Source: Chloroflexota bacterium (GTDB lineage: Bacteria > Chloroflexota > Anaerolineae > Anaerolineales > Anaerolineaceae). From it: DNA of 43,308 bases. The position numbers and the translations under genes are program-made. Location: the NCBI GenBank assembly GCA_021779955.1, contig JAJXZS010000056.1, positions 1 through 43,308 on the forward strand. The letters are read 5' to 3'. The notes beneath the pieces were generated by a model. The model had not been told where the DNA came from. It saw only the letters and a program-made list of their open reading frames with translations, and searched no databases. Shown in pieces: positions 1 through 43,308 of this stretch (within the stretch, counting starts at the first letter, position 1; every line of letters begins with the position of its first letter).

Positions 1-212
1 TGTCTTCGCGCGTGAGGTTTTCAGCTTCCTGAGATGTAAGAGTTGCCAGGTCGCCAGATGCAAATTCCTGAGTAGCCATGCCAGTGGAAAAAAACGGCAG
101 TTTGTCCACCGTTCGTGTGGGGATTTGGGTTTCGGTCGCCCGGTTGATAACACAGGCTGAGAGTAAATAAACCAGCAAAGGAAAGAACAGCAGCAAGATT
201 ATTCTTGATCAT
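1..212 (-). CDS. Lipoprotein, 5' part only, with an apparent frameshift just after the start
   Basis: The gene runs off the left edge. On the minus strand, the frame open from 208 to 1 encodes a classic lipoprotein leader: a run rich in Leu and Phe ending in Leu-Ser-Ala-Cys, followed by a polar Thr-rich linker. That frame has no usable ATG, and a TGA lies at 211-209. The ATG at 212 (codons Met-Ile-Lys) is one base out of frame with it. Dropping one A at 203/202 would give Met-Ile-Lys-Ile-Ile-Leu, a lipobox Cys at residue 20 and a normal signal peptide. The alternatives are a TTG start at 196-194, a real frameshift mutation, or a sequencing error. The function of the mature part cannot be told from about 50 residues. 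Confidence 0.5.
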
Positions 213-593
213 CTGCATGTCATTTTCAATTCCTTTTTCCAAAGGTAAACGTAAAAGGTATGGTTCTAAAATGTGATGTTCTCTGTTCGATCTAGATGAC
301 CCCCCCGGGTGGCTTTTCAGCAGATCAACTTCCTTTCCATAATAACCATTATAGATCAGGGTAGGATGCAAAACAGGATGCAACAAAATTACAAATGTTA
401 ACAAATGCCCACGAATCTGTCTGGCATTTGTGAATTCGATACCAGATTTATTCATACAGGCAAATCACTTAGAATTAAGAAATCATAATTAACGAATAGA
501 CGCTTATAAACCTATGCTTTTTGGCCGTGGGTCTATGAAGAATTCTGTAGAAATTCTTGGTTGTTGTCTATCATAATTGCATCTCTCTCTTCA
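213..593. other. Intergenic region, 381 bases, no convincing gene
   Basis: An open frame on the minus strand covers much of this stretch. Its product is low-complexity and continues out of frame into the lipoprotein leader, so I do not call it. A TATAAT hexamer on the minus strand at 353-348 could be the -10 of the lipoprotein gene, although the -35 position is poor. Near-direct repeats of GGATGCAA lie at about 363-381. A weak hairpin (AAGAATT/AATTCTT, 538-558) lies just beyond the menA stop and has no T-tract. Confidence 0.4.
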
Positions 594-1508
594 TCACACC
601 GTCGCAAGGATCATTCCCCCCAGGAACAACAGCGCAAAAGAAAGCGCCAGCTGACCAGTCCCCCCAAGTGCTGCGTTGAGTGGTCTGCCCTTTTCAGTCA
701 GCACGGTGCGTACGTTCTTCACCGCCACAGGCAGCGAGAGCCAGGTCAGCATCGACCACCAGAGCAGCACTCCAGACAGGCAAAACCCGATTATCGCCGC
801 GAAGCTGACCGCCACACAGGCAATATACTCGGCCTTCGAGAATTTCTCCCCGAATCGTACCGCGAGGGTTTTCTTATTCGCCAGTCTGTCAGCCTCGATA
901 TCGCGCAAGTTGTTGACCACCAATATCCCCACGATCAGGAGGCCTAATGGCAGCGACATGGCCCACGCTGCTGAAGGAATTCGGGAAAGATTGACGAAAG
1001 CCGTCCCCGCAACACTCGCCAGGCCAAAAAAGACGAAAACGAAAATGTCGCCAAGACCATGATAGCCAAGCGGGAAAGGGCCGCCCGTATACGCCACCGC
1101 AGCAAGGATCGCTGCCGCGCCAACCGGAATCAGCCACCAGCTCACAGTCGCTGCAAGGTACAGGCCGAGCAGTGCCGCCAGGCCAAATACAACGATCATG
1201 CCGCCCTTGACCTGCCCTGGCCTGAGAAGTCCAGATTCGGTCACCCGGGTTGGACCGTGAAGGCGCGCAGCGTCAGCCCCTTTCTCGTGGTCGAAGACGT
1301 CGTTGGCGAGGTTGCTGCCGATTTGCAGCAAAAGCGCAATCGCAAGAGCTGCGAGCGTCTGTGGAAGGCGCACCTGTCCTTCGCCGAGCGCTACAGCAAA
1401 GCCGGCAACCACTCCAGAGATGGAGGCGGGCAGCGTACGCGGGCGGATCGCCATCCACCAAACCTGCAAAAAGCTCAATTGGTCAACTTGTTCTGCCTGA
1501 GGAATCAT
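594..1508 (-). CDS. menA: 1,4-dihydroxy-2-naphthoate polyprenyltransferase MenA
   Basis: Attaches the polyprenyl chain to dihydroxynaphthoate in the membrane, giving demethylmenaquinone. The protein has 304 residues, normal for the family, and is almost entirely hydrophobic with about eight or nine membrane spans. The first prenyl-diphosphate/Mg site is visible as Asn69-Asp70-x-x-Asp73 with Asp79. The second is Asp203-x-Glu205-x-Asp207, followed by the family's NKKTLAVRFG segment. The gene is divergent from the C-methyltransferase gene for the next step, and the two starts are only 32 bases apart, so the last two menaquinone steps share one control region. UbiA-family relatives are possible, but the length, motifs and partner favour MenA. 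Confidence 0.9.
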   Translation of the reverse strand: MIPQAEQVDQLSFLQVWWMAIRPRTLPASISGVVAGFAVALGEGQVRLPQTLAALAIALLLQIGSNLANDVFDHEKGADAARLHGPTRVTESGLLRPGQVKGGMIVVFGLAALLGLYLAATVSWWLIPVGAAAILAAVAYTGGPFPLGYHGLGDIFVFVFFGLASVAGTAFVNLSRIPSAAWAMSLPLGLLIVGILVVNNLRDIEADRLANKKTLAVRFGEKFSKAEYIACVAVSFAAIIGFCLSGVLLWWSMLTWLSLPVAVKNVRTVLTEKGRPLNAALGGTGQLALSFALLFLGGMILATV

Positions 1509-1517
1509 GGAACAAAT

Positions 1518-1523
1518 TATAAT
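1518..1523 (+). promoter_or_regulatory. -10 hexamer for menG
   Basis: A perfect TATAAT lies 17 bases before the menG ATG, between the divergent menA and menG starts. No good -35 is seen at the standard distance, so the promoter may need an activator or a tolerant sigma factor. The predicted leader is about ten bases and contains only the ribosome binding site. Confidence 0.45.
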
Positions 1524-1540
1524 CGGAACAAGAGGTGCGC

Positions 1541-2254
1541 ATGAGCCAATTGACAGGCAAAGATCGCGAGCGCTACGTCAGGCGTACGTTTAGCCGCATC
1601 GCAGCCCATTACGATTTGATGAACCGCTTGATGACAGGCGGGCAGGATGTGCGCTGGCGTCGGGAGACGATCCGGCGCGCAAGGCTCAGTCCGAATGAAC
1701 GCCTGCTCGACCTAGGGGCTGGCACGGGCGACCTGGCACGCGAAGCCCTGCGCAGCCAGCCTTCCGCGCATGTCGTTGCAGCCGATTTCACGCTGCAGAT
1801 GATGCTCGCCGGGCGCCGCCATTCCGCTCTGTCTTTCATCCAGGCGAACGCCCTGCAGACCCCCTTTGCAGCCAACACTTTCGATGCTGTGGTATCGGGG
1901 TACCTGATGCGCAACGTTGGCAACCTCAACCAGGCTATCGCAGAACAATTTCGCTTGCTCAAGCCAGGCGGGCGCCTGGTCATCCTCGAAACCACGGTTC
2001 CCACTCGAAATTTCCTCTCGCCATTCATCTGGCTCCATTTGCATGTAATCATCCCGGTGCTCGGCATGCTGGTTGCAGGAAACGGCGAAGCCTATCGGTA
2101 TCTTCCCGACTCAACCGAGCATTTCGTCACCGCCGAAAATCTTGCCGGCCAGCTGCGCACTGCAGGTTTTGCCGACGTCGGCTTCAGACGGCTGATGGGC
2201 GGGACAATAGCCATCCACTGGGGCGAAAAACCCGTGGAGAAGCCTTCCTCGTAG
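1541..2254 (+). CDS. menG: Demethylmenaquinone C-methyltransferase (UbiE/MenG)
   Basis: SAM-dependent methylation of demethylmenaquinone to menaquinone, the final step after MenA. The ATG at 1541 is preferred to the GTG at 1535 because AGAGG (1531-1535) sits five bases upstream of it and would overlap the GTG. The N-terminal YDLMNRLM...W segment is the UbiE/MenG signature. SAM motif I (Leu-Asp-Leu-Gly-Ala-Gly-Thr-Gly) lies at residues 56-63, and the C-terminal AYRYLPDS segment matches the second family signature. The 237-residue length is typical. Anaerobes with MenA and no other ubiquinone gene in view use this enzyme for menaquinone. Confidence 0.9.
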   Translation: MSQLTGKDRERYVRRTFSRIAAHYDLMNRLMTGGQDVRWRRETIRRARLSPNERLLDLGAGTGDLAREALRSQPSAHVVAADFTLQMMLAGRRHSALSFIQANALQTPFAANTFDAVVSGYLMRNVGNLNQAIAEQFRLLKPGGRLVILETTVPTRNFLSPFIWLHLHVIIPVLGMLVAGNGEAYRYLPDSTEHFVTAENLAGQLRTAGFADVGFRRLMGGTIAIHWGEKPVEKPSS

Positions 2255-2286
2255 AATCTACGGATTAAATGAAGCGGCGATTTTTG

Positions 2287-2292
2287 TATAAT
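2287..2292 (+). promoter_or_regulatory. -10 hexamer for bacterioferritin, flanked by a 7-base inverted repeat
   Basis: TATAAT stands 76 bases upstream of the bfr start. It is bracketed by ATGAAGC (2269-2275) and GCTTCAT (2313-2319), an inverted repeat spanning the promoter that could be an operator half-site pair. The -35 position is poorly conserved. Confidence 0.4.
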
Positions 2293-2363
2293 GGAATTGT
2301 CCGGATCAAGCGGCTTCATCGTAGTGCGATCAACGCCTTGGGCATGAAGTGGGAGGTAACCGC

Positions 2364-2831
2364 ATGAAAGGAAATGAATTGGTGATTCAAACCCTGAACG
2401 ATTTGCTGGCCGATGAGTTGACCGCGATCAACCAGTACATGGTGCATTCGGAAATGTGCACCAACTGGGGGTACGATAAATTAGCCGATGTCATCGAAAA
2501 ACGCGCGATCATGGAAATGAAGCATGCCGAGAAACTGATTTCCCGGATTATTTTCTTGGAAGGGAAGCCTACAGTCAGTGTTTTGAACAAGATTACCATT
2601 GGCGCCGACGTGCTTAAACAACTTCAGAACGATCATGCAGCAGAACTGGTTGCCATCAATGGCTACAACAAGGGGATCAAGCAAGCCACCGAATTGGGAG
2701 ATAACGGAACCCGCGAGATGGAGGAAGATATTCTTACCGAGGAGGAAGGCCATATCGATTGGATCGAAGCTCAGCTTGACCAGATCGAACAGATGGGGCT
2801 TCAGCTTTACCTGGTGGATCAGTCGGATTAA
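2364..2831 (+). CDS. bfr: Bacterioferritin
   Basis: Haem-containing ferritin that oxidises Fe(II) and stores iron in a 24-subunit shell. The start at 2364 follows GGGAGGT (2351-2357) at good spacing and gives 155 residues, the family length. All dinuclear ferroxidase ligands are present at the canonical numbering: Glu18, Glu51, His54, Glu94, Glu127 and His130. Met52, the axial haem ligand that separates bacterioferritin from plain ferritin, is also present. No ferredoxin (bfd) gene is adjacent. The gene is monocistronic and ends in a strong terminator. Confidence 0.95.
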   Translation: MKGNELVIQTLNDLLADELTAINQYMVHSEMCTNWGYDKLADVIEKRAIMEMKHAEKLISRIIFLEGKPTVSVLNKITIGADVLKQLQNDHAAELVAINGYNKGIKQATELGDNGTREMEEDILTEEEGHIDWIEAQLDQIEQMGLQLYLVDQSD

Positions 2832-2843
2832 TCCTGAAAAAAA

Positions 2844-2875
2844 ATACCGCCGGAGATTCTCCGGCGGTATTTTTG
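2844..2875. terminator. Bidirectional intrinsic terminator between bfr and the oxidoreductase
   Basis: A 13-base perfect inverted repeat (2844-2856 / 2858-2870, ATACCGCCGGAGA and its complement) is followed by T5. On the other strand it is followed by a run of Ts opposite A2837-A2844. It can stop transcription from both convergent genes. Confidence 0.9.
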
Positions 2876-2917
2876 ATGATTATTGGATCATGCGCATAGC
2901 AATTGCTTCCTGATAAA

Positions 2918-4033
2918 TCACCAGGTTTGATTTACCCTGACCCACTGCTGACTCTTCGACGCTTCGAGAATCGAATCCACAAGCACCATGCCGCGGTGCC
3001 CATCGCGGAAGGTCGGCACGATGGTGTCATCTGGCAGGTTGCCGCCCTCGAGCGCATCGTACACCTTGCGGTAAAGCACAGCAAAGGTATCGTTGAATGA
3101 AACTGCTTCGCCGTCCGGCATTCTAAGCATCTCCTTGACCTCGGGCGGGTAGGGGCGGTCTTCCAGCAACCAGGTGCTTCTGCCACCCTCGTTCTTCCCG
3201 TTCCACAACTCCCCGGGCTTCTCCTGGTCCCACATCAGTGACCCTTTGGCGCCAGTGAATTCGAACCAGAAGTGATTATCTCTGCCGGGGCTCGATTGGG
3301 AAAGCGTCACCGATCCGAGCATGCCATTGGAATAACGGGCAATGACTACAGCGGCGTCCTCGGTTTCGATGCGCAGCGGCACACCGGTCACAGGGTTGAC
3401 GCGCTGCGGCGTGAAGATTGAGCTCCTGGCTGCCAGCTCGACCACCTCAAGCCCGGTCATCCAGCAGGTAATATCGAACCAATGCGAGCCGATGTCGCTG
3501 ATGACCCTTGTTGGTCCACCGATCTCAGGCAGCAGGCGCCAGTCCCAACGTTCGGAGGGAAACAGCCAATCCTGGCAGTAGCCGCCCTGCAGCAAGCGAA
3601 TCTCGCCGAGTTCACCTGTGCGAACCAGCGCATGCGCTTGCAGCGTGCGCGGAAAGAAGCGCAGGTTGTGATTCACCACCGCAGCCAGACCGGTCCTCTT
3701 TGCCAGCGCCAGCAGGTCCGCGGATTCGATGCTGTTCATGGTGAGCGGTTTCTCCATCACCACGTGCTTGCCGGCTTCGAGGGCTGCCCTGGCCATCGGG
3801 TAATGCACCCGGTTTGGCGTACAGATATGCACAACGTCGACCTCGTGATTCGAGAGCAATTCGTCGAGGTTTGCGTATGCCCTGGGAAGGTTGTACTCCG
3901 TGGCAAATCCCTGTCCTTTTTGCGGATTGCTGCCCAAAACGCCCTGAACATGCACACCAATGCGGCGCAATCCTTCGAGATGGGCGGAGCCCATGTAACC
4001 TGTTCCAATGATGGCCGAATGCAGGCTGTACAT
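2918..4033 (-). CDS. Gfo/Idh/MocA-family NAD(P)-dependent oxidoreductase
   Basis: 371 residues. The start at 4033 is chosen because AAGGAGG precedes it and the Rossmann fold begins at once (Gly10-Thr-Gly12-x-x-Gly15). An upstream extension to 4147 would run through the terminator of the gene before. The family Glu94-Lys95-Pro96 motif, which positions the catalytic Lys and the nicotinamide, is present. The C-terminal alpha/beta domain contains the SDIGSHWFD helix with the usual catalytic His. Members oxidise or reduce sugars, inositols or their derivatives. The substrate cannot be read from sequence. It lies downstream of a class II aldolase on the same strand, suggesting sugar or polyol catabolism. 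Confidence 0.85.
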   Translation of the reverse strand: MYSLHSAIIGTGYMGSAHLEGLRRIGVHVQGVLGSNPQKGQGFATEYNLPRAYANLDELLSNHEVDVVHICTPNRVHYPMARAALEAGKHVVMEKPLTMNSIESADLLALAKRTGLAAVVNHNLRFFPRTLQAHALVRTGELGEIRLLQGGYCQDWLFPSERWDWRLLPEIGGPTRVISDIGSHWFDITCWMTGLEVVELAARSSIFTPQRVNPVTGVPLRIETEDAAVVIARYSNGMLGSVTLSQSSPGRDNHFWFEFTGAKGSLMWDQEKPGELWNGKNEGGRSTWLLEDRPYPPEVKEMLRMPDGEAVSFNDTFAVLYRKVYDALEGGNLPDDTIVPTFRDGHRGMVLVDSILEASKSQQWVRVNQTW

Positions 4034-4056
4034 GCTGCCTCCTTGAGAGAAACTAA

Positions 4057-4082
4057 AACCGGAGTTCAATCGAACTCCGGTT
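4057..4082 (-). terminator. Intrinsic terminator after the aldolase gene
   Basis: An 11-base perfect stem (AACCGGAGTTC, 4057-4067, with 4072-4082) has a four-base loop and is followed on the minus strand by TTTT. It lies between the aldolase and the oxidoreductase, so the second gene must be read through or have its own promoter. Confidence 0.75.
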
Positions 4083-4088
4083 GGATGG

Positions 4089-5039
4089 TTACTTCGAGAG
4101 TAATTTGCGCACTTCGTCGAGCTGGCCGGCCGATCCGAGATAGCCATTCTTCTCGGCGATGAACTTGGCGTATTCGCTCATGAACACCTTGCCGATGGGT
4201 CGGAGGTCGAAGTTCTCAGGATGATCCCTGAAGTATTCGCGGTGGACACGCGTCCAAACCAGGCGGCCGTCGGTATCGATGTTGATCTTGGTGACGCCCA
4301 GTTGCGCAGCGCGGTGGAACTGGGTGGCATCCACACCCTTTGCGCCCTTGAGGTTGCCGCCAGCGGCATTGATGCGCTCGACCTCTTCCTGGGGAACCGA
4401 ACTGGAGCCGTGCATCACCAGCGGGAAACCGGGCAGGCGCTTCTGGATTTCGGCGAGTACTTCGAAGTGGAGGCTCTGGGTGCCGCTGAACTTGAAAGCG
4501 CCGTGGCTGGTGCCGATGGCAACAGCCAGCGAATCGCAGCCCGAAAGCTCTACGAACTTCTTGGCCTGGTAGGGGTCGGTGAGCTTGGCGTTGGCTTCCG
4601 AGACCTGCACATGTTCCTCGACGCCGCCGAGCTGACCCAATTCAGCTTCGACGACGATGCCTTTGGCATGCGCAGCTTCAACGATACGCCTGGTGATTTC
4701 GATGTTCTTTTCGAACGGTTCAGCAGAGGCATCGATCATTACCGACGAATAGAATCCGCTGTTAATGCAGTCATAGCAGCTTTCCTCATCGCCATGATCG
4801 AGATGCACCGCAAAGATGGCGTCCGGGAAGACCTGGTCAGCGGCGCGGATGAGACCTTCGAGCATTAACTTGTCGGTGTACGAGCGGGCGCCCTTGCTGA
4901 TCTGGATGATAAACGGGGCTTTGCTGTCGAGATTACCGCGGAAGAGACCCATTGTCTGCTCGAGATTGTTGATATTGTAGGCACCAATGGCGTATTTTCC
5001 GTATGCAGCTTTGAACAATTGCTTTGTAGTCACGATCAT
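4089..5039 (-). CDS. fba: Class II (zinc) fructose-bisphosphate aldolase family protein
   Basis: Cleaves a ketose bisphosphate, normally fructose 1,6-bisphosphate, to dihydroxyacetone phosphate and an aldehyde in glycolysis and gluconeogenesis. The ATG at 5039 follows AAGGAGAG. Zinc ligands and catalytic residues are visible: Asp81-His82 in HLDHGD, Glu133, His179 in GTSHGAFKF and His210 in MHGSSS. The length of 316 fits the compact class II type. Related enzymes act on tagatose or sulfo-sugar phosphates, and the neighbouring oxidoreductase leaves that open. Fructose-bisphosphate aldolase is nevertheless the simplest call. Confidence 0.85.
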   Translation of the reverse strand: MIVTTKQLFKAAYGKYAIGAYNINNLEQTMGLFRGNLDSKAPFIIQISKGARSYTDKLMLEGLIRAADQVFPDAIFAVHLDHGDEESCYDCINSGFYSSVMIDASAEPFEKNIEITRRIVEAAHAKGIVVEAELGQLGGVEEHVQVSEANAKLTDPYQAKKFVELSGCDSLAVAIGTSHGAFKFSGTQSLHFEVLAEIQKRLPGFPLVMHGSSSVPQEEVERINAAGGNLKGAKGVDATQFHRAAQLGVTKINIDTDGRLVWTRVHREYFRDHPENFDLRPIGKVFMSEYAKFIAEKNGYLGSAGQLDEVRKLLSK

Positions 5040-5109
5040 TTCGCTCTCCTTGATTTAAATCCCCGAAGGGATGAATGGTCTCAACATTTATTATAGCCAG
5101 AATTGCGAG

Positions 5110-5568
5110 TTATTGATTGCCTGCATCGAGGTCTTCATCGCCATCGACCACGTAATCCGGCAGATCATCGGGGTCGACGCTGCGGGCGGAAATTACCTTG
5201 TTGCGCACCGAGATGCCTGCCTTGTGCACCGATTTGGCGTTACCCGAGACCAGCGGATGCCAGGCGGGGAGGTCCTTGCCTTCCGAGATCAGTCGATACG
5301 CACAGGTGGCGGGCATCCATTTGAGTTGCGGGATCAGTTCGGGAGTGAGCGTCAGGCAGGTGGGAACGAGAGTGGAGCGCTCGTCATAGCGGGTGCAGTG
5401 GCAGTGGTAGATTTCGAGCAACTCGCACACGACGTTGGTGGTGTAGATACGCCCGCTGTCTTCATCCTCGAACTTGATGATGCAGCAACGCGCGCAGCCG
5501 TCGCACAGCGATTCCCATTCAGCAGGGCTGAGTTCGGCCAGCGATTTAATCTTCCAGAATTCGGACAT
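5110..5568 (-). CDS. YcgN/UPF0260-family cysteine-cluster protein
   Basis: A 152-residue cytosolic protein whose N-terminus carries a Cys-x-x-Cys-x-x-Cys-Cys motif (about residues 22-29). Further Cys residues follow in CHC and at two later sites, the pattern of the YkgJ/YcgN family predicted to hold a zinc ion or Fe-S cluster. The family's WHPLVSG segment is also present. The function in any organism is poorly known. It stands alone between the aldolase and the next gene, facing away from the latter. The ribosome binding site is weak. Confidence 0.8.
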   Translation of the reverse strand: MSEFWKIKSLAELSPAEWESLCDGCARCCIIKFEDEDSGRIYTTNVVCELLEIYHCHCTRYDERSTLVPTCLTLTPELIPQLKWMPATCAYRLISEGKDLPAWHPLVSGNAKSVHKAGISVRNKVISARSVDPDDLPDYVVDGDEDLDAGNQ

Positions 5569-5634
5569 GCAGATGTTATATCACGGATCGAACGGTATGT
5601 GGTTGAGATTGAAATGCGAGGGGCGTGATTCGTA

Positions 5635-5697
5635 AATCGAGAACCGTAAGAACCCGTTTTTTGACGGTTCTTGGTTCTCAAATCTCGGTTCTCGATT
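5635..5697. repeat. Nested palindromic unit
   Basis: A 12-base inverted repeat (AATCGAGAACCG at 5635-5646 and its complement at 5686-5697) encloses a second one (AAGAACC 5648-5654 / GGTTCTT 5666-5672) with a T6 loop. It can fold into a long cruciform. Fragments of similar wording (GTGATTCGT and GAGAACCGA) recur at about 39974-40003, so it is probably a dispersed intergenic repeat rather than a one-off terminator. Confidence 0.65.
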
Positions 5698-5738
5698 CAT
5701 GCTATTCCGTGCTACATTAATGAAATGTAGGAGGTCAT

Positions 5739-6380
5739 ATGAATAAATTCCTGCGTATTTTCGGGTCCATTCTCCTGGGTTTCATCGGATTTCAGGTGGT
5801 TCTGCGCATCTTCAGACGCAACCTCCATTTCCCTGCGCCTCCATTTATTACCGCTGCGCTGAATAGCCGTTTTCGTGAGCGCTGGCAGCCGCCGGATGTG
5901 ATCCTCGAGCGCAGCCGGGTGACGAGCGGTAAAAAGGTGCTCGAAGTCGGCTGCGGCGGCGGGTTCTTCCTGCCTGCAGCGGCAAGACGGGTGGGTGCAA
6001 ATGGCAAGCTCTATGCCCTTGATATCTCGCCCAGGATGATCAACATTGCTCAGAAATATCTCTTTACTCGTGCACCATCGCACTACGAGAGCGTCGATTT
6101 CATCAACCGCAGCGCTTACGATCTCCCCTTTGAAGATGGGGCGCTGGACGTGGTCTACTACATTGGTTCGCTGATGGAGATCCCGCAGCCGGCTAAAGCA
6201 CTCAGGGTCGCTTATAGGGTGCTCAAACCCGGCGGAACGGTTTCTGTGACCGAACTGTTGCCCGATCCGGACTATCCGGGTGTATATCGGACAGCAGCGC
6301 TGCTCAAAGCGACTGGATACCGGATCATCGACCTGAGCGGCAACCTGTTCAGTTATACGGTTACCGGGGTCAAGCTTTAG
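5739..6380 (+). CDS. Class I SAM-dependent methyltransferase with N-terminal membrane anchor
   Basis: 213 residues. The start at 5739 follows TAGGAGGT at ideal spacing. Residues 5-24 form a single hydrophobic segment after a short basic start, so the enzyme should be tethered to the inner face of the membrane. Motif I (Val67-Leu-Glu69-Val-Gly71-x-Gly-x-Gly75), an acidic residue ending strand 2 (LDIS), and the later LKPGG loop define a class I Rossmann methyltransferase of the type 11 group. The substrate is unknown. A membrane lipid or quinone-like acceptor would suit the anchor, but this is inference. Confidence 0.75.
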   Translation: MNKFLRIFGSILLGFIGFQVVLRIFRRNLHFPAPPFITAALNSRFRERWQPPDVILERSRVTSGKKVLEVGCGGGFFLPAAARRVGANGKLYALDISPRMINIAQKYLFTRAPSHYESVDFINRSAYDLPFEDGALDVVYYIGSLMEIPQPAKALRVAYRVLKPGGTVSVTELLPDPDYPGVYRTAALLKATGYRIIDLSGNLFSYTVTGVKL

Positions 6381-6393
6381 GTTGTATCTATAA

Positions 6394-6420
6394 GAAGATT
6401 ACCTGATTGCAATCTTCCTT
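6394..6420 (+). terminator. Weak hairpin after the methyltransferase
   Basis: A 7-base stem (GAAGATT 6394-6400 / AATCTTC 6411-6417) with a ten-base loop is followed by only CTT. It is a possible inefficient terminator, and transcription may continue into the RNA element downstream. Confidence 0.3.
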
Positions 6421-6436
6421 GACTGGAGGTCTGATC

Positions 6437-6532
6437 AGGTTGTCACCGACATGCTGATGTCGAAACGGGGCAGGAACCCGGGTGGCGTCCAGGCCGCACC
6501 GGATGTCACATTTTGCACATGTCTGACAACTT
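6437..6532 (+). ncRNA. Candidate structured leader RNA upstream of a 39-residue membrane protein
   Basis: The ends pair through GGTTGTCA-type and TGACAACT-type arms (6437-6445 with 6524-6532, nine pairs including one G-U). Inside lie a hairpin CGACAT/ATGTCG (6447-6452 / 6457-6462, loop GCTG) and a second hairpin at 6478-6502 with GGC/GCC at its tip. A third pairing is possible within 6503-6523. A closed multi-branch fold of about 95 bases is typical of riboswitches and cis-regulatory RNAs. I could not match it to a named family. Downstream, CTATTA (6569-6574) can pair with TAATAG (6590-6595) next to the ribosome binding site, which would serve as an expression platform. Confidence 0.45.
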
Positions 6533-6608
6533 ACAAATGTAACTACCTAAGCTTGAATCGCTGTGTTACTATTAAAGTATCTCAGCCGATAATAGAGGAG
6601 TGATTTAC

Positions 6609-6728
6609 ATGAGCGAGCCCGTATTGAAACCAACCGAACGCCCTGAGTTCAAGCAGGCACTGAAGACCGCTGCGATCGTTTTAGTCGTCGCCGCTGTGGT
6701 AGTTATCGTTACCATCATCTTCGGCTAA
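6609..6728 (+). CDS. 39-residue single-span membrane protein
   Basis: GAGGAG (6595-6600) stands eight bases before the ATG. The first 19 residues are polar and charged with several Pro and Glu. The remaining 20 form a Val/Ala/Ile-rich membrane span ending Phe-Gly. The gene is bounded downstream by two hairpins, which supports an independent short transcript. It is not recognised. Length and topology resemble small regulatory or complex-stabilising membrane peptides. It lacks the Gly/Glu processing signature of a Flp pilin. Confidence 0.65.
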   Translation: MSEPVLKPTERPEFKQALKTAAIVLVVAAVVVIVTIIFG

Positions 6729-6753
6729 ACTTAATTCCCGACGCTGAACCTAT

Positions 6754-6773
6754 GCATCCGGCTTTCCGGATGC
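6754..6773 (+). terminator. First hairpin after the small membrane protein
   Basis: A perfect 8-base stem GCATCCGG/CCGGATGC (6754-6761 / 6766-6773) has a CTTT loop and is followed by TAAAAG. It lacks a T-tract, so it is probably an mRNA 3' stabiliser or the first of two stops. Confidence 0.5.
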
Positions 6774-6796
6774 TAAAAGTATTGGCTCAAAACAAA

Positions 6797-6825
6797 CCCT
6801 GAAGAGCATCTCTTCAGGGCTTTTG
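6797..6825 (+). terminator. Intrinsic terminator for the small membrane protein transcript
   Basis: A 10-base perfect stem (CCCTGAAGAG 6797-6806 with 6810-6819) has a CAT loop and is followed by CTTTTGT. Confidence 0.85.
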
Positions 6826-6897
6826 TATGCAGATCGCTGTTTCAACAATTGTCGGAACCTAACCATGGCGTCCGAATGATGTGGCATTATATGTTCA

Positions 6898-6915
6898 GCC
6901 GTGATCCATCACGGC
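6898..6915. repeat. Short perfect palindrome
   Basis: GCCGTGAT-CC-ATCACGGC is an 8-base inverted repeat between the small membrane protein terminator and the convergent HD-GYP gene stop. There is no T-tract on either side. It may be part of the end of the HD-GYP transcript or a dispersed palindrome. Confidence 0.4.
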
Positions 6916-6939
6916 CCTTCGCGGGATTCGAATTTGCCT

Positions 6940-7572
6940 TTATGCCAATGAACTCTTCACTGATTGGATCTCGCTAAACTTGTCGCTGAAGGCCTTGACG
7001 AGTTGGGGATCGAAGAGCGTGTCTGCGCTATCTGTAATCATCTTCAGGGCTTCCTCGTCTGAGACAACAGTTTTGTAAGAACGGTGAGTGGTAAGGGCAT
7101 CGAACACATCGGCAATCGCGCAGATCCGTCCACTGATGGGGATCTCTTCGCCTTTCAATCCGCGCGGGTAGCCCGAGCCGTCCCAGCGTTCGTGATGGGT
7201 GAGAGCAATGGTCGACGCGGTCTGGAAGACCGAAGAAGTCGAATGGTCGAGAATCTTCGCTCCGTCAAGGGTATGCTTTTCGATGAGTTTCCACTCGTCT
7301 GCCTGGTAATTGCCGATACGCGTAAGCAACTCGTCAGGAATCTCGACTTTGCCGATATCGTGAAGCTGGCTGGCAAGTCCGAGAATGGAGGACTCGTGGT
7401 TGGTCAGCCCGGCAGCCTGGGCGATGATCTGACAATATTGTCTGATGCGTTCAAGGTGCAGGCGGTTATCCCACTCCTTGATCTCAGCAATGTACGCCAG
7501 ACGGACAAAACTCTCGTTCAGTTCCTGATTCTTGGTATCGCCACGTGACTTAAACATTTTGCCCCGTTTCAT
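6940..7572 (-). CDS. HD-GYP domain cyclic-di-GMP phosphodiesterase
   Basis: Hydrolyses cyclic di-GMP. The protein has a short N-terminal stretch and then a complete HD-GYP domain: metal-binding HDIGK, the later HH pair, and the GYP-box segment DGSGYPRGLKGEEIP, ending with the family's DALTTHRSYK helix. There is no receiver or membrane sensor domain in the reading frame. The start is uncertain: ATG at 7572, ATG at 7557, and TTG at 7647 are all in frame. The TTG lies inside a -35-like TTGACA, which argues against it. It is transcribed away from the Tad operon. That makes it a likely local regulator of surface attachment through cyclic di-GMP (inference from context). Confidence 0.85.
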   Translation of the reverse strand: MKRGKMFKSRGDTKNQELNESFVRLAYIAEIKEWDNRLHLERIRQYCQIIAQAAGLTNHESSILGLASQLHDIGKVEIPDELLTRIGNYQADEWKLIEKHTLDGAKILDHSTSSVFQTASTIALTHHERWDGSGYPRGLKGEEIPISGRICAIADVFDALTTHRSYKTVVSDEEALKMITDSADTLFDPQLVKAFSDKFSEIQSVKSSLA

Positions 7573-7641
7573 GAATAGACCAACCGGAGGATAATTCAAA
7601 ACAAAGAATGACTTCTTTTTTTTATCATTTTTTAATGGATG

Positions 7642-7653
7642 TGTCAATTGACA
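7642..7653. promoter_or_regulatory. Palindromic divergent -35 / possible operator
   Basis: TGTCAATTGACA is a perfect 12-base palindrome that supplies a consensus TTGACA on each strand. On the minus strand (7647-7642) it is followed after 17 bases by TAAAAA, a plausible promoter for the HD-GYP gene. On the plus strand (7648-7653) a TATAAT lies at 7676-7681, 22 bases on, which is too far for a normal promoter without an activator. Confidence 0.5.
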
Positions 7654-7681
7654 AGACGTACACTGAGAAATAATGTATAAT

Positions 7682-7727
7682 GTTGTCTAGCAGACCCTAT
7701 AACTGGCACCGTGAACAACTAGACAAC
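7682..7727. repeat. Inverted repeat in the Tad operon leader
   Basis: GTTGTCTAG (7682-7690) and CTAGACAAC (7719-7727) form a perfect 9-base inverted repeat with a 28-base centre. It sits directly after the TATAAT at 7676-7681, so it would be at the start of the transcript. It could be an operator pair or a 5' hairpin protecting the long tad mRNA. Confidence 0.5.
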
Positions 7728-7808
7728 TGATATTTTATTGGAATGTGGGGTAATTTGCATCGCACATCGAAGAGACTGACCCACATAGTTCATTAATGGG
7801 AGGGTTCA

Positions 7809-8312
7809 ATGGGGGAACGAAAGCGCGCAATCCGATCAGCGAACGTGGGGAGTAACTCTAGCACCACGTCCAAGCCATCCGCGCAGGCACTGATCGAACT
7901 TGCGCTGATATTGCCGATATTGCTCGTATTGATCATAGGCGCACTGGAATTTGGGCGCGTCCTCTACACAAAAATCATCATAACCAACGCAGCCCGCGAG
8001 GGGGCGTATTATCTCAGCACGCACAGCACTACTTCAGATTCCTGCGATGCGATGTGCGAGGCTGGAACCTACAACGCAGCCGCAAACGAAGCATCGAGTT
8101 CCGGTGTATCTCTAAATCCAGGTGATGTTGTCGTCGCCTCGCCGTTTCCACCTGATCCTGATCCGGCCACCGATCTTTATATCGGCAAAGTCACAGTACA
8201 AACTCAAGTACAAGACTTGCTGATCCTGGGATTCCTCGGAGACGCTTTTCACCTCACCAGTTCCACCGGGGATTTTACCGTGACTTCTAGTGTGGAGATG
8301 ATGATTCAATGA
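7809..8312 (+). CDS. TadE-like pseudopilin (first)
   Basis: The first gene of the Tad pilus operon; GGGAGG precedes the ATG. After a 26-residue polar start comes the class III signal: Ala, then Gln-Ala-Leu-Ile-Glu (Glu at +5), then a hydrophobic helix, then the FGR segment of TadE proteins. The residue before the expected cleavage is Ala rather than the usual Gly. The extracytoplasmic part has two Cys (SCDAMC). TadE/TadF are minor pseudopilins matured by a prepilin peptidase and needed for pilus assembly or priming. 167 residues. Confidence 0.85.
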   Translation: MGERKRAIRSANVGSNSSTTSKPSAQALIELALILPILLVLIIGALEFGRVLYTKIIITNAAREGAYYLSTHSTTSDSCDAMCEAGTYNAAANEASSSGVSLNPGDVVVASPFPPDPDPATDLYIGKVTVQTQVQDLLILGFLGDAFHLTSSTGDFTVTSSVEMMIQ

Positions 8313-8800
8313 ATGCGCATAGGACCGTTCAGGGACAATCGCTAATTGAATTTGCTCTTGTGTTCCCATTGCTTATTTTTGTTGTTCTGGCCTTATTCGA
8401 TATTGGCCGAGGCGTATTCTATTTCTCCACTTTAAATACCGCAGTGCGCGAAGCAACGCGAGACGCAATCGTCATGAAGTATAGTACCGCGAACGAAGCA
8501 ACTCTAAAAGATGCCATAAAGGGACGTGTGTTGAATTATTTATTCGGCGTCAGTGAGTTAACTGATTATTACAGCAATTGCACGGACCCACTCTCGACGA
8601 GTTGCACGATCACCGTGAAATATATCAATATTGTTACTCCTACAGACCCTGAGGCAATCTTTGATCCCAAAGTGCAGGTGATTGCAACTTACCCATTCGA
8701 GACAATTACGCCATTTATCTCATTTTTCACTGGGCATGATGGAAAAATCCCCATTGAAGTCCAATCAACTATGCTCTTGGCTCCAGTAGCAAAACCCTAA
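8309..8800 (+). CDS. TadE/TadF-like pseudopilin (second)
   Basis: It overlaps the previous gene by four bases (ATGA), so the two are translationally coupled. The protein begins with ten polar residues, then Gly and Gln-Ser-Leu-Ile-Glu with Glu at +5, a hydrophobic helix and DIGRG. This is a canonical class III pseudopilin signal with Gly at -1. The soluble part carries a Cys pair that may be disulfide bonded. It is 163 residues, and a minor pilin or initiation component is likely. Confidence 0.85.
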   Translation: MNAHRTVQGQSLIEFALVFPLLIFVVLALFDIGRGVFYFSTLNTAVREATRDAIVMKYSTANEATLKDAIKGRVLNYLFGVSELTDYYSNCTDPLSTSCTITVKYINIVTPTDPEAIFDPKVQVIATYPFETITPFISFFTGHDGKIPIEVQSTMLLAPVAKP

Positions 8801-8815
8801 TAATTGGAGGTGGGA

Positions 8816-10105
8816 ATGAAGAAATCCTTTCCAAAGCATAAGCTTGAGTTCGGCCAAGTGATCCCTCTGGTTGTGTTGATGATGTTTGCAATAATCGCCA
8901 TGGTTGCGTTGATTCTCGATGGTGGGACAATTATGTCCAATCGTCGAACTGCCCAGGCAGCGGCTGACGCAGGCGCACTTGCGGGCGCCAAGCAATTGTG
9001 TTTGGGGAATCCATCGCGGGCAATCTCTGACGGCAAATACTACGCAGAGCTCAATGGTGCCGCTACCCCGGTGGCCGATCCGACGATTAGCGGTGGGATG
9101 ATCCATGTTATTACTTCCGTCACTCAGCCGTCATTTTTTGCAGGTATTTTCGGAGTGTCGACTCTGCCCGCAGGTGCATCTGCTGATGCCGGATGTTACG
9201 GCCCTGCCGGAAAGGCTGTGCTGCCGCTTTCATGGATTTGCAAGGGGCCTAACGCAGGGGAATTACCTTTCGACCCCAATATGGATTGTGAAATCCAGAC
9301 ATTGAGTTGGGATAATTTGCTGCTTCCGCTTGTCAAGGGAGATGTCTCTTCGGTCGAGATCGATGACCTGACTTACACATTGGACAGCAAATATCCGCAT
9401 AGTATTACTACACCTGTGGTCAACGCGGGCGTCACCGAGTATCTGCCTCCAAAAGAGATCTACATTGTCATCGATACTGACAAGGTTTGCATTGAAGATA
9501 GCCATCCTCCGTATCCCACCGGAGCCATCGTGTGTGATCTGGATGGCGATGGCAAGAAAGAGATTCAAACAAGTGGCGATCGAGGGTGGCTTTACCTTAC
9601 CGCCGATACCAACAATATCACAAAGTGGATTACCGACGTTCCGCCGTTCACCTTGCGCACCCACATTTGGCTTTCCGGAAAATCAGGTGGGGATGTAAAT
9701 GTATTTAACAAGTTGATCTCGTACAATTATGTAGGCGAAAGAGTTCTCATTCCGGTCTATAACACCTTTTGCGAAGGCGACCCCAGTGTTGAAGGATCAC
9801 CATGCATGGTTGAAGCGCACGATCCTCTTTATTGGGATCTAGAACCTGCCGGAGGAGACATCTTCGACGAGATGAGAAGCACGAACGATAACTACCATGT
9901 CATCACCTTCGATGCATTCTATATTTCGTGTGTTTCAACGAAGGGTGATTGCCCGGGCGCAAATTATGCCCGCAGCATTGACCCTGACCTCGGCGAAATA
10001 CCTACAATGGAAGGGTTCTTCTTAACGGATGTAGGTCTCTCAGCAGATTATGCCCAGAATTGTTCAGTTAACCTGGGTAATTGCATTGTTTCCTTGTCTA
10101 AATAA
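8816..10105 (+). CDS. tadG: TadG-like pilus assembly protein
   Basis: The ATG at 8816 after GGAGGTGGG is preferred to the TTG at 8804. The 429-residue protein begins with a short basic segment and then Gly-Gln and a hydrophobic helix with the IMSNRRTAQAAADAGALAGA segment, the hallmark of the TadG-like N-terminal domain. The rest is a large Cys-containing extracytoplasmic domain without the von Willebrand A motif. An acidic DLDGDGKKE stretch resembles a calcium loop. In the Tad system TadG is a membrane-anchored envelope protein implicated in pilus stability. Confidence 0.8.
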   Translation: MKKSFPKHKLEFGQVIPLVVLMMFAIIAMVALILDGGTIMSNRRTAQAAADAGALAGAKQLCLGNPSRAISDGKYYAELNGAATPVADPTISGGMIHVITSVTQPSFFAGIFGVSTLPAGASADAGCYGPAGKAVLPLSWICKGPNAGELPFDPNMDCEIQTLSWDNLLLPLVKGDVSSVEIDDLTYTLDSKYPHSITTPVVNAGVTEYLPPKEIYIVIDTDKVCIEDSHPPYPTGAIVCDLDGDGKKEIQTSGDRGWLYLTADTNNITKWITDVPPFTLRTHIWLSGKSGGDVNVFNKLISYNYVGERVLIPVYNTFCEGDPSVEGSPCMVEAHDPLYWDLEPAGGDIFDEMRSTNDNYHVITFDAFYISCVSTKGDCPGANYARSIDPDLGEIPTMEGFFLTDVGLSADYAQNCSVNLGNCIVSLSK

Positions 10106-10141
10106 TCGCATCATTCTCGCACGATCATAGAGGAGGACACC

Positions 10142-11002
10142 TTGGCACCTCGCAGTCGAACCATACTCATCGTAATCGTAGGAATATTTCTCCTGCTCGT
10201 TGGAGTGGGAGCAGCATATTTGTTGATCCAACGCCTGAATGCTCAAAACCAGGAACAATCCCAGCAAGCGCAGGTATCAAAAACCAGTATCGTGGTGATG
10301 GCGCGCGATATGAGCCTGGGAGATCGGGTCAACGCAGGCGACGTGATCCTGTCTGAAGTGCCGGTGGAAGTTGTGCCACGGGATGCCATTACCGCCACCG
10401 ACACTGTCATTGGCAAGATCCTCAAGGCAGATGTGGTGCAGGGTGAAATGCTGCTTTCGCACAATGTGGCAGATCCAACCAACAACAACCATGATCTCAG
10501 CTTTATCCTCGCTGATGACCACGTGATGATGGCTTTTCCCGCCACCGACCAGATGAGCAAGGAAAACGTGATCCAGCGTGGAGATGTGATCGACATCTTT
10601 GCCACTTTCCAGGAACAGGTCAAGCAGGTGCCTGGCGTAACCGAATCGACAACCACCACCAACCAGGAGCCGGTGATGCGCGTTTTCACTGTGGACACCT
10701 TCCAAAAGGTCTCTGTCACGGCGCTGGTCTTGGATGTGATCAACCAGGAACAAGCAACGCCCGCCGGAGTCAATCTGACAGGTGCAGGCAACACCACAGC
10801 CACGTCGCGAACCACGACTGAGATCTCATCCTACCTGCTCGCGCTCACCCCGCAGGATGCCTTGATCTTGAAACACTTGAAGGATGTGAATGCCACATTC
10901 GATTTTGTGCTGAGGTCTCCCACATCGACCGTCCAATACGATCTGACACCAGTAACCGAGGAATATATTATTGAACTTTACGGTCTTGAGATATTACCTT
11001 AA
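10142..11002 (+). CDS. cpaB: Flp pilus assembly protein CpaB/RcpC
   Basis: The start is TTG at 10142, dictated by AGAGGAGG at 10130-10137; no in-frame ATG fits. One N-terminal membrane span (about residues 5-27) is followed by an extracytoplasmic SAF domain beginning IVVMARDMSLGDRVNAGDVI and then the RcpC/CpaB domain. In diderm bacteria this protein guides the outer-membrane secretin. Here no secretin is encoded, so it must work in the cell-wall zone. 286 residues, fifth position from the end of a nine-gene run with short gaps. Confidence 0.85.
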   Translation: MAPRSRTILIVIVGIFLLLVGVGAAYLLIQRLNAQNQEQSQQAQVSKTSIVVMARDMSLGDRVNAGDVILSEVPVEVVPRDAITATDTVIGKILKADVVQGEMLLSHNVADPTNNNHDLSFILADDHVMMAFPATDQMSKENVIQRGDVIDIFATFQEQVKQVPGVTESTTTTNQEPVMRVFTVDTFQKVSVTALVLDVINQEQATPAGVNLTGAGNTTATSRTTTEISSYLLALTPQDALILKHLKDVNATFDFVLRSPTSTVQYDLTPVTEEYIIELYGLEILP

Positions 11003-11025
11003 AAATTCGAGACATAGAGGCTACC

Positions 11026-12273
11026 ATGACGACATCTGATCAGAAAACTCACATTCTCACGATCACATCCAACCCTGTGATCCAGGAATCGGTGGAAGGA
11101 GCTTTCAGGAACGAACCTGATTTTTCGCTGCTCGACCCATCGGTCCTGGCAATCGGTATTTTGCCTGCGATAGAAACTGAGAAGCCGCAGATCATTCTGC
11201 TGGATTTTGAGTACAAGGATGAGGAATCGTACGATCTTGTAGACAAGATCGCCACTCGCTTTCCAGGCACTGCTGTGATCGTGATCCTTCCTGAGACTAA
11301 AGTGCAGTTCTCCGACCGGGTGATCTTATCAGGAGCGCGGGCATTCATTCTTTACCCGTTCACACAAAAAAGCATCCAGGTAACGACGAAACGCGTTCTG
11401 GAGTTGCTTACGCGCAACTATCCCGTCACGCCGCTGCCCGAGATGCGCAAAGCCATCGTCCGCCCCAAGAACACCTACGTCGTCTACAGCCCCAAGGGCG
11501 GCGCTGGAACATCGACCGTTGCGGTCAACCTTGCGATTGCCATCAATCAGAAAGCCAAAGATAAAGTGCTATTGATGGATGGCAAGCAGATGTTTGGCCA
11601 TGTTGCCCTAATGCTCAATCTCCGCACTGCAAATTCGATCACCGATCTGATCTCCCATGCTGGAACGCTCGACCCGCATCTGATCAACCAGGTTGTGGTC
11701 GACCACACATCGGGCATCAAGGTCCTCCCCAGCCCCAGTTCTGTTGCCGAAGGACAGGGAATCCGCCCTGACGATCTGTATAAAGTGGTACAGGGCGTAC
11801 AAAGTGCGTTCGCGATCACGATTATCGACGGCGGCAGTTTCCTCAACGAGAATACCGTCACCCTGATGGATGCGGCGGACAAAGTCATCGTGGTGCTTAA
11901 CCCCGATCTTGCGGCGTTACGTGACGTGCGCCAATTCATGGATATCTGCAAGAACCTCTCGTATCCTGCAGAAAAAATCGTCTACATTCTCAATCAAACC
12001 GGGTTGAAAACGGAAATCCGGCGCGAAGAGATCGAAAACATCCTCAAAGTGAAGATTCTCACCAGCATTCCCATGGATGAGGGGTTCTGCCTGAGCTGCC
12101 TGAATGAGGGCACGCCTCTGATTCAGAAGAATTCGCGCCATCCCATCAGCAAAGCGATTCAAAACCTGGCGGGCCTGGTGTTGAAGCAGATCAGCGATGC
12201 GAATGCAGCCTATAACGCCGCTGAAAAACAGGCATCGGCAGAAGTATTGGCAAAGTCATCAAGACTCGGCTGA
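11026..12273 (+). CDS. cpaE: TadZ/CpaE-like ParA-family ATPase with receiver-like N-domain
   Basis: 415 residues. Residues about 8-130 form a receiver-like domain that contains a central ILLDFEY strand, as in pseudo-receivers of TadZ. After a linker comes a ParA/MinD ATPase domain with the deviant loop SPKGGAGTST (about residue 153). The second Lys of MinD (GKT) is replaced, as is usual for TadZ. It localises the Tad machine to the pole or membrane site. The end overlaps the region just before the TadB start; no frame overlap is needed. Confidence 0.88.
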   Translation: MTTSDQKTHILTITSNPVIQESVEGAFRNEPDFSLLDPSVLAIGILPAIETEKPQIILLDFEYKDEESYDLVDKIATRFPGTAVIVILPETKVQFSDRVILSGARAFILYPFTQKSIQVTTKRVLELLTRNYPVTPLPEMRKAIVRPKNTYVVYSPKGGAGTSTVAVNLAIAINQKAKDKVLLMDGKQMFGHVALMLNLRTANSITDLISHAGTLDPHLINQVVVDHTSGIKVLPSPSSVAEGQGIRPDDLYKVVQGVQSAFAITIIDGGSFLNENTVTLMDAADKVIVVLNPDLAALRDVRQFMDICKNLSYPAEKIVYILNQTGLKTEIRREEIENILKVKILTSIPMDEGFCLSCLNEGTPLIQKNSRHPISKAIQNLAGLVLKQISDANAAYNAAEKQASAEVLAKSSRLG

Positions 12274-12298
12274 TCTTTCATACAAAAGAGGTTCAACT

Positions 12299-13291
12299 TT
12301 GACTGCAGACAATATCGATGCAATTTTGTTGATACTCGTTCTCATCAGCGGACTGGGATTGGTGGGCATCATCGTCTGGCTGCTGCGAATGACTACAGCA
12401 TCCCGGGTGAGCGGCAGGGTTGGGTCATTTGTTGGGCCTGTCAACACCGCGGTGCGGGCACAGACTCGCAAAGTGGAAGGATCGATGATCCGCCTCGAGC
12501 AGTTCGAGGGGATTCGCGGACAGTTAAACGAAGCGCTGACAGTGCTTTCCACCTTCAAGCTGCAGGAAAAGATATCCAGCGCTTACTGGCCGATCACCGA
12601 TATCGAGTTCATCCTCATCCGCGTTGCTGCAACTCTGGTGGGTTTCCTGATCGGATGGGCGATCCCCCAAAATATCATTGGCGGTATCGGACTGGGTTTC
12701 CTGGCCTATCTGGTTCCAGGATTTCTGCTCGACCGCGCGATCACCCAACGGCGCAAGAAATTCAGCGACCAACTGCTCGACTTCTTGATCCTGATCAAAG
12801 GAGCCATCGGGGCGGGGTACAGTCTGCCTCAGGCGTTGGATATGGCGGTCAGTCAAACCAATGCCCCCGTTTCCGAAGAGTTCAGCCGCGTGCTGCGTGA
12901 GGTGAAGTTCGGTTTTGCGCTCGACCAGGCCTTGACAAACCTGTCTGAGCGAATGCAAAGCGACGATTTGATGCTGGTGGTGACTGCCATCATCATCAAC
13001 ACGCAGGTGGGCGGCAATCTGAGCGTAGTCCTGGGCGTAGCCATCGATACCATTCGTGAGCGGATCCACCTCTACGGCGAGGTGCGCTCGCTTACGGCCT
13101 ATGCCCGTTACGTGGGATATTTCATTTCGTTGCTTCCCTTTATCGCTGCTCTGCTGATCTTTTTCTTCAATCCCAGGTACTTCGACAATGTTGGGACAGA
13201 ATTGATCTCGCAAATCATTTTCGTTCTTGCTTTCATCGGCCTGATCATTGGGAATATCATCATCCGGCAAATCGTTAAAATTAAAGTGTAA
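12299..13291 (+). CDS. tadB: TadB inner-membrane platform protein
   Basis: The TTG at 12299 is chosen because AAAAGAGG ends seven bases upstream; a longer frame from 12197 would be buried in cpaE. The 330-residue protein has an N-terminal span, a cytoplasmic stretch, two spans at about 105-150, the type II secretion F domain (FSDQLLDFLILIKGAIGAGYSLPQAL...), and two C-terminal spans. With TadC it makes the membrane platform on which the CpaF ATPase acts. Confidence 0.85.
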   Translation: MTADNIDAILLILVLISGLGLVGIIVWLLRMTTASRVSGRVGSFVGPVNTAVRAQTRKVEGSMIRLEQFEGIRGQLNEALTVLSTFKLQEKISSAYWPITDIEFILIRVAATLVGFLIGWAIPQNIIGGIGLGFLAYLVPGFLLDRAITQRRKKFSDQLLDFLILIKGAIGAGYSLPQALDMAVSQTNAPVSEEFSRVLREVKFGFALDQALTNLSERMQSDDLMLVVTAIIINTQVGGNLSVVLGVAIDTIRERIHLYGEVRSLTAYARYVGYFISLLPFIAALLIFFFNPRYFDNVGTELISQIIFVLAFIGLIIGNIIIRQIVKIKV

Positions 13292-13303
13292 ACGGGGCGT
13301 ATC

Positions 13304-14278
13304 ATGACCGATCTGCTCAATAACACAACGTTCTTAGTCATAGTCTTCGCGGGCGTGCTGGCAATGCTGGCATTCGTGATGGTCATTGCGGCTGCGATGG
13401 TTCTAAGCAAGGGAGAGCGGGGTGTCTCGAAACGCGTGCAAGATTTCGTCATCGAACGCGAGGTGAAGAAGGTAGATACTTCTACCAAGACGCGGCAAAT
13501 ATTGCCGAGGGATATCACAGGCACGTTGTTTAGCCGCACACTCGTCCCCTTTATGAAGGGTGTGGTCGATTTCCTTGGACGGTTCACACCAGCATCTTCA
13601 GTTGCCAAGATCAATCACCAACTGGCCATCGCAGGAAACCCCATGAACATGCACGCTCAAGAATTCTACGGCGTTCGCGTGTTGTTCCTGCTCGTGGGTA
13701 TCGGAGGTGCGGTATGGATCAATTACAACCACATTCCGCTCGATGGCACCCGCCTGCTTATGGGGGTCGTTGTCATTGTGTTTTCAATGCTGATACCTTA
13801 TGCGTGGCTGAATTCTGAGGTACGCAAGGCACAAGATGAGATCAGGCGGAATTTGCCGGATGCACTGGACATGCTCTCGGTTTGCGCATCTGCAGGCCTT
13901 GGTTTCGATCAGTCTCTGCAAAAGATCACCGAATACTGGCCCACAGCTCTTGGCAAGGAGTTTAAACGCGTAACCCAGGAAATCGAGATGGGCGTTTCGC
14001 GCTCGCAGGCTTTGAGAAATATGAGCGACCGCCTTGATGTGGACGACTTGACCAGTTTTATTGCCATTATCGTGCAGGCTGAAGAAATGGGCATGAGCTT
14101 TGCAGACGTGCTGCACAGCCAGGCTGCCCAGATGAGAATCCTGCGCCAGTTTAGGGCCAAAGAAATCGCCAATAAGATGCCGGCAAAGATGATCATTCCG
14201 CTCGCCATCTTCATCTTCCCGGCGTTGATTGCTGTAATCCTTGGCCCAATTATTCCTACATTATTTAACCTATTTTAA
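13304..14278 (+). CDS. tadC: TadC inner-membrane platform protein
   Basis: It starts 12 bases after tadB. The 324-residue protein has a span at residues 8-32, two central spans, and the type II secretion F domain with the NLPDALDMLSVCASAGLGFDQSL helix. The MRILRQFRAKEIANKMPAKMIIPLAIFIFPALIAVILGP end is typical of TadC. It pairs with TadB. Confidence 0.88.
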   Translation: MTDLLNNTTFLVIVFAGVLAMLAFVMVIAAAMVLSKGERGVSKRVQDFVIEREVKKVDTSTKTRQILPRDITGTLFSRTLVPFMKGVVDFLGRFTPASSVAKINHQLAIAGNPMNMHAQEFYGVRVLFLLVGIGGAVWINYNHIPLDGTRLLMGVVVIVFSMLIPYAWLNSEVRKAQDEIRRNLPDALDMLSVCASAGLGFDQSLQKITEYWPTALGKEFKRVTQEIEMGVSRSQALRNMSDRLDVDDLTSFIAIIVQAEEMGMSFADVLHSQAAQMRILRQFRAKEIANKMPAKMIIPLAIFIFPALIAVILGPIIPTLFNLF

Positions 14279-14283
14279 AAACT

Positions 14284-16095
14284 ATGAGCGTGCGCATGAA
14301 GAATGATGAGATCAACGAAAAAGGGCAGGCTGCCAGACCTGCCAAGAAACCTACGCACATCAATCCATTTATTGGTGACGATGAATTGACGGCAGATCCC
14401 GAGTACATGCAGCTTCTGGTCGAGTACCAGAACGCCCGCTGGGACGAATGCAATGTTCTGCTGAACAACCTTTTGAAAAAGTATCCTGGCAATCGCCGCC
14501 TGGCCGAATTCCAACAGGATTTCGAGTTTCAGTATCTCTTTCATAAGAGCACCCAGGAAAACGTAAAAGAAAAGCATAAACGGGATGCATCCATCGTGGT
14601 CAGGAGATTCAGTATAAGCTTTGGCCTGATCGTCCTGGCGGTTGCCGTTGCTGTCGGCATTTTCGTTCTGGTTTATTCGCTCACGATCAGCCGCCAGCAA
14701 AACTACAATAAGGGGCAGATCGACCTATTGGGATTGCAGGTTCAGTCGTTGCTGGCTTCCGGTCAGCCTGAAAAAGCCTCTGAGATCTTGCAGCAGATGA
14801 AGCTGATCGATCCCCAAAACCCTGAGGTTGTAGCGCTCGGGATCAAAACGAATGAATTGCTTGCGGTGAATCAACTCTACAATGATGCCATTGCCAAGAT
14901 CAATGCCGGCATGGACAGCGATGCACTCGCTCTGCTGCTGCAAATTCAATCGACGAATCCAAGTTTTAGAGATACAGCACTATTGGTGGAACAGACGAAC
15001 AACCGCATTCAGGTGAAGCAGTTGAGTGATGCTGCTGCTACGGCATACACCGAAGGCCGCTGGCAGGATGCTATCGACAATTACGAACAGGTGCTCACGC
15101 TTAACCCCGATTCAGAAAATCCGAACCTCAAGGAGCAATTGCTCAACAGCTACTTACGGCGGATCATCGAGATGATGAACAGCGATCAGACGACCGTCGA
15201 TGATATCAATAAAGCTGAAATCTATTACCGACGCGCCGTGGCGATGATCCCTCAAAGTCGCACGTTCAGCACTGAACGTGACAACCTGCAAAAAATCTCT
15301 TCCAGCTTACTCGAGGTGAAGTACAGCCAGACCGCCCTTGCCCTGGTATCAGATCCAAACCAGACGGAGTATGCAATCACCCAGGCGGTCAATTTTATGA
15401 AGAAGGCAGCCAACCTCAACCCCAACAGCAACCTTCTGCAATCCGAAGTGGACAAAATCCAACTGTACCAGGTGGCGTTCAGCGACTACGTTCAAATGGA
15501 TTGGCGATCGGCAATCGACAGCCTAAACACCCTGTATGCCATGGACAAGGGGTATGCCAACGGAAATGTGAATCAGCTGCTTTACGAGGCTTACATGGGG
15601 CGGGGGAACCAATACTACTCGGTAGGGCTATACAACGATGCCCGAAAAGACTATGAAGCAGCCGAGAACCTCGCCTGGGAATCCGGCGACAATAATCTCA
15701 CCCAGATCTTTATGGTCGAGGTGGATCTCGGATATGCCTTCGGTCAATTAAGAGATTATCAGAACGCAGCTTCGTATTTCAAGTCGGCGGTCGAGGCGGT
15801 GGACTACGCCAACCGGGCGGCAGCATATCCCACATTCGTCAATGACATTGCCAATGCGGGAGCCATGTACGAAACCGGGTCTTACAGGAATTCCTATAAT
15901 CTGTACGAGCAGGCGCTGCAAGATAAATATTATCTGTTCGATGAGACTGAAATCAATGCGCTTGAAAGCACATGCTTTGCATATATCGCGCGCCAGAATC
16001 GTTCGAGTGTGCAGGCGATTTTGGAATACAACCAGTTATCCAAAGCGACTCTGATCTCGTATGCTCAGACTCTCAAAATACCTTACCTGCCTTAA
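14284..16095 (+). CDS. TPR-repeat membrane protein of the Tad operon
   Basis: 603 residues with a charged cytoplasmic N-terminus of about 108 residues, one membrane span at 110-134, and then more than 450 residues of helical repeats outside, including TPR-like pairs (for example TEGRWQDAIDNYEQVLTLNPDSENP). It starts five bases after tadC, and no clear ribosome binding site is seen before 14284 or the alternative ATG at 14299, so coupling to tadC is likely. The position between TadC and CpaF suggests a scaffold role like that of the lipoprotein TadD, but it is much longer and not a lipoprotein. I do not recognise a named family. Confidence 0.75.
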   Translation: MSVRMKNDEINEKGQAARPAKKPTHINPFIGDDELTADPEYMQLLVEYQNARWDECNVLLNNLLKKYPGNRRLAEFQQDFEFQYLFHKSTQENVKEKHKRDASIVVRRFSISFGLIVLAVAVAVGIFVLVYSLTISRQQNYNKGQIDLLGLQVQSLLASGQPEKASEILQQMKLIDPQNPEVVALGIKTNELLAVNQLYNDAIAKINAGMDSDALALLLQIQSTNPSFRDTALLVEQTNNRIQVKQLSDAAATAYTEGRWQDAIDNYEQVLTLNPDSENPNLKEQLLNSYLRRIIEMMNSDQTTVDDINKAEIYYRRAVAMIPQSRTFSTERDNLQKISSSLLEVKYSQTALALVSDPNQTEYAITQAVNFMKKAANLNPNSNLLQSEVDKIQLYQVAFSDYVQMDWRSAIDSLNTLYAMDKGYANGNVNQLLYEAYMGRGNQYYSVGLYNDARKDYEAAENLAWESGDNNLTQIFMVEVDLGYAFGQLRDYQNAASYFKSAVEAVDYANRAAAYPTFVNDIANAGAMYETGSYRNSYNLYEQALQDKYYLFDETEINALESTCFAYIARQNRSSVQAILEYNQLSKATLISYAQTLKIPYLP

Positions 16096-16160
16096 ATACG
16101 CAGCCCGGCAGGAGAGATTCAGCATTCAGTGATAAGTATTCGCACCCCGAGGAGGATTTA

Positions 16161-17492
16161 ATGTTTACCAACCGGCCAGCAATGAACCAGGTAAGTCCGA
16201 CGACAACGACCGAGGAACACGAGAGTTTCGCCGAACTCGAAAAGGACTTTTACCATATACGCGACGCTGTCCAGCACCGCCTGCTGACCACAGTCAATGG
16301 CGATCTGGCGTTAACCGATTCGAAGAAGGTCAAGCAGCTGATCGAAGATAACTTCAATCAAACCCTGGATGAGGAGAATATTCTGCTGAACCGCAGCATC
16401 CGCACCAAGATGCTGGAGTGGACGATCGCAGACATCGTGGGGTACGGACCAATCGAGCCTTTACTCAACGACAATGACATCACAGAAGTAATGGTGAACG
16501 GGTTCGACGAGGTATTCGTAGAGCGTTTTGGCACAATCGAAGCCACCAATATTCATTTCGAGGACGAGCAGCACCTGCGCCGAGTCATCGACCGCATCGT
16601 TTCGCCAATCGGCCGCCGCGTGGATGAGTCCTCCCCAATGGTGGATGCGCGGTTGCCCAATGGTTTTCGTGTCAATGCCACCATACCGCCCCTCAGCCTG
16701 GATGGCCCCATTCTGACCATCCGCAAGTTCGCAGTGAGGCCTTATACCGCCCAGGATTTGATATCGAACGCATCCATGACCGTGCAGTTGGTGAGCTTTT
16801 TGAAGGCTTGCGTCGAAGCCAGGGTGAACATGGTGATTTCTGGAGGCACAGGAAGCGGTAAAACGACGCTGTTGAATGTGCTCTCTTCTTTCATTCCCAA
16901 CCGGGAGCGCATCATCACAATCGAAGACACGGCAGAGCTTCAGCTCAATCAGCGCCATGTGGTGCGGCTTGAAAAGCGGCCGCCTAATATCGAAGGAAAA
17001 GGTGAAATTACCATCCGCTCATTGGTGGTCAATGCATTGCGTATGCGCCCCGACCGCATGATCGTCGGGGAGTGTCGCGCGGGGGAGGCCCTCGACATGT
17101 TGCAGGCCATGAATACAGGCCATGATGGATCCATGACCACCATCCACTCCAACGGTCCGCGCGATGCACTACGGCGTATTGAAACCATGGTGCTGATGGC
17201 AGGATTCGATTTGCCCTTGAAAGCGATTCGCGAGCAGGTGGCGTCCAGCATCGAGTTGGTGGTGCACATAGAGCGTTTGAAAGACGGCACTCGTAAAGTA
17301 GTGCAGGTGTCCGAGGTGCAGGGCATGGAGGCCGACACCATCGTCATGCAAGACATGTTCACTTTCCACCAGTCAGGGATCAAGAACGGTATGGTAGTGG
17401 GAAGCTTGAAACCTACCGGGCTGCGGCCGCGGTTCAGTGAGAAATTCCAGGCGAATAACATCGAGCTGCCAGAGGCGGTTTTCCAGATGTAA
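16161..17492 (+). CDS. cpaF: CpaF/TadA secretion ATPase
   Basis: The ATG at 16161 follows GAGGAGG; a longer frame from 15972 overlaps the TPR gene and is rejected. 443 residues. An N-terminal helical domain is followed by the type II/IV secretion ATPase core. The core has Walker A GGTGSGKTT (about residues 228-236), an Asp box (ITIEDTAELQL), Walker B (PDRMIVGECRAGEA) and a His box (GSMTTIHSNG). It powers pilus extension and, in Tad systems, retraction. It is the last gene of the operon, where many tad loci place it before tadB. Confidence 0.92.
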   Translation: MFTNRPAMNQVSPTTTTEEHESFAELEKDFYHIRDAVQHRLLTTVNGDLALTDSKKVKQLIEDNFNQTLDEENILLNRSIRTKMLEWTIADIVGYGPIEPLLNDNDITEVMVNGFDEVFVERFGTIEATNIHFEDEQHLRRVIDRIVSPIGRRVDESSPMVDARLPNGFRVNATIPPLSLDGPILTIRKFAVRPYTAQDLISNASMTVQLVSFLKACVEARVNMVISGGTGSGKTTLLNVLSSFIPNRERIITIEDTAELQLNQRHVVRLEKRPPNIEGKGEITIRSLVVNALRMRPDRMIVGECRAGEALDMLQAMNTGHDGSMTTIHSNGPRDALRRIETMVLMAGFDLPLKAIREQVASSIELVVHIERLKDGTRKVVQVSEVQGMEADTIVMQDMFTFHQSGIKNGMVVGSLKPTGLRPRFSEKFQANNIELPEAVFQM

Positions 17493-17508
17493 GACTGAAG
17501 AAATGAAT

Positions 17509-17545
17509 AGCGCTTGCGGTGTTGAACCGCAGGCGCTTTTTCTTT
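17509..17545 (+). terminator. Intrinsic terminator of the Tad operon
   Basis: A 12-pair stem with one G-U (17509-17520 with 17526-17537) and a GTTGA loop is followed by TTTTCTTT. It marks the end of a transcript of about 9.8 kb. Confidence 0.9.
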
Positions 17546-17622
17546 GTAATGATTCAGGCGAACCATCTTGTAAATTGCGCATAGCCATTTACCCCAACAA
17601 CACCATTTTAAAAAAGCAGGAC

Positions 17623-17628
17623 TATAAT
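17623..17628 (+). promoter_or_regulatory. -10 hexamer for the LOG-family gene
   Basis: TATAAT stands 37 bases before the ATG. The -35 position is not conserved. Confidence 0.4.
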
Positions 17629-17664
17629 AATCAAACCTTTTATTCCTGTTCAGGACTTTATACT

Positions 17665-18261
17665 ATGGCAAATTCATATCGTTCCATTGGGGTATTTTGC
17701 GGGTCAGCGGACGGACTTGCCCAGGCGTATGTCGATGCTGCTGAAACTCTGGGGGCAGAACTTGCGCGCCGGAAGCAGCGCCTGGTCTTTGGGGCTGGGC
17801 GTACGGGCCTGATGGGTTCCCTGGCGAAGAGCTGCCTTGCCGCGGGCGGGGAAGTGGTTGGCGTCGTTCCCCTGGGACTCGAAAGTCCTCAACTCATCTA
17901 CACCACTGGGTTGACCCAACTCGAGGTCGTCGCAAATATCCAGGTCCGCAAAGCGCGCATGAACGAGCTTTCAGACGCGTTCATCGCGCTGCCAGGTGGC
18001 TACGGCACCATGGATGAGCTTTTCGAGGTGCTCACCTGGTCGCAGATAGGTGTCCACCGCAAGCCGTTGGGCTTTCTCAATGTCAACGGTTATTATGATG
18101 AGCTGATCGCCTGGATCAAGCGGGCTTATGCTGACGGCTTCATCTATGAAGAGCATTTACAGCTTTTTGTCAGCGATTCGAGTGTGGCAGGCCTGCTGGA
18201 TAAGCTGGCTGCCTTTCGGTTTCCGGATCAGATCGAACGCTGGTTGATGCGAGAAGAATAG
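17665..18261 (+). CDS. LOG-family nucleoside 5'-monophosphate phosphoribohydrolase
   Basis: 198 residues. The start at 17665 is chosen because the Rossmann-like core (IGVFCGSADG) begins right after it; the longer frame would cross the Tad terminator. The signature PGGYGTMDE (110-118) and the upstream RKxRM (95-99) are both intact, so it should release the base from a nucleoside 5'-monophosphate. In plants and actinobacteria this makes cytokinins; elsewhere it is thought to scavenge or detoxify odd nucleotides. Its own promoter and terminator make it monocistronic. Confidence 0.88.
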   Translation: MANSYRSIGVFCGSADGLAQAYVDAAETLGAELARRKQRLVFGAGRTGLMGSLAKSCLAAGGEVVGVVPLGLESPQLIYTTGLTQLEVVANIQVRKARMNELSDAFIALPGGYGTMDELFEVLTWSQIGVHRKPLGFLNVNGYYDELIAWIKRAYADGFIYEEHLQLFVSDSSVAGLLDKLAAFRFPDQIERWLMREE

Positions 18262-18297
18262 CGAATGCCAATCGGCGAATCACTATCCTGACATCGT

Positions 18298-18323
18298 AAA
18301 GGGCACAGAATTCTGTGCCCTTT
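18298..18323. terminator. Bidirectional terminator between LOG and MFS genes
   Basis: A 26-base perfect palindrome (AAAGGGCACAGAA and its complement, centred on 18310/18311) has TTT at its 3' edge and a T5 run at 18330-18334. It sits between two convergent stops. Confidence 0.8.
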
Positions 18324-18338
18324 GCCGTATTTTTGCTG

Positions 18339-19715
18339 TTATTTATCTTCGGGAATTGATGCGCCCGGAAGGGTTCCGGTCTGGCCGATGGCTCCTGCGA
18401 GCCGCTCTTCCAACAGACCTTGTTCTGCCGGTGGGAGTTTCGCTGCGCGGTCGAGCAATTCCTCGTGCAGCGCCTGGATGTCTCTGGGAACCAGGTAGAT
18501 GGCACCCAGGAACACCACAAAGCAAATCGCCCAGGCTATGCCACATATAAGCAAGATTGAATTCCCCACCGACGTGGCATCGGCGATCATGCCTGCAATC
18601 AGCGGCGAAGCGGCCGAACCAATGGACTCGATGAAGCTCTGAATGGCATTCGCCGTCGAGCGGACTTCCGGAACTGTCACGTCGTACACGGTGGCCAGAA
18701 CGTTGGCCGACGAGAAGGGGATGAACAGTGCCGTCACCAGAAGCATAGCGCCAAAAAGGATCACCTGCTGGTTGGGCACTTCGAGGGTGAAATACATCAT
18801 GACTGCGCCAACGAGCACTCCGGTAGCAGCAACGATCAAGCGGCCGCGTTTGGTGCGCTTGAACAGTTTGTCTCCAAGCCAGCCGCCCAGGGGATACCCG
18901 GCTGCCAGGATGATAACGGCAGGCGCCATAATCATGAGTTGTGTGGTCTCATTATAGCCACGCTCGGTGCCCAGATAACCGAAGAAATAGAAGGTGATCA
19001 CATTCCATGGAAATACTCCAAAGAATCCCTGGGCAAACAGCATGATCAGGCTCTTTTTCTTGAAGATCTCAAGCGCCGTCTTCCAGCTGAATTTATACTT
19101 GCCGGTTTCGACCCCCTGCAGTTCTTCCTCGCTGCTGCCTCGCGGCACATCCCTGACGCTGAAGAAGATCACGATCGCAAGCACCACACCGAAAGAGCCT
19201 GTAATGTAGAACACTGAACGCCAGCTAATCACCTGGCCAAGGACAAGCGCCAGCACCATGCCGAGCAAAAACCCAATCGGCTGAGTAAGCTGCAGGATGC
19301 CATAGATCTGTCCCCGCCGTTTCGCCGAGAAATAATCGGCGGTCAGACTGTACATGCCGGGATAGCTCGAATCATCGATACCTGTGGAAGAGCGGGCTGC
19401 GAGGAAAAGCGGGAAGGTTGGAGCGATTGCCCCAAGCCAGGTTGTGCTGCCCCAGATCAACGAGGCCAAAGCCAACAGCCTGGCCCGGTTATACTTATCG
19501 TTCAGAAATCCCCACACTGGTGCCAGAAGCGCGCCTACAACCAGTGCACCCGTATTGATCGCGCCCCACTGGGTGTATGTCATGTGAAAGGTATTCATCA
19601 CCGGGGTCTGCAACGGACCAATGAGCAGCTTGTCGGTCTGATGGATCAGCATGAACAGAAAGAATACAATGGCAACCGAAGTCCCCGCCTGGGTGAACCT
19701 TCTCTCTTTTTGCAT
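18339..19715 (-). CDS. Major facilitator superfamily transporter
   Basis: 458 residues with twelve predicted spans. The 2-3 loop reads GFLNDKYNRARLL, the MFS motif A. The fourth to fifth span (YPGMYSLTADYFSAKRRGQIYGILQ) and the sequence as a whole recall Spinster-like and organic-anion porters. A 45-residue charged cytoplasmic tail ends the protein. AGAAGG precedes the start. The substrate cannot be inferred. It has its own promoter with a palindrome at the expected transcription start. Confidence 0.85.
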   Translation of the reverse strand: MQKERRFTQAGTSVAIVFFLFMLIHQTDKLLIGPLQTPVMNTFHMTYTQWGAINTGALVVGALLAPVWGFLNDKYNRARLLALASLIWGSTTWLGAIAPTFPLFLAARSSTGIDDSSYPGMYSLTADYFSAKRRGQIYGILQLTQPIGFLLGMVLALVLGQVISWRSVFYITGSFGVVLAIVIFFSVRDVPRGSSEEELQGVETGKYKFSWKTALEIFKKKSLIMLFAQGFFGVFPWNVITFYFFGYLGTERGYNETTQLMIMAPAVIILAAGYPLGGWLGDKLFKRTKRGRLIVAATGVLVGAVMMYFTLEVPNQQVILFGAMLLVTALFIPFSSANVLATVYDVTVPEVRSTANAIQSFIESIGSAASPLIAGMIADATSVGNSILLICGIAWAICFVVFLGAIYLVPRDIQALHEELLDRAAKLPPAEQGLLEERLAGAIGQTGTLPGASIPEDK

Positions 19716-19742
19716 GATGCGCCTTCTCGACGAATGGGATGT

Positions 19743-19783
19743 AAATATTCGAATATTTTAGACCGGGTGGCAGTTTCACGCAA
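19743..19783 (-). promoter_or_regulatory. MFS gene promoter with overlapping palindromic operator
   Basis: On the minus strand TTGCGT (19783-19778) is followed after exactly 17 bases by TAAAAT (19760-19755). The palindrome AAATATTCGAATATTT (19743-19758, 16 bases, perfect) overlaps the -10 and the expected start. This is the layout of a repressor site. Confidence 0.6.
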
Positions 19784-19812
19784 ACGACTTGAGAATAAAG
19801 CTTTTTGATTTC

Positions 19813-20946
19813 CTAATGAGCATGCCAGTGATGCAAATCAGGAGTATGTTCGTGCTCGTGGGTGAGCTCTTCATGCGCGTGGGGGTGGCTGTGCGAAATG
19901 CCTGGCTCCACCTCATCCCCTGGGGCATGTAGATGATCGTGGTGCAGATCGTCGTGCGTATGTTTGTGGGCATGCTCGATGATGGGATGGGTATGGACGT
20001 GGCGGTGCCGCTCGCTCACCATCAGCCAGGCGCCTGCAAGCATCAGCGGCAAAGCTATCCAGAACAAAAACGATGGCGTTTCGTGTAGCAGAATAAATGA
20101 GAGAATCGCTCCCAGAAATGGTGCAACCCCGTAAAGTGTAGCAGTTCGCGCCGCCCCCAATGTCCGCAGGCCAAGGATGAACAGCTCGATGCTCAAGCCG
20201 TAGCTCATTGCTCCAAGCACGAGCGCGAGGGGAAGCGATGTGGCGAAAGGGAAGGGCCGCCCGAGCAGGAGAGCCAGGAGGAGCGAAAAACTGCCTGCTC
20301 CAAGCCCCTTGATCGCTACGATGATCAGAGGATCCCTGGCAGAGATCCGGCGCGTGAAATTGTTATCCAATCCCCAGAAGAAACAGGCTCCCAGGATCGC
20401 CAAAGCTGCCGGGGATACTCCCCAGTGACCGCCAGTCCAACTGAAGAGGATTGCCGCCAGAGTGATCAGGCCTATCGCGATGCCGATACGCTTGCCGACG
20501 GCTTCTTTGAAGATCAAAGCTGCCAGAAGCACGGTGGCCACACCCTCGAAATTGAGCAGGATCGATGCCGTGGAGGCAGGAGTGGCAGCCAGACCAAGCA
20601 TCATCAGGATGGGAGCAATGATTCCCCCGGCCACGACGGCGCCACCCAGCCAGGGCACATCCATTCGGGTGATCCCGGCTTCGGCTGCGTGACCCTTCTT
20701 TATTAGCCTTTTAGCCAACAAAACCAGGCAGGCGCCCAACCCGGAACCTATATAGAGGAATCCTGCCAGCATAATCGGGTCGAAAGTGCCCAATAGGATC
20801 TTTGCCAGAGGCGCAGACGCGCTGAAAAGAGCAGCAGCTGCAAATACAAGAGCAGAGGAGGAGATAAGGTTGCTTTTAAAAGATGGATTGTTCGAGCTCA
20901 ATAAGAACACCTGTGGATGCAATTCTATCATACGCAGTTCATGCAT
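19813..20946 (-). CDS. EamA/DMT-family transporter with His-rich C-terminal tail
   Basis: Ten hydrophobic segments in two EamA repeats (about residues 30-160 and 175-305) identify a drug/metabolite-type exporter. The last 66 residues hold 23 histidines, mostly as His-x-His pairs mixed with Asp and Glu. Such tails bind transition metals in zinc or nickel carriers and chaperones, so metal-responsive or metal-linked transport is plausible but unproven. The start is uncertain: ATG at 20946 and ATG at 20931 are both in frame and neither has a strong ribosome binding site. It is divergent from the GntR gene. Confidence 0.8.
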   Translation of the reverse strand: MHELRMIELHPQVFLLSSNNPSFKSNLISSSALVFAAAALFSASAPLAKILLGTFDPIMLAGFLYIGSGLGACLVLLAKRLIKKGHAAEAGITRMDVPWLGGAVVAGGIIAPILMMLGLAATPASTASILLNFEGVATVLLAALIFKEAVGKRIGIAIGLITLAAILFSWTGGHWGVSPAALAILGACFFWGLDNNFTRRISARDPLIIVAIKGLGAGSFSLLLALLLGRPFPFATSLPLALVLGAMSYGLSIELFILGLRTLGAARTATLYGVAPFLGAILSFILLHETPSFLFWIALPLMLAGAWLMVSERHRHVHTHPIIEHAHKHTHDDLHHDHLHAPGDEVEPGISHSHPHAHEELTHEHEHTPDLHHWHAH

Positions 20947-20981
20947 AACTCAGCACGATGCAACATTAACTGCCAAATGTC

Positions 20982-21010
20982 TTGCTTTTCTATTTCCGTT
21001 TTGCTATACT
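20982..21010 (+). promoter_or_regulatory. Promoter of the GntR operon
   Basis: TTGCTT (20982-20987) and TATACT (21005-21010) are separated by exactly 17 bases. The predicted start of transcription, about 21017, lies at the edge of the operator. Confidence 0.65.
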
Positions 21011-21011
21011 A

Positions 21012-21039
21012 AAAGTGGTTGGTACGTGTGTACCACTTT
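21012..21039. promoter_or_regulatory. GntR/HutC-type operator
   Basis: TGGTAC-GTGT-GTACCA (21020-21035) is a perfect inverted repeat set inside a second one, AAAGTGGT (21012-21019) and ACCACTTT (21032-21039). HutC-subfamily regulators bind TGGT...ACCA palindromes. The site lies immediately downstream of the promoter and four bases before the regulator's ATG, the position for autorepression. Confidence 0.65.
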
Positions 21040-21042
21040 CCG

Positions 21043-21786
21043 ATGAATCGACTTTCTAAGAACACTGTCATACCCCTCTACCATCAACTGGCCGATCTTC
21101 TGCGTTCGAAGATCAGTTCAGGAGAGTATGCGCTTGGTCAGCAACTGCCCTCAGAACGCGAATTGATGAGCACCTATGAGATCAGCCGCAATACGGTGCG
21201 CGATGCTATTGACGTTCTGGTGCAGGAGGGGCTTGTTGAGCGCGACCACGGACGGGGCACTTTCGTAGCCCTGCCCAAACTGAAGCTTGGTCTGACCAGG
21301 ATGACAAGCTTCTCAGAGGATATGCGCGAACGCAACCTGCGTCCGGCGTCGCAGCTGCTCAACTCCGAGGTGATCTTCCCTCCAGATGCAGTTGCAGCAA
21401 GGCTGCAGGCGCTGCCAGGGGAAAAGGTGCTTTATCTCAAGCGCCTGCGACTGGCAGACGATCTGCCCATGGCGATCAATATCTCTTACTTTACCCTGAC
21501 GCCGTTTCCAGATCTGGCAAAAGAGGATTTCCAGGACGAATCGGCCTACTGGATCCTGGAGCACAAGTACCAGGTACGCCTCTCGCATGCGGAGCAGACA
21601 ATGCGGGCCTGTAGTGCCACGCAGAACCAGGCAGAGCTTTTGAAGATTGCCAAAGGAGATCCCATCCTGGTAATCGAGGGAGTGGCGTTCAATTGCGACA
21701 GTGTCCCGATCGAATTCATGACCCAGATTTACCGGGGAGACCGGTACGTGTTTTCCATCAACCCGATCCGTTTGCATCCAGGGTAG
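21043..21786 (+). CDS. GntR-family (HutC/UTRA) transcriptional regulator
   Basis: 247 residues. Residues 1-75 are the winged helix-turn-helix (LPSERELMSTYEISRNTVRDAIDVLVQEGLVERDHGRGTFV). Residues about 85-240 form a UTRA ligand domain, whose effectors are usually small phosphorylated or free metabolites of the controlled pathway. The start at 21043 is preferred to upstream codons because the operator occupies the preceding bases. Only a weak ribosome binding site is present, suiting low expression. It heads the operon and probably represses it until the transported compound or its phosphate appears. Confidence 0.88.
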   Translation: MNRLSKNTVIPLYHQLADLLRSKISSGEYALGQQLPSERELMSTYEISRNTVRDAIDVLVQEGLVERDHGRGTFVALPKLKLGLTRMTSFSEDMRERNLRPASQLLNSEVIFPPDAVAARLQALPGEKVLYLKRLRLADDLPMAINISYFTLTPFPDLAKEDFQDESAYWILEHKYQVRLSHAEQTMRACSATQNQAELLKIAKGDPILVIEGVAFNCDSVPIEFMTQIYRGDRYVFSINPIRLHPG

Positions 21787-21839
21787 AGTAGGGGAATCTG
21801 TCCCCATCGCCCTTACAGATATTTCATGAGGAGAACGAG

Positions 21840-23456
21840 ATGGTCACGATCCAAAAAAAGCTCCGTTTTTGGGGGATGCTGCTTACCTTCGTATTATTGG
21901 CAAGCGTGATCCTGGGCGCATGCGCTCAGCCGACATCAACCAGCGTCACTCCAGTCACGCTCACGATCGCTGACGCGCTCCAGCCATCGTCCCTGGATAT
22001 CGCAACCGAGTACGAAGCAGCGGCAATGGCCGTCAACCGGGTTGTCTACGAGCGCCTGGTGAGATACAAAGGAAATTCCACAGAAATCGAACCGGAACTC
22101 GCCTCTTCCTGGGACGTTTCGACGGATGGCTTGACTTACACCTTCCACTTGCGGCAGGGAGTCAAATTCCACGACGGTACGCCATTCAATGCCGAAGCGG
22201 TCAAGTTCTCCTTCGAGCGCATGCTTGCCATCAACCAGGGCCCGGCCTGGATGTTCTCAGCCATTGATTCGATCCAGGCAGTGGACGATAACACGGTCAA
22301 GTTCATCTTAAAGCAGCCGTTTTCAGCCTTCCTGCCGGTCCTGGCAAACATTTGGGGTACAGGCATCATCAGCCCGACGGCCGTCACCAGCAACACGGTC
22401 AATAGCGACAATGCCCAGGCATACATGCAGGATCATATGGTTGGCACAGGGCCCTACAAGTTCGTCGAATGGGTGCACGGCGACCATATCACCCTCGAGC
22501 GCAACATGGATTATTGGGGTGGTTGGCCAGAGTCGGCCGACGGCAAGCCCATCGATAAAGTCGTGATCAGGTTCATCACCGAACCCGCCACCCAACGCCT
22601 GACCCTCGAACAGGGCGACCTGGATATTGCCATGAATATATCGGTGGACGATCTCGCCGCAGTATCGAAGGAAGCCGGCCTCGTCCTCGTCGAAGAGCCA
22701 AGCATGATGGGAACTTACATCCGCTTTAATATGACCAAGGCTCCTCTCGACAACAAGAATGTCCGCGAAGCCATCCGCTATGCCCTCGATTACAAGTCGA
22801 TCATCGACAAGATCATGCTCGGTCACGCCGTAGAGATGCAAGGTCCCGCCGCCATTGGCCTGCCCGGGCACAACGACAACCTGCCCGTCTTCAGCCAGGA
22901 TCTGCAGAAGGCTAAAGAGCTTATGGCTGCATCCGGCGTCCAAACTCCCATCAATCTCGAATATGTCTATGAGACCGGGCAGGAAGACCGCCGTATGGTG
23001 GGCGAGTTGCTTCAGGCCAACCTGGCGGAGATCGGCATCAATCTCACCATCCACACGCTGCCATGGGAATCCATCTGGGCGAGGGTGTCCGCCGAAGACA
23101 AGTCGCAAACGCCTGATCTCACGGCAAATGGCTGGTGGCCCGATTACGCGGACGTGCAGGATTACCTCTACCCCATGTACCACTCTTCACAGTGGCCGCC
23201 GGCTTCATTGAATATCGGTTTTTATGGCAATCCCCAGGTAGATCAACTGCTCGACCAGGCGCTTGCCGAGAACGACGCCACCGCCCGCAACGCCATGTAT
23301 GAAAAGGCGCAGCAGTTGATCGTCGACGACGTTGCCAGCCTGGATCTCTACCAAAAGACCATGACCATCATGATGCACGATTGGGTCAAAGGCTTCGTCT
23401 ATAACCCGATCTACACCGAAGCATTCAATATTTACGATATGCGCATTTCCAAGTAG
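21840..23456 (+). CDS. ABC transporter substrate-binding lipoprotein (family 5)
   Basis: 538 residues. The signal peptide has a lipobox Leu-Gly-Ala-Cys28, so it is membrane-anchored outside the cell. The family 5 (Dpp/Opp/Nik) fold is clear from TFHLRQGVKFHDGTPFNAEAVKFSFERM and the later blocks with NxxxVREAIRYALD. Family members bind peptides, nickel chelates, nucleosides, oligosaccharides or opines; the substrate cannot be read. GAGGAG precedes the start. A hairpin follows the gene, which would let the binding protein be made in excess over the permeases. Confidence 0.88.
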   Translation: MVTIQKKLRFWGMLLTFVLLASVILGACAQPTSTSVTPVTLTIADALQPSSLDIATEYEAAAMAVNRVVYERLVRYKGNSTEIEPELASSWDVSTDGLTYTFHLRQGVKFHDGTPFNAEAVKFSFERMLAINQGPAWMFSAIDSIQAVDDNTVKFILKQPFSAFLPVLANIWGTGIISPTAVTSNTVNSDNAQAYMQDHMVGTGPYKFVEWVHGDHITLERNMDYWGGWPESADGKPIDKVVIRFITEPATQRLTLEQGDLDIAMNISVDDLAAVSKEAGLVLVEEPSMMGTYIRFNMTKAPLDNKNVREAIRYALDYKSIIDKIMLGHAVEMQGPAAIGLPGHNDNLPVFSQDLQKAKELMAASGVQTPINLEYVYETGQEDRRMVGELLQANLAEIGINLTIHTLPWESIWARVSAEDKSQTPDLTANGWWPDYADVQDYLYPMYHSSQWPPASLNIGFYGNPQVDQLLDQALAENDATARNAMYEKAQQLIVDDVASLDLYQKTMTIMMHDWVKGFVYNPIYTEAFNIYDMRISK

Positions 23457-23471
23457 CCCAACCCGGGCGCT

Positions 23472-23510
23472 GAGGGGTACCTTTATCCCTGAAGGGTACC
23501 CCTCTTTATT
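23472..23510 (+). terminator. Intra-operon hairpin (attenuator) after the binding protein gene
   Basis: A 10-base perfect stem GAGGGGTACC/GGTACCCCTC (23472-23481 / 23495-23504) contains an inner CCC-TGAA-GGG alternative and is followed by TTTATT. It is probably a partial terminator or mRNA stabiliser, because the permease genes continue with no new promoter in view. Confidence 0.65.
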
Positions 23511-23521
23511 GAGAAAAACAC

Positions 23522-24529
23522 ATGCTAAATCAACTTCTTCGCCGCATTCTGCTCAGCCTGATTGCCCTTATCGGGATCACCCTGCTTGTTTTCATCCTTT
23601 CGCATGTGGTCCCGGGAGACCCCGCGCGCCTGGCTGCCGGTCCGCAGGCTCGTGAGGCACAGGTGGAGAGCGTGCGCAAGGAGTACGGGTTGGATAAGCC
23701 GCTGCCCCAGCAGTATTTGATCTACATGAGCGATCTTTTTCAGGGCAATCTCGGTAAATCCCTGCAGAGCAGGCGCCCCGTCTCCGAAGACCTGGTCGAT
23801 TATTTCCCGGCCACCCTCGAATTGACACTTGCAGCGACGTTACTCGCCGTCATCGGCGGGATCGCCTTTGGAATCCTTTCTGCAGTGCACAAGAACGAGT
23901 GGATCGACCATTTGACGCGCGTGATCTCGCTTGGCGGGGTGTCGATCCCTGTCTTCTGGCTCGGACTGGTGCTCGTGCTCATCTTCTACCGGGCGCTGGG
24001 CTGGCTGCCTTTCGGCGGCCGGCTCGATCCATCCCTCAGCCCGCCTGTTCACATTACCGGACTGTACATCCTCGACAGTCTTCTGACGGCCAACTGGCAA
24101 ACGCTCGGAAGCTCGATCGCCTACCTGATTCTGCCTGCAGTCACCCTGGCCTTCAGCAGCCTTGGCGTCGTCTCGCGGATGACCCGCGCCAGCCTGCTTG
24201 ACACGCTGCAGGAAGATTACATCCGTACTGCACGCGGCAAGGGACTGCAGGAACGCCTGGTTTTGATGCGCCATGCCCTGAAGAATGCGCTCATCCCGGT
24301 GACCACCATCGTCGGGCTGCAATTCGGAGGACTGTTGGGCGGCGCATTCCTGGTTGAGGTGATCTTCTCGTGGCCCGGCCTTGGCACATATGCCATGAAG
24401 GCGATCATGTTCCTGGACTACAACGGAATCATCGGGGTCACCTTGTTGACAGGACTGGTGTTCATGATCGTGAACCTGCTTGTGGATCTCACCTACCTGA
24501 CCATCGACCCAAGGATTCGTGCGCAATGA
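23522..24529 (+). CDS. ABC transporter permease, DppB type
   Basis: 335 residues with six spans. The N-terminal VFILSHVVPGDPARLAAG block and the cytoplasmic EAA loop (DYIRTARGKGLQERLVLMRHALKNALIPV) define the first membrane subunit of Dpp/Opp-type importers. It is coupled to the second permease by a four-base ATGA overlap. Confidence 0.9.
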   Translation: MLNQLLRRILLSLIALIGITLLVFILSHVVPGDPARLAAGPQAREAQVESVRKEYGLDKPLPQQYLIYMSDLFQGNLGKSLQSRRPVSEDLVDYFPATLELTLAATLLAVIGGIAFGILSAVHKNEWIDHLTRVISLGGVSIPVFWLGLVLVLIFYRALGWLPFGGRLDPSLSPPVHITGLYILDSLLTANWQTLGSSIAYLILPAVTLAFSSLGVVSRMTRASLLDTLQEDYIRTARGKGLQERLVLMRHALKNALIPVTTIVGLQFGGLLGGAFLVEVIFSWPGLGTYAMKAIMFLDYNGIIGVTLLTGLVFMIVNLLVDLTYLTIDPRIRAQ

Positions 24530-25413
24530 CCGCCATGCCTGTCGACCTGACGCTCACACTTGCCCCAAGGCGTACCTACATTTCCACGCTGGCACGTTTT
24601 CTCAAGCGGTCTCCCCTGGCGACCGCTGGGTTGGTGATTGTGATCGTCACAGTGCTTATCGCGCTCACCTCGCGCTGGATCGTCCCTTATAACCCGATCA
24701 CACCGAACCTGGACGTCAAACTGGCCGCGCCAAGCCTGCAGCATTTGCTTGGAACAGACGATATGGGGCGGGATATCCTCAGCCGGATCCTGGCAGGCAC
24801 GAGCGTTTCGCTCTCATCGGCGCTGATCATCATAGCGATCTCGATGGCTTTTGGCATGACGGTCGGGTTGATCGCCGGTTACTCGGGCGGCTGGCTCGAC
24901 GATGTGCTCATGCGCATGACCGATATCTTCCTGGCCTTCCCGGCGCTCATTTTGGCCATGGCGATCAGCGCCACACTCGGCCCATCGCTGCAGAACGCGC
25001 TGATCGCAGTCGCCGTCGTGTGGTGGCCGTGGTACGCCCGCCTGGTACGCGGACAGGTGCTTTCGGTGCGAAACATGGAATATGTCGAAGCAGCGCGCGC
25101 AGTTGGCGCCCGTCCAATCCGCGTGGTGCTGCGCCACATTCTCCCCAACACACTTGGCCCGCTGCTGGTGCAGGCGACTCTGGACGTCGGCAATACCATC
25201 CTGCTCACCGCCTCTCTCAGCTTCATCGGCCTGGGCGCCCAGCCGCCCACCCCCGAGTGGGGTTCGATGGTGTCCGTCGGCAGGTTGTATCTGCTCTCGT
25301 ATTGGTGGGTGCCCACCATGCCGGGGTTTGCCATCCTGTTCACGGTTCTGGGCTTCAACCTTCTCGGCGATGCCTTGCGCGATTTCGCGGATGTGCGTGA
25401 AAGGGCGCTTTGA
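24526..25413 (+). CDS. ABC transporter permease, DppC type
   Basis: 295 residues. The start at 24526 overlaps the previous stop. The N-terminal segment FLKRSPLATAGLVIVIV and the block LLGTDDMGRDILSRILAGTSVSL are family markers. The EAA loop is EYVEAARAVGARPIRVVLRHILPNTL. It forms a heterodimer with the preceding permease. No ATP-binding subunit follows, so the transporter must borrow its ATPases from another locus. Confidence 0.9.
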   Translation: MTAMPVDLTLTLAPRRTYISTLARFLKRSPLATAGLVIVIVTVLIALTSRWIVPYNPITPNLDVKLAAPSLQHLLGTDDMGRDILSRILAGTSVSLSSALIIIAISMAFGMTVGLIAGYSGGWLDDVLMRMTDIFLAFPALILAMAISATLGPSLQNALIAVAVVWWPWYARLVRGQVLSVRNMEYVEAARAVGARPIRVVLRHILPNTLGPLLVQATLDVGNTILLTASLSFIGLGAQPPTPEWGSMVSVGRLYLLSYWWVPTMPGFAILFTVLGFNLLGDALRDFADVRERAL

Positions 25414-26339
25414 TGAGCGATTTCACCCATTCACCTGACCTGGTTGTGATCGGCGATACCAATCTTGACCTGATGCTGCAGGTCGAGCACTTTCCCGGCC
25501 CCGACGACGAGGTGGAAGCAGTTGCCACCCTTTCCTCGGCGGGTGGAAATGCCGCCAATATCGCCGTCCAGGCGGCACGTTTGGGTTTGCACGCAGCCTT
25601 GATCTCTGCCATCGGAGACGATGAGCAAGGCAAGTCTGTGATCAAAGCAATGCAGGATCGCGGCGTCGACCTCTCTGCGTTGCGCATCATCGCAGGCAAG
25701 GCAACCGGGCTGGTTGTGGCCATCGTGCGGGCAGACGGGCAGCGCGCCATGATCGCTTCCCGGGGGGCAAATACTGCCATCGGGTTCGATGAAACCGGCA
25801 AAGCGATGCTCGAAGCCGCCAGAATCGTGCACGTCAGCGACCCGACGCCTGAGGTCGTAGCTTCATTGCCCGCGTTGATCGACTCAAAGCCTGCGGCGCT
25901 TTCACTCGACCCCGGGAGTATCGGCGCGCGGAAAGGCGTGCCAACCCTGCGCCCGCTGCTGCAGATTTGCCGCTATCTTTTCGTGAATCAGAACGAGCTG
26001 GCAGCGTTGACAGGCCAGGACGATCCGGAACAGGCGGTCAATGTCCTGTTCTCCCTGGGCATCCAAACAGTCTTTGTCAAACGCGGTGCACGAGGCTGCC
26101 GCATTTATGCCCAAACCCTGACGCTCTCGATTCCAGCCTTCCCGGTGCAAAGCGTGGATGCCACCGGCGCGGGGGATGCCTTCGACGCGGCCATGCTCTA
26201 CGCCATTCTGCGCGAAATGCCGCTCGAAGAAGCAGGCCGCTTTGCCAATGCTGTGGGCGCAATGGCCACGTTGGAACTTGGAGCACAATCCAGCCAGCCT
26301 GACCTCGCCCAGGTAAATGATTTTCTGACAGGAAAGTGA
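25413..26339 (+). CDS. PfkB/ribokinase-family carbohydrate or nucleoside kinase
   Basis: 308 residues. TGATG overlaps the permease stop by one base. The substrate-side signature GGNAANIAVQAARLG (44-58) and the ATP/catalytic signature DATGAGDAF with Asp255 are intact, so it is likely an active ATP-dependent kinase. The family covers ribose, fructose, 2-keto-3-deoxygluconate, adenosine and pseudouridine kinases. The sequence alone does not choose among them. In this operon it presumably phosphorylates the imported compound. Confidence 0.9.
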   Translation: MSDFTHSPDLVVIGDTNLDLMLQVEHFPGPDDEVEAVATLSSAGGNAANIAVQAARLGLHAALISAIGDDEQGKSVIKAMQDRGVDLSALRIIAGKATGLVVAIVRADGQRAMIASRGANTAIGFDETGKAMLEAARIVHVSDPTPEVVASLPALIDSKPAALSLDPGSIGARKGVPTLRPLLQICRYLFVNQNELAALTGQDDPEQAVNVLFSLGIQTVFVKRGARGCRIYAQTLTLSIPAFPVQSVDATGAGDAFDAAMLYAILREMPLEEAGRFANAVGAMATLELGAQSSQPDLAQVNDFLTGK

Positions 26340-26346
26340 GCTGAAG

Positions 26347-27135
26347 ATGTTTGAATCTGTATTTGGTGTGCAAAAAGCAGTCATCGGCATGGTGCATCTG
26401 CCTCCCTTGCCCGGCGCGCCGCTGTGGAAAGGATCGTCACTCGATGAGATCCTCGATTTTGCCAGGCAAGACGCGCTCAACCTGGCCGCAGGCGGCGCCC
26501 ACGGCATCCTTATCGAGAATCAGAACGACCAACCCTTCCTCACCGGAAGCGTTCCCTTATCGACAGTCACCTGCATGACCGCGCTGGCGCTCGAAATCAA
26601 ACGGGTGGTCAAGGTACCCATAGGCATCAACGTGCTTTTTAATGACTGGCAGGCCGAACTGGCCATTGCGAAAGCCGTGAATGCCCAGTTCATCCGCGTC
26701 GAGGTGCTCGTCGATTCATGCTGGTCGGATATGGGATTCATACCGGCGGCAGCGCCCGACCTGCTGCGCTTGCGCAGTCAACTTGACCTGGATGTGAAGC
26801 TGTTTGCGGACATCCAGGGCAAATACACGCACCTGGCAGCGCCCAAACCCCTCGAGGATTCGGCAGCGGATGCAGAATCAAGAGGCCTGGCAGACGCGCT
26901 TATCGTTACGGGCTCGAGCACGGGCCATTCGGCACCGCTCGAAAATATCCGTCTCGTAAAAGACAAGGCGCAGATCCCGGTGCTCGCTGGAAGCGGGATC
27001 ACGGCGGAGAACATCAAAGAAGTCTTTATGATCGCCGATGGAGCAATTATCGGCAGCCATTTCAAGAAGGACGGAAAACTCCAGAATCCGGTGGACATTG
27101 CGAGAGTGAGAAACCTGATCAGCAGGATTGAATAA
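26347..27135 (+). CDS. BtpA/SgcQ-family TIM-barrel protein
   Basis: 262 residues. The start VIGMVHLPPLPGAP, the central GGAHGILIEN strand, the late GSSTG loop and the SGITAENIKE phosphate-binding region match the BtpA family. That family includes cyanobacterial BtpA, linked to photosystem I accumulation, and the E. coli pentose-type operon protein SgcQ. No reaction is established for the family as far as I know. The barrel has a ribulose-phosphate-binding look, so an aldolase, epimerase or lyase acting on the kinase product is a fair guess. Gaps of seven and ten bases tie it into the operon. Confidence 0.8.
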   Translation: MFESVFGVQKAVIGMVHLPPLPGAPLWKGSSLDEILDFARQDALNLAAGGAHGILIENQNDQPFLTGSVPLSTVTCMTALALEIKRVVKVPIGINVLFNDWQAELAIAKAVNAQFIRVEVLVDSCWSDMGFIPAAAPDLLRLRSQLDLDVKLFADIQGKYTHLAAPKPLEDSAADAESRGLADALIVTGSSTGHSAPLENIRLVKDKAQIPVLAGSGITAENIKEVFMIADGAIIGSHFKKDGKLQNPVDIARVRNLISRIE

Positions 27136-27145
27136 TGGAGGCAGC

Positions 27146-28465
27146 ATGAAAATTTTACTGGTAGGGCATGGGGGACGCGAGCACGCAATCGCTCTGGCAT
27201 TGGCCAGGTCCAGGGTTCATCCCGAACTGGCAGCCTACATGAGCAGCATCAACCCTGGCATCGAGGAATTGAGCAGCCGAATCTACAACGGCAGCATGCA
27301 GGATGTTGGAAGCATCACGTCCATCGCAAAAGGCGAACGTGTCGACCTGGTGGTGATCGGACCGGAAGAACCCCTGATGCACGGCGTCATCGACCAGCTT
27401 CTTGAGGCGGGCATCCCTGCGTTTGGACCGACCCGGGCGCTCGCCAACCTTGAAGGCAATAAGGCGCTGCTGCGCAAGATCATCAGCCTGGCCGTGCCTG
27501 AAGCCAACCCCATCTACCGGGAATGTGTCACCCGCGGGCAGGTGTGCGATACGATCCACGCTGTCCAGAATGTGGCGGTCAAACCCGTCGGTTTGACGGG
27601 CGGCAAAGGCGTGCGGGTCAGCGGCAAGCAGCTTTCCGGCGAGGCTGAAGCCGAGGAATATGCCCTGGAGATACTCGTGCGGGACGGCAAAGTGCTCATC
27701 GAGGAACTGCTGGACGGCGAAGAGTACTCGCAGATGGTCTTCTCGGATGGGGTTCACCTGATGCCCATGCCTTTAGCCCAGGATGCCAAATATGCCTACG
27801 AAGGCGACCAGGGCCTGATGACCGGGGGAATGGGATCGTACACCCAGGCAGACCAATTGCTGCCCTTCGTCAGCGAGTCTGACAGGCAAAAATCGTTCGA
27901 AATCCTGAAGAAAGTCATCGATGCCGCGCAGGGTGAATTTGGAGAGGCGTATCACGGCGTGCTTTATGGCCAATTCATGCTGACACGCTCGGGACCCAAA
28001 CTGGTGGAGACCAACGCTCGTTTTGGCGACCCCGAAGCCATAAACGTCGTCTCGCTGCTGCGCACAGACCCTGTGGATGTGTTCATGGGCGCTGCCACGA
28101 CCCTGCCCGACAAGATCGAGTTCGAGCCGATGGCCAGCGTGTGCAAATACCTGGTTCCAGAAGGATATCCCGAGACCAGGCCCGAGCCTGTGAGTGTGCA
28201 AATTGCCGAATCCGTGCTCGAAGAAGAAGGAACGCGCCTGATCTACGCGGGCGCCGAACGGCAAAGAACGGGGGTCGTGGCTACAGGATCGCGTTTTGCG
28301 GCAGTTCTCGCCGTCCGGCCGACTGTCGAAGCAGCGGAAGAAGCCGTCGAGCGCACGATCCACCGCCTGGACCTGAAGGGTGTGCGCCACCGCCCGGACG
28401 TGGCCACGCCTGCATTGCTGAAGAAACGCGTCGAGCACATGCAGAGGGTGATGCAAGGTCAGTGA
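27146..28465 (+). CDS. Divergent PurD-like ATP-grasp ligase
   Basis: 439 residues. The start at 27146 follows GGAGGC. All PurD regions are present: N-domain MKILLVGHGGREHA, ATP-grasp loop AVKPVGLTGGKGVRV (144-158), IEELLDGEE, TGGMGSYT, and the metal site ETNARFGDPE. PurD joins phosphoribosylamine and glycine in purine synthesis. This copy resembles archaeal PurD in its PVGLTGGKG loop. It carries Ala-Lys-Tyr (214-216) where PurD usually has His-Lys-Arg. It sits in a transport/kinase operon rather than with purine genes, so it may ligate a different sugar-amine. A normal purine role cannot be excluded. Confidence 0.75.
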   Translation: MKILLVGHGGREHAIALALARSRVHPELAAYMSSINPGIEELSSRIYNGSMQDVGSITSIAKGERVDLVVIGPEEPLMHGVIDQLLEAGIPAFGPTRALANLEGNKALLRKIISLAVPEANPIYRECVTRGQVCDTIHAVQNVAVKPVGLTGGKGVRVSGKQLSGEAEAEEYALEILVRDGKVLIEELLDGEEYSQMVFSDGVHLMPMPLAQDAKYAYEGDQGLMTGGMGSYTQADQLLPFVSESDRQKSFEILKKVIDAAQGEFGEAYHGVLYGQFMLTRSGPKLVETNARFGDPEAINVVSLLRTDPVDVFMGAATTLPDKIEFEPMASVCKYLVPEGYPETRPEPVSVQIAESVLEEEGTRLIYAGAERQRTGVVATGSRFAAVLAVRPTVEAAEEAVERTIHRLDLKGVRHRPDVATPALLKKRVEHMQRVMQGQ

Positions 28466-28488
28466 TTTATCCAATATTTCCAGTGATT

Positions 28489-28519
28489 GCGGATAGATAT
28501 CAATCTATCCGCTTTTTTT
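28489..28519 (+). terminator. Intrinsic terminator of the GntR-to-PurD-like operon
   Basis: A 10-base perfect stem (GCGGATAGAT, 28489-28498, with 28503-28512) has an ATCA loop and is followed by T7. It closes the seven-gene operon. Confidence 0.92.
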
Positions 28520-29227
28520 GCGCGCATTCTCCGGCGCGGAGGGGTCATGCGGTCGAGCACCGCGCACAGAAGGTCATCAAGGCCCTCCCGTGCGGACCCG
28601 CAGCAAGCCAGCCTCAAAGGATGGGGGAACAGGAAAGCGTAAACCGGAGTGAACTGGTATGGTTTCGATAAGTGCGGGAACAAATCTGAACAAATCGAAG
28701 ACGCAAGCAGCCGGATTCAAGGGGGATATAGGGATGTTAAGGTGCAATATTATTAGACGGTTATTATAGCACATTTGTTCTATTTTGTCAAGGGGTTTAG
28801 AGGAATTTTAAGGTTAAAACGGGATATTTTAAGGTTGGAATACAGGCGCAGAAGCGTTGAGACAGAACCGCTTGCGAACATCTGGGATAAACCCGGCGTT
28901 TCGATCAGGCATGCCCCCGAGTGCCATTCGAGAGGGGAGCCAAGAATCCACGATGAACAGGAAATGCCGTCGTTTCCATGGAAGGAGCTTCGCTGCATAG
29001 CGAGTCAGTTGAAGATCCTTCGCTGGCGCTCAGAATGACAAGCGGTCGCACCTTCGATTTCAATCCCTTCTTCTTCATTTTTGTACATTATTATTACTAC
29101 TGATTATTTATACAAATCAGAAACAATCATATTCAAAATACCCCTTCCACGCTTCCTTGAAGCGGGCGGTGGGTTTCAGATCTTGAATCGTTGTACAATC
29201 AAATCATCTTAGGCATAGAGGTGGAAT
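28520..29227. other. Intergenic region, about 700 bases, no gene
   Basis: The left part (to about 28690) is GC-rich and holds no believable gene. The middle is AT-rich and carries an exact direct repeat ATTTTAAGGTT (28805-28815 and 28826-28836, 21 bases apart), with a related GTTAAGGTG near 28738. The right part contains a piece of a dispersed repeat (29003-29044). A TACAAT at 29194-29199 is a possible -10 for the next gene. Confidence 0.5.
29003..29044. repeat. Partial copy of a dispersed palindromic repeat
   Basis: GTCAGTTGAAGAT, CTTCGC and GCTCAGAATGACAAGC in this stretch match, in order, the right half of the element at 40030-40177. Read on the other strand they match its left half (TTGTCAT...GAGCG...AGCGAA...ATCTTCAA). 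Confidence 0.6.
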
Positions 29228-30346
29228 GTGAAGAAACAGGACCCAATTCTCGTATCTTATCTGGAAGAACGCAGCAGCGCCCTTCTGTACCAGACCATGT
29301 CGGAAGTCGAGAAAGATCCGCGTCTGGCGGAGGTGTACAAGCGCATTTCCGTCACCGAGGCGGGCCATGCCGAGACGTGGCTGGCAAAAGCGAAGGAACA
29401 GGGCCTTGAGGTGCCTGAATGGCGCCCAACCTGGCGCATCCGCACGCTGGTTTACATGGCAAAACACTTCGGTCCTTCGGTGATCCTTCCCACGATCCAG
29501 GGGATGGAGCAAACCAGTACATCAGGCTATACGCAGATGCCGGGGGCGGGCGGCATGGTCGGACAGGAACAGTCTCACGCGCGATTGATGGATATCATTA
29601 CGGGCTCGGTGCGGGGCGGGCTCGAGGGCAGCGTGCTGGCGCAAATCGAGGGCAGACACCGCTCCGGCGGCGGGAACGCCTTGCGCGCAGCCGTCCTTGG
29701 CGCGAATGACGGACTTGTATCGAATCTCAGCCTGGTGATGGGTGTGGCAGGCGCAGCGCTGGCGGGCAGAAGCGTGCTCATCGCCGGAATCTCCGGGCTG
29801 CTTGCAGGCGCGATCTCGATGGCGCTTGGCGAGTGGCTCTCGGTCACCTCTTCGCGCGAACTCTACCAGAACCAGATCGCCACCGAAGCCACTGAAATCG
29901 AGGAAAATCCCGAGGAAGAGGTCGATGAGCTCAGCCTGATCTTCCAATCCCGCGGCATCAAGCCCGAAGTGGCCCAAACCCTGGCCAGCCAGATGATGAC
30001 CGACAAGGAAAGCGCCCTGGACACGCTCTCGCGCGAGGAATTGGGCGTCAACCCCAAGGATCTGGGCGGCTCGGCCTGGGAAGCTGCCATCACATCCTTC
30101 TTCCTCTTTGCGTTGGGCGCAATTCTCCCCGTGGCGCCCTTCATCTTCTGGCAGGGAATGACCGCTGTCTATATCAGCGTGGCATTCAGCACGGTCGGCC
30201 TGTTCGTGCTCGGAATCGCGATCACCCTCTTCACCGGCCGCGGCGTGCTTTTTTCAGGATTGCGCATGGTTTTATTTGGCCTCGTCGCCGCTGCGATCAC
30301 TTTCGGAATCGGCCACCTGATCGGCGGCGGGATCAGCGGAGGATAA
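29228..30346 (+). CDS. MbfA-like ferritin-domain / VIT1 iron transporter
   Basis: The start is GTG at 29228 after AGAGGTGG. The N-terminal 90 residues form a ferritin/rubrerythrin-like pair of helices with Glu-rich metal sites (YLEERSSALLYQ and TEAGHAETW). The C-terminal part is a VIT1/CCC1 transporter with NDGLVSNLSLVMGV, a membrane-embedded GEWLSV turn and about five spans. This is the architecture of MbfA, a membrane-bound ferritin that exports iron and protects from peroxide. The cytosolic ferroxidase helices here are shorter than a full ferritin domain. 372 residues, monocistronic. Confidence 0.85.
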   Translation: MKKQDPILVSYLEERSSALLYQTMSEVEKDPRLAEVYKRISVTEAGHAETWLAKAKEQGLEVPEWRPTWRIRTLVYMAKHFGPSVILPTIQGMEQTSTSGYTQMPGAGGMVGQEQSHARLMDIITGSVRGGLEGSVLAQIEGRHRSGGGNALRAAVLGANDGLVSNLSLVMGVAGAALAGRSVLIAGISGLLAGAISMALGEWLSVTSSRELYQNQIATEATEIEENPEEEVDELSLIFQSRGIKPEVAQTLASQMMTDKESALDTLSREELGVNPKDLGGSAWEAAITSFFLFALGAILPVAPFIFWQGMTAVYISVAFSTVGLFVLGIAITLFTGRGVLFSGLRMVLFGLVAAAITFGIGHLIGGGISGG

Positions 30347-30377
30347 GAGCAGACTGATTTAGTTGAATCGTCCAAAT

Positions 30378-30411
30378 TCCCGCTGTCTACACGGACAGCG
30401 GGAGTTTTTTT
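30378..30411 (+). terminator. Intrinsic terminator after the iron transporter
   Basis: A 10-base perfect stem TCCCGCTGTC/GACAGCGGGA (30378-30387 / 30394-30403) is followed by G and T7. Confidence 0.92.
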
Positions 30412-30433
30412 CCCTTCCCCACCCGGTTGACGA

Positions 30434-33400
30434 CTAAATACTCGCCTCGACTAACGGATACACGCAATCGATCTCTTTTTGGATTTCGATGGTCTTCGCC
30501 AGCGCGCTGACGATGCGCACGTAGCGCACAGGATCGTCCATGCGCCTGCCCTTGCGATCTTTGAGGTACTTGTTCAGCACCTGGTAGCCGCCGATTTGGT
30601 AGTTCCAGACTTCCGGCGGGATGCCTTCGAAGTATTTCGTCTCATTGATGTATACCCTGCCTGTTTCCGAGTCATACGCCACTTTCTCAATGGCATTCTG
30701 CGCGCCTGCGCCCTGGTAGCGAGCCGTGGGAGGGTCGAGCTCGTCGGACTTCAACAAATGCAGGTCCGCAACTCGCTTGCCCAGCGCCGACATCTGCTCG
30801 AAAACCTCCACGTCCCGGGTAAAAGGCACGCGCGGAAAGTCGATCCGCAGCGCTTCGGCGTATTTTTCACGGTAGATGTTGCTGTAGAACACCCCGTAGA
30901 TGTAATACAGGATCTCCTCTGGCGTGGGTTTGCGGTTGTAATCGGCGGTCAGGCGTGTAACTAAAACAGGGTCAAGATTGGGAGTGCGCTCGATGAAGGA
31001 ATTCCCAAGCAGTCCACCCTCAGGCTCGGATGGGTAAATGTAGAGCGGAAAAAGAGAATCGATACTCTGATTGTCTGAACGGATAACCCCATTTGAGATC
31101 ATCGCATTCGTGACGAAGAAGTATTTGGCTTCTTTACTTGATGGTACCCGTCTGACAGTAATTAGCCCAATATTCTTACCTTGCAGCATATGCTGCATGA
31201 TATCGAGTCGCGGTCGTTCAAGAAAAGCATCGTTATAAAAAATCGCCCTCACATCAAAAGGCCGGTACAGAATACGCGTATAGGATGCTTCAAGATTCCC
31301 TGACCTATTAGCCTCGTCTCTCGCTTGCTTTAGAGACCAGTGCTTGTTTTCTTTGATCCCAAATGCTTGCACAAGCAAGTTGTCGGGGGTCGAAGGATTT
31401 AGAATTTGGGTAATCCTGTTCCTTAATTCATGTTCGTCGAAATCGATTACGAGTTCGTCCCTTGAGGTGACTATTCCCACATTATTCTTGGGGAAGATTC
31501 GGTCGATTCCTTGCCAATCCTGGTATTCCTCCATCGTTTCAAGGCCGTTCTTGGTAAAGAAATACCAGGGGCTCATCGCGTGGATTTCTGAAAATGTCGT
31601 GCTGTTGAGCCGGTTCTCTGACAGCCAGGCATACTTGACCTCCCGTGTCCCATAAAGATCGGCCTGCCGGACGGTACAGCCTTCCATCCCGCGTATCTTG
31701 ACGAGTAGCACAATCGCCACCCCTGTGCGAATGTCGAAGACGTTCTCGTCCTTGCCGCCCTCCGGCGTTTTCTCCTTCTTCAAGCTGCTGCCGTGCAGGT
31801 CGAGCACGCTGATCTCGTTGAAGGTTTTCATCAGGCTCTGGCGCATCCCCCGAAAAGTGGGGTTATCCAGGTAGCCGTGGTTGGTGATCATCCCAATCAC
31901 CCCCTCCCCCGCTTTTTGCACTTTCCACTGCGCGAAGCGCAGGAACTTGACATAATCGTCCTGGAGCCATTTGGGGTTCTTTTCTTTGAGCGGTTGCCCA
32001 TCGATCGTGTAATAGCTCTGCGCCCCGTTCATGTCGGTCTTCAGCAATTGCTTCGTCCAATCGTTGTTATTGGCCGAAATACCAGAATACGGCGGGTTGC
32101 CCAGGATCACCAGGATCGGCTTCTTTTTTACTTCGAGGGCATCGTGGCTCTCTTCGCTCAGCGAACTCACCCCCGGGATGTCGTTCAGCGAAATCGCCTC
32201 CATATTCAGCGTGTTGGTCAGGTAAAGTTGAAAACGCTCGTCATTATCCAGCGGATAACCCATTTCGTCGAACAGGAAGCCCATTTTCAGGTGTCCGATG
32301 GCGTATGGCGCCATCATCAGCTCGAAAGCGAAATAATTCTTGAGGATCTGCTGCTTGAGGAATTGCCCGCAGTCGCCCGTGCCGTATTTTTCGGCGTGTT
32401 CTGCCACCGCCAGGCGGATCGCCTCCGCCGGAAAGGTCAGCGTCCCGGCCGCCGGGTCGAGCAGCGTCACCGATGGGTCGGCCAGCCCGTCTGCCAGATT
32501 GAATTTGTCCTTGAGGATCTCGTGGATCGAGCGCACGATGTACTTCACCACCGGCTCAGGCGTATAGTAAACCCCGCGCTTTTCCTTCAGGGCGGGGTCG
32601 TACACGCCCAGGAAAGTTTCGTAAAAATGCAAAATCGGGTCACGCCCGCGGCCCGCGCGGTCGTATTGGTGCAGTATGCCCTTGAGGTCCGCAGCGGCAA
32701 GCACATCCGCGATATCGTCGATGATCACCTCCAACTGCTTGGGCAGGTCCTCCAGCGAGATGTAGCGGAACACGTCCCTCAGGATGCCGATGGTGTTCGG
32801 GATCAGGTTGAAAGCCAATTGCCGGGTGAAATCCACCCCGCCGCGCGAGCGGGCCGCGAACATGCCGTAGACCAGCGTCTGCGAATACAGGTCGGCAAAC
32901 TGGCTCTCGTCCAGGTCGGGGATCAGGTAGCTCTTGAAGCTGTTGAAAAAGCCGCGGATGGCGCCGCGTCCGGCGTCCGCCTGGCGCAACTCTTCGGCAA
33001 CCACCTGGTCGCGCAGAAAGCGGGTGCGTTTGGCCAGTTCCACCGCCAGCGCTTCAGCAGTAAAGGTCCGCGGAAGCGAAAAGGCGAAGAATTGCGCGAG
33101 CAGGGCGTCGAACGCCTCGATATTTTCCAGCGGCGGCATCGCGCGCACCCTCGAAGCGATGACCGGCCGCGCGATTTGCGTTTTCATCGTCATCCGGCCG
33201 TCGCGGTACAGGCGGAACTCGTAGAAATCGGTCAAGATCAGGTTGGGGAAAACCGAGCGGTAGCGCAGCAACTGCTCGGAATTTTCGATACGATCCAGGT
33301 CCGCTCCGGGCAGCTTGGCTTCGATGTAGCCTGTAATGTGCTGGCGCCCGTCCCAAACGCGAAAATCGGGGTTGCCTGCATCGGTCTTTTTGGGCAGCAC

Positions 33401-33535
33401 TGTTACATGAGTTCGACCGCCGCCTTTTGCTTCCACAAGTGATTTGAGGAACGGGTAATAACTTTCTTCGCGGGCATCCCCGCGTATGGTGGCTTCGGCA
33501 ACCAGCTTGAGATATGCGTTCAGTTGGGCATCCAT
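30434..33535 (-). CDS. Single-chain restriction endonuclease-methyltransferase (type IIG/ISP-like)
   Basis: 1033 residues. The N-terminus holds a PD-(D/E)xK nuclease core: Asp57 in NPDF, then Glu72-x-Lys74 in YIEAK. The middle is an N6-adenine DNA methylase with motif I LLDPAAGTLTF (about residue 360) and catalytic NPPY (about 478). The C-terminal 400 residues are the likely target-recognition part. No helicase motifs were seen between nuclease and methylase, which speaks for type IIG rather than translocating type ISP. Motif I has Leu where most have Gly. There is no separate specificity or methylase gene next to it. AGGGGAAC precedes the start. Confidence 0.85.
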   Translation of the reverse strand: MDAQLNAYLKLVAEATIRGDAREESYYPFLKSLVEAKGGGRTHVTVLPKKTDAGNPDFRVWDGRQHITGYIEAKLPGADLDRIENSEQLLRYRSVFPNLILTDFYEFRLYRDGRMTMKTQIARPVIASRVRAMPPLENIEAFDALLAQFFAFSLPRTFTAEALAVELAKRTRFLRDQVVAEELRQADAGRGAIRGFFNSFKSYLIPDLDESQFADLYSQTLVYGMFAARSRGGVDFTRQLAFNLIPNTIGILRDVFRYISLEDLPKQLEVIIDDIADVLAAADLKGILHQYDRAGRGRDPILHFYETFLGVYDPALKEKRGVYYTPEPVVKYIVRSIHEILKDKFNLADGLADPSVTLLDPAAGTLTFPAEAIRLAVAEHAEKYGTGDCGQFLKQQILKNYFAFELMMAPYAIGHLKMGFLFDEMGYPLDNDERFQLYLTNTLNMEAISLNDIPGVSSLSEESHDALEVKKKPILVILGNPPYSGISANNNDWTKQLLKTDMNGAQSYYTIDGQPLKEKNPKWLQDDYVKFLRFAQWKVQKAGEGVIGMITNHGYLDNPTFRGMRQSLMKTFNEISVLDLHGSSLKKEKTPEGGKDENVFDIRTGVAIVLLVKIRGMEGCTVRQADLYGTREVKYAWLSENRLNSTTFSEIHAMSPWYFFTKNGLETMEEYQDWQGIDRIFPKNNVGIVTSRDELVIDFDEHELRNRITQILNPSTPDNLLVQAFGIKENKHWSLKQARDEANRSGNLEASYTRILYRPFDVRAIFYNDAFLERPRLDIMQHMLQGKNIGLITVRRVPSSKEAKYFFVTNAMISNGVIRSDNQSIDSLFPLYIYPSEPEGGLLGNSFIERTPNLDPVLVTRLTADYNRKPTPEEILYYIYGVFYSNIYREKYAEALRIDFPRVPFTRDVEVFEQMSALGKRVADLHLLKSDELDPPTARYQGAGAQNAIEKVAYDSETGRVYINETKYFEGIPPEVWNYQIGGYQVLNKYLKDRKGRRMDDPVRYVRIVSALAKTIEIQKEIDCVYPLVEASI

Positions 33536-33711
33536 GTTCGTTCCCCTATCCTGTTGAAAATGTATTCCCCGACAGGTTCAATTGTAGCATCGAACCAGAA
33601 ACGTAATCTTCGAGAGTAGGCAAAGTGGCTCATCTATCGAATTCCCCTTCCCCATTAAAGCTTGGTCAGGGGCGAAATTCTCTATTGAATAATTGGCTAC
33701 GCGCATTTAAC

Positions 33712-33717
33712 TATAAT
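33712..33717 (+). promoter_or_regulatory. -10 hexamer for fdhD
   Basis: TATAAT lies about 100 bases before the fdhD start, within an AT-rich stretch. A TTGAAT at 33685-33690 is 21 bases upstream, too far for a strong promoter. A second weaker TACAAT stands at 33770-33775. Confidence 0.35.
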
Positions 33718-33815
33718 TTTTATGCTCCAGAATGGCTTGATTCCTGCTGTTTTGCACAGCTCTTTAAGCTACAATCAGGGAAGATGCCATTCCTCCCATC
33801 ACCAGCGAGGCAGCG

Positions 33816-34637
33816 ATGCAATCGACCCACCAGCCCGTCACATACCAACGCTATACCCCCTCCGGGTTCGAGCCGGTTTCGGCCGAGGTGATCGCCGAAG
33901 TCCCGCTCACCCTGACCATCAACGGCCAGGTCTGGCTCGAGTTCCTGTGCACGCCAACTTACCTCGAAGCCCTTGCCGTTGGGTTTCTGTTCAACGAGGG
34001 GCTGATCTCTTCAGCGGCCGATCTGGCTTCGGTGCATCTCTGCGCCGAGGGCGACAATGTGGATGTGTGGACCCGGCACCCGCTGGCAAAGCCTCCCGTC
34101 TGGCGCAGAACCTCTGGATGCGGCGGAGGCTCGACCTCCCATCTCTCCCCCGCCCCCGCAGCGAGTCCCAAACCCGAAAATTCTGGCTATGCGCAGACTG
34201 CCGGAGTTCCCGCGCCGGATTTCTCGATCGCCGCAAGCGCGCTGCTCGAACTGATGCGCCAGCTGATGGCTTCGCAGGAACTCTATCACCGCACCCGCGG
34301 CGTGCACTCGTCGGCGGTCAGCGACGGCGCTGCCCTCTTCCTCCAGGTCGAAGATATCGGGCGTCATAACACGCTGGACAAGATCGCGGGACGCCTGCTG
34401 CTCGAAGCTCCCCCGCTCCGCCCGCGCATCCTTTTGACCACCGGGCGCGTCTCGTCTGAAATGCTGCAAAAAGCCCAGCGCATCGGGGTTTCCACCGTTG
34501 TCTCGCGCACCTCCCCCACTTCGCTTTCCGTGCGCATGGCAGAGGAAGCCGGCATCACCCTCGTCGGATATGCCCGCAAGGACCAGTTTATTGTCTACGC
34601 GCATCCTTACAGAATTTTGACCGAACTGGAAACCTGA
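33816..34637 (+). CDS. fdhD: Formate dehydrogenase accessory sulfurtransferase FdhD
   Basis: Carries sulfur from a cysteine desulfurase to the Mo/W-bis-MGD cofactor of formate dehydrogenase, which makes the enzyme active. Family blocks are clear: LEALAVGFLFNEGLI, TRGVHSSAV, VEDIGRHNTLDKIAG and TTGRVSSEMLQKA. The sulfur-carrying loop reads SGCGGG, with Cys102 only. The second Cys of the E. coli CxxC is absent, as in many other lineages. The gene is tail-to-tail with mobA four bases away and next to the formate dehydrogenase operon it serves. 273 residues. Confidence 0.93.
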   Translation: MQSTHQPVTYQRYTPSGFEPVSAEVIAEVPLTLTINGQVWLEFLCTPTYLEALAVGFLFNEGLISSAADLASVHLCAEGDNVDVWTRHPLAKPPVWRRTSGCGGGSTSHLSPAPAASPKPENSGYAQTAGVPAPDFSIAASALLELMRQLMASQELYHRTRGVHSSAVSDGAALFLQVEDIGRHNTLDKIAGRLLLEAPPLRPRILLTTGRVSSEMLQKAQRIGVSTVVSRTSPTSLSVRMAEEAGITLVGYARKDQFIVYAHPYRILTELET

Positions 34638-34641
34638 TGCT

Positions 34642-35250
34642 CTACCCGGCGCCCTCGATGCTGCGCGCCAGCGCCTCGGCCATGGCAAATTCAGCAGGGG
34701 TATTGACATTGATAAACGCCGCGCCGTACGGGTCGAAGCGCGAAATTTCCGATTCCCCCAACTCCCTGACCTTGACGCTCTCGAACCACGAGATCATGCG
34801 CATCTGATCGCCGGCCAGCGCTTTTTCGACCCTGGGCAGGCAGCTCTTCTTGCGATACACCGCGTGCTGCGGCTCAAGGCCTTCGGGGCTGCGCGGAATG
34901 GCCACGTCCAGATTGCTCTGCGCCAATACCTGGCGCTCGAAAGAGAGCAGGGCCGGGTTGACGAAAGGCATGTCGCAAGCCACAACGGCCACAAACGGGT
35001 CATTCGACAGCTTGAGGGCAGTGTATAGGCCCCCAAGCTTGCCTTTGCCCGGCTGCACATCTTTGACAAGCTTGACGCTAAGGAATTCGTAGATCTCAGG
35101 CTCGTTGGCGACCACGTACAGTGTGTCTGCAACCGGCAGCACCCTTTCGACGATGCGCGCGATCAGGGGTTGGCCCAGGAAGGGCATCAGCGCCTTATTC
35201 TGCCCCATCCTGCTCGAATTTCCGCCAGCCTGGATGAATATGCTCAACAT
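34642..35250 (-). CDS. mobA: Molybdenum cofactor guanylyltransferase MobA
   Basis: Attaches GMP to molybdopterin to form the guanine dinucleotide cofactor of the neighbouring formate dehydrogenase. 202 residues. The NTP-binding start QAGGNSSRMGQNKA with Lys19 and the metal-binding ACDMPF segment are diagnostic. No Shine-Dalgarno is seen before the ATG. A minus-strand TATAAT lies only 12 bases upstream, so the message is probably leaderless or nearly so. It is divergent from the fdh operon. Confidence 0.92.
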   Translation of the reverse strand: MLSIFIQAGGNSSRMGQNKALMPFLGQPLIARIVERVLPVADTLYVVANEPEIYEFLSVKLVKDVQPGKGKLGGLYTALKLSNDPFVAVVACDMPFVNPALLSFERQVLAQSNLDVAIPRSPEGLEPQHAVYRKKSCLPRVEKALAGDQMRMISWFESVKVRELGESEISRFDPYGAAFINVNTPAEFAMAEALARSIEGAG

Positions 35251-35257
35251 AGGTATG

Positions 35258-35267
35258 TATAATTATA
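35258..35267. promoter_or_regulatory. Shared palindromic -10 between mobA and the fdh operon
   Basis: TATAATTATA is a perfect 10-base palindrome that gives TATAAT on both strands (plus 35258-35263, minus 35267-35262). The two transcripts cannot start at the same time from these overlapping boxes, so they should compete. The plus-strand -35 (TGAATA, 35235-35240, 17-base spacing) is only fair. Confidence 0.55.
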
Positions 35268-35303
35268 TGTGCAATCGAACCTGTCGTTCGGAGGACATTT
35301 GAA

Positions 35304-37031
35304 ATGCCTGAGTCCGACCTCGATCTTTCTCCCCTGCGCTCCATCTTGCAAGACCTTCTACCCAAGGGCCGCTCCGCCCTGCTGCCTTCGCTGCATGCTG
35401 CGCAGGACCTGTACGGGTACATCCCTTCCCCCGCCGCTTCCGAGATCGCATCTGCCTTGCACGTTCCACTTTCCGAAGTCTACGGGGTAATCGAGTTTTA
35501 CTCGATGTTCTCTTCGCAACCGGTGAGCAAAACGATCATCCACGTGTGCAACGACCCAGCCTGCGCCATGGCCGGGTCTGACGCGTTGATGAAGAATCTC
35601 ATCCGGCAATATTCCGATGCCAACGCGAAAAACGGCGACGAGATCGTCGTCGAGCGGGCGCCCTGCCTTGGATTGTGCGAGATGGCTCCCGCCATCATGA
35701 TCAAAGATATCCAGCGCGGCCACGTGGACGCCAGCGGCGCCGGAAGACTCCTCGAGGAGTTTGGCGAAAAACCCTACAGCATTATCGGCGGGGACGCCCA
35801 CGAATTGACTCAGAACTGCGGGAAACACCGCCCCACAACGATCGGCGAATATGTCGCCGGCGGAGGGTACAACGCCTTGCGCAAGGTTTTGAGCATGGAT
35901 CCGGCCGCCGTCATCGCCGAGGTCAAAGCGTCAGGCCTGGTCGGCCGCGGCGGAGCTGCCTTTCCCGCAGGGTTGAAGTGGGAAGGCGCGGCAAAAGAGG
36001 CCGCCAGACCCAAGTATGTCATCTGCAATGCAGACGAGGCGGAACCCGGCACGTTCAAAGACCGGGTGCTTCTTGAAGAGGACCCGCACCGCATTCTGGA
36101 AGGGTTGATCATCGCAGCCTATGCCACCGGCGCTCACCAGGGCTATATTTTCCTGCGCGGCGAGTACACCAACGCCTTCGTTGCCATGACCTATGCGCTC
36201 AAGGAAGCCTACGCTTCGGGACTTCTGGGTCAAAATATCCTGGGTTCAGAGTTCGACCTGGAGCTGGAACTCTTCCGCGGCGCAGGTGCGTACGTTTGCG
36301 GCGAAGAAACCGCGTTATTCGAGGCCATCGAGGGCAAGCGGGGATTCCCGCGCATGAAGCCTCCCTTCCCCACCACCAAAGGTCTCTTCGGCAAGCCGAC
36401 GGTGATCAACAACGTCGAGACGTTGAGCAACATCCGATCCATCATCAACATGGGCGCTGCGGAATACCGCAAGACAGGCACCGAAAAGTCCCCGGGGACA
36501 AAGCTCTTCTGCCTCTCCGGCGATGTAGCCCAGCCAGGGTTGTACGAGGTGCCTTTCGGCATCAGCATACGCCATCTCATCTACGATCTTGCCGGGGGCG
36601 TCCGCGGGGGCAGGCAGCTCAAAGCGATGCTCTTCGGCGGAGCTGCCGGGGCTTTTGCCGACGCCGCTTCGCTGGATGTCGCCCTGTCCTTCGAAGAGCT
36701 GCGCGCCCACGGCCTGCCCCTGGGTTCAGGGGTAATCACCATATTCGACGAAACCCGCGATCTGCGCGATGCGCTCTCCAGGCTGGCTTACTTTTTTGCC
36801 GACCAGTCCTGCGGTAAATGCTACCCATGCCAGCTGGGCACGCGGCGGCAGATGGAAATCATCGAACGTATGGCAGCCGGCAAGATGCTTCCCGGCGACC
36901 GCGCCCGGCTCGAGGACGTCGGCTGGACGATGACCGACGCATCGCTCTGCGGCCTGGGGCAGACAGCCGCCTCGGCGGTTCTCAGCGCGATCAAACTGTG
37001 GCCCGAATACTTCGTTGAAAATCGATCTTAG
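35304..37031 (+). CDS. NAD-dependent formate dehydrogenase, NuoE-NuoF fusion (diaphorase) subunit
   Basis: 575 residues. GGAGG precedes the start. Residues about 1-150 are a NuoE-type thioredoxin-fold 2Fe-2S domain with CNDPAC and CLGLC ligands. Residues about 170-575 are a NuoF-type subunit with the NADH/FMN site GRGGAAFPAGLKW, CNADEAEPGTFKDR and the 4Fe-4S ligands SCGKCYPC plus a later Cys (SLCGLG). Together they pass electrons between NAD(H) and the Fe-S wire. NuoE and NuoF are separate proteins in complex I but fused in some formate dehydrogenases and hydrogenases. The following Mo/W subunit fixes the role here. Confidence 0.92.
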   Translation: MPESDLDLSPLRSILQDLLPKGRSALLPSLHAAQDLYGYIPSPAASEIASALHVPLSEVYGVIEFYSMFSSQPVSKTIIHVCNDPACAMAGSDALMKNLIRQYSDANAKNGDEIVVERAPCLGLCEMAPAIMIKDIQRGHVDASGAGRLLEEFGEKPYSIIGGDAHELTQNCGKHRPTTIGEYVAGGGYNALRKVLSMDPAAVIAEVKASGLVGRGGAAFPAGLKWEGAAKEAARPKYVICNADEAEPGTFKDRVLLEEDPHRILEGLIIAAYATGAHQGYIFLRGEYTNAFVAMTYALKEAYASGLLGQNILGSEFDLELELFRGAGAYVCGEETALFEAIEGKRGFPRMKPPFPTTKGLFGKPTVINNVETLSNIRSIINMGAAEYRKTGTEKSPGTKLFCLSGDVAQPGLYEVPFGISIRHLIYDLAGGVRGGRQLKAMLFGGAAGAFADAASLDVALSFEELRAHGLPLGSGVITIFDETRDLRDALSRLAYFFADQSCGKCYPCQLGTRRQMEIIERMAAGKMLPGDRARLEDVGWTMTDASLCGLGQTAASAVLSAIKLWPEYFVENRS

Positions 37032-37041
37032 GAGGTAAGGC

Positions 37042-37764
37042 ATGGCCGATCCAGTCAATCTGACGGTCGATGGAATTTCAGTTTCAGTCGAGCCGGGGAC
37101 CACGATCCTCAAAGCTGCCCTACAGGCAGGCATCGACACCATTCCCACCCTTTGCTATCACGACTATTGCACACCCAATGGCCTGTGCAGAGTCTGCGTT
37201 GTCGAGGTCGAAGGATCGCGCACATTGATCCCATCCTGCTGCACCAAGGCGACCGAGGGCATGAAGGTGACAACCCGCACTCCGCGCATCGAACGGGCCA
37301 GGCGCACCCTCCTTGAGATGCTTGCCTCGACTGTCGACCTCTCGGACGCGCCGGATGCGCAGCAGATGATTACCGAATACAGCGCGGCTCCCCAGCGCTT
37401 TCCCGAAGCAGCGCAGCGGCGTTATCCCGTGTTGGATGACAACCCGATGTACATCCGCGACTACAACAAGTGCATTCTCTGCTGGAGGTGCGTGCAGGTT
37501 TGCGCCGAAGATGCCCAATTCACTTATGCGATCAATTTCTCGGGCCGCGGATTCGAAACCAGGATCGATACATTCTATAGCCTGCCCATCCTCAGCACCA
37601 CATGCGTGGTCTGCGGCCAGTGCGTTGGCGTATGCCCCACGGGCGCGCTCAAAGCCAGACGCGAGTGGCAGCTCGAGCAGGGGCAATCGATGGATGAGAT
37701 CATCGCTGCGAGTACCGACGATCGAACGCTGCGCAAACGCTCCGCCAACCGCCAGCAGCCGTAA
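37042..37764 (+). CDS. Formate dehydrogenase Fe-S electron-transfer subunit (HoxU/NuoG N-terminus type)
   Basis: 240 residues. The 2Fe-2S domain has Cys38, Cys49, Cys52 and Cys66 in the classic spacing. Two 4Fe-4S motifs follow ([11 protein letters not shown] and [14 protein letters not shown]). Between them the family normally has a His/Cys3 cluster motif of the type HPLDCxxC...C. Here that stretch (about residues 96-115) contains no Cys at all. It links the diaphorase fusion to the catalytic subunit. GGAGG stands eleven bases after the previous stop. Confidence 0.88.
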
Positions 37765-37796
37765 ACCAGTCAAGTCCGATCAGTTCCGGAGGAACC

Positions 37797-39962
37797 ATGC
37801 TTCAACCCTCGAAAACGGTGACCACCACCTGCCCCTACTGCGGGGTGGGCTGCAAGCTCGAACTCCATATCGATGCGAACGATTTTATCTATAAGGTCAC
37901 ATCTCCATTCGACGCTGTGGTCAATCACGGCAACCTGTGCGTCAAAGGCCGCTACGGTCACGATTTTATCTATCATAAGGATCGCATCACCACTCCCCTG
38001 ATGCGGAAAGTACCCCAAAAGCCCGGCGCGCGTACCCAGGCATTTGACCCCGCAGAGTGGCAGCCGGTATCCTGGGACGAAGCGCTCGATTATACGACCG
38101 ACCGCATGGCCGAGATCTATCAGCGCGACGGCTCGCCCGCCATGGCTTTTTACGGCTGCGCCAAAGCGACCAATGAAGATAACTACCTGCTCGAGAAATT
38201 GCTCCACACGCAGTTCCGCTCCAACAATATCGACCACTGCACCCGGCTGTGCCACGCCGGAAGCGTTGTGGCGCTGCAAATGGCCGTCGGCTCTTCGGCG
38301 ATGAGCAACACGGCCGCCGAGGTGATCGAAAACGACGTATTCATCGTCACCGGCTCGAACACGGCCGAGAACCACCCCATCATCGCCATCCAGATGAAAG
38401 CCGCGGTGCGCAAGCACGGCGCAACGCTGATCGTGGTCGACCCGCGCCGGGTCGAGATGGTCGATTACGCCACCCTCTGGCTGGCGGAAAAACCGGGGTC
38501 TGACGTGGCGATCTTTTCGGCAATGGCACATGTCATCCTCAAGGAAAACCTGGTCAATCACGAATTTGTGGATGCCCGCACCGATAATTTCGCGGCATTC
38601 GAAGCCTCGATGGAAAAGTTCACCCCGGAATTCGCAGAGCAAATCTCGGGTGTGGACAGAAATCTCATCATCCAGGCCGCGCGCATGTACGCAACGGCCC
38701 CCAAAGCGGCCATCTATTGGACTTTGGGCCTTTCGGAAAGCACCCACGGCACGGACAACGTTCTGAGCATCATCAACCTGGCGCTGCTGACGGGGCAGAT
38801 CGGGCGCAGAGCCACCGGCCTTAATCCGCTGCGCGGGCAGAACAACGTGCAGGGAGCCTCGGACGCCGGGGTGATGCCCTGGCACTATCCCGGTTACCAG
38901 CGCGTGGATGACGAGAAATCGGCCCGCAAGTTCGAAGCCGCCTGGAACATCGAAGCAGGCGGATTGAACCGCAAGCTCGGTTTGACGACCACCGAGATCC
39001 TGAGCAACGTGCGGCCAGGAGGCGTGCGCGCGCTGTACATCATGGGCGAAAACCCGATGATGTCCGAGCCCAATCTCAATCATACGCGCACCGAGATCGA
39101 AGCCCTCGAGTTCATCGCCGCACAAGACCTCTTTATCAACGAGTCGACGGCTTACGCAGATGTCTTCCTCCCTGCCACATCCTGGGCCGAGAAGGATGGG
39201 ACTTTCACCAACACCGACCGGCGGGTGCAGCGCGTGCGCCAGGCCATTGCCCCACGAGGCGATGCGCGCCCTGACTGGCAGATCATTTGCGACCTGGCAA
39301 AGAGGATCGAGCGTCGATTGGGAAGGGAACAATCGTCTTATTGGGACTATACGCACCCATCCGAAATTCTCTCAGAGATGGGCCGCGTGGTGCCGGAATA
39401 TGCGGGCGTCACTTATACCCGCATCGAGCACGAAGGGCTGCAGACCCCGGTTTGGGACGAGACCCACCCTGGCACTGCGGACCTGTTCACCGAAACCTTC
39501 CCGAGCGGCAAGGGCAAATTCCATGCGCTCGATTACCGTCCAAACGCGGAAAGCCCGGATGCCGATTATCCGCTTGTGCTGAATACCGGACGCGTGTTGG
39601 AGCAGTGGCACGGCGCGAGCATGACCCGCCACTCGCACCTGAACGACCTCTACCCCGAAGCGCTGGTCGAGATCCACCCGTCGGACGCTGCCCGCCTGGG
39701 GATCGCCGACCGCCAGGCTGTCCGTGTCACGTCAAGGCGAGGATCCATCGTCCTCCGCGCGAAAGTGACCGAGAAAACGACTCAGGGCGTGGTCTTCATC
39801 CCCTTCCACTTCTTCGAGTCCGCCGCAAACGAGCTGACGCTTGACAAACTCGATCCGCAGGCGAAGATCCCGGAATACAAAGCGGCGGCCGTGCGCGTCT
39901 CCCCTGCCACCGATGCCGAGCTGTTCCATCCTGAAATATCGCAACCCCGCGGAAGATATTGA
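37797..39962 (+). CDS. fdhA: Formate dehydrogenase catalytic (Mo/W-bis-MGD) subunit
   Basis: Oxidises formate to CO2, or reduces CO2, at a molybdenum or tungsten centre. 721 residues. The proximal 4Fe-4S ligands are Cys12, Cys15, Cys19 and Cys48, with Lys50 after the last. The active-site pair is Cys152-His153 in TRLCHAGSV; the codon is TGC, so this is the Cys, not the selenocysteine, form. TGSNTAENHPI and GLNPLRGQNNVQGASD are cofactor-binding blocks of FdhA. The C-terminal MGD-binding domain is complete. GGAGG precedes the ATG. The adjoining diaphorase subunits make it an NAD-linked, possibly electron-bifurcating, complex. Confidence 0.95.
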   Translation: MLQPSKTVTTTCPYCGVGCKLELHIDANDFIYKVTSPFDAVVNHGNLCVKGRYGHDFIYHKDRITTPLMRKVPQKPGARTQAFDPAEWQPVSWDEALDYTTDRMAEIYQRDGSPAMAFYGCAKATNEDNYLLEKLLHTQFRSNNIDHCTRLCHAGSVVALQMAVGSSAMSNTAAEVIENDVFIVTGSNTAENHPIIAIQMKAAVRKHGATLIVVDPRRVEMVDYATLWLAEKPGSDVAIFSAMAHVILKENLVNHEFVDARTDNFAAFEASMEKFTPEFAEQISGVDRNLIIQAARMYATAPKAAIYWTLGLSESTHGTDNVLSIINLALLTGQIGRRATGLNPLRGQNNVQGASDAGVMPWHYPGYQRVDDEKSARKFEAAWNIEAGGLNRKLGLTTTEILSNVRPGGVRALYIMGENPMMSEPNLNHTRTEIEALEFIAAQDLFINESTAYADVFLPATSWAEKDGTFTNTDRRVQRVRQAIAPRGDARPDWQIICDLAKRIERRLGREQSSYWDYTHPSEILSEMGRVVPEYAGVTYTRIEHEGLQTPVWDETHPGTADLFTETFPSGKGKFHALDYRPNAESPDADYPLVLNTGRVLEQWHGASMTRHSHLNDLYPEALVEIHPSDAARLGIADRQAVRVTSRRGSIVLRAKVTEKTTQGVVFIPFHFFESAANELTLDKLDPQAKIPEYKAAAVRVSPATDAELFHPEISQPRGRY

Positions 39963-40029
39963 AGCACAGACGGGTGATTCGTTATCCGTGAGCCGAGAAC
40001 CGAGTACCGGCCGGCCTTCGACAGGAAGC

Positions 40030-40177
40030 TTGTCATGTTGAGCGGAGCGAAACATCTTCAAATAGCAGGATCGAACGGTGACGTTGTTGAGATGGTTGGC
40101 GCGGGAAGAGTCAGTTGAAGATGCTTCGCCCTCCCCGCTCTCGTGGTGATATTGGCCCTATAAGCTCAGCATAACAA
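40030..40177. repeat. MITE-like element with inverted ends
   Basis: The ends TTGTCATGTTGAGC (40030-40043) and GCTCAGCATAACAA (40164-40177) are imperfect inverted repeats. An inner pair CATCTTCAA (40053-40061) and TTGAAGATG (40115-40123) is perfect. The element is 148 bases with no coding capacity, and a partial copy lies at 29003-29044. Confidence 0.6.
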
Positions 40178-40255
40178 TCCGAGTGGGGTCGTGAACCATC
40201 GCGGCCGCCCTCTCAGATTTCACGGCCTCCCCGAATGCGTTTTCCCATCATCAGG

Positions 40256-40271
40256 ATGCCAAATTTGGCAT
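40256..40271. promoter_or_regulatory. Perfect 16-base palindrome
   Basis: ATGCCAAATTTGGCAT stands about 110 bases upstream of the surface-protein promoter. It has the form of a dimeric regulator's site; no regulator is known. Confidence 0.35.
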
Positions 40272-40378
40272 TCCCATGCCTTAATTCTCACGTTTTATGT
40301 ATCTATGCGCAACAGGATAATATTTGGAATCCAACCATAAAATCCTTGTAAAAAACCTGTCTATTCCAGTGAATTACA

Positions 40379-40407
40379 TTGCAATCGGACGGCATATTTG
40401 CTATTAT
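40379..40407 (+). promoter_or_regulatory. Promoter of the leader RNA and surface protein
   Basis: TTGCAA (40379-40384) and TATTAT (40402-40407) have exactly 17 bases between them. Transcription would start near 40414, giving a 5' leader of about 318 bases. Confidence 0.55.
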
Positions 40408-40496
40408 GTATGCACGGAACACCAGTTCTTTCTCTATTATCGGTACCTGTTGGAAAAGTAAGCCATCACAATTGAATATTTGTTAAAAGGATGCGT

Positions 40497-40568
40497 TGAT
40501 CCGCGTATCTGAATTGGTCGCTTAGCTCCTGAACGGTATAGAGCTGGGTACGCGGGGAGCTTAAAGCG
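40497..40568 (+). ncRNA. Candidate riboswitch-like leader RNA with competing helices
   Basis: Helix A pairs CCGCGTA (40501-40507) with TACGCGG (40549-40555) and encloses hairpin B, AGCTC (40524-40528) with GAGCT (40541-40545). A second GAGCT (40557-40561) plus AAGCG (40564-40568) can pair with CGCTTAGCTC (40519-40528), giving ten pairs with a two-base bulge. That pairing either replaces B or makes a pseudoknot through A. A terminator follows at once. Promoter, switchable fold and terminator together are the layout of a transcriptional riboswitch. I could not assign a known class. Confidence 0.5.
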
Positions 40569-40570
40569 AA

Positions 40571-40604
40571 ACCGGCCTGAACATTCAGACCGGTATTTTG
40601 TTTA
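40571..40604 (+). terminator. Terminator in the leader of the surface-protein gene
   Basis: ACCGGCCTGAA (40571-40581) pairs with TTCAGACCGGT (40584-40594) with one C-A mismatch, followed by ATTTTGTTT. It lies 128 bases before the start codon, inside the leader, so it is likely conditional. Confidence 0.75.
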
Positions 40605-40731
40605 ATGCAGATAGGGAGCCAAATGAAGAATAGTTCATCCGGGGGCATCACCAAAAAATATTATTCAGATTTGCCTTCTCTTTGTCCGATGCCCTCCCGG
40701 CATTCATAGAGTCAACATTTTTGGAGGAAAA
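40605..40731 (+). other. Leader between the conditional terminator and the surface-protein start
   Basis: Contains no clear gene. TTGGAGGAAAA directly before the ATG at 40732 is a strong ribosome binding site. A second promoter is not obvious, so expression should depend on readthrough of the terminator. Confidence 0.5.
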
Positions 40732-43308
40732 ATGAAATCAAGCACTCGTAAGTTTCTAAAGTTCGTCAACCAGGGGATGTATGTTCTCAGCATCGCCATG
40801 CTCATCAGCGGCATGCTGCTCTCCCTGGCAGCCAAGCCAGTTGCTGCCGCCACGGGCGCCATCTGGACCACCACCGGCTCCTGCGGTTCCCCGCAGAACA
40901 TCAACCACTACAATGTATATGACGTGGTCTATGTCAACTACAGCAACCTGGCCGTCAGCACCTTGATGAATTGGTCGATCACCCAAAAAGATGGGAATCC
41001 CAAGCCCATAGTTGCATCAGGTACTTACACTACAACCGACACGGGTACCGGCTGCTTTAGCGCATACACCATCCAGCCTTCCAATTCAGGGCATGAATAT
41101 TCAGTAGATATGGCCGGCAAGAACGACAACTACCAGGTCAATCCATATACGCCCCCGAATCCAGTCATCACTATTGACAAATCTGCCGCGGCAGGTACCT
41201 TCGATTCAGTCGGCGACATCATCAATTATTCTATCCTGGTCAGCAACGCAGGCAATCAGGGTCTGACCAACGTCTCTGTTACCGATCCGGGTGTAACCTC
41301 ACTCTCCTGCCCCGCGACCAGTCTTGCCGTCGGCGCAAACATGACCTGCACGGGTATTCATGTCGTCAATCAGACAGACCTGGATGCCGGATCTTACACC
41401 AACACTGCATCCGCCACGAGTGATCAGGTTGGGCCTGTTACCGATAGTGTGACAGTGCCAATGACTCAATCACCCGCGATGACGGTCGACAAAGCCGGGC
41501 CCGCAAACGGCCTCTACGCAGTCGGCGCAGCGTTGAACTACACCATCACCGTCACCAATACCGGTAACGTCACCCTTGATGGCGTCACAGTTACCGATTC
41601 GAGCGCTACCGTCGGCTCCTGTACTCCAGCCAATGGTTCTTCTCTTGCCCCAGGCGCTTCGATGAGCTGCGCTGCCAGCCATACCCTCAACCAGACAGAC
41701 ATCGATTCAGGCCAGTACCTGAACACCGCCACAGGCACGAGCGGAAAGCTTTCCGGTTCGGATTCGGTCACCGTTACGTTGCAACGCAATCCTTCGATGA
41801 GCATCGTCAAGTCCGAGGAGTCCAGCGGACCTTACATCGCGGGCCAAACGATCACCTTCTCGATCGTGGCCACCAACACCGGTAACATCACCCTTACCAA
41901 TGCGACCGTAAGTGACCCCGATGCCGTCCTTGGCAGCTGTTCACCCAGTAATCCTGCCACCCTGGCACCCGGAGGAACCATCACCTGCTCCGCCACCCAT
42001 GTTGTCTTGCAGTCCGATATGGATTCGGGATCTTATGCCAACACGGCATATGGTGACAGCAATGAAACTTCGCAAGTGAAGGATACAGAAACCATCACCT
42101 TCGGACGAGCCTACGCGCTCTCGTTCGAGAAGAAGATTGTCGGCCAGGGTCCCTATGGACTCGGCAGCACGATCAACTACTCTCTCGAATTGGAGAACAT
42201 CGGCAATTCAACGCTGACCAACGTCAGCATTTCAGACAACGCTGCCACTCTCGGCAACTGCACGCCTGCCATTCCGGTCGCCAGCCTTGCGCCTCACGGC
42301 ACCGTGGTCTGCGCAGCTTCTCATGTGGTCGATCAGACAGACATCGACCTTGGACACTTCTCCAATACGGCTACAGGCAGCAGCAACGAGACAGACCCCG
42401 TATCCGATTCACAAAATGTAACCTTCGCCCAGACGGCTGGTTTGAGCATCGATAAAGCCGTCACGGCCGGCGTATACGGTTTTGGCGATAGCATTCCTTA
42501 CACGATCACCGCCAGCAACACCGGTCAGATCACCCTGCACAATGTGAATATCAGTGATCCTTCCGCCGTGATCGACAGTTGCTCTCCAGTTCTCGGATCC
42601 AGCCTTGCACCAGGCGCCTCGATGGTCTGCAGCGCCATCCACGTGGTAAACCAGACGGATATGGATGCCGGATCTTATGAGAATACCGCAACGGCAACCA
42701 GCACCGAAGCCGGTCCGGTTCAGGATACCCAGAACGTCATGTTCGTCCAGCATCCGAACCTGTCCATCGTCAAGACGGTAAGCTCCGAGGCTCAGGCTAC
42801 CTATGCCGTTGGCGACATGCTCACCTACTCGATCGTGCTCACCAATACCGGCGACATCACCCTGCACAATGTGACCATCGCCGATCTCGCGGCCGATCTT
42901 GGCAGCTGCGCTCCCAGCGTTCCGGCTGCCAGCCTGGCCGTTGGCGCAAGCATCACCTGCTCAGCTTCTCACGCAATCACCCAGGCTGATCTGGATGCCG
43001 GCGTCTACGAGAACACCGCTGTTGGCGACAGCAACGAGACCGATCCAAAGCAGGATTCAGTGACTGTTCAACTGGTCCAGGGACCTGCAATCTCCTTCGA
43101 GAAGAAAGAAGTCTCCCAGGGACCCTACGTCGTCGATTCGATCATCACCTACAGCTTCGAACTGACCAACATTGGCAATGTCACCCTGCACAATGTGACC
43201 ATCAGCGATCCCAAGGCTACCTTTGGTACCTGCACCCCTGCCCTGCCCGTGGCTGAACTTGCACCTCTCGCCAAAGTCACCTGCTCCGCCACCCACGTGG
43301 TCACTGCT
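40732..43308 (+). CDS. Secreted DUF11-repeat surface protein, 3' truncated by the window edge
   Basis: The frame is open from 40732 to the right edge (859 codons so far). A basic start plus hydrophobic segment ending AAKPVAAA (about residue 40) is a signal peptide. A unique domain of about 100 residues follows. Then come DUF11-type beta repeats of about 105-110 residues starting near nucleotides 41158, 41470, 41788, 42109, 42432, 42751 and 43081. Each has a DK or EK opening strand, YxVGDxxxYxI, TNTGNxTL, a Cys pair and a VxQxDxDxGxYxNTA end. Such proteins form cell-surface stalks or adhesins. The anchoring end is not in view. Confidence 0.9.
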   Translation, partial: MKSSTRKFLKFVNQGMYVLSIAMLISGMLLSLAAKPVAAATGAIWTTTGSCGSPQNINHYNVYDVVYVNYSNLAVSTLMNWSITQKDGNPKPIVASGTYTTTDTGTGCFSAYTIQPSNSGHEYSVDMAGKNDNYQVNPYTPPNPVITIDKSAAAGTFDSVGDIINYSILVSNAGNQGLTNVSVTDPGVTSLSCPATSLAVGANMTCTGIHVVNQTDLDAGSYTNTASATSDQVGPVTDSVTVPMTQSPAMTVDKAGPANGLYAVGAALNYTITVTNTGNVTLDGVTVTDSSATVGSCTPANGSSLAPGASMSCAASHTLNQTDIDSGQYLNTATGTSGKLSGSDSVTVTLQRNPSMSIVKSEESSGPYIAGQTITFSIVATNTGNITLTNATVSDPDAVLGSCSPSNPATLAPGGTITCSATHVVLQSDMDSGSYANTAYGDSNETSQVKDTETITFGRAYALSFEKKIVGQGPYGLGSTINYSLELENIGNSTLTNVSISDNAATLGNCTPAIPVASLAPHGTVVCAASHVVDQTDIDLGHFSNTATGSSNETDPVSDSQNVTFAQTAGLSIDKAVTAGVYGFGDSIPYTITASNTGQITLHNVNISDPSAVIDSCSPVLGSSLAPGASMVCSAIHVVNQTDMDAGSYENTATATSTEAGPVQDTQNVMFVQHPNLSIVKTVSSEAQATYAVGDMLTYSIVLTNTGDITLHNVTIADLAADLGSCAPSVPAASLAVGASITCSASHAITQADLDAGVYENTAVGDSNETDPKQDSVTVQLVQGPAISFEKKEVSQGPYVVDSIITYSFELTNIGNVTLHNVTISDPKATFGTCTPALPVAELAPLAKVTCSATHVVTA

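What the first reader, a model, noticed from the sequence alone, without database searches (positions are those of the whole stretch)
40379..40604. Promoter, bistable or pseudoknotted RNA and terminator ahead of a giant surface protein
Two GAGCT copies compete for one AGCTC. One choice is compatible with the CCGCGTA/TACGCGG helix as a nested hairpin; the other gives a longer helix that crosses it. A terminator begins three bases downstream. This is what a transcriptional riboswitch or protein-sensing leader would look like, and I see no match to the classes I know.
Basis: partly seen in the sequence, partly recalled or inferred. Interest (0 to 1): 0.7.

Follow-up and report, generated by a model that had tools for sequence, protein, structure and literature searches.

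The report
Cyclic di-GMP riboswitch for surface protein
The stretch is a divergent copy of a known RNA sensor for the bacterial messenger cyclic di-GMP, placed so that the messenger should switch on a secreted surface protein; it is a known kind of switch whose score falls under the curated detection limits.

Summary
The structures are real, but the RNA is not a new class. Window 40480-40584 matches Rfam RF01786 (c-di-GMP-II riboswitch) over the whole model: 39.4 bits, E 5.7e-7 for the genome. It is under that cut-off (53.5) and under the sister family's, RF03169 (37.3 against 40); two of the genome's four copies pass RF03169. Of 400 genomes of the order, 150 match RF03169 at E<=0.01 and 103 pass; 0 of 14 controls match. 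CCGCGTA/TACGCGG is the class's nested stem; the conserved crossing helix is TCGCT/AGCGA. AGCTC with the first GAGCT is an extra hairpin; the second GAGCT lies in the conserved GGAGC box, and pairing it with AGCTC is not conserved (2 of 60 at 6 pairs). The terminator's 5' arm is the core ACCGG, so ligand should block termination: an ON switch. A similar overlap is found in 49 of 60 loci, this one not counted. The gene encodes a DUF7507/DUF11-repeat protein. In a family sample GGDEF genes occur in 16 of 16 genomes with the riboswitch and 1 of 17 without. Binding and switching were not tested.

The parts
40379..40407 (+). sigma-70-like promoter, TTGCAA-17-TATTAT with TG before the second hexamer
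   Evidence: consensus scan, 9 of 12 matches; not evidence of use
40480..40584 (+). c-di-GMP-II riboswitch aptamer
   Evidence: RF01786, 39.4 bits, model 1-84 of 84; RF03169, 37.3 bits; both under the curated cut-offs
40489..40490 (+). inner P1 pairs, GG with CC at 40576-40577; outer P1 (UGUU/AACA) weak
   Evidence: standard pairs at these two in 57 and 60 of 60 rows; whole P1 58.4% of cells
40493..40494 (+). P2, GC with GC at 40559-40560; the third pair of the model is U.U here
   Evidence: P2 95.0% of cells paired; mismatch marked
40501..40508 (+). nested stem 5' strand, CCGCGTAT, with 40548-40555
   Evidence: 93.0% of cells paired, both-side changes at 8 of 8 pairs
40518..40522 (+). pseudoknot 5' strand, TCGCT, with AGCGA 40565-40569; a sixth pair T40523-A40564 is possible here
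   Evidence: six pairs together 88.8% of cells, both-side changes at 4 of 6; the sixth is unpaired in 36 of 57 rows. First pair T-A 50, G-C 5, A-T 2, unpaired 3 of 60
40524..40545 (+). inserted hairpin AGCTC (40524-40528) / GAGCT (40541-40545), loop of 12
   Evidence: insert of 14 or more bases in 43 of 60 homologues; hairpin of 4 or more pairs in 39 of those 43; in 32 of 43 at most 5% of shuffles are as stable; this copy 18.5%
40548..40555 (+). nested stem 3' strand, GTACGCGG
40556..40560 (+). conserved GGAGC box; holds the start of the second GAGCT copy
   Evidence: its GAG is invariant in the 60-row alignment
40566..40574 (+). core segment GCGAAACCG
   Evidence: this 9-mer in 49 of 60 homologues, four other 9-mers in the rest; aligns with GUGCAACCG of RF01786; its contact with ligand is recalled from the crystal structure, not checked
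40571..40604 (+). intrinsic terminator; 5' arm ACCGG-C-CTGA 40571-40580, 3' arm TCAG-A-CCGGT 40585-40594, then ATTTTGTTTA
   Evidence: -12.7 kcal/mol, z -4.76, 0 of 200 shuffles as stable; 5' arm overlaps the aptamer core
40723..40727 (+). Shine-Dalgarno GGAGG of the regulated gene
   Evidence: read from the sequence
40732..43308 (+). secreted repeat protein, open at the contig end (859 codons)
   Evidence: Pfam DUF7507 8.7e-153, DUF11 1.3e-27; NCBIfam TIGR01451 8.2e-45; signal-like N-terminus, by eye and by a crude rule

Best explanation
The leader is a class II cyclic di-GMP riboswitch that acts as a transcriptional ON switch. RNA polymerase starts near 40414 (inferred from the promoter-like site) and makes an aptamer with P1, P2, the nested stem 40501-40508/40548-40555 and the pseudoknot 40518-40522/40565-40569. 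When c-di-GMP binds (inferred), ACCGG at 40571-40575 and the P1 strand after it are held in the aptamer and cannot serve as the 5' arm of the terminator at 40571-40594, so transcription continues into the DUF7507/DUF11-repeat surface protein. Without c-di-GMP the terminator forms. The AGCTC/GAGCT hairpin is a variable peripheral insert of this lineage. Shown by computation: sequence and structure match, covariation, overlap of core and terminator here and in relatives. Inferred: ligand, direction of switching, promoter use.
For: Full-length match to RF01786 at E 3.4e-7 in 401 bases and E 5.7e-7 in the genome. Four copies in the genome, two over the RF03169 cut-off. 150 of 400 genomes of the order match RF03169 at E<=0.01, 103 of 400 over the cut-off, 0 of 14 controls. 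RF01786 in 11 of 16 genomes of the genus at E<=0.01, 0 of 14 controls. Covariation on all 60 aptamers: 79.1% of cells paired against 60.9 +/- 0.8 shuffled and 32.4-42.9% when slid by 1-3 columns; 24 of 28 pairs with changes on both sides (20.7 in shuffles). Downstream complement of the core region (6 or more bases) followed by T-rich sequence in 49 of 60 loci; mean uninterrupted stem 8.97 against 5.87 in shuffles; in 39 of 60 at most 10 of 200 shuffles do as well. The window terminator arm lies in the core. GGDEF (diguanylate cyclase) domains: 5 in this genome; in a family sample 16 of 16 genomes with the riboswitch and 1 of 17 without have any. Downstream frames have a signal-like N-terminus in 46 of 54 loci by a crude rule. 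In C. difficile class II switches are described as transcriptional ON switches, with adhesins and type IV pili among their targets (PMC11477304, passages).
Against: Both scores lie under Rfam's curated cut-offs. P1 is weak (58.4% of cells paired) and the third P2 pair is U.U here. The stem rule does not count the window copy among the 49: its stem is split by a C.A mismatch, and its best uninterrupted stem was reached by 74 of 200 shuffles. At lax limits control genomes ring too: 10 of 14 at E<=10, 2 of 14 for RF03169 and 1 of 14 for RF01786 at E<=1, none over a cut-off. The promoter match is weak. GGDEF and riboswitch presence are not independent in descent (the 17 genomes without it fall in 3 genera), and one of them, G180, has 25 GGDEF matches. 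I found and made no binding or transcription data for this RNA.
Confidence: 0.9

Rival explanations
1. The aptamer fold is of class II but the ligand is another cyclic dinucleotide or related compound, because one core position differs from the canonical type (GAA at 40568-40570 where RF01786 has GCA and RF03169 has GAG).
For: Rfam keeps a sister family for a core variant of this class (RF03169). Core GCGAAACCG in 49 of 60 copies. Of 20 copies fetched from elsewhere in the phylum 11 are GAG type, 4 GAA, 3 GCA and 2 did not fit the pattern.
Against: The differing position (40569) pairs with 40518 and covaries: T-A 50, G-C 5, A-T 2, unpaired 3 of 60. The next position, where the RF03169 consensus has G, is A in 60 of 60, as in the RF01786 consensus. 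GGDEF genes track the riboswitch.
Confidence: 0.05
2. One reading: AGCTC is shared between two GAGCT copies, and the choice is the regulatory step.
For: Both pairings exist in the sequence. A plain minimum-energy fold contains the longer helix. Two of 60 homologues, this one included, can form 6 such pairs where 0.35 are expected.
Against: Not conserved: 58 of 60 homologues lack it at 6 pairs, and at 5 pairs the count is near chance (3 against 2.09). The second GAGCT lies in the class's conserved box; the loop sequence is free to vary.
Confidence: 0.03
3. An ordinary intergenic terminator with a chance resemblance to the aptamer.
For: Sub-threshold scores; modest folding z-scores.
Against: Genome-wide E 5.7e-7, sister copies over the cut-off in the same genome, covariation, 0 of 14 control genomes at E<=0.01.
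Confidence: 0.01

Closest known systems
c-di-GMP-II riboswitch, Rfam RF01786
   Same: Full-length model match; same P1, P2, nested stem and GGAG box; pseudoknot drawn from the equivalent strands; core ends AACCG; ahead of a surface protein as some class II switches of C. difficile are (PMC11477304, passages)
   Different: 14 bits under the curated cut-off; pseudoknot pair U-A in place of G-C; 24-base insert with a hairpin between the pseudoknot strand and the nested stem
c-di-GMP-II-GAG riboswitch, Rfam RF03169
   Same: Same fold; GGUCGC/GCGA pseudoknot type; two of the four copies in this genome pass its cut-off
   Different: The window copy is 2.7 bits under the cut-off; core GCGAAACCG where the model consensus reads GCGAGACCG
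Tandem c-di-GMP-II arrays, most ahead of a putative surface anchor protein gene in Paraclostridium and relatives (PMC9481103, passages)
   Same: Class and kind of target; tandem copies also occur in relatives of this genome
   Different: The window copy is single; other lineage

Membership tests
c-di-GMP-II riboswitch class (RF01786 / clan CL00127) | Covariance-model match over the whole aptamer | tested here: met
   model 1-84 of 84, E 5.7e-7 per genome
c-di-GMP-II riboswitch class (RF01786 / clan CL00127) | Score over the curated gathering cut-off of RF01786 (53.5) | tested here: not met
   39.4 bits, none at gathering in the window; 13 of 400 genomes of the order have a match that reaches it
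c-di-GMP-II riboswitch class (RF01786 / clan CL00127) | Nested stem plus crossing pseudoknot helix | tested here: met
   93.0% and 88.8% of cells paired, with compensatory changes
c-di-GMP-II riboswitch class (RF01786 / clan CL00127) | Conserved core AACCG and GGAG box | tested here: met
   which bases touch ligand is recalled, the structure paper is not held
c-di-GMP-II riboswitch class (RF01786 / clan CL00127) | Binds c-di-GMP | not testable with these tools
   needs in-line probing or calorimetry; only indirect support
c-di-GMP-II riboswitch class (RF01786 / clan CL00127) | Aptamer overlaps an expression platform (usual, not defining) | tested here: met
   terminator arm within the core here; 49 of 60 loci by a fixed rule that leaves this copy out
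c-di-GMP-II-GAG (RF03169) | Score over the gathering cut-off (40) | tested here: not met
   37.3 bits; sister copies at 41.8 and 40.2 pass
c-di-GMP-II-GAG (RF03169) | GAG in the core (GCGAGACCG); that the name refers to this triplet is my inference | tested here: not met
   window has GCGAAACCG

The most novel reading that the evidence does not exclude
The window copy belongs to a lineage-wide third core type (GAA) of the class II fold, with an extra hairpin, whose ligand selectivity has drifted from c-di-GMP. With GCA, GAA and GAG types side by side in one phylum it would be a natural series for how this pocket changes specificity.
Probability: 0.06. Interest if true: 0.6.

Novelty: new member of a known kind. 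Interest (0 to 1): 0.3.

Why it matters
It gives an unannotated leader a likely ligand and direction. It also suggests that c-di-GMP control of secreted surface proteins is common in this order, where the main Rfam model at its curated threshold finds the switch in only 13 of 400 sampled genomes and the sister model in 103 of 400. The GCA, GAA and GAG core types in one phylum offer a direct test of how the class II pocket tolerates change.

Tried and rejected
Rfam at curated thresholds found nothing in the window; the answer came from the E-value search. A weak ilvH RNA hit on the - strand (E 1.2) was dismissed as chance. A plain DNA search for another copy of the leader in the genome found only itself. 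Plain folding favours the extended AGCTCC/GGAGCT helix; tested on homologues and rejected as a conserved switch. RNAalifold on A1 drew only the nested stem, one pair beside it and P2; it cannot draw pseudoknots.

Naming the organism: a scan of genome contigs with the surface protein gave one locus, Pseudoxanthomonas sp. CF125, 32% identical in the best segment, query residues 142-858, which says nothing about kinship. I would guess an Anaerolineae-like Chloroflexota; no call shows it.

Literature: searches with Chloroflexi and Anaerolineae gave 0 papers; with Chloroflexota 2, of which PMC12452182 was seen in passages (they name the c-di-GMP-II models and an enrichment of riboswitches in Chloroflexota, but not together) and PMC12530212 in the listing only. 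PMC9943018 (passages) only names the models. PMC3764141 (passages) deals with class I. PMC11477304 and PMC9481103 were seen in passages. The variant-class papers and the class II structure paper, whose DOIs I recalled, are not held. Searches were used only to find papers.

Rows and mends: the 60 aptamers are the loci (mostly best hits), so they lean to the model. A first covariation count used 46 of the 60, chosen by eye (79.2% of cells paired); it was repeated on all 60, and only the latter is used above. The first loop test had misplaced landmarks in L021 and L023; the mended run is (hairpins 39 of 43, not 40), and its pair tally replaces that. The loop boundary in both is a fixed offset, so single bases may be misplaced. 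For one search I chose 16 family genomes with a hit from the listing and took all 17 family genomes that one search listed without one; 211 further genomes without a match were not listed and not examined. Downstream genes: 54 of 60 loci gave an open frame by a fixed rule; some picks (L011, L016, L037, L057) look doubtful.

Full report
What is there. The leader between 40379 and 40732 holds a promoter-like site (40379-40407), a compact structured RNA (40480-40584), a terminator (40571-40604) and, about 130 bases on, a gene with a good ribosome site for a secreted repeat protein (40732 to the contig end).

What it is. Rfam at its curated thresholds finds nothing in the window. With an E-value search the leader matches RF01786, the c-di-GMP-II riboswitch aptamer, from the first to the last model position: 39.4 bits against a cut-off of 53.5, E 3.4e-7 in 401 bases. 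Over the whole 2.83-Mb genome the E-value is 5.7e-7, and there are four such copies with E between 3.7e-7 and 1.3e-6 (at the limit used there, E<=10, 10 of 14 control genomes also ring, none over the cut-off). With the sister family RF03169 (c-di-GMP-II-GAG, cut-off 40) the four score 41.8, 40.2, 37.3 (this one) and 33.0 (2 of 14 controls ring at E<=1, none over the cut-off). So the window copy is under both cut-offs while two sister copies in the same genome pass one of them.

How widespread. RF01786 matches 169 of 400 genomes of the order at E<=1, 13 of 400 over the cut-off (1 of 14 controls rings at this lax limit). In the genus it matches 11 of 16 at E<=0.01 (0 of 14 controls). RF03169 matches 150 of 400 of the order at E<=0.01, 103 of 400 over the cut-off (0 of 14 controls), and 101 of 400 of the phylum at E<=0.001, 92 over the cut-off (0 of 14 controls).

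Anatomy. The pseudoknot is TCGCT 40518-40522 with AGCGA 40565-40569; with a sixth pair that is mostly absent elsewhere (unpaired in 36 of 57) 88.8% of cells pair, and 4 of 6 pairs show changes on both sides. P2 is 95.0% paired; P1 only 58.4%, carried by its two inner G-C pairs. For the whole structure 79.1% of cells pair, against 60.9 +/- 0.8 in shuffles and at most 42.9% when partners are slid. The alignment was made from model hits, so it leans to the structure, and related sequences inflate such counts.

The two GAGCT copies. The first (40541-40545) closes a hairpin with AGCTC in an insert between the pseudoknot strand and the nested stem. Inserts of at least 14 bases occur in 43 of 60 copies; 39 of these 43 fold to at least 4 pairs, the median fraction of shuffles as stable is 1%, and 32 of 43 are at or under 5%; the window copy is at 18.5%. 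The second (40557-40561) lies in the conserved GGAGC box, whose GAG is invariant in the 60. Pairing AGCTC with it is possible here and is preferred by a plain fold that cannot draw pseudoknots, but only 2 of 60 copies can form 6 such pairs and 3 of 60 can form 5 or more (0.35 and 2.09 expected by shuffling). It is not a conserved switch.

Mechanism. The terminator (-12.7 kcal/mol, z -4.76) uses ACCGG at 40571-40575 and CTGA at 40577-40580 as its 5' arm. These bases are the end of the conserved core GCGAAACCG and the 3' strand of P1, so aptamer and terminator should exclude each other and ligand should give read-through. A similar layout recurs: in 49 of 60 copies an uninterrupted complement of at least 6 bases to the 14-base core region is followed by at least 4 T in 8; the mean best stem is 8.97 against 5.87 in shuffles, and in 39 of 60 no more than 10 of 200 shuffles do as well. 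The window copy is among the 11 not counted, since a C.A mismatch splits its stem. ON switching agrees with what is reported for class II in C. difficile (PMC11477304, passages).

Target. The gene product has a signal-like N-terminus and repeats of DUF7507 (8.7e-153) and DUF11 (1.3e-27); it is cut by the contig end, so 'giant' is unproven. Over the homologous loci 46 of 54 downstream frames have a signal-like or membrane N-terminus by a crude rule. Pfam finds in some of the 54 MBG, DUF7507/DUF11, cadherin-like, SpaA-like and peptidase domains, three response-regulator and three DNA-binding domains and one sugar transferase; each listed family occurs in one to four members. This suits control of adhesion and surface by c-di-GMP, though many of the frames have no assigned domain.

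Ligand. The genome has five GGDEF domains. In 33 genomes of the family, 16 of 16 with the riboswitch have GGDEF matches (6 to 41 each), against 1 of 17 without. Within the genus the counts are 1 to 20 in the 11 with it and 1, 1, 1, 1, 4 in the 5 without. The genomes without it fall in few genera, so the nominal p-values (1.5e-8 and 0.003) overstate the case, and G180 (25 GGDEF, no riboswitch) is an exception. In the core, the position where the RF03169 consensus has G is A in 60 of 60 copies, as in RF01786; the position before it covaries with the pseudoknot strand (T-A 50, G-C 5, A-T 2, unpaired 3 of 60). Of 20 copies fetched from elsewhere in the phylum, 11 are GAG type, 4 GAA, 3 GCA and 2 did not fit the pattern. 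I therefore expect c-di-GMP, but this was not measured.

Verdict. A sub-threshold member of a known riboswitch class, with a lineage-typical insert and core variant.

Noticed in passing
window 40623-40709 (+): A 28-codon open frame with GGGAG ahead of it lies between the terminator and the surface-protein gene (read by eye); possibly a leader peptide, possibly chance.
   Followed up: no
L065 10854-11245, G261 contig C13 222853-223244: Three class II aptamers within about 390 bases ahead of a frame that looks by eye like a response regulator, lying between two similar repeat-rich surface-protein-like frames.
   Followed up: partly
L059 1343-1444 and 1500-1597 (G376 contig C274): Two aptamers about 55 bases apart, both over the RF03169 cut-off; tandem arrangement.
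   Followed up: no
L010, L023, L049 downstream of the aptamer: Three of 54 downstream frames hold a response-regulator domain, and three a DNA-binding Trans_reg_C domain (assigned to these loci by their N-termini), so some of these switches may start a regulatory cascade.
   Followed up: no
L083-L094 (other families of the phylum): GAG-type copies (11 of these 12 by pattern) of 85 to 89 bases without the long insert; by eye no terminator like that of the GAA type shows in the 30 bases printed after each, so their expression platform may differ.
   Followed up: no
window 40032-40057 (+): GTCATGTTGAGCGGAGCGAAACATCT is one of 20 dispersed matches (up to 2 mismatches) to a short repeat pattern in the genome; the reversed control pattern gives 0.
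   Followed up: partly
G180: A genome of the same family with 25 GGDEF matches but no class II riboswitch match.
   Followed up: no
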